64,000 bases of DNA from contig JAFAQY010000018.1 in NCBI GenBank assembly GCA_019261985.1, positions 85,591 to 149,590 on the forward strand, given 5' to 3'. The translations under genes were made by a program, and so were the position numbers. The notes under the pieces are model-generated. The model did not search any database, was not told where the DNA came from, and saw nothing but the letters and a program-made list of their open reading frames with translations. The stretch is from Bryobacterales bacterium (lineage in GTDB: Bacteria > Acidobacteriota > Terriglobia > Bryobacterales > Bryobacteraceae). Shown one piece after another: positions 1 through 64,000 of this stretch; within the stretch, counting starts at the first letter, position 1, and each line of letters opens with the position of its first letter.

Positions 1-1252
1 GGCCTCGGGATTCCAAGAGATGCTCGGGAAGCACGTCGGCGGGGACGGATGTCTGCGACGCCAGCACCACGGCGCGCTCGACAACGTTTTCCAACTCGCG
101 GACATTGCCGGGCCAGGAGTGATCCATCAGGACCTGCATCGCCTCCGGCTCAAAACCAAGCCGCGACCGTAAGTTTTCATCCAGGAATTTTTCATTCTCG
201 CGGCAGTACTTGGTAAAGAAGTGGTCGACAAGCAGCGGAATGTCTTCCTTACGGTCGCGAAGCGGCGGCAGCGCGAGATTGATAACGTTGAGGCGGTAAT
301 ACAAATCCTCGCGGAATTTGCCTTCATCGACAAGTTTCTTAAGCTCGGCATTGGTCGCGGCCACGATGCGCACGTCGACTTTAATCGTCTCGGCCGAGCC
401 GAGCGGCATGAACTCGCGCTCCTGAATCACTCGCAGCAGCTTGGTCTGCGTCTCTAGCGAAATCGTGCCGATTTCATCGAAGAAAATCGTTCCTCGGTTG
501 GCAGTCTCGAAATATCCTTTGCGGGATGCCGTCGCGCCGGTGAACGCCCCTTTCACATGGCCGAATAGAGCCGATTCCAGTAGATCGGGCGGCACGGATC
601 CGGAATGCACCGGGACGAAGGGGTGCTCATTACGCGCCGAATGCGCGTGGATTGCATTCGCGATAAGTTCTTTGCCGGTGCCGGTCTCTCCGGTAATTAA
701 AATCGTCGCGCGGCTTTGCGCGACCTGGCCGACCAGGTCCAAAATTTTGAGCATGCGCTCGCTTTTGCCGACGATATTCGGGAAGCTATAGCGCTGCTTC
801 AGCGCGCGTTTGAGCTCGGTATTTTCCAGCTCCAGCCGCCGCCGCGTAATCATGCGATCGATCTCAATCAGCAGTTTTTCGTTGTCCCACGGCTTGGAGA
901 AATAATCGTTCGCGCCGCGCTTCAACGCCTGTACCGCGACTTCAATCGAGCCATACGCGGTCAGCATGAAGATCGGCGTTTCCCGGTCGCGCCCGCGCAC
1001 CTCTTCGAGCACTTGCATGCCGCTCTTATCGGGCAGCATGAGGTCAAGCAACACGAGATCGAATGTAGTGGATTCCAGGCGCCGCAGCCCTTCGGCGGCA
1101 TTCGCCGCAAGCTCCACCCGATAATTCTCGGCGGAAAGCAGCGCTTCCAGACTCTCGCGGATGTCCGGCTCGTCGTCGATTACCAGAACTCTTCCGCGCA
1201 ATGTCTGGTCTTCGATTACGTCCGGAGGCAGGTTTACAAGTGTGCCGGCCAT
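1..1252 (-). CDS. sigma-54-dependent response regulator (receiver + AAA+; truncated by window edge)
   Basis: Reverse-strand reading from ATG at 1252 gives MAGTLVNLPPDVIEDQTLRGRVLVIDDEPDIRESLEALL...; Walker A GETGTGKE, sigma-54 contact motif GAFTGA; open to window edge (not in ORF track because it has no stop in the window). Confidence 0.9.
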   Translation of the reverse strand, partial: MAGTLVNLPPDVIEDQTLRGRVLVIDDEPDIRESLEALLSAENYRVELAANAAEGLRRLESTTFDLVLLDLMLPDKSGMQVLEEVRGRDRETPIFMLTAYGSIEVAVQALKRGANDYFSKPWDNEKLLIEIDRMITRRRLELENTELKRALKQRYSFPNIVGKSERMLKILDLVGQVAQSRATILITGETGTGKELIANAIHAHSARNEHPFVPVHSGSVPPDLLESALFGHVKGAFTGATASRKGYFETANRGTIFFDEIGTISLETQTKLLRVIQEREFMPLGSAETIKVDVRIVAATNAELKKLVDEGKFREDLYYRLNVINLALPPLRDRKEDIPLLVDHFFTKYCRENEKFLDENLRSRLGFEPEAMQVLMDHSWPGNVRELENVVERAVVLASQTSVPADVLPEHLLESRG

Positions 1253-4240
1253 CTATTGAATACGTAAATCTGACTGAGCGACTTGAGTGGCGGGAACAGA
1301 AGTTTGCGGGGAAATAGCGGACGCGGGAACGGCGGAAACACTCCCGTTGGGAGAGGCCGCCATTGTGCGGTCCGGCACGGGGCGGCGGCTTGGCGCGGGA
1401 GCTTCGGGGAAAACCAGAAGGAAGCGCGTCCCCTTCCCAATTTCGCTCTCAACCTCGATATCGCCGCCGTGCTCCTGCACGATTCCGTAGCTGACGGAGA
1501 GCCCCAGGCCGGTACCGCGGCGCGCGCCTTTTGTAGTGAAGAACGGATCGAAAATCCTGGGCAGATTCTCCTGTGTAATACCCGAGCCGGAATCCGCCAC
1601 GGCAACCCGCACCGTGCCCGCCTCCGCGAAACTCCTTATCGAAAGGCGTCCGCCGATTTCCATTGCGTCGCGCGCATTCAGGAACAAATTCAAGAACACC
1701 TGCTGCAGCTTGCCGGGATCCCCTTTAATCCGCGGCAGCTCGGAATCGAAGCTCAGATCCACTTGCACGCCGGTCTTCGAGAATTGGTGCTCTACAAGCG
1801 TCAGCGTTTCGCGCACAATCTTATTTACGTCCACCGGAGCCAGTTCCGTGCGAGAAGTTCGCGAGAAATTCAGCAGCGAATTGACGATTTCACTGGCGCG
1901 GAACGTTTGTCGCGTGATTTTCTCAAGCAGTGGTGCTTTCGCCGCGTCGCCCGAGATCTGTTTCGCGAGCATCTGGGCATAGGTGGAAATTACCGCCAAC
2001 GGCGTGTTCACCTCATGCGCGACTCCCGCCGCGAGCAGGCCGATCGAGCTGAGTTTGTCGGCCTGGATCAGCCTCCGTTCCAATTCCGCCTGGTCGGTGA
2101 CGTCATCGAAGATGATCAACCGCCCGATGCGCGCGCCTTCTTTTGAAACCAGAGGCGCAACGGCAACATTTAGCGTGGCGTCGGTTGGGGGGCTACTTCG
2201 GTGCAGCACGTATTTGTAGATGCTGTGAACCCCGGAATCGGTGCGAACTTCATCGATTTGCTCGCACAGATCGTCCGGAAAGATTTCATTCAAGGGTCTT
2301 CCGGTCGCATCCTGGCGAGTGACGCCGGTGAGTTGCTCGATGCGCGAATTCCAGCTTTCGACGCGGCCGTCGAAATCCACCGCCACAATCCCAACGTTGA
2401 TCGATTCGACGATGTTTTCCGAATACTCCTTCAGGCGCTCATACTCGTCCGCCTTCCGCGCCAGAGAGCGATACAGCAGCGCGTTGTCCACGGCGATTCC
2501 CACGTAACCCGAAAGCGTCACCAGCAGTTCGACATCTTCGCTGGATAGAAAGTCGCCGGTGTCGGTGCGGCTAACGCCGAGATACGCAATAGTTCGCCCC
2601 CGCGCGGTGCACGGCAGGTAATATGTCAATTCCAATTCCGCGATCGAGCGGCGCACTGGCACCGGCCATTCGTGCGAGACCACGTCCAACAGATTCCGCG
2701 TGCGCTCGAAAAACAGGTAAGGCTTGGATGGGTTCGGGCTCAAGAAGGTCAAATCGAGCCCATATGGCAGGTTTTCGGTTTGCCGCCCATGGCGGTTGGC
2801 CGCCAGCTCCAGCCTGAATACGGATTCCGCATCGTCCCACACGAAAAACGCCACATGGCGCACACCTAGCGTACGCGCCAACCGCTCGGCAACGCTCTCA
2901 AACATCGCTTCAAGATCGGTCGTCGAGCCCAATTCCCGGCCGAATTCGATCAGCGTGCGGCGGTAGTCGTAACGGTCTTTGTAGAAGTAATTGCGGTCCA
3001 GGTGTTCCTGTATCCATACGCGAATGGGCTGGAACACGAAGGCGGCGATAAGGATCATCGCCACCATCGCCGTCCCGCTCAGGTCGCCCGCGCGGCTCAC
3101 GGAAAAGATCAGGCCATAGAAAATCGCGAGTACGCACAACGTAGCAAGTGTGTAAACGTAGCCTTCCTGGAAGATGATGTCCACATCCATCAAGCGATAG
3201 CGCAAGATGGCGTACGCCCAGGTGAGCGGCATCAGCACCAGCGTGAGCACAGACAAGGTAACGATATGATTCGGCACGATTCCGATTGCGTACGGAACCG
3301 CGTATAAGAGGGCAAATGGAAGGACCCCGGCCAGCACTCCGTTTCGCAGCCAGGTGAGTTGCCGCCGGACGATCGGATCGTCAGCCCGGTGTTTCGCCCA
3401 CGCAAGCGATAGCGCGCCCAGCAGGTACATCGCGGCGAGAAAGATCAGCCAAACCCGATCGAGCAGCCAGCGGACCTGTATAAGCGGCGCGGCGGTGCGC
3501 AGCCAGCCGGCCGCAACGCCGATTTGAACCGCGATCAACACCGCGGCGGGGACGTACACCAGCGCCGCCATGCCGCGGCGGCGAATCCACGCCCGCGGCT
3601 CCGGGAAAACCAGGCAGAAGTGCACAAACAGTGTGGGAGCCAGATATCCGGCGACCACGTTGCCGTAGTACACGACCTTATCGAAGTTGTTGAGCTTACC
3701 GCTGTAATGGAACGTCGCCAATGTAAAGGACGCGAGGCACAGCACGAAGAAGTGCGCCGCCCGCGGAGCACTGCCGCGCCTGAAGTACACGAACAGCCCG
3801 ATCGACAGGTAAACGGCGCCGACCGCGTACAAGTAATACAGAACCGGCGAGTGCGCCGCTTCCGCCACATAAACCTGCGCGGGAACCTCAATCCCTTGAT
3901 GCAGAATGCGGTATTCGGCCTTGCTCCACGCGCCCAGCCGCGCCAGAACAGCCGTGGCCTCCACGGAGCTGTCAATGTGCAGACCGTTGATGGAAACCAG
4001 AACATCGCCAACATGGATCCCCGCTTTTTCGCCGGAGCTTCCAGGCACAACCAGAACGGCTGTCGGCAGCAGCCTACCCTCGGCTCCTTCGCCTTGCGCG
4101 GCTTGGTCCACCCAGGTGATTCCGTCGTCGGGCAGGTGGAACTTGCTCTGCTGCTGGAAATTTATCCCCGCAGCTACAACCGCTGCCACCGTGACGATCA
4201 CCAGCAGGGCGCTGACGAATTGTTGCCTGATGTCCTGCAT
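1253..4240 (-). CDS. PDZ-domain membrane sensor histidine kinase with GAF and PAS domains
   Basis: 995 aa; N-terminal PDZ-like GSSGEKAGIHVGDVLVSINGL, multiple TM segments, H-box HEVNTPLAVISTYAQML, HATPase motifs; directly upstream of the regulator. Confidence 0.9.
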   Translation of the reverse strand: MQDIRQQFVSALLVIVTVAAVVAAGINFQQQSKFHLPDDGITWVDQAAQGEGAEGRLLPTAVLVVPGSSGEKAGIHVGDVLVSINGLHIDSSVEATAVLARLGAWSKAEYRILHQGIEVPAQVYVAEAAHSPVLYYLYAVGAVYLSIGLFVYFRRGSAPRAAHFFVLCLASFTLATFHYSGKLNNFDKVVYYGNVVAGYLAPTLFVHFCLVFPEPRAWIRRRGMAALVYVPAAVLIAVQIGVAAGWLRTAAPLIQVRWLLDRVWLIFLAAMYLLGALSLAWAKHRADDPIVRRQLTWLRNGVLAGVLPFALLYAVPYAIGIVPNHIVTLSVLTLVLMPLTWAYAILRYRLMDVDIIFQEGYVYTLATLCVLAIFYGLIFSVSRAGDLSGTAMVAMILIAAFVFQPIRVWIQEHLDRNYFYKDRYDYRRTLIEFGRELGSTTDLEAMFESVAERLARTLGVRHVAFFVWDDAESVFRLELAANRHGRQTENLPYGLDLTFLSPNPSKPYLFFERTRNLLDVVSHEWPVPVRRSIAELELTYYLPCTARGRTIAYLGVSRTDTGDFLSSEDVELLVTLSGYVGIAVDNALLYRSLARKADEYERLKEYSENIVESINVGIVAVDFDGRVESWNSRIEQLTGVTRQDATGRPLNEIFPDDLCEQIDEVRTDSGVHSIYKYVLHRSSPPTDATLNVAVAPLVSKEGARIGRLIIFDDVTDQAELERRLIQADKLSSIGLLAAGVAHEVNTPLAVISTYAQMLAKQISGDAAKAPLLEKITRQTFRASEIVNSLLNFSRTSRTELAPVDVNKIVRETLTLVEHQFSKTGVQVDLSFDSELPRIKGDPGKLQQVFLNLFLNARDAMEIGGRLSIRSFAEAGTVRVAVADSGSGITQENLPRIFDPFFTTKGARRGTGLGLSVSYGIVQEHGGDIEVESEIGKGTRFLLVFPEAPAPSRRPVPDRTMAASPNGSVSAVPASAISPQTSVPATQVAQSDLRIQ

Positions 4241-4371
4241 GCCCCTAATGCAACACTACACCACACTTCAATTAAGCAAGTTTACAGCCAACCATAGATC
4301 GCCGCCCGCGATTTATTTGCAAGCACTTACCGCTCGCCAAGCCCGGATGTGTACGGTTTTTGGAAGAAGCG

Positions 4372-5067
4372 TTATGTGCATTTGTATACGTTTGCCCCGG
4401 CATCGGTCTCAACCAAACGCCGTTTGGCCGACACCACCCGGATCATATCGCATAACTCATGCAGTGAAACGATTCCGCCCGCCGGATTACGAAGTGCCAG
4501 ACGCTTAGCCTCGTCGGGATCATTCATCATCAGCACGGGATTTACCTCCAGGCTGCGTGCCAGTTCCAGTCCAGCGGCAGTGTCGGTGAGAAAAACAGTG
4601 CGCCGCGGAATCAGGTTTGCTGCGGCCAGCGCCGCCTTCAACGGCGCTGCTTTAATTCCGCCGGAACTGTCGCGGCTGTGGACGGACTCGAAAAACTCAT
4701 CGAGGCCGCACTTATCCAAGAAGCGGCGCAGGGCTGCGTCGCAGAGCGAGGAAACCACCAGCGCTCGGACACCCATCGATCGCAACTCAACCAGAGCGGG
4801 CCTGGCGTCCTCGTAAAGCATCGCGGCTTCGACGGACTCGAGTTCAAGCGCCTCGACCGCCGGCGCGGCGATGGAAGAGGCAAAGCTCGCCTCCATCGAA
4901 TTCAGCAAGCGCCAATACACGCGGCTACCCGATTTGCTCGGCTGCTTTCTGCGCTGAAAAAGCCGCGCGGCGATCTCCTGAAACGGCTCCGGCGGAAATT
5001 CGGCCAGGCAACCAACGGGCTCGAATAGGATCGCTTGAATGCCTTCAGCGAACGGCGTCGCCGTCAC
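4372..5067 (-). CDS. HAD-family hydrolase
   Basis: From GTG at 5067 (4-nt overlap with upstream stop): VTATPFAEGIQAILFEPVGCLAEF..., VVSSLCDAALRRFLDKCGLDEFFESVHSRDSSGGIKAAP. Confidence 0.65.
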   Translation of the reverse strand: MTATPFAEGIQAILFEPVGCLAEFPPEPFQEIAARLFQRRKQPSKSGSRVYWRLLNSMEASFASSIAAPAVEALELESVEAAMLYEDARPALVELRSMGVRALVVSSLCDAALRRFLDKCGLDEFFESVHSRDSSGGIKAAPLKAALAAANLIPRRTVFLTDTAAGLELARSLEVNPVLMMNDPDEAKRLALRNPAGGIVSLHELCDMIRVVSAKRRLVETDAGANVYKCT

Positions 5068-5408
5068 TTCTTTTCCGCCGTGAAAGTCCCCTTGCCCAAC
5101 TGTCCGTATTCGCACGTGCCGGTTATCTTCGAGCCTTCGATAGCGCCCTTGTAGACGACTTTCCCGGCCTGAGGTGCCTCGAACGACCACTCCGCGGAGT
5201 TTCCCTTTACCGTCCCGGAGACTTTCGCATCGCCAAAAGTTCCGCCATATGTGCCGGAGAGGGTTTCACCCGTCTGCTTGAACATGAAAGTCGCCGTTCC
5301 ATTGCCCACGTCGAGGCTCACGTTGGCGGTCCACGTTCCCGAAATATCGGCAGCTCGCAGAAAGAGCGCCGAAAGCAACAGACCCGTTACCACAGCAAGC
5401 GTTTTCAT
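5064..5408 (-). CDS. small secreted protein
   Basis: 114 aa, signal peptide MKTLAVVTGLLLSALFLRAADISGTWTANV, beta-rich repeats. Confidence 0.7.
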   Translation of the reverse strand: MKTLAVVTGLLLSALFLRAADISGTWTANVSLDVGNGTATFMFKQTGETLSGTYGGTFGDAKVSGTVKGNSAEWSFEAPQAGKVVYKGAIEGSKITGTCEYGQLGKGTFTAEKK

Positions 5409-5417
5409 GGGCAGCTC

Positions 5418-6416
5418 CTAAGCGTTAGCGGAACTCAGCTTCGTGAGGCCGGAAGCGAGCAGTCCCTTGGCCATATCGATCTTGGTTGCGTTGTATTTCA
5501 GCGGCGCCGCATTCGTCAGAGCCACGGAAACGGCTTGGGCCGCGAGATCCTCGCTCAACGATTTTCCTTTAAGAAAATTCTCCACGACGGCCTCTCGCAG
5601 CGGCTTTCCCGCGATTCCTCCGAAGACCACGCGGGCATCGTCTATGAGGCTCCCGCGAACTTGAAGGCTCATCGCCAGCGAAGCGATCGCGAAATCCCAC
5701 ACTCCGCGCGGGCGCAGCTTCTCGAAGGAAGCGCGAAGACCGGGTTTCGGCCGCGGGATCACGACTTCGGTGAGGATCTCGTTATGGCGGACCACGTGCG
5801 ATTGGATTCTCCCATCGACCAGCAGATCGCCGGGAACCAGTTGTTCCATCGAAAGCTCTCTCGTTCCTGAAGGCGTGGCGAGCTTCACTCGCGCATCGAA
5901 CGGGATAAGAGCGGTTGCCGCATCGCCGGGATAAACGGCATAACACAAACGGCCGCCCATCGCCGAATGGTAGTAGCTGTTATCGCCGATCGCGCCGTAG
6001 CAGATATAACCGCCGTTGCGCCAGCAGGAATAGCCTCCGCGCAGGTACTGGCACCATACTTCCTGCAACAAATCGCCGCCCAATGTGGAGGCGTTGCGCA
6101 GCTCGGGCGATGAGATCATGTTTACGGCTTGAACCAGCATCGGGTAGCGCTGCTTCAGCAACCCCGACTCGGCAATATCGGAGAGCTTGGTCGCCGTGCC
6201 GATACATACGTTGCCGTTTGCGTCTTCCTTGATGTAACGGAGGTTGTCGATTTTCTTAATGTCAACAAGGTGCGTAGGCGCTTGCTGAAGCCGGTTTTTT
6301 AGCCGGACCAGAAGATCGGTTCCTCCGGCGTAAACTCCCGCTTCGCTTCCATGTTGCGTCAGGATTTGTATCGCTTCATCCACGCTTGAAGGACGGTAGA
6401 TCGAGATCTTTTTCAC
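5418..6416 (-). CDS. FAD-binding subunit of a xanthine dehydrogenase-family molybdenum hydroxylase
   Basis: VKKISIYRPSSVDEAIQILTQHGSEAGVYAGGTDLLVRLKN; GTG at 6416 overlaps stop of upstream gene; Cys-containing insert CQYLRGGYSCWRNGGYIC. Confidence 0.85.
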   Translation of the reverse strand: MKKISIYRPSSVDEAIQILTQHGSEAGVYAGGTDLLVRLKNRLQQAPTHLVDIKKIDNLRYIKEDANGNVCIGTATKLSDIAESGLLKQRYPMLVQAVNMISSPELRNASTLGGDLLQEVWCQYLRGGYSCWRNGGYICYGAIGDNSYYHSAMGGRLCYAVYPGDAATALIPFDARVKLATPSGTRELSMEQLVPGDLLVDGRIQSHVVRHNEILTEVVIPRPKPGLRASFEKLRPRGVWDFAIASLAMSLQVRGSLIDDARVVFGGIAGKPLREAVVENFLKGKSLSEDLAAQAVSVALTNAAPLKYNATKIDMAKGLLASGLTKLSSANA

Positions 6417-9400
6417 GCGCGGCTCCCCTGTGTTCGCAAGCCGGCCATGATTTTCTCGCGCGTGATCGGATGTTCTCTGACGCGTACCGCACAGGCGTTG
6501 TAGATCGCATTCGCGATCGCTCCCGGAACCGAGCCGATACTCGTCTCGCTGAAACTCTTCACGCCGTAGAACCAGCGTGGCTCCAGGCTGTCGATATACA
6601 GTTGCGTGACTTTCGGAATATCCATGATGGTCGGCAGCCGGTACGAAAGATAGCCGACGCTGTAATGCCGGGTGCCGGGGAATTCGCGGTCCCACGGAAT
6701 TGCATCTGTTGTTAGCTGCGTGCTTTCCACCAGCGAACCGACCATGTCCGCTTCCGAAACCAAAGGATTGATCACAATCCCGGTATCGTGGGCATACACC
6801 GCGCGGATAAAGCGCCAGTCGCCGGTCCAGGTATCGACCTCCACTTCGGCGAAGCATGCGCCCAATCCTTTATTCGCGGCTCCGCGCTCGCCTCCCGCCA
6901 CTCCGCGGCCTGTCGCGCGAATGGGGCCCGCATTGGCCTTCACCAGGGCGGCAAACGCGACACTTTTCTTCGGATCTTCAGCGGCGGAGATGACGCCATC
7001 GCGCATCTGCAGCTTCGCCGGATCGGATTTCAGCATGTCAGCCGCGCGCTTCAGCAGATCCCGGCGGAGTTTATCCGCGGCGCTGCAAATCGCCGCGCCT
7101 TGCAGAGTAATTGTCCGGCCGCCGTACCAATCGTCGCTCGACGGCGCGATATCCGTATCGCCCCACAACAGGCGAATGCGATCGCGCGTCGTGAACCCCA
7201 GCATCTCCGCCACCAGGTGGGCCTGCGCCGTCGCGGCGTTCGATCCGCTATCCGGAAGCGCGATCTTCATGGTCACGTAACCGTCGCCGGATAATTCAAG
7301 CTCCGCCCCGAAGACACTTGCGCCGGGAATCGCGGCTAGTCTGCCGAACGCTTCCTCGCCTTCGTGATAGCCCATCAAACCGCCGTGATGCTGCGACATC
7401 GCCATTCCGAACCCGCGCTTGAACCGCCCGGGGTTGCCGCCGGCAATCGGATTACGCTTTTCCCATCCAAACGCCTTCGCGCCCTCCCGTAAAACTTCTT
7501 CCGATGGGAAGGAATCGTAGGGGTAGCGAGTATCGCCGATCTTGGGCCGCGTCACGTGCATCAGCCGGAACTCTAGCGGGTCCTTGCCCACGGCTTCCGC
7601 CATCTCATCGATCATGCTCTCCCACGACCATTTGGTTTCCTGCTGGTAGTAGCTGCGCGATGGCCCCGGCCGGGGCGCGTTCGTGCGATATGCGCTCCAC
7701 ATCGTCCTCCAATCGGGAACGGTCGATGTGTACAGCTCGAATTGATTGGCCGCGTTGCCGGGGCTGGAAGCATGCCCGCCGGACGCCAGGTCGCCGACGC
7801 TGACGTGCACCTCATGCTCCAACGCCACGATGTGTCCGTCCTTGTTCGCGCCGACTTTGAATTTCGTGATCGTCTCGGGCTTAATCCGAAGCTGCGCCAG
7901 CTCCTGATCTTTTGGAAGCATCACCTTCACTGGACGCCCCGTCGCCTTGGCGATATGCGCGATCAGCGGATAAAAGCGCTCCGCGGCAAGCCTGGCCGCG
8001 CCGAATGTGCAGCCGTTCCACTTGTTCACGAAGCGGATTTTCGATGGATCGATTCCAAGGGCGGCCGCCAGAGCCGCGCGCGCGGGATAAATTCCCTGCC
8101 CCATGCCCCATAGCGTGAGCCGGTCGCCATCCCACTTCGCCACGCTTCCCGAAGGCTGAATGGGAACCGATACTCCACCCACGAACGGATACGTGAACTC
8201 TTTCACGATCTCCGCTTCTACGAACGCGTTATCCACATCGCCTTGTTCCTGAGCCCAAGTCGCGCGCGGAAATTTCGCGGGCGAACCCGGATGCCGCAAA
8301 AGGTTGCCCTTGCCTTCCCGAAGATCGGGGGCATTCGCGGCCATCGCGTCCTTTAGCATTGACGCGAACGGCCGCACCTCGTATTCCACCTTAATAGCGG
8401 CAGCCGCGTCTTCCGCTTGATCTTCGGTATCGGCTGCGATGATCGCCACCACCTCGCCTTGAAGATTCAGCTCTTGCGGAAGCGGTTCGGGCAAAGGTTC
8501 GATTCCAGGAGGCGGCGGACCGGCGGGCTTGGGCGCGTTCTGATGCGTAAGGATTTGTGCCACGCCGGGCATCTTTTCCGCGGTCGAAGTATCGATGCTC
8601 TTGATCGCGGCGTGAGGATGCGGCGATACCAGAAACTTCACGTACAGCATGTCACGGAACCAAATACGGCTGCCGTACGATGCCTTTCCCGTGAAGCGCG
8701 GAATCGAGACCTCCGGCAACGCGGGCATCGCCTTCCCGATCAATTTGAGGTTCTCCGGTGGATAGCCCTGCCATTTTTTGGTAACCGTTTTACGGGAACC
8801 CTCGATGAGTTCGTCGCCCGGAAGATGACCGCCCGCGGTGGAAACTTCGCGGACCATGGGCATGCGCACGTGAACGACAGATTCCGTCCCAGCTTCGATA
8901 TTCGAGTTGTTTCCACGCATGACCGCGGCTGAATCCATCACCGTCCGGATAATCGCCGGATATGCGGAGCAGCGGCAGACGTGCCCGGCTAGAGCCGCCT
9001 TTACGTCGGACTCCGACGGATTCGGATTCCTGTCGATCAGCGCCTTCGCGGTAACCACCCACCCGGGAGTGCAAAATCCGCAGTCCGCTGCAACGCGGGT
9101 GTGCCCGATGCGCTGTAAAGGATGTAAATTCTTTTCGTCGCCGACTCCCTCGATGGTCAAAATCTTTTTGCCCGCTGCTTCGGTGGCCAAAGTGTGGCAA
9201 GAGTAAAGCGGCGTTCCATCCACCAGCACGCTGCAAGCGCCACAGCTCGCGCGATTGCAGCTCCGGTTCGTGCCCGTAAGTCCCAGCTTGATGGCGATCA
9301 CTTCCCACAGTGTGGTGCGCGCTTCGTATTCCGCAACATAGGACTTGCCGTTGACGATAAACGCAGCTTTTTCCGATGTCATCGGAGTCGCCGCCACCGG

Positions 9401-9496
9401 CGCGGCCACCCCAACCGGCGACATCTCGCTTCCGATGGTCGTGAGGACCACGCCGGACCCGGCGGCTTTCAGAAAATCGCGGCGCGAATAAGTCAT
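6413..9496 (-). CDS. fused 2Fe-2S + molybdopterin-binding subunit of a xanthine dehydrogenase-family enzyme, Tat-exported
   Basis: MTYSRRDFLKAAGSGVVLTTIG Tat signal; CNRASCGACSVLVDGTPLYSC and CGFCTPGW...CRCSAYPAI Fe-S motifs, then Moco domains. Confidence 0.9.
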   Translation of the reverse strand: MTYSRRDFLKAAGSGVVLTTIGSEMSPVGVAAPVAATPMTSEKAAFIVNGKSYVAEYEARTTLWEVIAIKLGLTGTNRSCNRASCGACSVLVDGTPLYSCHTLATEAAGKKILTIEGVGDEKNLHPLQRIGHTRVAADCGFCTPGWVVTAKALIDRNPNPSESDVKAALAGHVCRCSAYPAIIRTVMDSAAVMRGNNSNIEAGTESVVHVRMPMVREVSTAGGHLPGDELIEGSRKTVTKKWQGYPPENLKLIGKAMPALPEVSIPRFTGKASYGSRIWFRDMLYVKFLVSPHPHAAIKSIDTSTAEKMPGVAQILTHQNAPKPAGPPPPGIEPLPEPLPQELNLQGEVVAIIAADTEDQAEDAAAAIKVEYEVRPFASMLKDAMAANAPDLREGKGNLLRHPGSPAKFPRATWAQEQGDVDNAFVEAEIVKEFTYPFVGGVSVPIQPSGSVAKWDGDRLTLWGMGQGIYPARAALAAALGIDPSKIRFVNKWNGCTFGAARLAAERFYPLIAHIAKATGRPVKVMLPKDQELAQLRIKPETITKFKVGANKDGHIVALEHEVHVSVGDLASGGHASSPGNAANQFELYTSTVPDWRTMWSAYRTNAPRPGPSRSYYQQETKWSWESMIDEMAEAVGKDPLEFRLMHVTRPKIGDTRYPYDSFPSEEVLREGAKAFGWEKRNPIAGGNPGRFKRGFGMAMSQHHGGLMGYHEGEEAFGRLAAIPGASVFGAELELSGDGYVTMKIALPDSGSNAATAQAHLVAEMLGFTTRDRIRLLWGDTDIAPSSDDWYGGRTITLQGAAICSAADKLRRDLLKRAADMLKSDPAKLQMRDGVISAAEDPKKSVAFAALVKANAGPIRATGRGVAGGERGAANKGLGACFAEVEVDTWTGDWRFIRAVYAHDTGIVINPLVSEADMVGSLVESTQLTTDAIPWDREFPGTRHYSVGYLSYRLPTIMDIPKVTQLYIDSLEPRWFYGVKSFSETSIGSVPGAIANAIYNACAVRVREHPITREKIMAGLRTQGSRA

Positions 9497-9927
9497 TTCG
9501 ATCCGTCTCCGCGGGGAAACACATTTGGCCGATATTGTTTGTGGCATCCGGTGCAGGCGGCATCGATCGCATCGGTTACGGCGCCGAGCGCTTTTACGTC
9601 TTTGCTTTCCGCCGCTTTGTAAGCGGCCATGCCGGCCTCGGAAAGCATCTTCGCGTTTTTCGCCCAGTCGCCCTGTTCGCGGACTCGGCCGGGCAACATC
9701 AGCAAGTCGCCGCTTTCCGCTAGCGTGAGAGCACTGCGGCGGACGCCCGCCCACTCGCTATCGTTTTGAGGTCCGCCGCGATTTACGGACAGCAGGATTT
9801 CGTTCGAAGCCGGATGGATCAAATCCAGCATGAGTTGCTTCATTGCGACCGAACGGGAAAAGTCTTGCTGCGCAGGCAATAATGCGCCGGCGAAAAGGGC
9901 AACACCCGTGGCGCGGCCAAGTTTCAT
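9493..9927 (-). CDS. cytochrome c-type protein
   Basis: 144 aa, signal peptide, C-terminal CTGCH haem motif; ATGA overlap with the downstream gene. Confidence 0.8.
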   Translation of the reverse strand: MKLGRATGVALFAGALLPAQQDFSRSVAMKQLMLDLIHPASNEILLSVNRGGPQNDSEWAGVRRSALTLAESGDLLMLPGRVREQGDWAKNAKMLSEAGMAAYKAAESKDVKALGAVTDAIDAACTGCHKQYRPNVFPRGDGSK

Positions 9928-9965
9928 GCCGCCTGCAAGTATACGTCATCCACCGGCAGCCGGCA

Positions 9966-9995
9966 CACAAAGAGAAGGGCGGCGCGCAGCCGCCC
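9966..9995 (-). terminator. possible rho-independent terminator downstream of the 78-aa gene
   Basis: Perfect stem GGGCGGC/GCCGCCC at 9977-9995, T-rich on the minus-strand 3' side. Confidence 0.45.
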
Positions 9996-10028
9996 CTCAA
10001 TTCCTGCCTTGTCCAGTTGTTTATTGAC

Positions 10029-10265
10029 TTACTTCTGTGGGGTCTGAGATCCGGCGCCAGGCGCGGCCGGCGCTTTGCTCGCATCGCTGGGAGCGGTGTT
10101 GTTGTTCTGGTTCTTGTTCTTCTTGTGCTTGTGCTTGGGTTGAGTTGTCTGCCCCTGCGTTTGTCCCGCCGGAGCCTGGGCGTTACTGGGCGCCTGAGGG
10201 GCCGGCGCGTTCTGTGCTAGAAGGCCAACCGCGGCGACCATGGATGTCAGGATCACTTTTTTCAT
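10029..10265 (-). CDS. small secreted low-complexity protein
   Basis: 78 aa; signal peptide, then Q/A/P-rich and KHKHKKNKNQNNN segments. Confidence 0.6.
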   Translation of the reverse strand: MKKVILTSMVAAVGLLAQNAPAPQAPSNAQAPAGQTQGQTTQPKHKHKKNKNQNNNTAPSDASKAPAAPGAGSQTPQK

Positions 10266-10419
10266 TTTTTGCTGTTTCTCCTTGCTTTTCGAGAGGGTTT
10301 TGATTCTCCCTCACGTTTCCATCATGCGGGCTTGGACGAAAAGACACGATCCCGTGCGCAGGTCAAGTTTTGTAGCCTTCTGGGGCTAACGACGAAAAGT
10401 ATTTTTTCATGGAAGGAGC

Positions 10420-11115
10420 TTAATGATGAAGCTCGCGTGAATTGAGATCCGCCAATTCACGAAGGGCCAGGCGGCCGGTGTAGATCGCCATACCCAGCGC
10501 CGCGTGGACGCCGATAGCATCAAGCTCGCGGATTTCTTCCAGCGTCGTGATGCCGCCCGCCGCCGTAATCTCGCGATCTGTTGCGGCACGAAGGCGGCGG
10601 AACCACGCCATATCGGTTCCTTGCATCATGCCCTCTTTGTCGACGTAGGTGCAGAGGAATCCCGCGCAGAATGGCTCCATGCGGCTGATCACTTCCTCGG
10701 CGGTGAACGGAGTCGCCTCGCGCCAGCCCTTCACCACGATCTTGCCTTCTTTCGAATCCAAAGCGACGATAACGCGCTCGGGCTCGACCGCGGCCGCAAT
10801 CTTCGCGAGCTCCGGCGTGAAAGCGGCCGTTCCCACGATCACCCGGTATGCGCCCTGCTCGACCAATCGCTTGGCGCGATCGGCGTTCCGTACTCCTCCG
10901 CCCACTCGGCAGCGCGCCCGCGACGCAAGGAATTCGACCAGTGCCGAATTTTCGCCGTTGCCCATGGCCGCGTTGAGATCGATCGCTTGGATCTCCGGAA
11001 ATGCCACGAAGCGCTGCAGCATTTCCAATGGGCTGTCGCCCTCCAGAGCCTTCCTGCTGCCCTGAACGAGTTGCACTACTTTCCCGTCCATCAGATCGAT
11101 GCAGGGAATGATCAT
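10420..11115 (-). CDS. hisA: phosphoribosylformimino-5-aminoimidazole carboxamide ribotide isomerase
   Basis: [27 protein letters not shown]-barrel repeats, his operon context. Confidence 0.93.
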
Positions 11116-11864
11116 ACGCGCACGGGGACGTGCTCCCCAGCCAGGTACTGCTTCAAATCTCCCACTGTGTAGGCGCCGTAATGGAAAACCGATGCGGCCA
11201 GCGCGGCGTCGGCATGCTGGAGAACTTCAGCGAAATCCCGCGGCTTCCCCGCCCCGCCGGAAGCGATTACAGGAATGGAGGTCGCGTTGCGCACGGCGCG
11301 GGTCAGCGCGCAATCGAAGCCCGTTTGCACGCCATCCGTGTCCATGGATGTGAGCAGGATTTCACCCGCCCCCAGCTCCTGGCCACGACGCGCCCACTCG
11401 ACGGCATCGATGCCCTCGTCATGGCGCCCGCCGCGCGTGTAGACGTTCCAGCCCGCCTCCGGCCTGCGGCGTGCGTCGATCGCAAGCACAACGGCTTGCG
11501 CGCCGAACTCGGCGCTCATCTCAGAGATTAGTTCCGGCCGGTGGACCGCGGCGGTATTAACGCTGACCTTATCGGCGCCGGCATGCAGGATGCGGCGGGC
11601 GTCTTCCACGGATCGAATGCCTCCGCCTACCGTCAGCGGAATAAATATTTCCCGGGCCGTTCGCGCAACCACATCCACCATGGTGTCGCGACCGTCGCTT
11701 GAGGCCGTGATGTCCAGAAAAACGACCTCGTCGGCGCCTTGCTCGTTGTAGCGGGCCGCGAGCTCCACCGGGTCCCCGGCGTCCCGCAAGTTAACGAAAT
11801 TTACACCTTTGACCACGCGGCCGCCGGTGACATCCAGGCAGGGAATGATGCGCTTGGCTAGCAT
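11112..11864 (-). CDS. hisF: imidazole glycerol phosphate synthase cyclase subunit
   Basis: [36 protein letters not shown]; start at 11864 is shorter than the ORF track. Confidence 0.95.
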
Positions 11865-12469
11865 GCTTCGATGAAATTCTTGACCACAGCTAAACCCGAT
11901 GGTCCGGATTTTTCGGGATGAAACTGGACGCCGTATACATTCGCCTGCTCCAGCACAGCCGTGAAGGGAACGATGTAATCGCAAACCGCCGCGGTCGCCG
12001 CCACAATCGGGCAATAATAACTGTTCGCGAAATAGAAGTACTTCGCGCACGACGAAACCCGATCGTCTGTGCCGCGTAGCAGACGCGTTTCGCGGCAAGG
12101 CCGCACTTCATCCCAACCCATGTGCGGAATGCGCAGATCGCCCCGAAACCGCTTGACCTCCCCGGCATATATCCCGAGGCCGCGTTCTGCCGGAGCTTCC
12201 TCGCTAGACGTGAACAGCGCCTGAAGCCCCAGGCAAATGCCCATGAAGGGCACGCCCGCTTGAATCCGCTCCACCAGCGCGTCGCGCACACGGAGCTCAT
12301 CCAGCGCGCGCATCATTTGCCCGAAATGGCCGACGCCGGGAAGAATGATCTTTGTCGCGCCGCGCAGCCCGCCGGCATTGCGAATCAACTCGTATGGCGC
12401 GCCCAGCGCTCCCAGCGTGTTCTTTACGGATTGCAGGTTGCCCGCTCCATAATCGAAGATCGAGATCAT
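11858..12469 (-). CDS. hisH: imidazole glycerol phosphate synthase glutamine amidotransferase subunit
   Basis: [39 protein letters not shown] nucleophile, [10 protein letters not shown]. Confidence 0.95.
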
Positions 12470-13053
12470 AACAGGCCCTTTGTGGACGGAAGTTGCTCCT
12501 TCAAACGCGCGTCTTTTGAGCACGCATACCGCATCGCGCGCGCAAAACATTTGAATACCGCCTCAAGTTTATGGTGGGTGGACCGGCCGTACAGAACTTT
12601 CGCGTGAAGGTTCGCTCCGACGTGATTCACGAAACCGCCGAAGAAATCTTCGACGAGCTCGGTTTGCAGATCGCCGACCAGGCGCGTTCTGACCAGGTCT
12701 TTGTAAACCAGCGCCGGGCGGCCACCCAGATCCACCGCCACCACCGCTAAAGTTTCATCCATCGGCAATACGAAATATCCCGCGCGGTTGATGCCGCGCC
12801 GGTCCGCCAGCGCCTTTGAAAAAAGCTGCCCAAGCACGATGCCCGTGTCTTCTACCGTGTGATGCTGATCGACATCCAGGTCGCCTTTGGCTTGGAGCAT
12901 CAAATCGAAACCTCCGTGTTTCGAAAAAAGCTCCAGCATGTGATCGAAAAAACGGATGCCGGTCGAAATTTGATATTTCCCCCCGCCTTCGATGCCCAGC
13001 GCGCCCCGGATCTGCGTCTCCTTCGTATTGCGTTCAATAGACGCGCGCCTCAC
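12466..13053 (-). CDS. hisB: imidazoleglycerol-phosphate dehydratase
   Basis: [34 protein letters not shown]. Confidence 0.95.
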
Positions 13054-13721
13054 AACACACCTTCAATCTGATTTACGTTTTCTATAATCGCGACGGCGTT
13101 CTCTTGTTCAAAAAGCCGCTTCAATTCCTCGCGACGTGAGTGAGCTTCCGCCAATACACCAATGAAAGGCACTCCCGCCGCGCCGGCCGAGCGCGCGTCG
13201 TCGATCGTGTCGCCCACGAACAATAGCTTCCTTCCGGGCTTCATACGCTGGATGGCGAGGAGACCATCCGGAGCGGGTTTTCCGCGGACAACGTGATCGG
13301 CGCAGATGATCGGATCAAAGCGCAACTCCGGCGCAAAACGATTCAAGGTTATGTCCAACTCGTAACGCAGGCGGCCGGTGAACACGGCGAGACCGGATTT
13401 CCCGGATAGACGTTCAAGCAGTCCGGCCTGAGGAATCCAGCTTTCCCTGCGAATCAAACCGTCGCCATTGGTGCCGAGGAAGATCCGGTTGAAATAATCC
13501 ACCACGGTCCCATAGTCGACTTCGGTTCCAAGATCGGCACAGATTCTTTGGGATAAGGCCCAGTCGTTATTCCATCCTCCTGCGTTCTTGTATTTCTGCA
13601 CCAGTTCGCGCTCCACGCGCTGACCGGTGAAATACTCTACCGTCTGAACTATTGCCTGCCTATAGGACTCCGTCACTTCCGCGAGCACGCCGTCCATGTC
13701 GAAGACGATTATCGATTCCAC
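13050..13721 (-). CDS. HAD-family phosphatase embedded in the his operon
   Basis: [22 protein letters not shown] (DxDGV motif), [23 protein letters not shown]; between hisC and hisB. Confidence 0.8.
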
Positions 13722-14740
13722 AGCTTCTCCAGTTCGGTCAAGAAAAGCTGCGCCTGCTGGCGCGTTCCCGCCGTTACGCGGACACAACCGGGGACTTCAT
13801 AGCTGCGATCGCGGACCAGCACGCCGCGCTCGCGTAGGGTGTCACGGATTTCGATGGAACGATCCGCCGCTTGAAACAGGACGAAGTTGGCGCGGCTCGG
13901 ATAATATCGAATTCCGAGGCGATCGAATCCGTCGCACAACAGCGCGCGCGCTTCCAAAGCTTCCGCGACATATTGCGTGATGTAATCCTGATCGCGAATT
14001 GCAGCCCGCGCGGCCAGCGCCGCCAGTGAATTCACGCTGTAGGGCGATTGTGCCTTCTTAAGCCATTGCACGTTCTCCGAGGATGAAAACAAGCAGCCGC
14101 ATCGCATTGCGGCCATTCCATAAACCTTCGAAAAGGTGCGGCTGACGAAAAGATTCGGATAAGCCCGGATGCATGGCAGAACCGTAACACCCGAGAACTC
14201 GAAATAAGCTTCGTCGATCAGGACGACTGCCCCTGGCGCAGCTTCGAGAATTCGGCGAACGTCTTCGGCATCGATACCCGTGCCGGTCGGATTGTTTGGA
14301 TTTGCGACGAGAATCGCCCGCGTCGACGGACTTATTGCCGTGAGAATTTCCTCTAGCGGAAACGCGAGCGTTTCACGCCGGAACTCGATTTCCCGAACCG
14401 CTGCGCCGGCTAGATCCGCATAGAACCGGTACATCGCATACGACGGTTTGAGCACGATGACATCGCCACCGTCATCGATATATGTATTCACGAGCAATTG
14501 AATCGCTTCATCGGTGCCGTTGGTCAGCGTAAACTCGCGTTTCGAGATCCCAAAGAAGCCGGCGAGTTCCTCAACCGCTTCTACGTACTCCGGGTAGATC
14601 GATAGCCTGTCGGCGGTGAGCCTCTCCCGCAGAAATTCGATAACCGCCGGCGAGCAGCCGACCGTGTTTTCGTTGAAATCGAGCCGCAGCTTACCCTCGC
14701 GCCCGGCGCTAGGAGGAGAATAAGGAGCCATCCGGCGCAC
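13709..14740 (-). CDS. hisC: histidinol-phosphate aminotransferase
   Basis: LRLDFNENTVGCSPAVIEFL, SRTFSKVYGMAAMRCG; ORF extends to 14812 through a palindromic repeat, so the true start is uncertain (GTG 14740 or ATG 14731). Confidence 0.9.
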   Translation of the reverse strand: MRRMAPYSPPSAGREGKLRLDFNENTVGCSPAVIEFLRERLTADRLSIYPEYVEAVEELAGFFGISKREFTLTNGTDEAIQLLVNTYIDDGGDVIVLKPSYAMYRFYADLAGAAVREIEFRRETLAFPLEEILTAISPSTRAILVANPNNPTGTGIDAEDVRRILEAAPGAVVLIDEAYFEFSGVTVLPCIRAYPNLFVSRTFSKVYGMAAMRCGCLFSSSENVQWLKKAQSPYSVNSLAALAARAAIRDQDYITQYVAEALEARALLCDGFDRLGIRYYPSRANFVLFQAADRSIEIRDTLRERGVLVRDRSYEVPGCVRVTAGTRQQAQLFLTELEKLWNR

Positions 14741-14752
14741 AGCTTCACGCGG

Positions 14753-14810
14753 AGTAGGACAAGCTTTAGCTTGTCCCTCACAGCCAGACAAGCTGAAGCT
14801 TGTCTTACAC
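14753..14810. repeat. paired palindromic repeat GGACAAGCTTTAGCTTGTCC / AGACAAGCTGAAGCTTGTCTTAC
   Basis: Direct reading; related to the copy at 34675-34702. Confidence 0.9.
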
Positions 14811-14816
14811 ATTTCT

Positions 14817-15177
14817 CACCTCAATCGAACGCGCATGCGCCTCCAACCCCGGATGTGGGGCAGGATGCCATCCTGCGCGCCGGTTGCCAACCGGCGCTGG
14901 TCGGTCTTCGTCTAAAACTCGCGTCGGCGACGCGCCGCCGCGAGTGAGCAACCTAACCCACAATCCCCTACTCACTCCTCACCTCACCAGAAGGCGCATG
15001 CGCCTCCAAGCCACGCGCATGCGCCTCCAAGCCTTCCGCTCTCGCCGGGCATGTGGGGCAGGATGCCATCCTGCGCGCCGGTTGCCAACCGGCGCTGGCC
15101 GGTCTTCGTCTAAAACTCGCGTCGGCGACGCGCCGCTGCAGGTGAGCACCCTAACCCACAATCCCCTACTCACTCCT
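14817..15177. repeat. two tandem units (163 and 198 bp), each with a hisD-3'-end copy plus palindromes CAGGATGCCATCCTG and GCCGGTTGCCAACCGGC
   Basis: cacctca + (c)gcatgcgcctccaa at 14817, 14980 and 15178; ATGTGGGGCAGGATGCCATCC...GACGCGCCG at 14853 and 15051 (198-bp offset). Confidence 0.92.
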
Positions 15178-16392
15178 CACCTCAACCGAACGCGCATGCG
15201 CCTCCAAGCCTTCAGCTCTCGCCAGAGTCGTAACCGAAGCACGCAGTCCCGCCAGCGCCCGCGGCTGCAATTCCTGCACCGAAATCACCTTTACAAAATC
15301 GGCCGAAGATAATCCTCCCCGTAGCCGCGCCGCCCCTGCGGTCGGCAGCACGTGATTCGGACCGGAAGCGTAATCTCCGGCAGCCTCCGGGCTCATTGGC
15401 CCCAAAAACACCGACCCCGCATTTTGAACCGAGTCCAGGAGAGACGCGTCATGCAGAGCCAAGTGTTCCGGGGCAAGCGCGTTCGAAAACTCCATGGCGC
15501 GCTCAAGGTCATCGACGATGACGATCGCGCCGTTGTTTTCAATAGACGGACGCGCCACCGCCGCCGTCGGCAGCGTTCCGAGTTGCCGTTCCAATTCCTC
15601 GGCGACTTCGCCGGCGAGCGGACGCGATGTGGTCAGTAGGATCGCCGAAGCATCCACGTCATGCTCGGCCTGCGCCAGCATGTCAGCGGCGATCCATTTC
15701 GGATTGCCCTCGGCGGCAATAATTACGATTTCGGTCGGTCCGGCGACAAAATCGATCCCGGTCTCGCCCGCGATCAGCTTCTTCGCCGCCGCGACATAGA
15801 TATTTCCTGGCCCGACGATCCGGTCCACCCGAGGCACGGTTTCGGTCCCGAACGCAAGCGCCGCGATGGCCTGCGCGCCGCCCATTCGGAAAAAATGCGT
15901 CACACCGAGCCACTTCGCTAAGCCCAGAATCTCGCGGCTCGGGCGAGGGCAAGCCACGCAGGTTGTCTTCACCCCCGCAACCTCCGCCGGGATGATGTTC
16001 ATCAAAAGCGTCGACGGCAGCGGATACCGCCCCGCCGGAGTGTAAGCGCCCATGGATTCCAGAGGCCGTACGATTTGCCCCAGCCGCCGGCCATCCGGAT
16101 AATCTACAAACCGCTCTTCCGGCAATTGCAAACGAGCATATTCGCGGATGTTTTCCGCCGCTTGACAAACCGCTCGCTCAAAGGCGGGATCAAGGCCGCC
16201 GCCCACAGGCTCTTCCCGAACGCTACGGCCCTGAAAGCCGTCGAACTGACGAGCATATTCGAGCAAAGCCGCGTCGCCACGCCGCCGCACGTCGTCGAGA
16301 ATCGGCGCCACGACCCGCTCGGCTTCTTCCAGGCGCTGAGCCTTGCGGGCAAGCAGCGGCGCAGCATCCTTGTGATCTAGTATCCGAATCAT
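15166..16392 (-). CDS. hisD: histidinol dehydrogenase
   Basis: VGPGNIYVAAAKKLIAGETGIDFVAGPTEIVIIA, AQAEHDVDASAILLT. Confidence 0.95.
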   Translation of the reverse strand: MIRILDHKDAAPLLARKAQRLEEAERVVAPILDDVRRRGDAALLEYARQFDGFQGRSVREEPVGGGLDPAFERAVCQAAENIREYARLQLPEERFVDYPDGRRLGQIVRPLESMGAYTPAGRYPLPSTLLMNIIPAEVAGVKTTCVACPRPSREILGLAKWLGVTHFFRMGGAQAIAALAFGTETVPRVDRIVGPGNIYVAAAKKLIAGETGIDFVAGPTEIVIIAAEGNPKWIAADMLAQAEHDVDASAILLTTSRPLAGEVAEELERQLGTLPTAAVARPSIENNGAIVIVDDLERAMEFSNALAPEHLALHDASLLDSVQNAGSVFLGPMSPEAAGDYASGPNHVLPTAGAARLRGGLSSADFVKVISVQELQPRALAGLRASVTTLARAEGLEAHARSVEVRSE

Positions 16393-16439
16393 TTTGAATA
16401 GTTCACGTGCAGGACACCTCCGCTAGCAACTGAAAAGCG

Positions 16440-16535
16440 GGGCAGGCTTCAGCCTGCGGCGAGGCTTCAGCCCGCCATGCCTGATTGGCGGACTCAAGTC
16501 CGCCGCAGGCTGAAGCCCGGCTGAAGCCTGCCCCA
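16440..16535. repeat. palindromic repeat array between hisG and hisD
   Basis: ggggcaggcttcagcctgcggc...gccgcaggctgaagcccggctgaagcctgcccc. Confidence 0.88.
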
Positions 16536-16666
16536 CTTTCATGCTCTTTGTGCACCGCAGCCGCATGCCCACTCAAAGCCGCGGATCTACGCATTCGGCA
16601 ATGAGGATGCGGGTATAATGCGGCAAAATTTCAAAATAAGGCAGATCTTCGTGCTCATGCAAATCA

Positions 16667-17536
16667 TTACATTACGATCTTGTTAAGCGGATACTCCACA
16701 ATCCCCTGCGCCCCCGCCTCCTTCAATCGCGGAATAATCGACCGCACGGTAGACTCATCCAGGATCGTGTTCACCGCCAGCCAGTTTCCGTCGCTCAGGG
16801 GAGAAATGGTCGGCTTTTTCAATGCGGGCAACACTGCCAGAACCGCCTCGAGCTGTGGCTTCTCTACGTTCAGCATTAACCCAACCTTGCCGAGCGCATT
16901 GATCGCGCCCTCAAGCAACATGGTGATGTCTTCCAGTTTGCGCCGCTTCCACGCGTCCCGCCACGACTCGACGTTGGCGATCAATTGCGTGTTGGATTCC
17001 AGAACCGTCTCGACGATTCGCAGCTTGTTCGCGCGCAGCGAAGACCCGGTCTCTGTCACTTCGACAATGGCATCGGCCAGCACGGGAGGCTTGACTTCGG
17101 TTGCTCCCCAACTGAATTCGACTTTCGCATTCACTCCATTCGACGCCAGATACCGGCGTGTCGCCGAAACCAGTTCCGTCGCGATCACCTTTCCTTCCAG
17201 ATCCCTTACGGATTGAAACCGCGATGCCTCCGGAACCGCAAGCACCCAACGCACTTTGCCGAAGCTCTGCTTGGCATAGATGAGGTCAGCGACGGTTTGA
17301 ACCCTCGCCTCGCTCTCCTCAACCCAATCGCGGCCCGTTAAGCCGGCGTCCAGGACGCCATCTTCCACATATCGCGCCATCTCTTGCGCGCGAATCAGCA
17401 TGCACTCGATCTCAGGATCGTCGATGCCGGGGAAATAGGAGCGGCTGGAAATGCTTATCTGAAACCCCGCGCGGCGGAAGAGATCGACGGTGGCATTTTC
17501 GAGGCTGCCCTTGGGAATGCCCAGTTTAAGCTTCAT
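16667..17536 (-). CDS. hisG: ATP phosphoribosyltransferase
   Basis: [46 protein letters not shown]-like motif. Confidence 0.95.
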
Positions 17537-17539
17537 CGC

Positions 17540-17914
17540 TTAATTTCCGTAAACCGCCGCGGGATCGTATGCGCGCGGTTCATTCGTCTTCCACTCGCCC
17601 TCATCGTACTTGCGGAAGAAACAGCTTTGATAGCCTTCGTGGCACACGCCCGGACCGATCGCGTCCACCTTTAACAAAACCGCGTCGCTATCGCAATCCG
17701 TTGCGATCTCTTTCACCATCAGCTTGTGCCCGGACGTCTCGCCCTTCAGCCACAGCTTGTTTCGCGAGCGGCTGTAAAATACCGCGCATCCGCTTTCAAG
17801 CGTCTTTCGAAAGGCTTCCTCATTCATGAAGCCGACCATAAGCACCCGGCCGGAGGAGGCATCTTGAATCACCGCGGGCAACAATCCATCGAGTTTGCTG
17901 AAATCCAGTTGCAT
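17540..17914 (-). CDS. hisI: phosphoribosyl-AMP cyclohydrolase
   Basis: QDASSGRVLMVGFMNEEAFRKTLESGCAVFYSRSRNKLWLKGETSGH; CDSDAVLLKVDAIGPGVCHEGYQSCFFR. Confidence 0.95.
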   Translation of the reverse strand: MQLDFSKLDGLLPAVIQDASSGRVLMVGFMNEEAFRKTLESGCAVFYSRSRNKLWLKGETSGHKLMVKEIATDCDSDAVLLKVDAIGPGVCHEGYQSCFFRKYDEGEWKTNEPRAYDPAAVYGN

Positions 17915-17924
17915 AATTTCCCAA

Positions 17925-17953
17925 TAAAAAAGCCCACCGTTTCCGGCGGGCTC
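17925..17953 (-). terminator. his attenuator terminator
   Basis: Minus strand GAGCCCGCCG GAAA CGGTGGGC TTTTTT; 8-bp stem with one G-T pair followed by T6, 11 nt before the hisI start. Confidence 0.85.
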
Positions 17954-17978
17954 GCTTTCGTCTATTCCGGTTTGGCAG

Positions 17979-18047
17979 TTAGCCGTGAGCCCGTCGCGTG
18001 AAGTGCCCGTGATGGGGATGATGGCGATGGGTGCTCGCGGCGAACAT
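17979..18047 (-). CDS. hisL: histidine operon leader peptide MFAASTHRHHPHHGHFTRRAHG (7 His of 22 aa)
   Basis: Codon-by-codon reading of the minus strand from ATG 18047 to TAA 17979; followed by the antiterminator arm and terminator before hisI. Confidence 0.85.
   Translation of the reverse strand: MFAASTHRHHPHHGHFTRRAHG
17987..17996 (-). promoter_or_regulatory. candidate antiterminator arm pairing with the terminator 5' arm (17944-17953)
   Basis: CGACGGGCTC vs GAGCCCGCCG: 9 of 10 positions complementary; lies in the last codons of hisL. Confidence 0.7.
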
Positions 18048-18055
18048 GAATTTAA

Positions 18056-18061
18056 ACTATA
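18056..18061 (-). promoter_or_regulatory. -10-like element TATAGT 8 nt before the hisL ATG
   Basis: Direct reading; no clear Shine-Dalgarno between it and the ATG. Confidence 0.4.
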
Positions 18062-18091
18062 TCACACTTTCGGCATAGGCAAACAAAAAAT

Positions 18092-18892
18092 CTACACGAC
18101 ATTCGCCTTCAGCGGAGCGATCTCGCCCCATAGCCGGCGCAGAATATCCCGGCTGTATCGAAGATATTCCCGGTCCGGAGAAAACACCTCGAGAGTGATA
18201 GTGCCGTCGTACCCGCAGGTTTTCAATTCCCGTATAGCCGCTCGCACATCCACGTTTCCGCAGCCCAGGCCCAAGTGCAAATCTGCGCTCCCTCCGCGAT
18301 TGTCGTGCAGGTGCACATGGCGGACCCGGTCGCCGTAGGCGTTTAGAATCGGCTGCGTCATATTGTGAGGCACTAACAAATTTGCGTGGCCGATGTCCAG
18401 ATGCAGCCCCAGTTCCGGAATCGGATCCAGCAGCTCGCCGAGCTGCTGGGCGGTGTTGAACTCCCCGGGAAGATTCTCGATCATCAATCCCACGCCGCAT
18501 TTCCGCGCGGGTTCCATCAGCTCCGTGATGGAAACGATGTTGCGTTGCACAAAATAGCTGCGCGGGTGCATGGGCGTGTTGTGATCGGGGTGGAGATTCA
18601 TCCAGTGAGCCCCTACTTCGGCGAACACTTCCAGGCAAAGTTTCAGCTCCCCGAGCGCGGCTTCGCGAATACTTTCAAAGGCGCTCGCGAACGGCAAATA
18701 AAACGCCGTATGGCCCACCACCTTAAGTCCGTGTTTCTCGATTTCGTTCCGGAGTTGCGCCGGGTTCACTTTGCAGGCTGCCGCCGCGGGGGGCTCCAGT
18801 GTCAGGTCGATAAAATCCAACCCCATCTCGGCCATCCAGCGAATCTCGGAAATCACCTCCGCCGCCGGGTGATTCATCGCTCCTACGAGCAT
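18092..18892 (-). CDS. sugar phosphate isomerase/epimerase-like TIM barrel protein
   Basis: GLDFIDLTLEPP, MNLHPDHNTPMHP, GLMIENLPGEFNT, HLDIGHANL, RHVHLHDN. Confidence 0.8.
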   Translation of the reverse strand: MLVGAMNHPAAEVISEIRWMAEMGLDFIDLTLEPPAAAACKVNPAQLRNEIEKHGLKVVGHTAFYLPFASAFESIREAALGELKLCLEVFAEVGAHWMNLHPDHNTPMHPRSYFVQRNIVSITELMEPARKCGVGLMIENLPGEFNTAQQLGELLDPIPELGLHLDIGHANLLVPHNMTQPILNAYGDRVRHVHLHDNRGGSADLHLGLGCGNVDVRAAIRELKTCGYDGTITLEVFSPDREYLRYSRDILRRLWGEIAPLKANVV

Positions 18893-19647
18893 CGCTGCTC
18901 CCGGGATAAAGAGGTCAGCCAGTTCCGGGAGTCGAGCAGCGCCGCCCTCTGGCGAGTCAGTTCGATTCCATCCCGCCGCCGGATATTATGAAGGCGCATT
19001 TCCCGCTGGAGCCACTCCGGAAAACGACCCGCCGTCTCGGGACACAGCCAGGCGTAGATTTGCAGCAATGCAAACAGTAGCGGCGTATCGTCCCCCACCC
19101 TCGAAACCAAGCGGCGCCAGTCGATCTGATCCGCGGTCATATCGATAATATTCAGGATGTCCGGCCAATCGGAGCGGTCCCGTTGGAGTACATAAATCTT
19201 ACTCCAGATCAACTCCTCCAGCGGCATCAGGCGGGCGGTTTGGCCGGCGATTTGAATCTCCTGCCCATGCGTCAGCCATTCATCATCCACCTGCGTCCGC
19301 CGGTTCGCCATTTGCCAGATCACATCCACAATGACATCGTCGCTCGACGCGCGATAAATCCAGCCACGGTCGTAAGGGAGCTGGTCGTAGTAGTCCCTCA
19401 AACCAATCTGTTTGACGACATCGATCATGGCGGGCGCATGTTCCGGCTTGATATATAAATCGAGGTCTTTGATCGGTCGAACGATTTTGCAGTAGAGCGC
19501 TAAGGCCGCCGAGCCGCCGACCGCGAATGGTATTCGCCGCGAAGTCGCTTCTTCAAGGACCCCCCGGTAAGTCTTGAGCTGGGTTTCGGTGCATTGACTG
19601 AAACATGATTCGGTGGCCACGCGCGTTACGATTTCCTCTACAACCAT
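18883..19647 (-). CDS. nucleotidyltransferase-family protein
   Basis: FAVGGSAALALYCKIVRPIKDLDLYIKPE (GS...DLD motif). Confidence 0.7.
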   Translation of the reverse strand: MVVEEIVTRVATESCFSQCTETQLKTYRGVLEEATSRRIPFAVGGSAALALYCKIVRPIKDLDLYIKPEHAPAMIDVVKQIGLRDYYDQLPYDRGWIYRASSDDVIVDVIWQMANRRTQVDDEWLTHGQEIQIAGQTARLMPLEELIWSKIYVLQRDRSDWPDILNIIDMTADQIDWRRLVSRVGDDTPLLFALLQIYAWLCPETAGRFPEWLQREMRLHNIRRRDGIELTRQRAALLDSRNWLTSLSREQRCS

Positions 19648-19713
19648 GAAGCCCGGCGTTTGTGCAACGTTTCGCCTGAAGTTATGAGCGAGCGCGGTTT
19701 ACACTGAGAGCGG

Positions 19714-20871
19714 ATGAACGCCGCAGCGGGCCTGGCATCGCGATTCGCAGAGTTGTTCGGCGGCGCGCCCCGAATTTTCCGCGCTCCCGGCCGCGTAAAC
19801 CTGATTGGCGAGCACACCGATTATAACGATGGATTCGTCATGCCGGCGGCGATTCAGGTTGCCACCCACGTTGCGATCGCGCCGGCGCAATCGCGACGCC
19901 TCACGCTGCGCTCCGAAAATCTCGGCGAGACGGTCGCCTTCGAGTTGGACGAACCCGGCCCGCGGCCCAGGGGCGACTGGAGCGATTACGTCCGGGGAGT
20001 CGCGATAACCATTGGACGCTCAGGGCGCCCCATCTCCGGCGCGAACCTTCTCATCCACGGCAACATACCGCTCGGCGCGGGACTGAGTTCGTCGGCTTCG
20101 CTCGAGGTGGCCGTGGCGGTCGCCTTGCTGGCGGACTCCGGAGTAACGATGGATCCGACGCAAGTCGCCCTGCTGTGCCAGCGCGCAGAGGACGAATTTG
20201 TAGGCGCGCGCTGCGGTATTATGGACCAGTTCACTGCCTGCAACGCCCGTGCGAATCACGCGCTGATGCTGGATTGCCGGTCCCTGGACGCAGCGCATTT
20301 TGAAATTCCCCGCGATCTCCGCTTGGCCGTTTGTAACACGATGGTCAAGCATGAGCTCGCCTCCGGGGAATACAACCGCAGGCGCCAGCAATGCGAGGAG
20401 GGCGTCCGCGTGCTGTCGGAGTTCATCCCGGGCATTCGCGCTCTGCGGGACATCACGATGGAGCAGCTACAAGAATTCGGCTCCACCCTCCACCCCACAA
20501 TCCTGCGCCGGTGCCGCCATGTCGTTAGCGAGAACGCGCGCGTGCAGGCCGCCGCGCAAGCGCTTTCCCGAGGCGACCTGGAGGAGTTCGGCGAGCTTAT
20601 GCGATGTTCTCACCTCAGCTTGCGCGACGACTACGAAGTAAGCTGCCCGGAGTTGGACGTTATGGTCGAGCTCGCTTTGGGTCTGGAAGGCGTCTATGGT
20701 TCGCGAATGACGGGAGGAGGTTTCGGAGGTTGCACCATTTCGCTGGTCAAGGCTGAATGGGTGGACAGCTTTTCGCGAGCCATGGCGCAAGGATACGAGA
20801 AGCAAACGGGAATGCGGCCCGAGATCTATATTTGTTCGGCGGCCGATGGGGCGTCCGAGGAGTTGTTTTAA
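19714..20871 (+). CDS. galK: galactokinase
   Basis: FRAPGRVNLIGEHTDYNDGFVMPAAI; PLGAGLSSSASLEVAVA; GSRMTGGGFGGCTISLV. Confidence 0.96.
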   Translation: MNAAAGLASRFAELFGGAPRIFRAPGRVNLIGEHTDYNDGFVMPAAIQVATHVAIAPAQSRRLTLRSENLGETVAFELDEPGPRPRGDWSDYVRGVAITIGRSGRPISGANLLIHGNIPLGAGLSSSASLEVAVAVALLADSGVTMDPTQVALLCQRAEDEFVGARCGIMDQFTACNARANHALMLDCRSLDAAHFEIPRDLRLAVCNTMVKHELASGEYNRRRQQCEEGVRVLSEFIPGIRALRDITMEQLQEFGSTLHPTILRRCRHVVSENARVQAAAQALSRGDLEEFGELMRCSHLSLRDDYEVSCPELDVMVELALGLEGVYGSRMTGGGFGGCTISLVKAEWVDSFSRAMAQGYEKQTGMRPEIYICSAADGASEELF

Positions 20872-21891
20872 ATGGACGATTGGCTGCAGCGCCCGCATCG
20901 CCGCTTGAATCCGCTGACGGGCGAATGGGTGCTGGTTTCTCCGCAACGCGCAACCCGGCCTTGGCAAGGGCTGGTTGAGGCTCCGGCCCAGGAACAAGCT
21001 CTTCCGTATGACCCGACCTGCTACCTGTGCCCGGGAAATGCGCGCGCGGGCGGCATGCGGAACCCCGCCTATAATTCGACATTTGTTTTCGATAACGATT
21101 TCCCCGCGCTCGTCCCACAAGGCCCCGAACGCGCGCGCGACGAACAAGGTCTTTTTGTCGCGCAAGCCGAGCGGGGCATCTGCCGCGTCGTCTGTTTTTC
21201 GCCGCGTCACGATCTTACCGTGTCGCAAATGGATGAACCCGCCCTCGAGTGCGTGGTCGAGACGTGGCGGCAGCAGGCAAGCGATCTGGAACAAATGGAC
21301 TGGATCCGCTACGTTCAGATTTTCGAGAACCGTGGCGCCCTGATGGGCGCGAGTAATCCCCATCCCCATTGTCAGATTTGGGCCAGCGAGCACATCCCCA
21401 ACGAAATCGCAAAAGAACTCGAAGGCCAGCAGCGCTATCTCCGCGAAAAAGGTGCCTGCCTGCTGTGCGCTTACTCAAGCGCCGAGCGCGGCCGTGATAG
21501 GATCGTATGCTCGAACAGCTCGTTTACAGCCTTGGTCCCTTTTTGGGCCATATGGCCGTTTGAAATTCTGATCGTTTCTACGCGCCACATGTCCAGCCTC
21601 CAGGAATTAAGCGGCGTGGAGCGCAACCATTTGGCGGCGCTGCTCCGCGCCGTAACGCGCCAATACGATGCTCTGTTTGCGGCGCCATTCCCATACAGCA
21701 TGGGATTCCATCCCGCCCCCGCGCGCCATTCCCGCGATGCGGCTTGGCATTTCCATGCTCATTTCTATCCTCCTCTGTTGCGCTCGGCTACCATCCGGAA
21801 ATTTATGGTCGGCTATGAGCTGCTCGCGAATCCTCAGCGGGATGTAACGCCCGAGGTGGCGGCCGAGCTTCTACGCAGCGCTCGCGCATAA
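20872..21891 (+). CDS. galT: galactose-1-phosphate uridylyltransferase
   Basis: RRLNPLTGEWVLVSPQRATRPWQG, GASNPHPHCQIWA, FHPAPARHSRDAAWHFHAHFYPPLLRS. Confidence 0.96.
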   Translation: MDDWLQRPHRRLNPLTGEWVLVSPQRATRPWQGLVEAPAQEQALPYDPTCYLCPGNARAGGMRNPAYNSTFVFDNDFPALVPQGPERARDEQGLFVAQAERGICRVVCFSPRHDLTVSQMDEPALECVVETWRQQASDLEQMDWIRYVQIFENRGALMGASNPHPHCQIWASEHIPNEIAKELEGQQRYLREKGACLLCAYSSAERGRDRIVCSNSSFTALVPFWAIWPFEILIVSTRHMSSLQELSGVERNHLAALLRAVTRQYDALFAAPFPYSMGFHPAPARHSRDAAWHFHAHFYPPLLRSATIRKFMVGYELLANPQRDVTPEVAAELLRSARA

Positions 21892-22211
21892 CCGCGCATC
21901 CGCCCTGCGCCCCTTCCCCTCAACATCGGTGAGCCTGCCGCGACAAAGCCGCGCGAAATTGTTGCGGATTCGCGCTGGACGATGAATTGCAATCTACAAA
22001 GTAGCCAAGGGAAGCGAAACCCGCATCCACTAAGCTCGGTTCGGCTTGTTCGTTATTCATGAGATCCTTAGCGATTCGCCAGTTCCGCCAAACCGCTGCA
22101 CTTAAACATGTGCGCGTAAATTTCACTGGGCAATCCGCGCAGTGGTGCATTTACGGCATGTTGGCGGCATGGCGACAAAAACTGGATCGTGGCGTTTCCG
22201 AGGCGCAGGTT

Positions 22212-23444
22212 ATGTCGCCCGAAACAACGAATGTAGCCGGACATCTTCGAGAAAGAGGCCGCACCCGACGGCCTCGAAAGTTTTCCAAGGCGGCACAGGT
22301 GACGAACACTCCAATTTTCGCCAGTTTCCTTCAAGCCGGATTCGAATGCTCCACACACAAGCTGAAAAACGGAAAGCGGCTGGATCTGGTCGCGTCAACG
22401 CAGCACGACCGTTTCGTCGATCTGGACTACTCGCGCCTGCGTGACTTCGGCATACAGACGGTGCGCGAAGGCTTGCGATGGCACCTCATTGAGCGCGAGC
22501 GCGGCCGTTACGACTTCTCTTCCGCACTGACAATTCTGCGCGCCGCGCAGAGGCATGGAATCGAGATCATCTGGGACGTTTTTCACTTCGGCTGGCCGGA
22601 TTTCCTGGATATCTTCAGCGCGGAGTGGGCGAATGCCTTAACCGATTTAGCGGGCGAATTCGGTCGTCTCCTCCGCGCGGAATCATCCGGAAAGCGGTTT
22701 GTGGCGGCGGTCAATGAAATTTCTTTCGTGGCGTGGGGGGGCGGCGACGACGCGTTCATTAATCCGTTCTGCAAAGGCCGCGGCCATGAGCTAAAGCGGC
22801 AACTTGTGCGCTCATCGGTCCGCGCGAGCCGCGCTCTACGGAGCGAATTGCCCGATGTTCAACTGGTTTCGCCCGAGCCCGTGATTCATATTGTCGGCGA
22901 TCCCGCGCGGCCTGACGACGTCCGCTCCGCCGAAGCGTATCGCACCTCGATGTTTGAAGCATGGGACATGCTCACAGGCAGGCTGCATCCGGAACTGGGC
23001 GGCGATGAATCGATCCTCGACATCATCGGCGTGAATTTCTACGACCGCAATCAGTGGTGGAATTTTGGCCAGACCATTCATCGCGGCGAACCGGAATACA
23101 GGCCGTTCCGCGAAATTTTGCGCGAAGTATACTGCCGTTATCGCCGGCCGCTGTTTGTCGCCGAAACGGGCACCGAGAACGCAGACAGGCCGGATTGGTT
23201 TGCCTACGTCTGGGATGAAGTCCAAGCGGCAATTGCGGCTGGTATTCCGGTACACGGTGTGTGCCTTTATCCGATCCTCAATCATCCCGGATGGGAAGAC
23301 GACAGGCATTGCTACAACGGCTTGTGGGACTACGCAGAGCCGGACGGCAACAGAAAAGTTTACGACCCATTGGCCGAAGAAATCCGAAGACGAACCTCTA
23401 AAGAAAGAAGTATTTGCTATGAATCCAAACTACGATCAACCTGA
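22212..23444 (+). CDS. glycoside hydrolase (GH1-like beta-glucosidase fold)
   Basis: FASFLQAGFECSTHK..., VNEISFVAWGG, LFVAETGTENADRPDW (candidate acid/base and nucleophile Glu); start uncertain (ORF track 22059). Confidence 0.7.
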   Translation: MSPETTNVAGHLRERGRTRRPRKFSKAAQVTNTPIFASFLQAGFECSTHKLKNGKRLDLVASTQHDRFVDLDYSRLRDFGIQTVREGLRWHLIERERGRYDFSSALTILRAAQRHGIEIIWDVFHFGWPDFLDIFSAEWANALTDLAGEFGRLLRAESSGKRFVAAVNEISFVAWGGGDDAFINPFCKGRGHELKRQLVRSSVRASRALRSELPDVQLVSPEPVIHIVGDPARPDDVRSAEAYRTSMFEAWDMLTGRLHPELGGDESILDIIGVNFYDRNQWWNFGQTIHRGEPEYRPFREILREVYCRYRRPLFVAETGTENADRPDWFAYVWDEVQAAIAAGIPVHGVCLYPILNHPGWEDDRHCYNGLWDYAEPDGNRKVYDPLAEEIRRRTSKERSICYESKLRST

Positions 23445-24597
23445 CCTGTTGTGCTTGTCCCATCTGCGCTGGGAATTCGTGTTTCAACGGCCGCAGCATT
23501 TAATGAGCCGCTTCGCGCGCCGGCAGCGCGTGCATTTTGTCGAGGAGGCGATTTTTGAACCTGGAGAAGCTATCAAATTACACGTTCGCGCCTGCCCGCG
23601 TACTGGGGTTGAAGTGATTACTCCGCATCTGCCGGAACGGTTCAGTACGGCGCACCATGCCATCGCCTGTGAATTGTTAACCGCGCATCTCGATAAGCAG
23701 GGCGTGCGGAACCCAGTCGTTTGGTTTTACACGCCAATGGCGCTGGAATATTTCCCCGGCAACATCACCCCCGCGCTCGTGGTGTATGACTGCATGGATG
23801 AGCTCTCTCTGTTTAAAAACGCGCCCGCCAACCTTCAGAAGAACGAGAAAAGGCTGATGCGCATCGCGGACCTGGTCTTCACCGGTGGTATTAGCCTGTT
23901 TGAGCACAAGCGCACGCATCATCCCCGCGTGCATCCCTTTCCGAGCGGCGTGGACGTGCAACATTTCGCGCAGGCGCGCGCCCGCCAGGAAGATTATGAG
24001 GAACACGTCGGCATGCCGCGTCCGCGGATCGGATATGCGGGCGTAATCGATGAGCGGATCGATTTGGATCTGATCCGGGGAGCCGCGGAGCTGCGGCCGG
24101 AATGGCGCTTCGTTATGCTCGGGCCGGTAGTCAAAATAGATCCCGCTTCCCTGCCGCAGCGCCCCAATATTCACTGGCTCGGAATGAAGGACTACCGCGA
24201 CCTTCCATCGTATTTCGCCGGGTGGGATGTGGCGATGATGCCCTTCGCGCTCAATGATGCCACGCGGTTCATCAGTCCCACCAAAACGCCTGAATACCTT
24301 GCCGCGGGCCTGCCGGTTGTCTCTACCGCAATCCGTGATGTCGTCCGGCCCTACGGGGAGCTAGGCCTCGCGCGTATCGTCAGCGACCCACAACAATTCG
24401 TTACAGCCGCGGAGCACTCAATGCAGTTTGGAATGTCGCTAAAGTGGCGCGAGCGCGCCGATGCATTCCTTCAAACGCTTTCGTGGGATTCCGTCTGGCA
24501 AGATATGAATCGCCTGATCTATCAACAGCTCGAAGGTCGCGATGCCGAGAGCGAACTGGCTCCCCTAGCCTCCGTCACGGAGGTCGCGCGTGTTTGA
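23420..24597 (+). CDS. glycosyltransferase (GT-B, family 1-like)
   Basis: MNPNYDQPDLLCLSHLRWEFVFQRPQHLMSRFARR; ATRFISPTKTPEYLAAGLPVVSTAIRDV. Confidence 0.85.
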
Positions 24598-25747
24598 TTA
24601 TGTAATCGTAGGAGCGGGTTTTGCAGGATCCGTAGTAGCCGCGCAGATGGCGCGGAATTTTGACCGCAAAGTCTTACTCATCGACCGCCGGAACCATATT
24701 GGCGGAAATGCGTACGATCACTATGACCACGCCGGTGTATTAGTCCACAAATACGGTCCGCATATTTTTCACACCAATTCGCGCGACGTTTTTGAGTATC
24801 TGTCCAAGTTCACCGAATGGCGGCCGTATGAGCACCGGGTTCTGGCGAAAGTCGGCGACAAACTCGTTCCGGTGCCCATCAATCTCGATACTGTCAACCG
24901 TCTCTACTCTCTGAATCTAACCGTCGAGGGACTCGAAAAGTACCTCGAATCGGTGGCAGAAAAACCCGCGGCGATTCGCACGTCGGAAGATGTCGTGGTG
25001 AGCCGCGTGGGTCGCGATCTATACGAAAAGATGTTTCGCGGCTATACCCGCAAACAGTGGGGCCTCGATCCCTCGGAGCTTGATGCGTCGGTTACCGCGC
25101 GCATCCCTGTCCGCACCAACCGGGACGACCGCTACTTCACCGATACCTACCAGGTAATGCCCAAGCACGGCTATACGCGGTTGTTCGAAAATATGCTCGA
25201 TCACAAGAACATCGGGATTGTTTTGAACACTTGTTACCGCGACGTGATTCGCTCCGTGCCTCACCGCCAGCTTGTATATACAGGTCCTATCGATGAGTTC
25301 TTCGATTACCGCTACGGAAAGCTTCCGTACCGCTCATTAGAGTTCAAACACGAAACCCACGATGTTCCTCAGCTCCAGCCCGTGGCAGTGATCAATTACC
25401 CCAACGACCACGCTTACACGCGTGTAACCGAGTTCAAGCATTTAACCGGGCAGGCGCATCATCGTACCAGCGTGGTCTACGAGTTTCCATGCAATAACCT
25501 CGAGCCATACTATCCGGTGCCGCGCCCGGAAAACGCTGCGTTGTATAAAAAATATGAAGCGCTCGCGGCCACGCGTCCGGATGTACACTTTGTAGGCCGG
25601 CTCGCGACCTATAAGTACTACAACATGGATCAGGTAGTCGCGCAGGCCCTAACATTATGTGCGAAGCTCTCGGGAGCCACGCGCGGCGAATTGGTCCGCA
25701 AGCCCCCCGCTGTGGGGCAGGTTGCCAAACCTGCGGCGGGTTGCTAA
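24590..25747 (+). CDS. glf: UDP-galactopyranose mutase
   Basis: MFDYVIVGAGFAGSVVAAQMA, LIDRRNHIGGNAYDHYDHAGVLVHKYGPHIFHTN; C-terminus PPAVGQVAKPAAGC is repeat-encoded. Confidence 0.93.
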   Translation: MFDYVIVGAGFAGSVVAAQMARNFDRKVLLIDRRNHIGGNAYDHYDHAGVLVHKYGPHIFHTNSRDVFEYLSKFTEWRPYEHRVLAKVGDKLVPVPINLDTVNRLYSLNLTVEGLEKYLESVAEKPAAIRTSEDVVVSRVGRDLYEKMFRGYTRKQWGLDPSELDASVTARIPVRTNRDDRYFTDTYQVMPKHGYTRLFENMLDHKNIGIVLNTCYRDVIRSVPHRQLVYTGPIDEFFDYRYGKLPYRSLEFKHETHDVPQLQPVAVINYPNDHAYTRVTEFKHLTGQAHHRTSVVYEFPCNNLEPYYPVPRPENAALYKKYEALAATRPDVHFVGRLATYKYYNMDQVVAQALTLCAKLSGATRGELVRKPPAVGQVAKPAAGC

Positions 25748-25772
25748 CCCGCCTTTCGACGGCGGGTTGCTA
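25712..25772. repeat. palindromic repeat overlapping the glf 3' end
   Basis: gtggggcaggttgccaaacctgcggcgggttgctaacccgcc...ggcgggttgctatcac. Confidence 0.9.
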
Positions 25773-27584
25773 TCACATCAATAGCGAATTGATCTCGCGG
25801 ATCCGTTGAACGTCGAATTTCGGGCGACGGTCGTAAGTCATCAAGCCATTCACTTCCTGCTCGACGTCATAGAGTTGGGTATAGCATATCCCCGCGATTT
25901 TGCCGATCTTTGCCACGGCTTGATACAGGCCCCGCATTCGTTCCAGCGCCGCCTCCGCGGTGGCTTCGACGCCTGAGTAGCCCCAGGCGTTTTCGGGTAC
26001 TTTGGCGCGATCTTCATCCGCGACGTAGCCGATTCCTCCGAATTCGGAAAGGAAGATGGGCGAATTGTTATACTTCTGCCCCGGCGCCAAATACAGGTTG
26101 CCGTGCAGCGGAAGCGGCAGTCCCTCGGTGGCAATGTTTTGATAGCGGCGAAAGAATTCCTTGCCGGAGCGGGTGTAGTCGTGGATTGCGAACAGGTCGG
26201 TGGCTTCCGTGTGTTCCCAACCGTCGTTATCGATCACCAGCCGTGTATCGTCCAGCGATTTTGTCAAGTAGTACAACGCCCGTAGGTGCGCCTGCTGTTT
26301 GGGATCGGTGAGATTCGGAACACCCCAACTTTCGTTCACCGGAACCCAGATAACGATAGACGGGTGGTTGTAATCGCGCTTGAGGACTTCGATCCATTCG
26401 CGCGTCATCCGCTCAACAGCGTCTTCGTTGAACAGATAGGCGTTCGCCATTTCCGCTGAGACCAGCAAGCCCATGCGGTCCGCCCAATAGAGATACCGCG
26501 GATCTTCGACCTTTTGGTGCTTGCGAACGCCATTAAAGCCAAATTCTTTCGTGCGGCGGATGTCCTGAATAATGGCTTCATCCGAGGGCGGGGTGAGATT
26601 CGACTCGGGCCAGTACCCCTGGTCCAACACCGTCTTCAGATAGATGGGCGCGCCGTTTAGAAGCACCTTGCCGCCCTGCGCGGAAATGCAGCGGAAACCA
26701 AGATAGCTGTCCACGCCGTCGATGAATCCCCCCGGACCGTGCAACTCGATGCGGACATCGTACAGGTTGGGGCTGTCGGGCGACCACAGCTTCGGATGGC
26801 CTACGCGAACCGCGATGGAAGCTCGCGGTCCTTCCGCCAGGCTCATCCCGGTTGCGCACGTTATGCCATCGCGATGAACTTTCACCGTGACGAATTGAGA
26901 AGGCGCGCCGTTTACGATCTTTACCGAAAACCCCACGGTGCCGTCTTGATGGGGCGTAATGCGCACGCTCTCCAGGTGCGATTCGGCCACCGGTTCCAGC
27001 CAGACTGTTTGCCAAATGCCGGTGGTGCGGGCATAGAAGATACTGACCGGCTCTTCCTCCCAATGCTGTTTTCCGCGCGGGATATAGCGATCGGTGGGAG
27101 GGTCTTCCGCGCGCACGATTACGACGTTTTCTCCCTCGCGCATCGCGCCTGTGATGTCGGCGTGAAAAGGCGTGTGTCCGCCTTCATGCCACGCCACGGG
27201 AATACTGTTTACCCACACGGTCGCTTTGTAATCGACAGCGCCGAAATGCAGCAGCACTCGCTTGCCCGCCCAAGCAGCCGGGACTCGGAAAGCGCGCCGG
27301 TACCAGACACAGTGATGAAACGAGCGGTCGCCGATCCCGCTCAGTTTCGACTCGATAGAGAACGGCACGACGATGCGGCCGGAGAACCCGGTCGAGGAGA
27401 ACCATGATTGTTCCAGGCCGACGTTACCCTCATCCAGGGTGAATTCCCAGACGCCGTTCAGGTTGAGCCAGTCTTCGCGCACAAATTGCGGGCGAGGATA
27501 CTCAGGACGCGGAATTGACTCGAGTTCGTAGACTGGCTGCGCTGATGTTTGCGGTTCGATTATGTTAAGGGATGCGAGTGACAC
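25773..27584 (-). CDS. glycoside hydrolase family 2 protein
   Basis: RPEYPRPQFVREDWLNLNGVWEFTLDEG, VNESWGVPN, FLSEFGGIGY. Confidence 0.9.
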   Translation of the reverse strand: MSLASLNIIEPQTSAQPVYELESIPRPEYPRPQFVREDWLNLNGVWEFTLDEGNVGLEQSWFSSTGFSGRIVVPFSIESKLSGIGDRSFHHCVWYRRAFRVPAAWAGKRVLLHFGAVDYKATVWVNSIPVAWHEGGHTPFHADITGAMREGENVVIVRAEDPPTDRYIPRGKQHWEEEPVSIFYARTTGIWQTVWLEPVAESHLESVRITPHQDGTVGFSVKIVNGAPSQFVTVKVHRDGITCATGMSLAEGPRASIAVRVGHPKLWSPDSPNLYDVRIELHGPGGFIDGVDSYLGFRCISAQGGKVLLNGAPIYLKTVLDQGYWPESNLTPPSDEAIIQDIRRTKEFGFNGVRKHQKVEDPRYLYWADRMGLLVSAEMANAYLFNEDAVERMTREWIEVLKRDYNHPSIVIWVPVNESWGVPNLTDPKQQAHLRALYYLTKSLDDTRLVIDNDGWEHTEATDLFAIHDYTRSGKEFFRRYQNIATEGLPLPLHGNLYLAPGQKYNNSPIFLSEFGGIGYVADEDRAKVPENAWGYSGVEATAEAALERMRGLYQAVAKIGKIAGICYTQLYDVEQEVNGLMTYDRRPKFDVQRIREINSLLM

Positions 27585-27706
27585 AGGGACAACTTCCGGA
27601 CGGTGTGATCTAACTTCTGCCTTTGAGGGAAGAATACCACAGAACTCGCCAGGTTCAACGCGCGTAAAAATTAAAAGATATTCTAAATACCCAGGAGGTT
27701 CTCACG

Positions 27707-28525
27707 GTGCGAAAACGGTCCTCGTGGTTCGCATGCATTGTTGTGGTTTCGGTGCCCCTGTGTGCGCAAATCGGTCCTCCGCCTTCCCAGGGCGCATCGA
27801 AGCCCACGCCGCGGCTCGCGGATGGGCGACCGGACCTCGGCAATGCCGGCGGTTCTTGGTTTCCGCGCATTGTGGACGACATCTCCGGCAACGGAGGCGG
27901 TGAGAAGGACGAGAAAACGCGCGCGCGCCAAAAGACGTGGGTGGACAAGCGAGTTGACGTGCCATTCCAGCCCTGGGCGAAAGAACTCTACGAAAAGCGC
28001 GACGCAAATCTTTCAAAGGAAGACCCCGAGGGCAAGTGCCTGCCTCCGGGTATTCCACGCATGATGAACACTCCCTTCCCAATGCAGATGTACCAGCTCC
28101 CTGACCGTATTCTCCAGGTGTATGAAGGCGGCGCGCACATGTGGCGCGTGATTTACATGGACGGCCGCGCGCATCCGAAAGGCGAACAGTTGAATCCGAC
28201 GTATTTAGGGCACGCGGTCGGCCACTGGGACGGCGACACGCTCGTGGTGGATGTCGTTGGGTTCAACGACCGCACTTGGCTCGACGCCGCCGGCCATCCG
28301 CATACCGAGCAATTGCACGTCATCGAGCGCTACACGCGTATCAACCAAGACGTGCTGCACTACGAAGCGACCATCGACGACCCCGGCGCCTACACTGCGC
28401 CCTGGACCGTCGGCTGGCAGGTCGCGTGGCAAGCGGGGATGGAGCCGCTGGAGTACGTCTGCCAGGAGAACAACGCCGACCTCAATCACTTGATCGGGCT
28501 GAAGCCGGGAGAAAAGCACCCATAG
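27707..28525 (+). CDS. secreted hypothetical protein, related to each half of the 31728-33203 protein
   Basis: GTG start after AGGAGGT; signal peptide; GHWDGDTLVVDVVGFNDRTWLDAAGHPHTEQLHVIERY. Confidence 0.75.
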   Translation: MRKRSSWFACIVVVSVPLCAQIGPPPSQGASKPTPRLADGRPDLGNAGGSWFPRIVDDISGNGGGEKDEKTRARQKTWVDKRVDVPFQPWAKELYEKRDANLSKEDPEGKCLPPGIPRMMNTPFPMQMYQLPDRILQVYEGGAHMWRVIYMDGRAHPKGEQLNPTYLGHAVGHWDGDTLVVDVVGFNDRTWLDAAGHPHTEQLHVIERYTRINQDVLHYEATIDDPGAYTAPWTVGWQVAWQAGMEPLEYVCQENNADLNHLIGLKPGEKHP

Positions 28526-28541
28526 GCTAAGATAGCCTCAG

Positions 28542-28760
28542 ATGAAGCTAACCGCCATTTATATGAAGGTGCCTGAGGGCTATGTAGCGTTCGTGGAGGA
28601 ACTGCCTGGGGCAAATTCTCAGGGCACAACTCTTCAAGAAGCCCGCAAGAACCTGGTTGAAGCTGTCGCTTTAGTCCTGGAAGCTAACCGAACGCTAGCG
28701 GAAGAATCTCTAGTGGGAGTTGCCGTGATCCGTGAGGACTTCATACTTCCGGCAGCATGA
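28542..28760 (+). CDS. hicB: HicB-family antitoxin-like protein
   Basis: YMKVPEGYVAFVEELPGANSQGTTLQEARKNLVEAVALVLEANR. Confidence 0.8.
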   Translation: MKLTAIYMKVPEGYVAFVEELPGANSQGTTLQEARKNLVEAVALVLEANRTLAEESLVGVAVIREDFILPAA

Positions 28761-28941
28761 AGCGAGTCGATCATCCGCCACCTGGAACGGCACGGGTGTG
28801 AGTTTCCTTCGCGAAGGGCACAACCACACGGTCTATATTAGTCGCGCCGACCGTAAGTCCTCGTCGGTTCCGCGCCATCGCGAGGTAAACGATTTTCTGG
28901 CGCGAAAGATTTGCACTGATTTGCAGATTCCCAAGCCATGA
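28757..28941 (+). pseudogene. hicA: HicA-family toxin, frameshifted
   Basis: ATGA-overlapping ATG: MKRV (frame 0) / IIRHLERHGCEF (+1) / LREGHNHTVYISRADRKSSSVPRHREVNDFLARKICTDLQIP (+2). Confidence 0.8.
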
Positions 28942-28962
28942 GTAATTGCGATTAATACGGGC

Positions 28963-29577
28963 ATGGCACAGGTCGTCACGTTTCCCGAATCGATCTCCGG
29001 TTCGGCGATTTGGGATCCAGGGCCGGAGAAATTATCCGACGACGAATATTGGGCTTTCTGCGAAGCCAATCGGGATCTTCACATTGAGCGGACCGCCAAA
29101 GGAGAGATCGTCATAATACCGCCTGCGGGAGGCGAATGGGGGTATCGAGGAGCCGAAATTATAGGTGAGTTGAGAAACTGGGCACGTCGAGATGGACGCG
29201 GAAGGACGTTTGATTCCTCGGTGCAGTTCTTCCTCCCGGACGGCTCTGGCCTATCGCCGGATGCAGCCTGGGTCTCGAACGAATCCCTCCAACGGCTGAC
29301 CAAACAAGAACGCACGAAATACTTGCGGCTTACGCCCGAGTTTGTGATCGAAGTTCTCTCCTCGACGGATAGTCTCAAGCAGGCCAAAGCAAAAATGGAT
29401 CAATGGATCGCGAACGGTGTTGAGCTCGGCTGGCTGATCGACGGCGATGCTGAAACTGTTTACGTCTATCGAAAAGGCCACCGTTCCATAGCGCGCCAAC
29501 ACATTCAAGAGGTCGCGGGCGAAGGCCCCGTTGCTGGATTTGTTCTCGATCTTCATCCTATTTGGGCAGGACTCTGA
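28963..29577 (+). CDS. Uma2-family (DUF820) putative restriction endonuclease
   Basis: LSDDEYWAFCEANRDLHIERTAKGEIVIIPPAGGEWGYRGAEIIGEL, SPDAAWVS, PEFVIEVLS...D. Confidence 0.85.
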   Translation: MAQVVTFPESISGSAIWDPGPEKLSDDEYWAFCEANRDLHIERTAKGEIVIIPPAGGEWGYRGAEIIGELRNWARRDGRGRTFDSSVQFFLPDGSGLSPDAAWVSNESLQRLTKQERTKYLRLTPEFVIEVLSSTDSLKQAKAKMDQWIANGVELGWLIDGDAETVYVYRKGHRSIARQHIQEVAGEGPVAGFVLDLHPIWAGL

Positions 29578-29579
29578 CG

Positions 29580-31584
29580 CTAATTCTCGTCCGGCGCCGG
29601 ACCTCGGCCGCCTCGTCCACCTCCACGGCCGCCGCGACCTCCGCCGCCGGGAGTAGGCAACGCAAGCCCGACCAGTTCCGCTCCGCCGCCTTGCTGGCCG
29701 CCCACAACGGCGACGATGAACTGCCGTCCGTTCAGTAAATACGTCATCGTGCCGCCGGTGAGCTGCGCGCCGAAGTTCATCGAATGAATCTGCCGGCCGG
29801 TTTTCTTATCGATCACGCGAAGAGTATCGCTGCCTTCGAATAGCAGTGTTTTTGTCACAAGAATGGGCGAGCGTTGCCCGCCTCCCCAATTGCTCGCGTC
29901 AATACTGGACGATTTAAGAGCCGGGTTATTCACGATCGTATCGGCGGGCTTGCCGTTGGGAACCATCCACACGTGCTCGCCGGTATTAAGATTGATCGCG
30001 GTAATGCGGCCGTACGGACCTTTAATCAGCGGCAAGCCCATAACGGTTGGGCCACCCAGTCCTCCGGATGCGATGTATGGCATCTCCGAACGGCTTCCAC
30101 CCGGTTGTAGTCCCGAGATGTAAGGCGTAGTTACGGAGGGCACATAAAGAATCCCTGTCTCAGCATCGACCGAGCCGCCCATCCAGTTGGCTCCGCCGCC
30201 CGCGCCCGGAAGCTGAATCGTACCGAGCTTGCCGCCGTCGTCCTTCACGATCGGAGGCGTGTAGATCGGACCCAGCACGTATTGTGACGCGACCTTCAAC
30301 GCTTCGGCTTTGATCTCCGGCGTGTAATCCGCGAGATCCGCCTCGGTCACGCCCTGGCGATCGAACGGCGCGGGCTTCGTTGGGAAAGGTTGCGTCGGTG
30401 AATACCACTCGCCTGGGACCTTACCTTGCGGAACCGGCCGCTCCTCTATGGGGAACACCGGCTGACCGTTCGTGCGGTCGAAGACAAAAGTAAATGCCGA
30501 TTTATTCACCACCGCGACAGCCTTAATCTTTCTTCCGTTAACGGTTAAATCCGTCAGGATTGGCGCGGCGGGAATATCGTAATCCCACATCTCATGGTGA
30601 ATAAGCTGGTAATGCCAGATGCGCTTACCGGTTTTGGCGTCGAGACAAACAATGCTGTCGGAATATAAATTCGCGCCCGGACGCTGGCCTCCGTACGTAT
30701 CGCCGCTCGGCGCTTCCACCGGGATGTAAACATAGCCCAGCTCTTCGTCCCCGGTCAGCGGTCCCCATGCGCCGGTGTTGCCTGTGAATTTCCACGATTC
30801 CACGCCGGTTTGAGGATCTTTGAACCACGTTTCAACGCCGGGTTCGCCCGCCTGCGGCACGGTATGGAAGGTCCACAAAAGTTTACCCGTGCGGACGTCG
30901 TAACCGCGAATGTACCCAGGAGTGTTCAGCTTTGTCGGCAGCGCTACGCCGACGCGCAGGGCCGCGCCGACGATGGCAACATCCCGAACGATGATGGGCG
31001 GCGATGTCGCGCCAATGGTGCCCTTTTCAACACTCGGCCGGTCCAGACCTTTCCAAAGATCGACGTGGGCATCGGCGCCGAAGCTCGAAATCGGAACGCC
31101 GGTTTTCGCATTCAGCGCGATCAACTGATAGCCTGGCGTGACAAACAGAATCCGGTCGTCGCCCCTGCCATCGCTCCAATAGGAAAGCCCGCGATTGTTG
31201 GCGCGCACGGCCCCGCGTTCCGCCGTATCGTCGCCGCGGTACAGCCACAGGGTTTCGCCGGTTCCCGCGTCCGCGGCCACTACGGTCCGCCCCGTCCCCG
31301 CGGTGAAGTACAACTTTCCACTAACCATCAGCGGAGTCACTTCCCACGCAGGCTGCGGCGACGGCCCCATGTTCTGTGCTTTCCAGCGCCATGCGATCTG
31401 CAAGCTGTTTACGTTATCCGCGTTGATCTGGTCGAGCGGCGAATAACGTGTACTGCCCGAATCCCCTCCGTTTACTCGCCATTCGTCGGTTGCAGGTGTG
31501 CCCTGCTGGGCAGGGGCGGGCGTCAGCGTCCATACAACTGCAGAGGCGGCGACGGCCAACGTCGCCGTGATCGTTCGATTCATA
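29580..31584 (-). CDS. PQQ-dependent dehydrogenase-like (quinoprotein) secreted protein
   Basis: MNRTITATLAVAASAVVW signal; WRVNGGDSGSTRYSPLDQINADNVNSLQIAWRWK; GRGGRGGGRGGRG tail; start shorter than ORF track, whose extension is repeat-derived. Confidence 0.88.
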
Positions 31585-31616
31585 AGCTTGTTCCTACTCC
31601 CTTGAAAGCCACCTAC

Positions 31617-31722
31617 GGCGGTTGCCAACCTGCGCGCGATTGCCAATCGCGCTGGGCGACCTGTTGCAAGCGGCGGCTTGGCGGGTTAGCAACCCGCCGC
31701 AGGATAGCATCCTGCCCCACAA
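31617..31722. repeat. palindromic repeat array
   Basis: ggttgccaacc...gcgcgattgccaatcgcgc...ggcgggttagcaacccgcc gcaggatagcatcctgccccac. Confidence 0.9.
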
Positions 31723-31727
31723 AGTGT

Positions 31728-33203
31728 TCACTCTATTCCGTCAAGGATGGCTTGGCAGACGTACTCTTGCAATTCCCAGGTGGGCGCGAGCGTAAACGTG
31801 CGAGTGAAAGTATACGGCTTCGTGAACGCCTTCGGATCTTCAATTGTGAGATCCACGTTCAGATGGCCGAGATCGGGCCGGCGGTAGCGCTCGGTCAGGT
31901 GCATCTGCTCGCTATGCGGTTTGCCCGTGGCATCCAGCCATGTTTTGTCGTTAAAGCCGATGGTATCCACAACCAGCGAGTCGCCATCCCACTTGCCGAT
32001 CGACTGCCCCGTCCAGCTCTCCGGCTCGATGTCCAGATTATGCTGGCGGCCGTCCAGGAAGAATCGGCGGTAGCTGTGCGTGTTGCCTTCCCAAAGCAAC
32101 GCGATCATGTTAGATCGCTGCACAATTTTGTACGGAAGCGGGTTGATGCGAACCGCGCCATCGGGCAGGCAGAAGCGTTCGGGGTCATCTTTCTGCTTAT
32201 TCGCCTTCCGCTCGTCATAGATCTTTTTCGCCCACGGCTGATAAGAAGGATCGCCAGGCAGGTTCGTGCTGGCCGGAACCCAGACACCGGACAAATCAAC
32301 CTTGCCGTCCTCGGCTCGCGGAGTTGGGCCGGACGGCGGCGCCGGAGCTTTTTTCGGTTGTGGAGGAGGCACACCTTTGGATCTGTCCACCTTAGCGGTT
32401 GCGGCCGCGGCGGATCCGTCGGGAAGCGTTGCATCCAGATGGCCCGGGTCCTGATTGTTCTCGTTGCAGACGTACTCGGTCATCTCGAAATCCGGTTCGA
32501 GCGTAGTGGTGCGGTTAATGACGTATGGCCTGGTAAAGACGCCGGGATCGTCGATCGTGACCTTCATCTCCATGTTGCCGTAATCGGTGCGATGCCAGGT
32601 TTCGATCAAGTGCATTGCAGGCGTGTGGGGAGTTCCGGCGAAATCAAACCATGACTTCGTGAAAAAGCTGACCGTGTCCACCACCAGTGTGTCGCCTTCC
32701 CAATGCCCGCGCGAGTCGCCATAGAAGGTCGGCTTCAAGTCCTTGGGATGCCCGCTTCCATCCACAAAGAATTGACGGTACATGTGCGTGTTGCCTTCAA
32801 ACAGGATCAACACCAGCTTGGGCGTGGCGAACAGCGACGTATGATAAGGGGCTGCGCGCGGAGGCCCGCCAGGCAAGCAGCGCGCTTCGAAATCTTCCGC
32901 GCCACCGTGCGCGCGGTGATCGGCGACGATCTTTGCCGCCCATGGTTGCATGTCGGGGGCGTCCTGTCCGCTTCCCCCAAAGCCGTTCCAGATGCCCGTC
33001 AGATCGGGGTGGCCGTCCGACAAGCGTGGGAGAGGACCCGCGGGTCCTTTGCGGGCGCCGCGTCCAAAACCTTTTTGCTTTGCTTGCGGCGGGCCACCTT
33101 GAGGAGCGAGGGGCTGGTCTTGAGGCGGCGCGGCTGTGGCGATGGTCAAGCCTACAGCGCCGGCCCCGGCTACGATGAGCCATGCGATGGGGAATTTACG
33201 CAC
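31728..33203 (-). CDS. secreted protein with two copies of an Acidobacteria-type domain
   Basis: Repeated QPWAKKI...RCLPGG/FCLPDG...HWEGDTLVVDTVSFF / KWDGDSLVVDTIGFNDKTWLD. Confidence 0.8.
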   Translation of the reverse strand: MRKFPIAWLIVAGAGAVGLTIATAAPPQDQPLAPQGGPPQAKQKGFGRGARKGPAGPLPRLSDGHPDLTGIWNGFGGSGQDAPDMQPWAAKIVADHRAHGGAEDFEARCLPGGPPRAAPYHTSLFATPKLVLILFEGNTHMYRQFFVDGSGHPKDLKPTFYGDSRGHWEGDTLVVDTVSFFTKSWFDFAGTPHTPAMHLIETWHRTDYGNMEMKVTIDDPGVFTRPYVINRTTTLEPDFEMTEYVCNENNQDPGHLDATLPDGSAAAATAKVDRSKGVPPPQPKKAPAPPSGPTPRAEDGKVDLSGVWVPASTNLPGDPSYQPWAKKIYDERKANKQKDDPERFCLPDGAVRINPLPYKIVQRSNMIALLWEGNTHSYRRFFLDGRQHNLDIEPESWTGQSIGKWDGDSLVVDTIGFNDKTWLDATGKPHSEQMHLTERYRRPDLGHLNVDLTIEDPKAFTKPYTFTRTFTLAPTWELQEYVCQAILDGIE

Positions 33204-33252
33204 TTGTATCTCCTACGCGGATAATGCTAACGAGGCAGAAGCCCAGCTTAAA

Positions 33253-33663
33253 TCAATCTTGGTTGGGCGCGCGGTCGCCACCCGAGGAACCGGCAAAAAC
33301 ACGGCGGCCGTCCGGCAGCATCACGCTGCGGGCGTTCGCCGATTTAGAGCCATCCTTGGCCATGGAACCTTCGACTGTCACCTGGTCACCGACCTTCAAG
33401 GATTCCTTGCGCCAGCCTTGCTTCAGCAGCACGGGAATCGCTCCCAGCTCGAAGTTCCAATTGGTGACCTTGCCGTCCGCGTCTTTCACGTCGACATAGA
33501 ACCGCGCGTGCGGATTCATCCATTCCATTTTCGTCACGACGCCGGTGATCTTGATGGGCTTGTTCGCGTCATACTCGGCCGCGAAGGAATGGTGCGCGAG
33601 CAGCGGAACGGCCGGGGCCAGCAGTCCGAGGCCGGCTGCTAGCGTACTGAGCTTGATCTTCAT
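33253..33663 (-). CDS. DUF6152-like secreted protein
   Basis: AHHSFAAEYDANKPIKITGVVTKMEWMNPHARFYVDVKDADGKVTNWNFE. Confidence 0.8.
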   Translation of the reverse strand: MKIKLSTLAAGLGLLAPAVPLLAHHSFAAEYDANKPIKITGVVTKMEWMNPHARFYVDVKDADGKVTNWNFELGAIPVLLKQGWRKESLKVGDQVTVEGSMAKDGSKSANARSVMLPDGRRVFAGSSGGDRAPNQD

Positions 33664-33770
33664 GAGGATGCCTCCATCGGGGTTTGTAGTGCTGCGTTAC
33701 AGGATAACGCGTTTGCCGGTCGATGTCGATGCTCTTCCGCTCTAATGGGCACTTGGCTTGACCTCACCAG

Positions 33771-33810
33771 CGCGGTTGGCAACCGCGCGCAGGATGGCAT
33801 CCTGCCCCAC
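33771..33810. repeat. palindromic repeat
   Basis: gcgcggttggcaaccgcgc gcaggatggcatcctgccccac. Confidence 0.9.
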
Positions 33811-33836
33811 AATTGCTGTCAGATAATTTATAGAAA

Positions 33837-34409
33837 TCACGTCGGTTGTTCGCTGGTGGGTTCGTTTGGTTCGTCGGGAGTCCAGGTGGCGTGGGCGGAG
33901 GTTAGCGGCGGGAGGAGGCCGGGGTTCGGGGGTTGGCTGACAGCGCTCTCGCGGAGTTTTATTACGTACGAGAGGGCGCGGTAGTAGCTGCGCTCGAAGG
34001 AGGATTCGTACCGGTTGACCAGGTTGAGTAGATTTGAGTTATCGCACAGATTTTTGAAGACTGTGGCGAAGCGGGCGGGTTTGGAGCCAGAGGCGTTTTC
34101 GGGTCGGGCCATTTCGAGATCGAGGCTCGCTTTTTGAACTGCCCAGGTCCGCATTTGACGCCAGTGGGCGGTGGCCATGCGTTCGACGAGTCCGGTTTCT
34201 ATGGGCGTGCGGGGCTGGATTTCCGCGGTAATGGACGTGAGGAGCTGCTCGAAGAGATCCTTCGATTCGCCTTCCAGGACGACGGTTTGGGAGAGCATGC
34301 CGTGGCGGAGGGCGTTTTGGGACGCGATAGCCTTACCTTCTGGAGTAACTGGGCCTTTTGAGCGCGCGCCGTTTTGGCGGGCGGTTTCGGATTTTAGGTT
34401 GGTTGTCAT
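33837..34409 (-). CDS. hypothetical protein
   Basis: MTTNLKSETARQNGARSKGPVTPEGKAIASQNALRHGMLS. Confidence 0.65.
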   Translation of the reverse strand: MTTNLKSETARQNGARSKGPVTPEGKAIASQNALRHGMLSQTVVLEGESKDLFEQLLTSITAEIQPRTPIETGLVERMATAHWRQMRTWAVQKASLDLEMARPENASGSKPARFATVFKNLCDNSNLLNLVNRYESSFERSYYRALSYVIKLRESAVSQPPNPGLLPPLTSAHATWTPDEPNEPTSEQPT

Positions 34410-34420
34410 ACGGATTTATT

Positions 34421-34462
34421 GGCCGGTTGGCAACCGGCCGCAGGTTTGGCAACCTGCCCCAC
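34421..34462. repeat. palindromic repeat
   Basis: ggccggttggcaaccggcc gcaggtttggcaacctgccccac. Confidence 0.9.
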
Positions 34463-34646
34463 TTGGCAACCCTGCACTGCTACATTGGCGGATCAGACGA
34501 ACCGATCATTTGGCCTGCTTCGGGATGTTATTGATGTGGAAAGACAAATTAAAAAGACAAATTTTGAACGTCATTTGTTTGGGTTGAGAGTTGAGTTGGG
34601 TTGGGATGATCGTCGATGGGCTATTCATTGGGCGTGTGGTGCACTA

Positions 34647-35416
34647 TGGAGGACGACGGTGGGGTTGGGCAGACTACAGGACAAGCTGAAGCTTGTCCTA
34701 CTGCGGTGGAGTTTGCGCGCGAGAGGCTCGGGTTTGAGCCGGATTTGCGGCAGGCGGAGGTGCTGGGTAGCGCGGCTAAACGCGGGATTCTGAACTGTAC
34801 GCGGCAGTGGGGGAAATCGACGGTGGCGGCGATTAAGGCGCTGCACCGGGCGTTTTCGGCGGCCGGGAGTCTGGTAATTGTTGCTTCTCCGACAGAGAGA
34901 CAGAGCGCGGAATTCTTGAGGAAAGCCAGTGAATTCGTCTTGCGGCTTGGGGTGCGGCCGCGAGGGGATGGGAAAAACTCGACGAGTTTGCTGCTGCCGA
35001 ATGGGTCGCGCATTATCGGGCTGCCAGGAAGGGAAGGGACGATTCGGGGGTTTTCGGCTGTGTCGCTGCTGGTGATCGATGAGGCGGCTCGCGTGCCGGA
35101 TGCGGTGTACAAGGCGTTGCGGCCGATGCTGGCGGTGGCGGATGGGGATTTGTGGATGTTGAGCACTCCCGCGGGGAAGAGCGGGTTCTTTTATGAAAAC
35201 TGGGAGCACGGCGGCGGTGAATGGGAGCGGATGGCTGTGCCGGCAACGGAGTGCTCGAGGATTTCGGAGAAATTCTTGGACGAAGAGCGGAGGCAGATGG
35301 GAGAGATTTGGTTCCGGCAGGAATATATGTGCGAGTTCGTGGATAGCGGAGCGAGTATGTTTGACCGGGACATGGTCTTGCGGGCGTTTGACGATGTGGA
35401 GCCGCTCGGGATCTAA
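34647..35416 (+). CDS. orphan phage-type terminase large subunit-like ATPase
   Basis: CTRQWGKSTVAAIKALHRAF (Walker A-like), SLLVIDEAARVPD (Walker B); N-terminus GQTTGQAEACPT is repeat-encoded, so start uncertain (GTG 34707 possible). Confidence 0.7.
34675..34702. repeat. palindromic repeat inside the terminase-like ORF
   Basis: acaggacaagctgaagcttgtcctact. Confidence 0.85.
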
Positions 35417-35622
35417 AATATTTCTCGCGAAGACGCAAAGAACGCAAAAAAAAGCATGTTTTTCATGCGGGCGCTTTGTGGGCGGTTGGGCGGGAGGCGC
35501 ATGGGCTACGAGCCAGCGACCGGGGCCAGTTCGAGAAGTGGCTGTACGAGAAATGCATTAGAGTGGTGAGGTCGGGGACGATATGGAAAACAGCAGTTAT
35601 CCAATGAAGGAAGGGCAAAGCA

Positions 35623-35952
35623 TTGTCGCCGGTAGTTGACCAGGCAATCCTCGAAGAAGTCGTCCGCCGTATCGTCCAAACCGCCCACCCGCGCCGCATC
35701 CTCTTATTCGGCTCCGCCGCCCGAGGGCAGATGGGACCAAACAGCGATATCGACTTGCTGGTGCTGATGCCGGACGGAGTCCACCGAAGACACACGGCGC
35801 AAACCCTGTATAAGGCTCTTGCTGGAGTGGGCATCGCCAAGGACATCGTTGTGGTCACCGAGTCCGACGTGCGCGAATTAGGGGATGAGCCATCGCTGAT
35901 TCTGTATCCCGCGCTGCGTGAAGGGCGCGAGATCTATCATGCCGCGGCATAG
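35623..35952 (+). CDS. MNT-type nucleotidyltransferase antitoxin
   Basis: RRILLFGSAARGQMGPNSDIDLLVLMPDG (GSxARG...DxD). Confidence 0.85.
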   Translation: MSPVVDQAILEEVVRRIVQTAHPRRILLFGSAARGQMGPNSDIDLLVLMPDGVHRRHTAQTLYKALAGVGIAKDIVVVTESDVRELGDEPSLILYPALREGREIYHAAA

Positions 35953-36346
35953 CGAGATTCCTGGATCGCCGCAAGAATGGCTGGTCCGTGCCAAAGGGGA
36001 CCTCGCGATGGCGCGCATTGCCCTGCCCGAGGGCGCCCACTATGAGGACTTGTGTTTCCACGCCCAGCAAGCGGCGGAGAAGGCGGTCAAAGCCGTTTAT
36101 CGCGCCCGCAAGCTCAAGTTCGCGTATATCCACGATATCGCCGAACTGCTGGCCGGTCTTGAGCGCGAGGGAATCCAAGTACCGCAGAGCGTTCTGGAAT
36201 CGGCAGTGTTGAGCGACTTCGCTTGGCAGGCCCGGTACCCGGGTACGGCCGAGCCGGTTGACGAGGCCGAATACCGGGATGCTTTGATGGTGGCCGAGGC
36301 TACCGTGAAGTGGGCTGAGGATCTTGTAAACAGGGGAACCTCATGA
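35939..36346 (+). CDS. HEPN-domain protein
   Basis: EWLVRAKGDLAMARIA...YEDLCFHAQQAAEKAVKAVYRARKLKFAYIHDIAELL; overlaps the MNT stop. Confidence 0.85.
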   Translation: MPRHSEIPGSPQEWLVRAKGDLAMARIALPEGAHYEDLCFHAQQAAEKAVKAVYRARKLKFAYIHDIAELLAGLEREGIQVPQSVLESAVLSDFAWQARYPGTAEPVDEAEYRDALMVAEATVKWAEDLVNRGTS

Positions 36347-36503
36347 TCCCCGCGCGAAACGGTCGGCTGGAGTGGATTTCCTGGCAGCGGAGGAATTCCA
36401 CATATAAGGCAGTCCGCGGGTGTGTATAGGCCGCCGCGCGGATTAGGAGGAGGCGTAAGCTGCGTGGATTGACTAAACTAGAGGATTCCCAAGGAGTGTA
36501 CTC

Positions 36504-39500
36504 TTGACCGCCCCGACGATCTTTACCACGTGCACGCCCCGCCCCGATGTCTTGAGCGGCGCGACGCGCGATGAGCAGTTCATGGCCGACCTGTCGCAAG
36601 TCGTGAACGGCACCGCCCTGCCGGACTACCTCGATCCCGCCCTTTTCTTCCGAAATACTTTCCCAACGCGCGGTGTTCGTGAACTCATGAAGGCCGTTTG
36701 CCTGCGGCTTTCGGGTAAAGGCGGCGAAGTCTCGCCGATCATCCGCCTGGGCACACAGTATGGCGGCGGCAAAACCCATGGACTGATTGCCATCACTCAC
36801 GCCGCGCGCGGTATGAAGGGGGTCGCCAACACGTCGGATTTCGTCGATCCGGCCCTTCTCCCGGCGGGCACAGTGCGGATCGCAGCGCTCGATGGCGAGA
36901 ATACCGACCCCGCCAACGGGCGTCAGCTTGAAGCTGGTCTTCGAGCGTTCAGCTTGTGGGGTGAACTCGCCTATGAGCTCGGAGGCCGCGCCGGCTACGA
37001 ACTCGTCCGCAATTCCGACGAGAAGCATATTGCACCTGGTGCGGAAGTTCTGCGTGAGCTTTTCGGCAAGCAGCCAACGCTCATCATGCTCGATGAAGTT
37101 TCCGTCTACCTTCGAAAAGTCGAGCGCGCCTTTCCCGATGCCAGCCGGCAATTCACGGCTTTCATTCATGCATTGTTCAAGGCCGTCGCCTCCACGCCGC
37201 AAGTCGCACTGGTTTACACGCTCGCTGTGGGTAAGGACGATAAAGCGCAGGATGCTTACAAGGAGGAGAATGAACGCGCCGCGGCCGCACTCGCGGAAGC
37301 CGAAAGCGTTGCGGTTCGGTCCTCGACTGCCCTTAATCCCACGGCCGAAGATGAAACCGCCGACGTACTCCGAGTTCGTCTATTCGAGAAAGTCGATCGT
37401 TCCGCGGCTCCTGGAGTACTTGAGGCTTATGCTCACGTCTGGTCTACCAACAAGGACGCACTCCCGGCGGAAGTCAGTTCGCCGGAATTCAAAGAGCAAT
37501 TCGCGCGAACGTACCCGTTGCATCCGAAGCTGCTCGAAATGCTTACGGAGAAGACCGCGTCGCTCTCAACATTTCAGCGCACGCGCGGCATGCTGCGATT
37601 ATTGGCCCGCACGGTTCATCTCCTGTGGCGAAACCAGCCCTCCGATGCCTACTCGATTCACATTCACCACATGGACCCGGGCTTTGAGCCGATAAGGACC
37701 GAGGTGAACGAGAAGATGGGCATGAAGCAGTACGCCAGCGCGATTAAGGCCGATGTGGCCGCGGTTGCTGCAGACGAGCCCGCACTCGCGCAGCAAATCG
37801 ATGCTGCAAAATTTCCCGGCCTTTCACCGGCCGCGAGTTATGTTGCCCGTACGATCTTCTGGCACACACTCGCATACGGCGACACCGCACGCGGGATTTC
37901 GCCGGAGCAGCTTCGCCTCGCCATTTGCTCGCCGGCACTCGAGCCGGCGTTCATTGAGCAAGCGAGGACCGCTTTCCAATCCGAAGCTCTGTTTCTCGAT
38001 GACCGCCCGGGTGCACCGCTCCGGTTCATGGCCGAAGCCAACCTGAACCAGGTGATCGGGCGTTATATGCGAGACGTGGACGCCGGCGAGGTACGGGCGT
38101 TCCTTCGGGACCGCATCGACAAACTCTTTAACTTACCGCGCGGCGAATTCAACGCCATTCTTTTCCCCGCGGGTCCTTACGAAGTTCCTGACGACCTCGC
38201 CGACGCTCGGCCGTTGCTTGTCGTCTTGAATTACGAAACGACAGCCGTCCCGTCCGATCTGCGGGAGCCGCCCGCGGAAATCGAGGATCTCTTCCAATAC
38301 AAGGGCGCCGAGCGCAATTTGCGTGAACTGAAAAATAATCTCGTGTTCGCTGCCGCAGCACAAAATGGCATCTCGAACATGCAAACGCTCGCTCGCCGCA
38401 AACTGGCCTTGGAACAATTGCGCAAACCCTCCCATCAACAGGAGCTGGCCGACTATCAAATCCAAGAGGTGAACCGGAATTATCACGACCTCGATCTGAA
38501 GCTCGCTCAAGCGATCCTTCAGGGTTATCGGCATATCTTTTATCCCTCGGCGTCGGCGATGGCGGGAACCGCGCTTTCCCTGGGCCACACAATCCTTGAG
38601 TTGACGAACCCCGATAATCCGGGCAACGGGCAGATGCACGTCGAGCGCGTTCTATATGAACAGAAGAAACTGCTTACGGCCCGTGACGCACCCGATTCCC
38701 CCGCCTTCGTCGCCAAGGAAACAGGCCTTTCGGGGCGCGGCGAAATGTCACTTCAACAGGTCCGCCTGGAATATCGGAAAGCGCCGAAGTTATCGATCCT
38801 CCTGCACGACACGCCGCTGCTCGAGTGCATCCGGTCGGGAATTGAACAAAGCCGTTTCATTTACCGTGAGGGGACTCAGGTTTGGGGGCCGGGCGATCCA
38901 CGGCCCGCGATTCAGATTTCCGACAACACGTTTCTCCACACGACAGAGGATGCCAAGTCGAAAAAGATCTGGCCGCGTGCAGAGCCGCTGCGCCTGAGTT
39001 TTCTGGCGCATCCAACGACGATCGGCAAGGGCGGCTCTGCGGAAATTGCAGTTTCGGTGAGCGGCGGCGTCCTGCCATACACGTACACCTCGAGCGATCC
39101 TCGCTTGAATGCATCGGCGACAAATGAAACACAGCGTTCCGCTAAAGTGGCGCCCGAGGCGACGACAACGTACCAAATTGAAGTGACCGACAGCCGCGGC
39201 GCCCGCCAGCAAGCTACCGCGATGGTTGCGGTGCGAGAAGGCGGCGCAATCACTCCCGTGATCATAGAGCCACCCCCGCCTCCCAAGCCGCCCGCCGCTT
39301 ACACGGCGCAAGGTCCACTTGCCATTGCATTGAGCGAACTGTGGGACAAAGCCCGTAAAGAGAAATGCGCGACGATCCAGAGCCTCACAATCCGAATGTT
39401 CGACGCGGGCGCAGTTTGGAAGGTCCACCAGGCCATGGCCACGGTCAGCGGCGCGAAAGTCTCGGCGCAGCTCGAAGCCATGCTTGCCGCCGACGGTATC

Positions 39501-39767
39501 GAAGAATTAAAGGTATCCTACGTCGGTACCGTGGACAAAGCTAACGCGACCAAAGGGTTTCTCGACACACAACTCCGCGCGGCGAAGGAATCGGATTTCA
39601 CGGCCAGCTATTCGCTCGAATTTAATCCGCCGCTGGCGCTCTCTGGTGAAGCGCCTGAACGGTTCGCCAAAGACATCACTCGCTACGGCGGCGGGGAGGC
39701 GTTCGTGGAAGCTCAGGCCGGGCCAGCCGCCACTCAACAAGAAGCAAAAGCCCAGGAGGCCCAATGA
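36504..39767 (+). CDS. DUF499-family ATPase
   Basis: 1087 aa; LGTQYGGGKTHGLIAITHA (Walker A), TLIMLDEVSVYLRKVE (Walker B). Confidence 0.85.
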   Translation: MTAPTIFTTCTPRPDVLSGATRDEQFMADLSQVVNGTALPDYLDPALFFRNTFPTRGVRELMKAVCLRLSGKGGEVSPIIRLGTQYGGGKTHGLIAITHAARGMKGVANTSDFVDPALLPAGTVRIAALDGENTDPANGRQLEAGLRAFSLWGELAYELGGRAGYELVRNSDEKHIAPGAEVLRELFGKQPTLIMLDEVSVYLRKVERAFPDASRQFTAFIHALFKAVASTPQVALVYTLAVGKDDKAQDAYKEENERAAAALAEAESVAVRSSTALNPTAEDETADVLRVRLFEKVDRSAAPGVLEAYAHVWSTNKDALPAEVSSPEFKEQFARTYPLHPKLLEMLTEKTASLSTFQRTRGMLRLLARTVHLLWRNQPSDAYSIHIHHMDPGFEPIRTEVNEKMGMKQYASAIKADVAAVAADEPALAQQIDAAKFPGLSPAASYVARTIFWHTLAYGDTARGISPEQLRLAICSPALEPAFIEQARTAFQSEALFLDDRPGAPLRFMAEANLNQVIGRYMRDVDAGEVRAFLRDRIDKLFNLPRGEFNAILFPAGPYEVPDDLADARPLLVVLNYETTAVPSDLREPPAEIEDLFQYKGAERNLRELKNNLVFAAAAQNGISNMQTLARRKLALEQLRKPSHQQELADYQIQEVNRNYHDLDLKLAQAILQGYRHIFYPSASAMAGTALSLGHTILELTNPDNPGNGQMHVERVLYEQKKLLTARDAPDSPAFVAKETGLSGRGEMSLQQVRLEYRKAPKLSILLHDTPLLECIRSGIEQSRFIYREGTQVWGPGDPRPAIQISDNTFLHTTEDAKSKKIWPRAEPLRLSFLAHPTTIGKGGSAEIAVSVSGGVLPYTYTSSDPRLNASATNETQRSAKVAPEATTTYQIEVTDSRGARQQATAMVAVREGGAITPVIIEPPPPPKPPAAYTAQGPLAIALSELWDKARKEKCATIQSLTIRMFDAGAVWKVHQAMATVSGAKVSAQLEAMLAADGIEELKVSYVGTVDKANATKGFLDTQLRAAKESDFTASYSLEFNPPLALSGEAPERFAKDITRYGGGEAFVEAQAGPAATQQEAKAQEAQ

Positions 39768-40225
39768 GAGGATCTGTCGCAATGGCTTACGCACCGAAGC
39801 CTGTTTATGACCTGCGGTTGCGCGTGCATTCGTCCATGAACTGGACTCTGTCGATTTACCAGTTGCCCTCACCTGCTACGCCTCGCCTGAAGGAGCCGGA
39901 GCACGTTGGTACGTTGAGCGGAGCAGCGCTTCGCCTGGTGGAAATGCGCGTGTTGAAGCGCCTCATGCGAGAGCGGATTCAGCTCGGCGCCCTAAAGCCC
40001 GGAAAGATGCGCACGTGGCTCCTGGACGAGGAAGCCGCGCTGCACCTGGGCCTTCTGTTTCGCGTACTGGCGCCCATGCGGAGCGCAGATCGCGTTCGGG
40101 AGGTCGCTGAGGGCGTGGAAGCTATGGGGCGTGAAGAAGCCGGTTACTGGATGAGCATGGCGATGCATCGATCCCATCCACGGCGCGTGCTGGCGGCGCT
40201 TAGAATGCTGCTGTCATCCCGATAG
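39764..40225 (+). CDS. small conserved protein of the DUF499/DUF1156 locus
   Basis: ATGA overlap with the DUF499 gene; 153 aa. Confidence 0.65.
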   Translation: MRGSVAMAYAPKPVYDLRLRVHSSMNWTLSIYQLPSPATPRLKEPEHVGTLSGAALRLVEMRVLKRLMRERIQLGALKPGKMRTWLLDEEAALHLGLLFRVLAPMRSADRVREVAEGVEAMGREEAGYWMSMAMHRSHPRRVLAALRMLLSSR

Positions 40226-40235
40226 CGAGAATCTA

Positions 40236-43127
40236 ATGACAGAACGCCGTCTGATTGAGGATTGGCTGCCCATCGCAGCCCTCAGCGAAGAGTGTATTCG
40301 GGAACGTCGTTCAATGACGGCGTTACCGCCAACATATTATCTGCACGTGTGGTTCGCGCGCCGGCCGCTCGTAGCAAGTCGCGCAGCGATTCTCGGGAGC
40401 CTGGTGGGAGCAGGCGCTGACCGGGACAGGTTTCTTTGGACGCTCGGCATTCACGGAGATCCTGTGAAAGCACGTGTTCGAATTGCTCAAGCAACTGCCG
40501 AAGGCGAGCGCCTCGGCAAAGACGCATACGGCTATGCCCGAGCGTTTACTTACACCCCGAATGGCAGCGACCTGAAACCCGCGGAAGGCACGACCGTTCT
40601 CGATCCAACGGCCGGAGGTGGCAGCATTCCTTTCGAAGCCGCGCGCCTCACGTGCAACGCAATTTGCAGCGATCTTAATTCCGTAGCGGCATTGATACTG
40701 AAAGCGACGGCAGAGTTGCCTTCACGCCTCGGCGAGAAGTTGCTTAAGCGGTACAGGGAACTTGCGCGGCTATTCGTACAGCGTGTATGCGAACAGCTTG
40801 TGCACCTCTATCCCGAGGAACCAGATGCCTTGATCTGCGATGGTTACCTCTGGGCGCGCACGGTCAGCTGCCCATATTGCGGTGGCTTGGTGCCACTTTC
40901 TCCTAACTGGAGGCTGAACGGAGAGGGGGCGGGGGTACGGTTGGTCGCGGACGGCAAGCAGATGCGTTTTGAAATTGTCTATAAGGCCAGCGAGCACTCG
41001 CCCAGCACAATTAAAGACGGGACCGGAAAGTGCCCTTTTCCGGGCTGCGGTCGCGAAATTGACGGCGATGAGATCAAACGCCAAGCCCAAGCTGGGCGAA
41101 TGGGCCACCAGCTCTACTGTGTCGTTTATAAGAAAGAAGTCGTCATCGGAAAGACGAGATCAGGGAGGCCCAAGACGAGACCCGCTCGCGGCTTCCGAGC
41201 ACCACGACCTGAGGACGATTTAAGCAACCTAGTATCAGACCGGCTGGCTCAGAAGATGCCAGAGTGGGCGGCACGTAATATCATCCCAGATGAACGGCGC
41301 TACATCGGAGCCGCGGACCGCAGCGCGAACTACGGCGTCATTAAGCAGATAGACATGTTTTCCCCGCGCCAGCTCTATGGTCACTGCACAAGTGTCGAGG
41401 TCTTCCAGGACATGGTGGACGATTTGGCCAGGCAAGGCGGCGGCCGGCTTACAGAGCTTGACCGCGCCGCCATGGCTTATGTCGCGTTGGGCCTCGACAA
41501 AGTTCTCAACTATAACGCCATTCAAGTGCGTTGGCACGCCAACAGGGAGGTCGTGGCAGGGGTTTTCGATCGCCACGATTTCAGTTTTAAGTGGTCCTAC
41601 GCCGAAATGGCCTCGACCATTAAAGGTCTCGGCTACGATTGGGCATTGGAGCAGACCGGGAAGGCGCTTCGAGAACTGATCGAACTTCTTGGTCATGCAC
41701 CGGACGCGTCAACGAACGGTGACCTCTTTCATCCCCCTCCTCCCGAGCGAAAAGTAAATGTCCTCTGCGCATCCGCCGACGCGATTTCGCTGACCGATGC
41801 CTCGGTTGAATGCATCGTGATGGACCCCCCCTATTACGACAACGTGATGTATGCAGAGCTGTCGGACTTCTTTTACGTTTGGCTAAAGCGTACTGCCGGT
41901 CTTCTGTACCCAGAGCTGTTCACCGCACATCTGACCGATAAAGATCGGGAGGCCGTCGCGAATGTTAGCAAGTTTTCCGGACAGAAAGGCGCTAAGAAGC
42001 TCGCTCATCTCGACTATCAACAACGGATGGCACGCATTTTTGCCGAAATGAGACGGGTCCTAAAGCCGAGCGGCGTCATGACGGTAATGTTCACCCATAA
42101 GGCCAAGGACGCCTGGGATGCGCTAGCCTCCGGCTTGATCGGCGCTGGATTCACGATCACCGCCTCTTGGCCTGTGCATACCGAAGCCGAAGCAAGCCTT
42201 CACATCCGGGAGAAGTCGGCGGCGAAATCCACGATTTTCCTGGTTTGCCGGATTCGCGAAGTCGGGAACAACAAAGAGCCCGAGTTCTGGGAAGAGGTCG
42301 AGCCAAACGTCCGCGCTATTGTGCGCGGCAAAGTGCGCGAGTTCCAGGAGGCCGGACTGGGGGGCATCGATCTCTATCTCGCCTGTTTCGGACCGGCGCT
42401 TGAGATCTTCTCAAAGAGCTGGCCGTTGGTTCGCGGCACGGCGCGACAGAAGCCAAAGGGCTACCAGGACGACCTGTTCGGTCCATGGGACCCGTACGGT
42501 GTCAAACCCGAGGATGCGCTGGAGGCCGCGCGCCGTGAAGTGAAGCAGTGGCGTATGGAACAACTCGCCACCGTGAAACGCCAGCATCATCTCGATCCGC
42601 TGACGGAATGGTATGTTCTCGCCTGGGATGCATTCCGCGCTCCGAAATTTCCGGCGGACGAAGCCCTGAAGCTCGCGCGCGTGGTCGGGCTGGATTTTGA
42701 TCAGGAAATTAAGAATGTCGCCTGCGCGGTTTCGGGCGAAGATGTGACCCTCTGGGATAGCCATACCCGGGTCACCAAAAGCAAGCTGGTGACTGGGCCG
42801 CAGGCACCGATGCTTGACCGGCTACATGAAGCGGCTTATACGGTGCGGTTCCAGAATACCGAAGCCGCGCGGAACCGCCTGGAGTCGTTGCGGCTTGTGG
42901 ACGATCCGACGCTCCTCACGGCGCTGGAAGCGTTATTGAACGTCCTCCCTCCGGTCGCGCCTCGGGGCAAGAAGAAGCCCGATCCGAATCTCGAGGGCGC
43001 GGCCAGCGATTTTGAGGCTCTCGAAAAGCTGCGAAGGCTCGCATTCGCCGAAAAGATCCCCGAGCCGAAGTGGGCTGAGCAGATTGAGCTCGAGCTGACA
43101 CCTGTGGAAGACGCCGCAGACGAATAA
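40236..43127 (+). CDS. DUF1156-family DNA N6-adenine methyltransferase
   Basis: DPTAGGGSIPFEAARL (motif I), VMDPPYYDNVMYAELSDFFYVWLKR (motif IV DPPY), CPYCGG / CPFPGCGREID zinc-binding pairs. Confidence 0.9.
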   Translation: MTERRLIEDWLPIAALSEECIRERRSMTALPPTYYLHVWFARRPLVASRAAILGSLVGAGADRDRFLWTLGIHGDPVKARVRIAQATAEGERLGKDAYGYARAFTYTPNGSDLKPAEGTTVLDPTAGGGSIPFEAARLTCNAICSDLNSVAALILKATAELPSRLGEKLLKRYRELARLFVQRVCEQLVHLYPEEPDALICDGYLWARTVSCPYCGGLVPLSPNWRLNGEGAGVRLVADGKQMRFEIVYKASEHSPSTIKDGTGKCPFPGCGREIDGDEIKRQAQAGRMGHQLYCVVYKKEVVIGKTRSGRPKTRPARGFRAPRPEDDLSNLVSDRLAQKMPEWAARNIIPDERRYIGAADRSANYGVIKQIDMFSPRQLYGHCTSVEVFQDMVDDLARQGGGRLTELDRAAMAYVALGLDKVLNYNAIQVRWHANREVVAGVFDRHDFSFKWSYAEMASTIKGLGYDWALEQTGKALRELIELLGHAPDASTNGDLFHPPPPERKVNVLCASADAISLTDASVECIVMDPPYYDNVMYAELSDFFYVWLKRTAGLLYPELFTAHLTDKDREAVANVSKFSGQKGAKKLAHLDYQQRMARIFAEMRRVLKPSGVMTVMFTHKAKDAWDALASGLIGAGFTITASWPVHTEAEASLHIREKSAAKSTIFLVCRIREVGNNKEPEFWEEVEPNVRAIVRGKVREFQEAGLGGIDLYLACFGPALEIFSKSWPLVRGTARQKPKGYQDDLFGPWDPYGVKPEDALEAARREVKQWRMEQLATVKRQHHLDPLTEWYVLAWDAFRAPKFPADEALKLARVVGLDFDQEIKNVACAVSGEDVTLWDSHTRVTKSKLVTGPQAPMLDRLHEAAYTVRFQNTEAARNRLESLRLVDDPTLLTALEALLNVLPPVAPRGKKKPDPNLEGAASDFEALEKLRRLAFAEKIPEPKWAEQIELELTPVEDAADE

Positions 43128-43132
43128 GCTCA

Positions 43133-46100
43133 ATGCCGCTGCTGACCGAGACGAAGTGGAAATTTCGCTACTCGCATGAAGATGGCGATCTGGTCGAGCG
43201 CTTCTACAACCCCGCGCTGGCGTGCGCCGTCGAATATTGCCGGACGACGGGCTATTTCACAGCGGACGCTCTGGCACTCGGGGCACGTGGACTGGCCGGT
43301 CTGTTCGCAAATGAAGGGCGCATGCGCCTGGTTGTTGGCTGCACACTCAACCCCGATGAACAGGCCGCTATCTCGGAAGGCTACGATCTCCGGGCGCTCA
43401 TGGAAGAGCAGCTCGCGGCTGCCGATCTGACGCCGCCGGACGAAAAAGCCCGGGAAGGACTGGGGCTGTTGGCTTGGATGGTGGCAAATGGCTTCCTTGA
43501 CGTGAAGGTCGCCGTACCAGTCGATCCTCAGGGGCGGCCCGCGCGTGTTCCGGGGATCTATCACGCCAAATTCGGGATCATTCTGGATGCTGAAGGAAAC
43601 ACGCTCGCGTTCTCAGGCAGCATTAATGAGACGGCCGGTGGATGGGTCAATAACTGCGAGAGCTTCCATGTCCACTGCGCGTGGCTCAGCGAAACTGAGA
43701 AAGCGCACGTGGATGAGGAATTCGAGGCGTTTTCGAAGCTGTGGGAAGATCGCTCGCCGGGAGCGAAGGTGTTTGATTTCCCCGAGGCGGCGCGGAAAAA
43801 ACTGCTTGAGTTCATGCCGCGCGAAGATCGTCCTATAACGCCACCGATCTCGCGTGCGGAGCCGCCGCATGCTGCGCCGGGATTCCGTTTGACGAACGAT
43901 GAGTTCCGGAGATGCGTATGGGTATTTCTAACCACGGCGCCGGCATTGCCAAACGGTCTACGCGTCGGTGAAGTCACCAGCGCCGTCGACCCGTGGCCGC
44001 ACCAGACGCGGACTTACGTCCGCTTTATCGAGCAGTGGCCCTGCCGATTACTGATCGCGGACGAGGTTGGCCTCGGCAAGACGATCACGGCGGGGTTGAT
44101 CCTGCGCCAAGCTCTGCTTTCCGGGAAGGCCAAGCGGATTCTTCTGCTCACCCCGAAGAGCGTGCTGATTCAGTGGCAGAACGAGCTTTACGAAAAGTTC
44201 AATCTGAACGTGCCCATCTACGACGGGGCCTCGCTGCGCTGGCGTGAGGCATACGGCTGCAGTGGCCCGTTCGAAAAGTGCGTCGCGAGGGATGAGTGGC
44301 AGCGCGAACCCGTTGTCCTAGCGTCAAGCTTCTTGATGCGCCGTCGGGAGCGAACAGCGGAGATCCTCAATGCCGAGCCTTGGGATTTGGTTTTGCTCGA
44401 TGAGGCACACCATGCGCGCCGGCGCGGTGCGGGCACCGAGCAGGAAAAGGGGGCAAACGCGTTACTGGGCCTGATGCGAGGGCTCGCGCGGCAGTGTCAG
44501 AGCCTGCTGCTACTCACAGCCACTCCAATGCAGGTCCACGCCGTTGAGATATGGGACCTGATGGAGTTGCTTGGGCTGCCGCCGATATGGGGCGCGGACT
44601 CGCATACGTTTCTCAAGTACTTCAGTTGGGCCTCCGGGAATCCGTCGCCGGAAACGCTGGAGTTGCTCACAGCGTGGTTCCGCGATTGCGAGGCTTACTT
44701 CGGCGCGTTATCGGATAGTGAATTCGCAGCGGTGATGCCGGATGTTTCATCGATCAAGCGAACGAAAGTGGTGCGCGCGCTTCGGGACGCTGCGCAGGCT
44801 ACTCGCCGCGTACTCGACCCGGAATCTCGTCGCGCCCTGCTGGATGTTCTAAAGGCATGTTCTCCCCTGCGCTGGAGAATGGTCCGCAACACCCGTGAAC
44901 TGCTGCGTTCTTATAAACGCGCCAACAAGCTGGATTTGCCAATCGCCGAACGCGAAGTGAAAGACATTCCGGTTGAGATGACTCCCGCGGAGAGCGCATT
45001 GTACAGCCAGGTGGAGGATTATATTTCCGAAACTTATTCCAAAGCCACGGCCGACAGGCGGACCGCGATCGGTTTCGTGATGACGGTATACCGCCGCCGG
45101 CTGGCGAGCAGTTTCGAAGCCCTGAAGCGAACCCTGAATGGCCGCCTTCAGAGGTTAGGATTGAACGAAGAAGACGTTTCCCAGGACGAAGCTGCAGATG
45201 AAATCATGGCGCCAGAGGACGCGATGGAACTCGGCGCGTCCGCGGCTGAACTGGAAGAGCGGGATCGCATTCTCGAACTGCTGCGCGGCATCGCTAAGCT
45301 CAACACGGATACGAAGGCGCAGAAACTGCACGCGGAATTGGTCAGCGTGTTCGCGAACGACGGAGAGTCGGCCATCGTTTTCACCCAATACACGGACACG
45401 ATGGAGTACCTTCGTGAGTTCCTTGCCCGCGAGCTCCCGGATGTGCCGGTCGCGAGCTATAGCGGAGCGGGCGGGGCTTTTCGGGAAAAGTCCGGGCGCG
45501 AGGGCTCTGGCCGATGGATCACGTGCAGCAAAGAGGAGATTAAAAGGAGGTTGAAGATCGGACGAGTTCGCCTGCTCGTGTGTTCCGATGCCGCCGGCGA
45601 AGGTCTTAACCTGCAAACCGCCGGGGTACTGGCTAACTACGATCTCCCGTGGAACCCGATGAAAGTGGAGCAACGTATTGGTCGCATCGACCGGCTGGGG
45701 CAGGTCCGGCCGAAGGTTCGGATTCTGAACTTCGCGTATAAAGATACGGTCGAAGCGGACGTTTTCTTCGCGGTAGGCGAGCGCATTCAGTTATTCCAGG
45801 GAATTGTGGGACGGCTTCAGCCGATTCTATCGAGGTTGCCACGGCGATTCGAGGAGGTCACGCTTGCGAGTCGCGAGACGCGCGGAGCCGCGCGCCAGCG
45901 CTTTCTTGCGGAGATCGAAGAAGAGGTTGCGCACCCCGGCGAAGTCCCGCTCGATTTGGACGAGGTCGGCCGCGGTGACCTGGAGCCAGTGGACGCGCCG
46001 GCGCCGGCATATGATTTACCCGTCCTGGATCAAGCGATGATCCTGGACGCGAGCCGCCCGATGGATCTTGAGTGGCGTCCACTCGATGCGCGAACCTATG

Positions 46101-46444
46101 CCGCGCGGCTGCCGGGTCTGCCGGAGCCGATCCGCGTAACCACGTCGGCCGATGTGTTCGAGGAGTCCAGCGACAACCACGAGTTTTTCTCACCAGGGGG
46201 GCAGCTCTTCGGCGCGCTCGCCCGCTGCGCGGATAGCAGTTTGTCTCGAGAGCCCCAGCCCGGAATTTGTTGGCTCCTGCGGGATCAAAGCGGTAGGCCG
46301 GTGACTTTTGTCGTCAATACAGAGGCTGGCTTTTACCGTGCGGATTCGCTCACCGCGTTATTGACTGCGCTCTCGCGACCGGCACCGCCCGAGCCGTTTC
46401 CCGCCGTAGACTGGCCAGGGTACCATGCATGGATAGTGGTGTGA
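43133..46444 (+). CDS. SNF2-family helicase with N-terminal phospholipase D-like nuclease domain
   Basis: YHAKFGIILDAEGNTLAFSGSINETAGGW (PLD); DEVGLGKTITAGLILRQ, LLDEAHHARRR, NYDLPWNPMKVEQRIGRIDRLGQ. Confidence 0.92.
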   Translation: MPLLTETKWKFRYSHEDGDLVERFYNPALACAVEYCRTTGYFTADALALGARGLAGLFANEGRMRLVVGCTLNPDEQAAISEGYDLRALMEEQLAAADLTPPDEKAREGLGLLAWMVANGFLDVKVAVPVDPQGRPARVPGIYHAKFGIILDAEGNTLAFSGSINETAGGWVNNCESFHVHCAWLSETEKAHVDEEFEAFSKLWEDRSPGAKVFDFPEAARKKLLEFMPREDRPITPPISRAEPPHAAPGFRLTNDEFRRCVWVFLTTAPALPNGLRVGEVTSAVDPWPHQTRTYVRFIEQWPCRLLIADEVGLGKTITAGLILRQALLSGKAKRILLLTPKSVLIQWQNELYEKFNLNVPIYDGASLRWREAYGCSGPFEKCVARDEWQREPVVLASSFLMRRRERTAEILNAEPWDLVLLDEAHHARRRGAGTEQEKGANALLGLMRGLARQCQSLLLLTATPMQVHAVEIWDLMELLGLPPIWGADSHTFLKYFSWASGNPSPETLELLTAWFRDCEAYFGALSDSEFAAVMPDVSSIKRTKVVRALRDAAQATRRVLDPESRRALLDVLKACSPLRWRMVRNTRELLRSYKRANKLDLPIAEREVKDIPVEMTPAESALYSQVEDYISETYSKATADRRTAIGFVMTVYRRRLASSFEALKRTLNGRLQRLGLNEEDVSQDEAADEIMAPEDAMELGASAAELEERDRILELLRGIAKLNTDTKAQKLHAELVSVFANDGESAIVFTQYTDTMEYLREFLARELPDVPVASYSGAGGAFREKSGREGSGRWITCSKEEIKRRLKIGRVRLLVCSDAAGEGLNLQTAGVLANYDLPWNPMKVEQRIGRIDRLGQVRPKVRILNFAYKDTVEADVFFAVGERIQLFQGIVGRLQPILSRLPRRFEEVTLASRETRGAARQRFLAEIEEEVAHPGEVPLDLDEVGRGDLEPVDAPAPAYDLPVLDQAMILDASRPMDLEWRPLDARTYAARLPGLPEPIRVTTSADVFEESSDNHEFFSPGGQLFGALARCADSSLSREPQPGICWLLRDQSGRPVTFVVNTEAGFYRADSLTALLTALSRPAPPEPFPAVDWPGYHAWIVV

Positions 46445-46572
46445 GCAATAAAAAGCACCGGCTCTCGCCGGAGCTTCGTAATTAATTGGGGCACTGGGCT
46501 CCTGAACAAACATTGAACATTTTTCCGTCAGCCGCGTCTGATTGGAAGTCGGCGTTCTCAAAGGAGATCCCT

Positions 46573-48171
46573 ATGACCCGGGCAGTAACGACTGTTGGCG
46601 TTTTCGCTGTTCTTTCGGTGACTGCGTATGCGCAGGCGCCAACACCTCCCGCGTTTGATATTGCGGATGTTCACGTTAGCCCTCATGTAACAAATCCGTA
46701 TATGCGGGGCGGCGCTCTTCGCGGCGGCCGTTATGACGTTCGCACGGCCAGCATGCTCGATCTGATCTCGGCGGCCTACTCGGTGGATGCCGCCAAGGTG
46801 CAGGGCGGCCCGAGCTGGCTGGATACGGATCGCTTCGACATTGCGGCTAAAGCTCCCGTCAATACGCCGCCGGAGAGCGTGAAGCAGATGCTGCAAACCC
46901 TCCTGGCGGAGCGCTTCGCGCTGAAGGTCCATATGGATACGAAACCGATGCCGGTTTTCGTGCTCTCGGTTGGAAAAGGCAAGCCGAAACTCAAGGAGTG
47001 GGACGGGTCTTCCCCCAGCGGTTGTCGAGGCGAGCCTCAGACCCCCGCGCCCGGCGCCGTCCCCTACATTGTTGTCGCCTGCCACAACCAGACTATGGAA
47101 CAACTGGCGCAAGGTTTGCGCGATATGGCGGGAGGTTATGTGACGAATCCCGTCGTGGACCAGACCGGATTAAAGGGAGCCTGGGATTTTGAAATCAAAT
47201 GGACCGGACGCGGGCAACTGGCGCTGGCCGGCGCCGACGGCATCAGCATCTTCGACGCAGTGGATAAGCAACTCGGGCTGAAATTGGAGCCGCAAAGAAT
47301 TGCTACGCCGGTGATCGTCGTCGATAGCGTCAATCAAAGGCCGACGGATAATCCGCCCGGCGTGAGTGCGGCGCTGCCCCCGCGCCCGCCGGCCGAGTTT
47401 GAGGTGGCGACGATCAGGCCGAGCAGGCCCGACGCTACGAACTCAAGGGCCAGATTGGAACATGGCCGGGTGGATGCGGAAAACATGCCGCTGAAGAACA
47501 TCATTATGTTCGCCTGGGACTTGAATGCCGACGAGTTGCTCGCAGGAGCGCCGAAGTTTTTGGACTCCGCGCATTTTGACATTACAGCGCAAGCACCGGC
47601 CGGCATGGCGCTAAATGAAGTGGATGATGAAGTCCTGCGTTTAATGGTCCGCGCTCTGCTCGCTGATCGTTTTCATCTCAAAGCTCATATGGAGGAGCGG
47701 CCCGTGGACGGATACGTTCTTTCCGGGAACAAGCCCAAAATGCAGAAGGCGGATCCCTCAAATCGTACCGGTTGCAAAGAAGGTCCGGGCCCGGACGGAA
47801 AAGATCCCCGGATCGCGAATCCTGTGCTCAACAGGCTGGTCAACTGCCAGAACATGACGATGGCGCAATTCGCCGCGCAGCTTCCGAACATGGCGAACGG
47901 CTATGCCCATGTGGACGTCCTGGACGCCACTGGATTGACCGACGCATACGACTTTACTTTGAGCTTTAGCGGAATCAATCTGTTTCGAAACGGCGGCATC
48001 CCCGGCCGTCCCCCGGCCGCCGCCGACGGGAACTCTCCGTCGGATCCGAACGGCGCTGTATCCTTGCCGGACGCCATCGGCAAGCAACTTGGGCTGAAGC
48101 TCGACCTAAAGAAGCGCCCGATGCAGGTTTTGGTCATCGATCACATCGATGAAAAGCCGACCGACAACTAG
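46573..48171 (+). CDS. TIGR03435-family secreted protein with two domain copies
   Basis: FDIADVHVSPH...VDSVNQRPTDN followed by FEVATIRPSRP...VIDHIDEKPTDN. Confidence 0.8.
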   Translation: MTRAVTTVGVFAVLSVTAYAQAPTPPAFDIADVHVSPHVTNPYMRGGALRGGRYDVRTASMLDLISAAYSVDAAKVQGGPSWLDTDRFDIAAKAPVNTPPESVKQMLQTLLAERFALKVHMDTKPMPVFVLSVGKGKPKLKEWDGSSPSGCRGEPQTPAPGAVPYIVVACHNQTMEQLAQGLRDMAGGYVTNPVVDQTGLKGAWDFEIKWTGRGQLALAGADGISIFDAVDKQLGLKLEPQRIATPVIVVDSVNQRPTDNPPGVSAALPPRPPAEFEVATIRPSRPDATNSRARLEHGRVDAENMPLKNIIMFAWDLNADELLAGAPKFLDSAHFDITAQAPAGMALNEVDDEVLRLMVRALLADRFHLKAHMEERPVDGYVLSGNKPKMQKADPSNRTGCKEGPGPDGKDPRIANPVLNRLVNCQNMTMAQFAAQLPNMANGYAHVDVLDATGLTDAYDFTLSFSGINLFRNGGIPGRPPAAADGNSPSDPNGAVSLPDAIGKQLGLKLDLKKRPMQVLVIDHIDEKPTDN

Positions 48172-48362
48172 AACGGCCGCTGGGATGCTGCACGCCGTTG
48201 CAACAAACGGGCTGCTCCGGGTATCGAATTTCACAGGGCCATGTAAAAATGTTCGCGATGGAATGGCGGAGCCGGGGATAGGGTTTTAGCCAAGTAACGT
48301 GAAAAAAGGAGATTATCGGCGCGCGGCGTCTGGCGTATAAATTGCAGCTAAAAACGCCGGCA

Positions 48363-49205
48363 ATGCGGCAGACGATATTGATAATACTGAGCTTAGCCAC
48401 CACTGTTGCCCTAGCTTCGTCTTCCGAGAATCCGACCGAGATCATACGGCTGTCCATCCGTCAAACCGAGGCGAATTGGCTCGCGGCGCCGAATTACTCC
48501 TTTATACGGATCACATCAAAAAGTAAGCCCGGCCATCCTCCCGCGATAGCGACCCATCAAGTACTCATGATTGAGGGCTCCCCCTATCAAAAGCTCATCG
48601 CAGAGGACGGCCAGCCGCTGTCTCCGGCGGCGGCTAAAGAAGAGGAGCAGAAGCTTCAAAAGGAGATATACCGCCGAAGCAAGGAATCGCCTCACGAACG
48701 GGCCCAGAGAATGCGCAAATACACCGAGGAACGCGCGCGCGATCACAACCTTTTGACGGCCGTGTCCGAGGCGTTCGACTACACATTCGCGGATGGTTCA
48801 CAATCCCCGTCCGGCGGAGTGTGGGTGTTGGAGGGGCGAACAAAACCGGGTTACATCCCGCCGAACCGCGATGCCAAGGTGCTCTCCAACATGAACATGA
48901 AGATTTGGATCGATAAGGCGAGCTACCAATGGATTCGCCTGGAGGCGGAAGTAACTCAACCGGTCACCCTTTATGGCCTCGCCAAAGTGAGCCCGGGCAC
49001 GCGCTTTACGCTGGAACAGGAGCCGGTCTCTGCGACCGTTTGGTTGCCGAAACATTTCACGATGCAGGTGAACGCTACCGCGCTTGGTCTGATTCACGAG
49101 GATTTTACGGAAGACGAACTGTACAGCAAATACACTGCGGCCGCGGGATCGATAGCCAGTTCCAACGCCGGAGAAGTATTCCGTGAACCGGCCACGGCGC
49201 GATGA
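48363..49205 (+). CDS. secreted hypothetical protein
   Basis: MRQTILIILSLATTVALASSSENPTEIIRLSIRQTEANW signal peptide. Confidence 0.65.
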   Translation: MRQTILIILSLATTVALASSSENPTEIIRLSIRQTEANWLAAPNYSFIRITSKSKPGHPPAIATHQVLMIEGSPYQKLIAEDGQPLSPAAAKEEEQKLQKEIYRRSKESPHERAQRMRKYTEERARDHNLLTAVSEAFDYTFADGSQSPSGGVWVLEGRTKPGYIPPNRDAKVLSNMNMKIWIDKASYQWIRLEAEVTQPVTLYGLAKVSPGTRFTLEQEPVSATVWLPKHFTMQVNATALGLIHEDFTEDELYSKYTAAAGSIASSNAGEVFREPATAR

Positions 49206-49217
49206 GGAGGGACGTCG

Positions 49218-50054
49218 ATGGCAAAAAATCGAGCGGTATTCGGCCTGTATGAGACCGCCGAAGACGCGGGCCGCGGCATCGAGGCAATGCGCGCGGCGGG
49301 TTTTCGGGACGTGGATGTATCTGTTCTGTGCTCTCAAAACGTGGGAAACAAGGATCTGGCCGTTGAAAAATCCACGAAGGCTCCGGAAGGTTCCGCGGCT
49401 GGGGCAACGGCCGGCGTTATTCTGGGCGGCGCGATCGGATGGCTGACGGGCGCCGGAATATTGATGATTCCCGGCGCGGCGCCTTTGCTCGCAGCCGGAC
49501 CGCTGTTGGGCGTGTTAAGCGGCATGGGTGTTGGCGGGACCGTAGGCGGCCTCACTGGCGCCTTAATCGGAAGCGGCATTCCCGAGTTCGAAGCCCGCCG
49601 CTATGCCGGCCGCATTCACCAGGGTCACGTGGTTCTATCCGTGCATTGCGACAATTCCGAATGGGCCGATAAGGCGGAACAGGTACTCCGACAAAGCGGC
49701 GCGACCGACATTTCGCGCACGAGTGAAGCCGAAGCGGAATACGATATGAGCGAGCGCCCCCGGCCGAAGCGAGAGTCGGCGGCGGAACACGAAGCGGATT
49801 TTAGAAAAAACTTTGAATCGTTTCATCGTGACCTCGGCGCATTTGAAGACTTCGCGCCCTTGTACCGCCTGGGGTTCGATAGGGCGCAGGACCTGCATGA
49901 GCGCCACACGACATTCGAGAAAACCGAACCGGAGTTGAAGCAGCAACTGGCCCGCGCGTATCCGTCGCTGGACTGGGATGCGGTCTCGGCGCTGGTGCTC
50001 TACGGCTGGGAACAGGCCGGCGGCGCGATCGAACACCGGTTCGCCATCATCTAA
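49218..50054 (+). CDS. general stress protein 17M-like domain protein with glycine-rich TM region
   Basis: FGLYETAEDAGRGIEAMRAAGFRDVDVSVL; GVILGGAIGWLTGAGILMIPG. Confidence 0.65.
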   Translation: MAKNRAVFGLYETAEDAGRGIEAMRAAGFRDVDVSVLCSQNVGNKDLAVEKSTKAPEGSAAGATAGVILGGAIGWLTGAGILMIPGAAPLLAAGPLLGVLSGMGVGGTVGGLTGALIGSGIPEFEARRYAGRIHQGHVVLSVHCDNSEWADKAEQVLRQSGATDISRTSEAEAEYDMSERPRPKRESAAEHEADFRKNFESFHRDLGAFEDFAPLYRLGFDRAQDLHERHTTFEKTEPELKQQLARAYPSLDWDAVSALVLYGWEQAGGAIEHRFAII

Positions 50055-50059
50055 GCCTC

Positions 50060-50283
50060 GATCCGGCGCGTGCGCGTGGGTCGAGGGTGACTTTAATCTT
50101 GAGCAAAACGAGGTGCAGGCGCTGGGTCAGAAGCCGTGCTCCCTCACGTTGGAGATCCTCATCTTGCGACCCGACCAAGTGTCTGTCGCGCGCCGCAATT
50201 GTCGAGCATGGTCGAATTCGTCTGCGGCGTTTTTTTTGCGCCGCGGTCGTGCCAGCACTTAATACGTGCACATCCATGTACCG
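50060..50283 (-). pseudogene. DUF5615 (PIN-like) toxin, frameshifted
   Basis: MYMDVHVLSAGTTAAQ (frame 1) / AADEFDHARQLRRATD (frame 2) / LVGSQDEDLQREGARLLTQRLHLVLLKIKV (frame 3); first shift at an 8-A tract. Confidence 0.65.
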
Positions 50284-50602
50284 CGCTACGCTCAAATGGA
50301 TCCTTCACACCGACCAACTTGCGCCGAAACTCCGCGTCACTAACACGCGCGGCAAGTTCGTCCGATTCTGCAAGTCCGCGCCTGATCTGCTCATCCACTT
50401 TATCCTGGTTTTCGTAATAGTAGGTTAGCGCGCCATGGATTTGAGCCAATGAGAGATTTGGGTGTTGAAAATGGATCTCCTCCGGACTCGATCCGGAGGC
50501 GATCTTGTCCAGAACAACTTCGGTGACCTTCACTTTCGTCCCAGCAATCCAGGCCATGCGGCGATCGTCGAGTTCAATCTGTGTTGCGAACGTCGTGGTC
50601 AC
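50159..50602 (-). CDS. DUF433-family antitoxin-like protein
   Basis: GTG at 50602: VTTTFATQIELDDRRMAWIAGTKVKVTEVVLDKIASGSSPEEIHFQHPNLSLAQIHGALTYYYEN; reads into the toxin region. Confidence 0.7.
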   Translation of the reverse strand: MTTTFATQIELDDRRMAWIAGTKVKVTEVVLDKIASGSSPEEIHFQHPNLSLAQIHGALTYYYENQDKVDEQIRRGLAESDELAARVSDAEFRRKLVGVKDPFERSAVHGCARIKCWHDRGAKKTPQTNSTMLDNCGARQTLGRVAR

Positions 50603-50659
50603 GCCCTGTCTCCTCGCTTTAGTATAGGCTGGGGCCGAGGTCGAAGCTATTGACAGAAA

Positions 50660-50705
50660 TGGCGGGGACGACGGGACTCTAACCTGCGACCTCCGATGTG
50701 ACAGG
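50660..50705 (-). repeat. degenerate copy of the tRNA-Asp 3' end (putative distal att site)
   Basis: Same orientation as 60961-61006; 42 of 46 positions identical by hand alignment. Confidence 0.88.
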
Positions 50706-50895
50706 TTCACTGTCGAGGGGCGGAGGATCAGCTATTCTCGCGCCGCGCACCCGAAACGTTTTTCCCGGGCAATCAATGCCTTCCCCGACGTTCTCGACCC
50801 AAGAATAAGGTTCTGTTCTGATCCGCGACCCACCCAGGCTCGTCCTGTGAGCCAGCAACTGCCGCACAATCGAATTGCCCGGAGAAATCAACTAG

Positions 50896-51873
50896 ATGAA
50901 AACCGTCGCCGACGAACTCGAATCGATTAACCTTGGCGCTCCAGCCCACTTCGGAGGCCTCACCATTTTCCCGTTATTCAGAAGCGGCCCGATACCCGCG
51001 CAACCGCAGTATGCGCTACTTGAGGATGCCCTCCTCACCGGCGTCGCACGCGTAGCGGAACTGGGCGATGGTGGGTCGGTACCCGAATTGCGCTTCGAAA
51101 ATCTCAGCCAGACGCCCGTGCTGTTGTTGGACGGCGAAGAACTCGTGGGCGCCAAGCAAAATCGGGTTCTGAATTTGACGATCCTCGCGCCGCCGAAGAA
51201 AGCGATCACAATCCCGGTCTCGTGCGTAGAGGCCGGCCGCTGGCACGCGGAATCGGACGCCTTCCGGCCAGCCGAGCACGTCATGTATTCGCGGGCTCGG
51301 GCGGCCAAGACGGCTCAGGTTTCCTTTTCGATGGCAAGAAGCGCCAGCCGCCGTGCGGATCAATCGGCAATCTGGGACGAGATCGCGCTTAAACTGGAAT
51401 CAATGAATGCGCGCTCGCCGACGCAAGCCATGAACGCAATCTATGATTCCATGGCCACATCGCTCGATGCTTATTTGGATACCTTCGCGTGCGCCGAAGG
51501 CCAGGCCGGCGTGGCATTCGCGGCCGGCGACATGATGGGATTGGATCTGATGGATCATCCGCACGCGTTCCGCACAATGTTTCCGAAGCTGATCCGCAGC
51601 TATGCGTTGGATGCGTTGGGAGCGCCGAATTCCGCTGCGATTAGCGCCAGCGAAATGACGAGTTTTCTGACGCGCATCGGAAAAACTAACTGCGTAGCGC
51701 GGGCAGCGATCGGCATGGGCGAGGATCTCCGGCTTACCGGAGAAGGCCTCTCGGGCGCTGGCCTCTGGGCCGAAGGGCGCTGCGTTCACCTTTGCGCGTT
51801 CACTGTCAACGAGAACGGCGGTTCCCGGCAATTTCGTACGTCTCTCAGCCGCCCGAGCCCTAGACGCCCGTAA
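50896..51873 (+). CDS. ARPP-1-like domain protein
   Basis: FENLSQTPVLLLDGEELVGAKQNRVLNLTILAPPKKAITIPVSCVEAGRW. Confidence 0.75.
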   Translation: MKTVADELESINLGAPAHFGGLTIFPLFRSGPIPAQPQYALLEDALLTGVARVAELGDGGSVPELRFENLSQTPVLLLDGEELVGAKQNRVLNLTILAPPKKAITIPVSCVEAGRWHAESDAFRPAEHVMYSRARAAKTAQVSFSMARSASRRADQSAIWDEIALKLESMNARSPTQAMNAIYDSMATSLDAYLDTFACAEGQAGVAFAAGDMMGLDLMDHPHAFRTMFPKLIRSYALDALGAPNSAAISASEMTSFLTRIGKTNCVARAAIGMGEDLRLTGEGLSGAGLWAEGRCVHLCAFTVNENGGSRQFRTSLSRPSPRRP

Positions 51874-51950
51874 GGGATAGTATTCATAGGCATCGACTTG
51901 CCGGCTCCAAGTAGCTTAAGATTGTGAAGTCTGCTTACAAGGACTTTCGC

Positions 51951-52958
51951 ATGAGCCAGATGGAGCGGATCTACAAGCTCGACCGCCTGTTTCGGCGGAA
52001 AAGGCCACCGTCCAGGCGCGAGATTCTGGATACGTTCGAGATCTCGCCGGCGCAGTTCAAGCGAGACTTGGAGTATATGCGGAACCGCCTGGGCGCCCCC
52101 ATTACCTTCGATAATCCGGGAGGCGGGTACAAATACGCATCGGATGAATTCAATCTTCCTGGGCTGTGGTTCACCGAGCGTGAGGTCTATTCGCTTCTCG
52201 TCATGCATTCGCTGCTTGAGCAACTTCAGCCTGGTTTTGTACAGGAGCAACTCGGACCCTTCAGGGACAAGTTGCGCGCACTGCTGGGGAAGTCTGGACG
52301 GGGCGCTAAGAGCATTCTGGAACGGATGCAAGTTATCATCGCGCCGCAGCGTCCAATCGATGGTGAGCATTTCCAAGCCATTTGCGACGCCACGCTGCGC
52401 CGCAAGAAATTGCGGATGCGTTATTACTCGCGCTCGCGCGGCGCCGAGAGCGACCGCATCGTTTCGCCACAGCGCGTGATTTACTATCGCGGAAACTGGT
52501 ACCTGGATGGCTGGTGCCACGAAAAGCAAGCGATGCGACGGTTTGCCGTAGATGCGGTTCGCCTTGCTTCCGTACTGGAAGAGCCCGCCTGCGAAATCGA
52601 GGCCGAGACGGGGCAGGAGGGGTATGGGATTTTCTTTGGTCCGGCCGAGCATATCGCCGTGCTGCACTTCGATGCGGAGGCCGCCAGGTGGGTCGCGGAG
52701 GAGGAGTGGCATCCGCAGCAGCGGGCTTCCGTGCTGCCGGATGGCAGATTGCAACTGGAAGTCCCATATGGCAATCCCCAGGAAATCATTATGGATATTT
52801 TGAGGCACGGACCGCACGTTGAGGTGGTCCAACCGGCCTCGCTCCGCAGCGCTGTCGCGGAAACCCTGCGCCAGGCAGCGGAGAAATATGACCAACCGAA
52901 ACGGTCGGCCGGTTCCGCGCAATCTATCGAAGCCGCGCGGACGGCGCGGGTTCGCTGA
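51951..52958 (+). CDS. WYL-domain transcriptional regulator
   Basis: MERIYKLDRLFRRKRPPSRREILDTFEISPAQFKRDLEYM (HTH), RMRYYSRSRGAESDRIVSPQRVIYYRGNWYLDGWC. Confidence 0.9.
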   Translation: MSQMERIYKLDRLFRRKRPPSRREILDTFEISPAQFKRDLEYMRNRLGAPITFDNPGGGYKYASDEFNLPGLWFTEREVYSLLVMHSLLEQLQPGFVQEQLGPFRDKLRALLGKSGRGAKSILERMQVIIAPQRPIDGEHFQAICDATLRRKKLRMRYYSRSRGAESDRIVSPQRVIYYRGNWYLDGWCHEKQAMRRFAVDAVRLASVLEEPACEIEAETGQEGYGIFFGPAEHIAVLHFDAEAARWVAEEEWHPQQRASVLPDGRLQLEVPYGNPQEIIMDILRHGPHVEVVQPASLRSAVAETLRQAAEKYDQPKRSAGSAQSIEAARTARVR

Positions 52959-53048
52959 AGGCAACCCGCAACACTCATCCCCAGAATTCCGGTTCCAGGC
53001 TCTCTCTATGAGCCATCGCCACCGGCATACTCTTTTGGAGAGCAAATT

Positions 53049-54146
53049 ATGAAATTCCTGCACACAGCCGATTGGCAGGTTGGGATGCGCGCCACGATGC
53101 TGGGCGAGAAAGGCGAACGCGCGCGGATGGCGCGCTTGGAATCCGCGCGCCGCGTGATCGAATTGGCGCGCGGCGAGGCCGTGGATTTCATCGTCGTTGC
53201 CGGCGATACGTTCGAACACAACGGGGTCGACCGAATCAAGGTGCGCGAGGTGGCGAAAATCCTAGGCGGCGCGGATCGTCCCGTGTATGTGACCTCTGGG
53301 AACCACGACCCAATCATGCCGGGATCGGTTTGGGAGGAGCCGATGTGGCGTGAATGGCCCAATATTCATTTGCTGATGAATGAAGCGCCGGTGGAAGCGC
53401 CTGGCGCGACACTTTATCCCTGCCCGGTGTCGGCCAGGGATTCGAGTGACGATCCCACGGGCTGGATACATCCGATCAACGGCAGCATCGCCATTGGAAT
53501 CGCCCACGGGAGCGTGGAGAGCCCCGCGTATCAGCAGGCGGCGCCAGTGGCTCGGCAGGCGGCGGAAATCCGCGGTTTGGATTATTTGGCCTTAGGACAC
53601 TTCCATTCGAAAGCGCTGTATCCGGGCAGCGACGGCGTAGTGCGCATGGCGTATTGCGGGACGCATGAGCAGACGGCCTTCGGCGAGCAAGCCAGCGGCA
53701 ACGCGCTGATCGTCGAAATCGCGCGTCGCGGCGCCCCACCGCGGATTCAAGCGGCGCGGACGGGCATCCTCGAATGGCTTGCCTACCGTCGAAAGATTGA
53801 GGAGCCCGGCCAAATCGCCGCCCTCGCGACCGAACTGGATGAGCTGAGCGATCCTGAGCGGACGCTGGTGGATTGTGTTCTAGAGGGCACGCTTGTCGGC
53901 GGAGACCACGATGCTCTGGCGCAACTGCTGGAAGTCGTTGAGAAGCGCTTCCTGTTCGGACGCTCGGATACCAGCCGTCTTGTGCCAGACCAAAGCGGGC
54001 CAGAGTGGATCGACCGCCTGCCCGAGGGATACCTGCGAAACGCCGCACAGGATCTGCTTGCCGCCGCGTCCGCGAATCCGCCAGACCCGGCGGCCACCGC
54101 GGCATTGAGGGAGTACTCGCGGTTATGGAGGGAGGTGAATCAATGA
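53049..54146 (+). CDS. Mre11/SbcD-like DNA exonuclease
   Basis: MKFLHTADWQVG, VVAGDTFEHNG, VTSGNHDP, LALGHFHSK. Confidence 0.9.
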   Translation: MKFLHTADWQVGMRATMLGEKGERARMARLESARRVIELARGEAVDFIVVAGDTFEHNGVDRIKVREVAKILGGADRPVYVTSGNHDPIMPGSVWEEPMWREWPNIHLLMNEAPVEAPGATLYPCPVSARDSSDDPTGWIHPINGSIAIGIAHGSVESPAYQQAAPVARQAAEIRGLDYLALGHFHSKALYPGSDGVVRMAYCGTHEQTAFGEQASGNALIVEIARRGAPPRIQAARTGILEWLAYRRKIEEPGQIAALATELDELSDPERTLVDCVLEGTLVGGDHDALAQLLEVVEKRFLFGRSDTSRLVPDQSGPEWIDRLPEGYLRNAAQDLLAAASANPPDPAATAALREYSRLWREVNQ

Positions 54147-56854
54147 TCCTACATTCGGCGCGGGTGGAAAACTATAAAGGAATTCGTGGGCCGCTCGAGG
54201 TGAGCTTCAATCCACACTTGCCCAACCTGCTGGAAGGGCCTAACGGCGCCGGCAAATCCACGCTTGTGGAGGCAATCCAGTGTGCGCTCATCGAAAACCA
54301 CAACACCGCGGGCGCGAGCGCGGAGCAGATGCGGCCCCGCGAGACTGCACTGGCCCCCGCAATCGCGGTGGTGTTCGAACAGGGCGGAACTGTGTACCGC
54401 ATCTCCAAAACCTTTCTGGACTCGCCCAAAGCACTGCTGGAGCGTAGGCGGCCGGATGGGGCCTTCGATGGCATCGCAAAGGGCAGGGCGGCAGACGAGC
54501 AAGCGCGGGATATGTTGCGCAGCCAAGGGGCCCGGTCCAAAGAGAAGCCCGGCGAACGGCTGGGCACCTTCTCCATTCTGTGCGGCTCGCAAAATCAGCA
54601 GGAACTTCCGGAGCTCAGCGGGAACGCTTTGACGGATATCCGCGAGATGCTAGGCGCGCAGGTTTCCGGTAAGCAAGGCGATGCCTTCGAAAAAGCGATC
54701 GGCAAGAAATATTTCTCGCTTTGGACGCCCGGCGGCAAGCCGAAGAAAGGGCATTTGACTGAAATCCAGGAGCAGTTGGCGAAAGCGCGCCTGGAGCGGG
54801 AACAGAGCCGGGAGATCATGCAAAAGATCGCGATGCATGAGACTGCCGCGCTCACATGGCGTGAGCAATCCCAAGAGAAACTGAAGCGGCTGCAAGCCGC
54901 GCAGACTGAAGCCGGAGATCTCGCTCCGGTCGCTCAGCGGATGGTCGATTTGCGTGCCCAGAGAGTACCGGCCGTAAGCCGGAAGGATGCAGCCGATGCA
55001 AATTATAAGCTCCTCCGCGTACAAATCGACCGGCTCATGGAGGCCGGCAAGAAGAAACGGTCATGCGAAGACGCCCGCCCGGAATTGGAAGAGGCCGAGC
55101 GGAGCGCCCGGGGCGAGCTCGAATTGGCCATTCAGGGTGCAGCCGCCGCGCGGCAGGAATGGGAAGCCGCTTCGCGGCACGACCCAGAGCTTGAAGCGGC
55201 TGAATCCCGGCTGGAGCGCGCCGTAGTTTTCGTAAGTTTGGCAAAGGAACTTCTCGCTATTCAAAGTCGCCTGCGCCGTGCTTCCGAGGCCAGTGTACGC
55301 AAGCTCGCTCTGGAGGGCGAATTGGCGGCGTTGAACGCGCCGGATAGGGCGAGATGGGCGGAGATCCAATCGGCGGGCCAGGCGTTCGACGAGGCGCGGC
55401 TCAACGTAGAGGCATTCGAGCTGCGGCTTGATCTCGCCGCGGAGCGCGATCTTGCGGTCGACGTAATTGCTGGCGAGCCCGCTGGTGAAGTCCGGGTGGC
55501 GACGGGACACACCGTGACCGCGCGTGGAGATGGGCAAGTCAAAATACACCTACCGGGGATCGCCACCCTTACAATTTCCGGCCCGGCCGGGGACGCACCC
55601 GAATGGCGCGCTCGACTGGGAAACAGGCGCGAGGAGTTGAATGCACTGCTGGCTGCATACGGCATCTCGGCGTGGCAGGAACTCTCAGAGCGCGTCCGGC
55701 AGCAGGACGCGCTTTCCGCCGAGATTGCATTGGCGGATGCGGAATACCGGGCCGCTCTGGGTGTTGATACTGCCGCCGAGCTCAGCGAACAGGCGCACAC
55801 GCTGGAGACCCAACAGCGCGAGATTTTCGCGGCTGAACCTTCATGGGGAGCTGCGTCGCCGGACCTTCAAGGCCTCAAGAACGAGCTTTCGAAGACCAAA
55901 ACGGGGCGCGCTCAAGCGCAGGCGGACGCGATGGTGAAATGGCAGGCTGCCGAGGGCCGCCGCGGCGAAGCGGAACGCGCCGCAGGGTTCGCCACCGCCG
56001 TGCGGGAGGCGAACGAAAACTCACTTGCCGCGGCGGTATCGGACCTTCGAACGCTCGAAGCGGACGGAAAGACCATGACCGAGCGCCTGGATGAGTTGAG
56101 CAACCGGCGGCGCGAATGCGAGAGCGCCGAGGAAAGTGTGAAAAACATCGATGCAGAAATGGCGGCGCTGCCTGCCGATGCTCCAGACCGTTTGGAAGCC
56201 GTTCATAAGAGGATCAACCAGCTTGAATCCGAGATTCAGAGCGCGCGAGAGGCCTATAAACAGGACGAAGCCTCGGCTCGAGCGCTGCTGCAGCAAGGTC
56301 CTTATACGAGCCTGGCGAGCGCGGAAGAGCTGGTAAAGCAACTGGAGGACGATGAAGCCGGTGAGAAGCTCCGCCTGGAGTCCATACGCCGGCTGAAGAC
56401 CGCTATCGAAGAGGCAAAAGCGAAAGCTCTTGCGGGAATATCGGAGCCCGTGGAGAGAAGGGCGGCCGCCATACTCGAACGCATTGCCGGGCGGCCGTTC
56501 GCGCGCATCCAGCTTGGCGATGGGATGGAGGTGAAATCGGTCCGGCCGAATGGGTGCGAAGGAGCGGCGCCGGTGGACGATATGTCCGCCGGCGAAAAAG
56601 AGCAGATCTACTTTGCCACCCGCCTCGCGCTCGCGGAGGTCATGAGCGAAGCGGAGCGGCAGACTCTCGTGCTCGATGATCCGCTGGTGAACACGGACCC
56701 GGATCGCCTGCTGCGGATCCTGGAACTTATTAACGAAAAATCGGACCGATTGCAATTCGTGATTCTGTCGTGCCATCCGGAGCGTTATGTGGATCTTCCG
56801 GGCGCGGTGGCGCGGCACATAGAAAAGCTCGAATCCGCGGAGGCCGTGGCGTGA
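54143..56854 (+). CDS. Rad50/SbcC-like ATPase without CxxC zinc hook
   Basis: MILHSARVENYKGIRGPLEVSFNPHLPNLLEGPNGAGKSTLVEAI; DDMSAGEKEQIYFATRLALAEVM signature; LVLDDPLVNTD Walker B. Confidence 0.9.
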   Translation: MILHSARVENYKGIRGPLEVSFNPHLPNLLEGPNGAGKSTLVEAIQCALIENHNTAGASAEQMRPRETALAPAIAVVFEQGGTVYRISKTFLDSPKALLERRRPDGAFDGIAKGRAADEQARDMLRSQGARSKEKPGERLGTFSILCGSQNQQELPELSGNALTDIREMLGAQVSGKQGDAFEKAIGKKYFSLWTPGGKPKKGHLTEIQEQLAKARLEREQSREIMQKIAMHETAALTWREQSQEKLKRLQAAQTEAGDLAPVAQRMVDLRAQRVPAVSRKDAADANYKLLRVQIDRLMEAGKKKRSCEDARPELEEAERSARGELELAIQGAAAARQEWEAASRHDPELEAAESRLERAVVFVSLAKELLAIQSRLRRASEASVRKLALEGELAALNAPDRARWAEIQSAGQAFDEARLNVEAFELRLDLAAERDLAVDVIAGEPAGEVRVATGHTVTARGDGQVKIHLPGIATLTISGPAGDAPEWRARLGNRREELNALLAAYGISAWQELSERVRQQDALSAEIALADAEYRAALGVDTAAELSEQAHTLETQQREIFAAEPSWGAASPDLQGLKNELSKTKTGRAQAQADAMVKWQAAEGRRGEAERAAGFATAVREANENSLAAAVSDLRTLEADGKTMTERLDELSNRRRECESAEESVKNIDAEMAALPADAPDRLEAVHKRINQLESEIQSAREAYKQDEASARALLQQGPYTSLASAEELVKQLEDDEAGEKLRLESIRRLKTAIEEAKAKALAGISEPVERRAAAILERIAGRPFARIQLGDGMEVKSVRPNGCEGAAPVDDMSAGEKEQIYFATRLALAEVMSEAERQTLVLDDPLVNTDPDRLLRILELINEKSDRLQFVILSCHPERYVDLPGAVARHIEKLESAEAVA

Positions 56855-59800
56855 AGCGCACCGGTGACCGATACATCTACTCACCTTCGGATTTGGTGAA
56901 CTTCACTCTCTCGGAGTTCATTACGTGGATGGACCGCTTCGCTTGGGAACGGCCCGGCGAAATCGAACCCGATCCGCCCAGCGAAGAGCAGAAGATGATC
57001 CAGGATAAAGGGAACGAACACGAACGCTCCTACCTGGAGGCATTGAGTGCCGCTGGTTGGCGAGTTTGCGACCTCAGCGGTTTTCGTGCGCGTCCCGCAC
57101 CCACATTAGACGCCATGCGCCGCGGCGAAGAAATGATCTACCAGGGATACCTGGCGAATGGCGAGTTTGCCGGTTACCCCGATTTCCTGATGCGCGTCGA
57201 GACACCGTCCTTTCTTGGCGCCTGGTCCTACGAACCCTGGGATACCAAGCTCGCGCGGCATCCGAAGCCGTATTTCCTGATCCAACTTTGCTGTTATGCC
57301 GAGATGCTCGAAGTAGCGCAGGGCGCGAGGCCAGAACGATTACGAGTGGTGTTGGGATCGCGGAGCGCGGATGGTTCGGAAACGGCGGCCTTTCGGACGG
57401 ACGATTTTTTCTACTACTACCGCGCCGTCAAAGAGGCGTTTCTCGAACAGCAGCGGAATTTCGATCCGGACCGCAGGCCGGAGATTCCGCCGCTTGCGGA
57501 TCTTGGACAATGGTCCGGTTTTGCAGAGCGCCAACTTAGCGAGAGGGACGACCTCGCAATGGTGGCCGATATTCGCACAAGCCAAATCCATAAGCTGCGC
57601 GCGGCGGGGATTTCAACGGTAGCGCAGCTTGCGGGCGCGGACGGCGTCCAAATCCCGCGCCTGAACGGCGTCACGCTCGCAAAGCTCAGGCGACAGGCAC
57701 GGCTTCAGATCGCGTCCCGCGGCGAGCCCGTGCCGGCTTACGAACTGCTCACTCCGGATGAAGCGGACGGGCCGCGCGGCCTTTCGCTGCTGCCGCTCGA
57801 ATCAATGGCGGATGTCTTCTTCGATATGGAAGGATTTCCGCTAATCGACGATGGGCGGGAATATCTCTTCGGCGCCTCTTATTACGATGGCGGCGAAGTT
57901 CGTTTCCGCGACTGGTGGGCTCACAGCCCCGCCCAGGAGCGGCGCGCCTTCGAATCCTTCGTCCAATGGGTACATGCACGCTGGCGCGAGCACCCGGAGT
58001 TGCACATCTACCACTACAACCACTATGAGGTGACCGCACTGCGCCGGCTTATGGGCAAGTACGGCGTCTGCGAGCAGGAAATAGACGAGCTGTTGAGGGG
58101 CGGAGTTTTCGTCGATCTCTACAGGATCGTCCGCCAGTCCGTGACGATTGGGGAGCCTTCGTATTCACTAAAGTACGTTGAGCGCCTCTATCGGGGGCGG
58201 CGTGAAGGCGATGTCGTTTCGGCGGCCGAATCCATGGTTTTCCACCAGCGCTGGCTCATCTCGCAGGATGGGGACACCACGGAGACCTCGGCGACCCTAA
58301 AGCAGATCCGCGATTACAACGAACAGGATTGCCGCTCTACAGCTGAATTAGCGGCTTGGCTTCGGGACCGGCAACAGCACTCCGGAATTCTATCGCGAGC
58401 GCCAGAGGAGGTTCCGGAGGAGACTGTACAGCAGACCGAGGCAACTAGCGAGAATGCGCGGCGGCATGCTCGGGCGCTGGAAATCCTGCGCAGCCTTCCG
58501 GAGCCACGGCCCTCGGGCGACGTGGGCGAGCGATACCGCGTCACCGAACTTCTGGCCTGGTTGCTCGAATTCTACCGGCGGGAGGAGAAGCCGATCTGGT
58601 GGCGCCGCTTCGATCGCATGGACATGGACGAGAACGATCTGATCGACGACCCAGATTGTCTGGCCGGGTTGCAGCGAACCACGCGGGAGCCGGAACGGGT
58701 GAAGCGATCCTTGGCTTATGAGTATTCGTTCGATCCCCACCAGGAAACCAAAGTGCGCGCCGGCGATAACTGCCTTTACACCCATGACTGGACGAAGCAC
58801 GCAAGAATCGAACATCTGGATTTCGATGCGCGTCGAATCATGCTGGTCGTCAGCGACGTTCAAGGCACGCCGCCAAACCGCCTGAGCATCGCCCCGGATG
58901 AACCGACTTTAGGAAAACTGCTTGCGCGCGCCGTGGAGCGCGTGGTCAATTGCTGGCGCGAGTCCGGTCGGCTTCCCGGCGCTCTCGAAGACTTCCTCTT
59001 TCGCCGGCGGCCCAGGTTGCTCCGGAACCCGAATGGACCAATCATTCCGCCCGGCGTCCGAACTCTTGAAGGATGTGTCGCGGCTGCGCTGGATATGCGC
59101 GAGACCACTCTCTGTATTCAAGGACCGCCCGGCTCGGGAAAAACATTCACCGGCGCCAGAATGATCGCTGCCTTGTTGAAGGCGGGCAAACGAGTCGGAA
59201 TCGCATCGAATAGCCATCGCGCCATTAACCTGCTGCTGGCGGAGGCGTGGCGCGAAGCGCGGGAATCGGGGTTCCGTGAGAAAGCCGTCAAAGTATGCAG
59301 GGACGAAGAGGATCTCGATGGGCTTCCGGAAGAAATCTGCCAAATCGAATCAGGTCGAGATTTATTCGGCGAGAGCGCAGTGCCGCAGCTAATCGGTGGG
59401 ACGGCGTTCGCGTTCAGTTGTGAAGACGCGCAGTGCGCGCTTGATTATCTCTTTGTGGACGAAGCGGGCCAAGTCTCGCTTGCCAATCTGGTTGCCATGG
59501 CGCCGGCGGCAACCAACCTTGTGCTCCTCGGCGACCAAATGCAGTTGGGCCAGCCGATCCAGGGGTCGCATCCCGGAGAGAGCGGCCTTTCGGCGCTGGA
59601 ATACTTGTTACAAGGGCAGCCGACGGTCCGAGAAGATTTTGGGATTTTCCTGCCTAGGACCTGGCGCCTCCACCCGGCCCTCTGCCATTTCATTTCGGGA
59701 GCTGTGTACGAGAACCGCCTTGGATGCGAGCCGCACACAGGGGAGCGCGTTATCGTGGCTGACGACCAAACGCCATCCTGGATGACGCGTACGGCAGGTC

Positions 59801-60297
59801 TGGTCTACATTCCCGTGGAGCACGAGGGAAATGTCTACGAAAGCGCCGAGGAGGAAGAGCGAATTGCAGATCTGGTTCAAGACCTGATGGCGCTGCAGGT
59901 CCGCAACGAAAACGGCGGTATTCGCCAGATCGTGCCGGACGACATCCTCGTCGTCGCACCCTACAACCTCCAGGTGCGTCGCCTTGAGCGGCGGCTCCGG
60001 CCGGTGCGCGTTGGAACCGTCGATAAGTTCCAGGGCCAGGAGGCCGCTGTTGTGATCTTTTCGATGTGCGCGTCCAGCGGCGAAGCGTCGCCGCGCGGCA
60101 TCGAGTTTCTCTTCAGCCGCAACCGCCTCAATGTGGCGACCTCGCGCGCGCAAACGCTGGCGATACTCGTTGCCAGCCCGGCCCTCGTCAGGACGCCCTG
60201 CTCCTCTATCGAGCAGATTCAGTTGGTAAACATGTACAGCCGCGCGGTTGAGGAAGGCAGCGCAGATACCCGCGCCGCGGCAGGAGGCGCGTTGTAG
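56851..60297 (+). CDS. TM0106-type RecB-like nuclease + DEDD nuclease-like domain + SF1 helicase
   Basis: GTGA overlap start; GYPDF...YEPWDTKLA...QLCCYAEML; FFDMEGFP...YHYNHYE...YNEQDCRSTAEL; IQGPPGSGKTFTGARMI, LFVDEAGQ, VDKFQGQEAAVVIFSM. Confidence 0.9.
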   Translation: MKRTGDRYIYSPSDLVNFTLSEFITWMDRFAWERPGEIEPDPPSEEQKMIQDKGNEHERSYLEALSAAGWRVCDLSGFRARPAPTLDAMRRGEEMIYQGYLANGEFAGYPDFLMRVETPSFLGAWSYEPWDTKLARHPKPYFLIQLCCYAEMLEVAQGARPERLRVVLGSRSADGSETAAFRTDDFFYYYRAVKEAFLEQQRNFDPDRRPEIPPLADLGQWSGFAERQLSERDDLAMVADIRTSQIHKLRAAGISTVAQLAGADGVQIPRLNGVTLAKLRRQARLQIASRGEPVPAYELLTPDEADGPRGLSLLPLESMADVFFDMEGFPLIDDGREYLFGASYYDGGEVRFRDWWAHSPAQERRAFESFVQWVHARWREHPELHIYHYNHYEVTALRRLMGKYGVCEQEIDELLRGGVFVDLYRIVRQSVTIGEPSYSLKYVERLYRGRREGDVVSAAESMVFHQRWLISQDGDTTETSATLKQIRDYNEQDCRSTAELAAWLRDRQQHSGILSRAPEEVPEETVQQTEATSENARRHARALEILRSLPEPRPSGDVGERYRVTELLAWLLEFYRREEKPIWWRRFDRMDMDENDLIDDPDCLAGLQRTTREPERVKRSLAYEYSFDPHQETKVRAGDNCLYTHDWTKHARIEHLDFDARRIMLVVSDVQGTPPNRLSIAPDEPTLGKLLARAVERVVNCWRESGRLPGALEDFLFRRRPRLLRNPNGPIIPPGVRTLEGCVAAALDMRETTLCIQGPPGSGKTFTGARMIAALLKAGKRVGIASNSHRAINLLLAEAWREARESGFREKAVKVCRDEEDLDGLPEEICQIESGRDLFGESAVPQLIGGTAFAFSCEDAQCALDYLFVDEAGQVSLANLVAMAPAATNLVLLGDQMQLGQPIQGSHPGESGLSALEYLLQGQPTVREDFGIFLPRTWRLHPALCHFISGAVYENRLGCEPHTGERVIVADDQTPSWMTRTAGLVYIPVEHEGNVYESAEEEERIADLVQDLMALQVRNENGGIRQIVPDDILVVAPYNLQVRRLERRLRPVRVGTVDKFQGQEAAVVIFSMCASSGEASPRGIEFLFSRNRLNVATSRAQTLAILVASPALVRTPCSSIEQIQLVNMYSRAVEEGSADTRAAAGGAL

Positions 60298-60529
60298 CCG
60301 GTTTTCACTCTCAAGCACTGGCTTGCGCTGAATCTTAGGAGCCGCCGGTGTCCGTTGCCGATGCGAACAGACGTTAGCACGCTTACTCTGTTTGCGGTTG
60401 CGGGATGGGTATGAAGTGAAGATTGCTCAGGAAGGGCAATAGCTCGACGGGGTTAACACCGACCGAAACGGCTCCTCTCTCCCGGCCAGTTTTTAGGCCA
60501 TTTCATTGAATCCGGCATCGAATTCTCCT

Positions 60530-60715
60530 TGGCGACGCCGCAGGCTTGGGTAAGACGATCGAGGCCGGCATCCTATCCTACTCGCCGAGTTCATCCGGCG
60601 CGGTAAGGGAAAACGAATCCTTGTCGTCAGTTCGAAAAGCATGATGACGCAATTCCAGAAGGAATTGTGGCCGCGCTTCACACTGGGACAGAGAACCTTC
60701 GAATCCACGACCTAC
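60530..60715 (+). pseudogene. SNF2-type helicase fragment, frameshifted
   Basis: GDAAGLGKTIEAGI / LLAEFIRRGKGKRILVVSSKSMMTQFQKELWPRFTLGQRT. Confidence 0.7.
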
Positions 60716-60951
60716 GTCACTTCACCGCATCAACGGTCACGAGCGCCGGCGTTGAACATAACATCATCAGCTTGCTGACCGATCACAAGAGCCGGGAATT
60801 GCGCGCATACCAGCACCTCCGCGAAGAACTGAAGCGGAGAACGGTAGACCTAATTGCGGGGGTGCTGAAGGAGGCGCAGAAAAACGGCGCCTCTAGTTCA
60901 CACCTACTTCACGCGGGCCGGTTCGAAGGCCAAATCCAAAAAGCTAAGTGA
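60690..60951 (+). pseudogene. C-terminal fragment of a tyrosine recombinase/integrase
   Basis: ENLRIHDLRHFTASTVTSAGVEHNIISLLTDHKSRELRAYQHLREELKRRTVDLIAGVL (HxLRH, HK, Y motifs); ends 10 nt from tRNA-Asp. Confidence 0.75.
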
Positions 60952-60960
60952 TTGAAAATA

Positions 60961-61037
<77 letters not shown>

Positions 61038-61119
61038 GCGAAAGGCGTCACGTCCGAATAAAAGAATAGCATACGGACGATGAATCTCATCGTGTTAGAC
61101 TAAAAACGTTCCTCGACGT

Positions 61120-61196
61120 GCGCCCGTAGCTCAGTTGGATAGAGCGTCTGGCTACGAACCAGAAGGTCGGGTGTTCGAATCACTCCGGGCGCACCA
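61120..61196 (+). tRNA. tRNA-Arg(ACG)
   Basis: GCGCCCGTAGCTCAGTTGGATAGAGCGTCTGGCTACGAACCAGAAGGTCGGGTGTTCGAATCACTCCGGGCGCACCA. Confidence 0.96.
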
Positions 61197-61277
61197 CTCC
61201 TCAAACCGCCGCGATTCCCGCTATTTCACTCGCTCGCATTGCTTCCATGGTGGCTAAGCGATTGCAGGTTGCTGACC

Positions 61278-62786
61278 ATGAAGTTCAATCCGCTGGCCAC
61301 GAAACGGCTTGTCGCGGTGGGCGCGCTAGGCGCGGTTGTCGTTGCCATGGGATACGCGTCTAACGCCGCGCTTTCGCGCTTCGTGCGCGCGAAAATCATT
61401 CGTAGCCTTCAAGACGATTTCGGCAGCGAGCTGGAAATCCAAAAAATAGATGTGAGGGTTTTTCCACGCCTGCAAGTGACGGGTGAAGGCTTGGCGCTTT
61501 TTTACCGGCGCCGCGACTTACCGCCGCTCATTTCCGTGGCGAGATTCTCCGCGGAATCCAACTTGCTCAGCGCGTTGGCTGGACACATCGCCCGCGCTCG
61601 GCTGGAAGGACTCGAGATTCAAATACCGCCAAAATCCCAGCGCGCCGGAGTCGAAAATAAGAAGGCCGGCCTGGCTGGATTCTCACTCGATGAAATCGTC
61701 GCGGATGGATCTATCTTGAAGATCTTCCCCAGCAAACCTGACAAAGAACCACTGGAGTGGGATATTCGCCGCTTGACCTTGCACGGCGCTCGGGCCACCG
61801 CGCCAATGTCCTTCAACGCGGTGCTCACGAACCCAGAACCGCCCGGCGATATTCAGTCGAATGGAAAATTCGGACCATGGCAAACCAATGAGCCTGGCGA
61901 CACGCCAATCGAGGGCGGCTACACACTCGCCAACGCCGACCTGTCTGTATTCGGCGGCATATCCGGACGTCTCTCGTCCAAAGGCGCTTACCGAGGCGTT
62001 TTATCTCGAATTGAGATTGAAGGCGCTACCGATACGCCTGATTTCGCGGTAAAAATTAGCGGGAACCCTGCTCATCTTACGACCCGATTTCAGGCGGTGG
62101 TCGACGGCACGAACGGCGACACTACTCTTAATCCCGTGTACGCCCAATTCAGTAAATCCGCGTTGATTGCCCGCGGCGGCGTGACAAGCGGCGGTAAAGG
62201 AAAAGGCAAAACTATTGCGCTTAATGTAAGCGTCGAAAAAGGGCGTCTCGAGGATATGCTGCGTCTCGGCGTGCAAGGGTCGGATCCGTTTATGACTGGC
62301 GCGGTCGCCTTCGATACGAAACTGGTGATCCCTCCGGGTGAGATCGACATCACCAAGAAGCTGCAGCTAGATGGCGCGTTCAAAGTAGCGTCGGCACAGT
62401 TCTCGCAAACGAGTGTCCAGGAAAACGTGAACAAGCTCAGTCACCGCGGCAAGGGCGAACCCGAAGAGCCGCCCGACGCCAACGTGGCTTCAAATTTTTC
62501 CGGCAGCTTCTCCCTCAGAAACGGCGCGATGAAATTCCAAAACCTGTCGTTCCACGTTCCGGGCGTGAACGTTGCTCTCCACGGCACTTATGGACTCATG
62601 GATCAGACCATCGACTTTCATGGAACGGCTACTCTTGACGCTAAGCTTTCGCAAACCACTACGGGAGTCAAATCGTTTCTGTTAAAAGCCGTAGACCCGT
62701 TCTTCAAAAAGAAAAGCGCAGGAGCGGTCATTCGGATAAAGGTCACGGGAAACCGGTCGCAACCGAAGTATGGGTTGGATCTTTAA
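61278..62786 (+). CDS. AsmA-like outer-membrane biogenesis family protein
   Basis: N-terminal TM, LEIQKIDVRVFPRLQVTGEGLALFYR, C-terminal FKKKSAGAVIRIKVTGNRSQPKYGLDL. Confidence 0.75.
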   Translation: MKFNPLATKRLVAVGALGAVVVAMGYASNAALSRFVRAKIIRSLQDDFGSELEIQKIDVRVFPRLQVTGEGLALFYRRRDLPPLISVARFSAESNLLSALAGHIARARLEGLEIQIPPKSQRAGVENKKAGLAGFSLDEIVADGSILKIFPSKPDKEPLEWDIRRLTLHGARATAPMSFNAVLTNPEPPGDIQSNGKFGPWQTNEPGDTPIEGGYTLANADLSVFGGISGRLSSKGAYRGVLSRIEIEGATDTPDFAVKISGNPAHLTTRFQAVVDGTNGDTTLNPVYAQFSKSALIARGGVTSGGKGKGKTIALNVSVEKGRLEDMLRLGVQGSDPFMTGAVAFDTKLVIPPGEIDITKKLQLDGAFKVASAQFSQTSVQENVNKLSHRGKGEPEEPPDANVASNFSGSFSLRNGAMKFQNLSFHVPGVNVALHGTYGLMDQTIDFHGTATLDAKLSQTTTGVKSFLLKAVDPFFKKKSAGAVIRIKVTGNRSQPKYGLDL

Positions 62787-62821
62787 TCGGCCGTGCTACA
62801 CTCGCCAACGGAGTTGCACTC

Positions 62822-63205
62822 GTGCGCCTCTTGAAAACGGCGTTTTGCTTTGCATTCGCGGGCGTGCTATTCGCGCAAGAACCGATCTTCATATTCACAC
62901 CCGACCACCATGGGAAGGTGCTGCGGGGGTACTTTAGACCGCGCGGGTCCATTTCTTTCATGGATCAATACGATGGCTCGACCGAGACGATCGAGATCGC
63001 GAAAATCGGCGAGGCTGTGTTCACGGCTCGAAAGCCGCCATTCGACACCAAATGCGGGATGGCGCCGAGAGTCGTGCTGACGCTTACGGATGGGACCAAA
63101 CGGCACGGCTGTTTCGGTCCAGCGTCGCTTTCCTTTGTCGGCGACACTGCCACGATCCCAACTGTAAATTCAATGCTCGGAAAGATAGTCAGAGAGAAGC
63201 AATAG
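62822..63205 (+). CDS. small secreted hypothetical protein
   Basis: MRLLKTAFCFAFAGVLFAQEPIFIF signal peptide. Confidence 0.55.
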   Translation: MRLLKTAFCFAFAGVLFAQEPIFIFTPDHHGKVLRGYFRPRGSISFMDQYDGSTETIEIAKIGEAVFTARKPPFDTKCGMAPRVVLTLTDGTKRHGCFGPASLSFVGDTATIPTVNSMLGKIVREKQ

Positions 63206-63211
63206 ACGCCA

Positions 63212-63740
63212 GTGGAGCGCGAAGGCCACCAGCGCCTTTCCGTTGCCCTGGTTTCCGCCCGCCGCGACAACCGCGATGTACTGCTTGCCGCTTTTGCCCT
63301 GGAAACTAACCGGCACGGCGGTAGCGTTGTAATCGAGCTTGGCGGCCCCCAACTCTTGTCCAGTTTTCGAGTCAAAGGCGCGGAACCGGTCGTCGCTGGT
63401 CGGCGCCGACAAATACCAGACCTCCGGCCGTCGCGATCGGTCCGGCGAAGGCTCCTGAACCGCCCGTGTTTTGTTTTCCTGGAGGAGGCTCCGGTCATTC
63501 CGAGAGTCGCCTGCCAGGCAATGTCGCCGGTATTTGCGTTTACGGCGAACAAACGTTCCCATGGCGGCTTGACGCAGGGTAAGTTCCCGATCGACTCGCC
63601 CGTCGCGTCTTTCGCGGGAGCGCTGAAGCCGAAAAAGCCGGGCGCTTTGTCGTACTTCAGATGAATGGCGTCCCCCTTTGTCTGGGCTGAAATCCGGATC
63701 GGGGCGAATCCAGCCAGTGCCCGGCGCGTCTCGATCGCCA
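63212..63740 (-). pseudogene. PQQ-dependent dehydrogenase C-terminal fragment, frameshifted
   Basis: PCVKPPWERLFAVNANTGDIAWQATLGM (one frame), DDRFRAFDSKTGQELGAAKLDYNATAVPVSFQGKSGKQYIAVVAAGG (another frame). Confidence 0.8.
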
Positions 63741-63796
63741 GCGCGCTTTGCCGCAGCAACACTGCGCCGGGCGTAGTCTTCCGCCCCGTCGGCTCC

Positions 63797-64000
63797 AATC
63801 AGCACCGGAATCGGCTTAAAGCACTGATGACTATTAGTCATGTCGTGCAGCTTCTCCCGCTCCCGTTGGACCGCCTGCTGCGACGGGAACACATTCAGGT
63901 ATTTGCGACCGCGTCCTTTCAGATCGCGATCATACCGAAAGGTGTAACCCAGAAAGTTTAGGCTCGCCCCTGCTTCCCGCAGGTCCACCACTCGCGTCTT
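63797..64000 (-). pseudogene. group II intron reverse transcriptase fragment (runs off window)
   Basis: LNFLGYTFRYDRDLKGRGRKYLNVFPSQQAVQREREKLHDMTNSHQCFKPIPVLI then homology stops. Confidence 0.8.

Follow-up and report, generated by a model that had tools for sequence, protein, structure and literature searches.

A predicted leader-peptide attenuator upstream of hisI-first histidine operons in Acidobacteriota

Why does a short, histidine-rich open reading frame lie directly upstream of a histidine biosynthesis operon? In the window analyzed here, i.e. a 64,000-nucleotide stretch of a Bryobacterales genome, such an ORF and a hairpin following it sit on the minus strand between a TIM-barrel gene (18892..18092) and hisI (17914..17540), as read directly from the sequence. 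The nearest relatives of this organism are Bryobacterales MAGs of the phylum Acidobacteriota. Based on the analyses reported here, we suggest with a probability of roughly 0.93 that a ribosome-mediated transcription attenuator controls the hisI-first his operon. The basis for this reading is in silico and consists of the ORF, three hairpins, the conservation and position of these elements, and folding in the presence of ribosome footprints. The genes and the leader are arranged as follows:

10420..17536, minus strand: remaining his operon (hisG, hisD, hisC, HAD hydrolase, hisB, hisH, hisF, hisA)
17540..17914, minus strand: hisI, phosphoribosyl-AMP cyclohydrolase, first gene of the putatively regulated operon (PF01502, E 3.7e-32), with its ATG at 17914
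17979..18047, minus strand: leader peptide ORF, MFAASTHRHHPHHGHFTRRAHG and a stop codon, read directly; of 147 distinct regions upstream of hisI, 125 have a His-rich ORF
18003..18029, minus strand: proposed regulatory His codons 7-15 (six His), read directly; His runs are kept in relatives

Pfam supports the assignment of hisI, hisG, hisD, hisC (as an aminotransferase), the HAD hydrolase and hisB, while hisH, hisF and hisA are identified from their translations only. The HAD-family hydrolase gene found by Pfam between hisC and hisB (window positions 13050-13787, minus strand) might provide the histidinol-phosphate phosphatase step. Elsewhere in the window, two divergent tRNA genes lie approximately 80 nt apart (60964-61037, minus strand; 61120-61193, plus strand).

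The original prediction described a 22-codon ORF with seven His codons, and direct reading bears this out: the ORF extends from an ATG to a TAA at 17981..17979, and six of the seven His residues fall in codons 7-15. Among the 705 short ORFs in the window, this leader is the only one with at least six His; dinucleotide shuffles give an expectation of 0.15 ORFs with at least six His and of 0.025 at a His density of at least 25%.

The ORF and the sequence downstream of it contain four segments with the potential to form mutually exclusive hairpins:

18033..18045, minus strand: segment 1, N-terminal codons of the leader, forms the 1:2 hairpin with segment 2 (MFE and partition folding)
17987..17997, minus strand: segment 2, GCGACGGGCTC, codons for RRA, 5' arm of the antiterminator
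17944..17953, minus strand: segment 3, GAGCCCGCCG, 5' arm of the terminator and 3' arm of the antiterminator
17930..17939, minus strand: segment 4, CGGTGGGCTT, 3' arm of the terminator
17926..17931, minus strand: U tract (T6) of the predicted intrinsic terminator, read directly; kept in the alignment

The terminator stem spans 17953..17930 with the T6 at 17931..17926, followed by 11 nt to hisI. The hairpin had been placed at 17925-17951; its GC stem, its T6 and its distance of 11 nt to hisI are as described, and only the 5' side was drawn 2 nt too short, which is trivial. The claimed pairing of CGACGGGCTC (17996..17987) with segment 3 (17953..17944) at 9 of 10 positions is also correct, the exception being one A.C mismatch. 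Segment 1 had been missed and is newly recognized here, completing the classical design. A general terminator scan of the region returned this site as its top match; because its total of 14 sites, with 10.8 expected, is no more than expected, we relied on comparison instead.

To this end, loci were gathered by similarity to HisI or HisG and never by the leader; for the main leader counts, only loci gathered through HisI were used. Close relatives, nearly all of them Bryobacterales, have a His-rich leader before hisI at 86 of 91 distinct loci. The figure is 15 of 27 for members of the order and class that are more distantly related, and 24 of 29 for loci sampled across the rest of the class and phylum; examples of the peptides are MFVARHHRHHHHHHFGAIRAHA, MTLVSVARHHHHIHAILRRALS and MRSLNIHHGHHHHHHAESVLAAVSGVAK. 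Such an ORF is found upstream of hisI in 76 of 79 loci, as opposed to 13 of 2900 (0.45%) other windows of the same loci. Among the 125 leaders, a scan found a simple hairpin with a T-rich tail after 107, and folding or reading of the other 18 reveals in several cases a clear hairpin with a bulge or a long loop. One locus of the sample, L055 (CALQCC020000041.1), is titled Bordetella parapertussis and carries hisI and leader DNA; its last 150 nt are identical to those of L016 from the window's genus, and the MAG title therefore looks wrong.

In an alignment of 44 loci, the order of elements is TATACT, about 8 nt, ATG, CCGTCGC (segment 1), the His codons, GCGACGGGC (segment 2, coding for RRA), the stop codon, GCCCGCCGC (segment 3) and CGGCGGGC-T6 (segment 4). 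RNAalifold recovered essentially the terminator alone from this alignment because competing helices cannot share one structure, and the helices were therefore counted separately. Helix 1:2, in the aligned core of which CCGTCGC pairs with GCGACGG, is paired in 84.8% of cells (24-58% with the partners slid by 1-3 columns), helix 2:3 in 76.5% (34-46%) and helix 3:4 in 91.4% (34-54%). The core of 2:3 is nearly invariant and, thus, uninformative, and the covariation is found in its flanks: the first flanking pair is U-A, G-C or C-G, with 10 double changes, and its outer neighbor is similar. Own 2:3 partners give -17.4 kcal/mol compared to -15.5 kcal/mol for swapped ones with none of 5000 permutations as good, and the leader region folds better than all of 200 shuffles (z -3.4), in tests that are not fully corrected for relatedness. 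Independently of the permutation test, a free-register analysis of 107 loci from the whole sample places the best partner of the terminator 5' arm in a sharp peak centered 15 nt before the end of the stop codon, with a mean of -15.3 kcal/mol against roughly -4 to -7 kcal/mol across most of the leader. Judged by comparison of sequences, all three classical attenuator hairpins, i.e. 1:2, the 2:3 antiterminator and the 3:4 terminator, are conserved. The comparison of homologous upstream regions for conserved His codons and for both alternative pairings had been set as a test beforehand, and both were found.

From these elements, we infer the transcription start, translation of the leader, termination and a response to histidine. 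In our model, transcription would begin at, or a few bases from, the leader AUG. When charged tRNA-His is plentiful, the ribosome would reach the UAA and cover segment 2; with segment 2 covered, 3:4 would therefore form the proposed intrinsic terminator 11 nt before hisI. When charged tRNA-His is scarce, the ribosome would stall at His codons 7-13 and cover segment 1, leaving segment 2 free to capture segment 3 while segment 4 has yet to be transcribed, and RNA polymerase would proceed into the his genes. If the leader is not translated at all, 1:2 would form and the terminator would win again.

Folding with the ribosome footprint blocked yields the switch expected from the original prediction, according to which stalling frees segment 2 for the antiterminator and reading to the stop masks it, favoring the terminator. 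With no ribosome, 1:2 forms at 0.84 and the terminator at 0.98. With the A site at His codon 7, 9, 10 or 12 and segment 4 unmade, the 2:3 antiterminator forms at 0.89; simulated stalls at codons 13 and 15 give 0.88 and 0.59, respectively. With the ribosome at the stop codon, segment 2 is masked and the terminator forms at 0.95. In the full-length RNA, the terminator prevails at equilibrium even if a ribosome is stalled, and the decision must therefore fall during transcription, i.e. it must be kinetic. Known attenuators likewise decide during transcription.

Is the element specific to this position? A covariance model built from 44 loci, with the window element among its training rows, scores this element at 99 bits. 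In the own genome, the only strong match lies directly before hisI, with no second match better than E 0.5, and genome-wide searches of relatives, including genomes outside the training set, gave strong full-length matches adjoining hisI. No known leader, T-box or riboswitch was found by scanning against Rfam; specifically, RF00514 (His_leader) was not matched at its gathering score nor among matches up to E 10, and the T-box model (RF00230) had no match upstream of hisI.

Three other explanations have to be weighed against attenuation. The His-rich ORF could encode a small functional protein, e.g. a metal-binding peptide, that is a chance neighbor of hisI and has its own ordinary terminator. 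His-rich peptides can bind metals, and a conserved ORF with a terminator would look alike; but the sequence and length of the peptide vary widely while the His runs and the RNA segments are retained, substitutions favor third codon positions only mildly (44 vs 27 and 27), the position at which the 3' codons of the leader pair with the terminator arm is fixed, and the leader always adjoins a his gene. We consider this explanation very improbable. The same low standing applies to the idea that the leader controls translation of hisI rather than transcription, with the hairpin sequestering the hisI start: the conserved U tract that follows the hairpin in nearly all loci is typical of an intrinsic terminator, and the hairpin excludes the hisI start region, even if no more than 11 nt separate it from hisI and attenuators that act on translation have been described (PMC9413887).

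A GC-rich stretch could also hold a His-rich frame and a fortuitous complementarity by chance, and pairing at 9 of 10 positions is by itself unremarkable in GC-rich sequence. The enrichment of the leader upstream of hisI over other windows of the same loci, the permutation and slid-partner controls, and the covariance-model match all speak against this, making it the least credible of the three; a chance origin of the leader is already refuted by the comparative data.

How would the leader transcript start? The consensus promoter scan missed the promoter because the consensus -35 is weak in this genome, and it was found by position-specific analysis across loci:

18056..18064, minus strand: TGA-TATAGT, predicted extended -10 promoter element, with 8 nt between its end and the leader AUG

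Of 125 loci, 96 have a -10-like hexamer, mostly TATACT, whose end lies 7-11 nt upstream of the leader AUG, compared to 2 of 125 in an offset control; 80 of those 96 loci have a TG at the extended position. The usual sigma-70 spacing would place the transcript start a few bases from the AUG at most, and Shine-Dalgarno-like matches ahead of the AUG are weak. Based on this position, the spacing and the weak Shine-Dalgarno matches, we predict a leader ORF that is leaderless or nearly so. If true, the first transcribed codon would be the start codon, the ribosome would have to load on the extreme 5' end of the nascent RNA and would be tied to RNA polymerase from the first bases, and termination would yield a small leaderless mRNA or sRNA. 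The predicted start would also offer a natural system for studying how ribosomes manage to load onto an emerging 5' end quickly enough to control RNA polymerase.

The leader is missing upstream of hisI in some genomes of the same order, mostly of genus g17 (L116, L120-L122, L124-L127, L130, L132 and L136). A search near the short-form hisG of order members without the leader at hisI gave no convincing one, and g17 lacks it at both places. The hisG of these same-order genomes is only distantly similar, and the leader seems to have been lost with rearrangement of the his genes. At three loci of close relatives (L027, L082, L098), a terminator-like hairpin is kept and the leader is at most decayed. 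Upstream of hisG, which lies 3' of hisI in the operons considered here, there are almost no His-rich leaders. In several other families of the phylum (L199, L203-L205 and L207-L210), His-rich short ORFs such as MNFSCRQHHHHCHPFRGVR are found upstream of hisG. These ORFs suggest that the putative leader there accompanies whichever gene comes first in the operon.

Leaders for other amino acids were also sought. Upstream of ilvB, in the own genome (L234, G000:C133) as well as in L235-L238, L240, L242 and L243, there is a conserved leader ORF rich in Ile, Val and Leu that ends in VGVxGxA; it is followed by a hairpin with a T-rich tail, and GGCGGGG within the hairpin stem is complementary to the 3' end of the leader. 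We regard this as a probable ilv attenuator in the same genus. The regions preceding trpE and leuA were searched for leaders rich in Trp and Leu, respectively, and no conserved one was found. The phylum-wide spread, the conserved extended -10 box with the leaderless start that it predicts, and the probable ilv attenuator are new beyond the earlier reading. We give even odds to the joint reading in which a leaderless his attenuator occurs across much of the Acidobacteriota, is ancestral and was lost or moved with operon rearrangement, and is accompanied by an ilv attenuator in this genus.

The original prediction held that a his attenuator is apparently undescribed in Acidobacteriota; in agreement with this, targeted searches of the open-access PMC literature gave no earlier report for the phylum, which leaves room for an older paper in a subscription journal. 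A comparative study of his regulation from 2022 describes attenuators in Proteobacteria and three lineages of Firmicutes and leaves Acidobacteria unmentioned (PMC9413887). The element described here resembles enteric hisL (RF00514) in having a His-codon-rich leader peptide and mutually exclusive terminator and antiterminator hairpins before a his biosynthetic operon. Unlike hisL, it precedes hisI rather than hisG, occurs in a different phylum, has no match to the Rfam model, and is short, with an ORF that contains both segment 1 and segment 2 and a 5' UTR that is predicted to be absent. It shares with the his attenuators of Firmicutes (PMC9413887; hisS/hisZ leaders, PMC2965389) a His-rich leader peptide and a terminator and antiterminator predicted by comparison; however, those are found in three narrow lineages and at other genes, while the element here spans much of another phylum. 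The transcript of trpL in Sinorhizobium meliloti begins with the ATG of the leader (PMC7298713), the start that is only predicted for the Acidobacteriota leader; by contrast, trpL responds to tryptophan, precedes trpE(G) and has an experimentally mapped start. The trp and ilvB leader attenuators of Actinobacteria, a high-GC phylum, were likewise predicted by comparison as a leader peptide with a terminator, and no his attenuator is among the elements shown in the part of that survey consulted (PMC1262725). The element belongs among the leader-peptide attenuators, and not to RF00514. Leader-peptide attenuation would then extend well beyond Proteobacteria, Actinobacteria and Firmicutes, with the his operon of an abundant soil phylum providing more than 100 distinct examples to work from.
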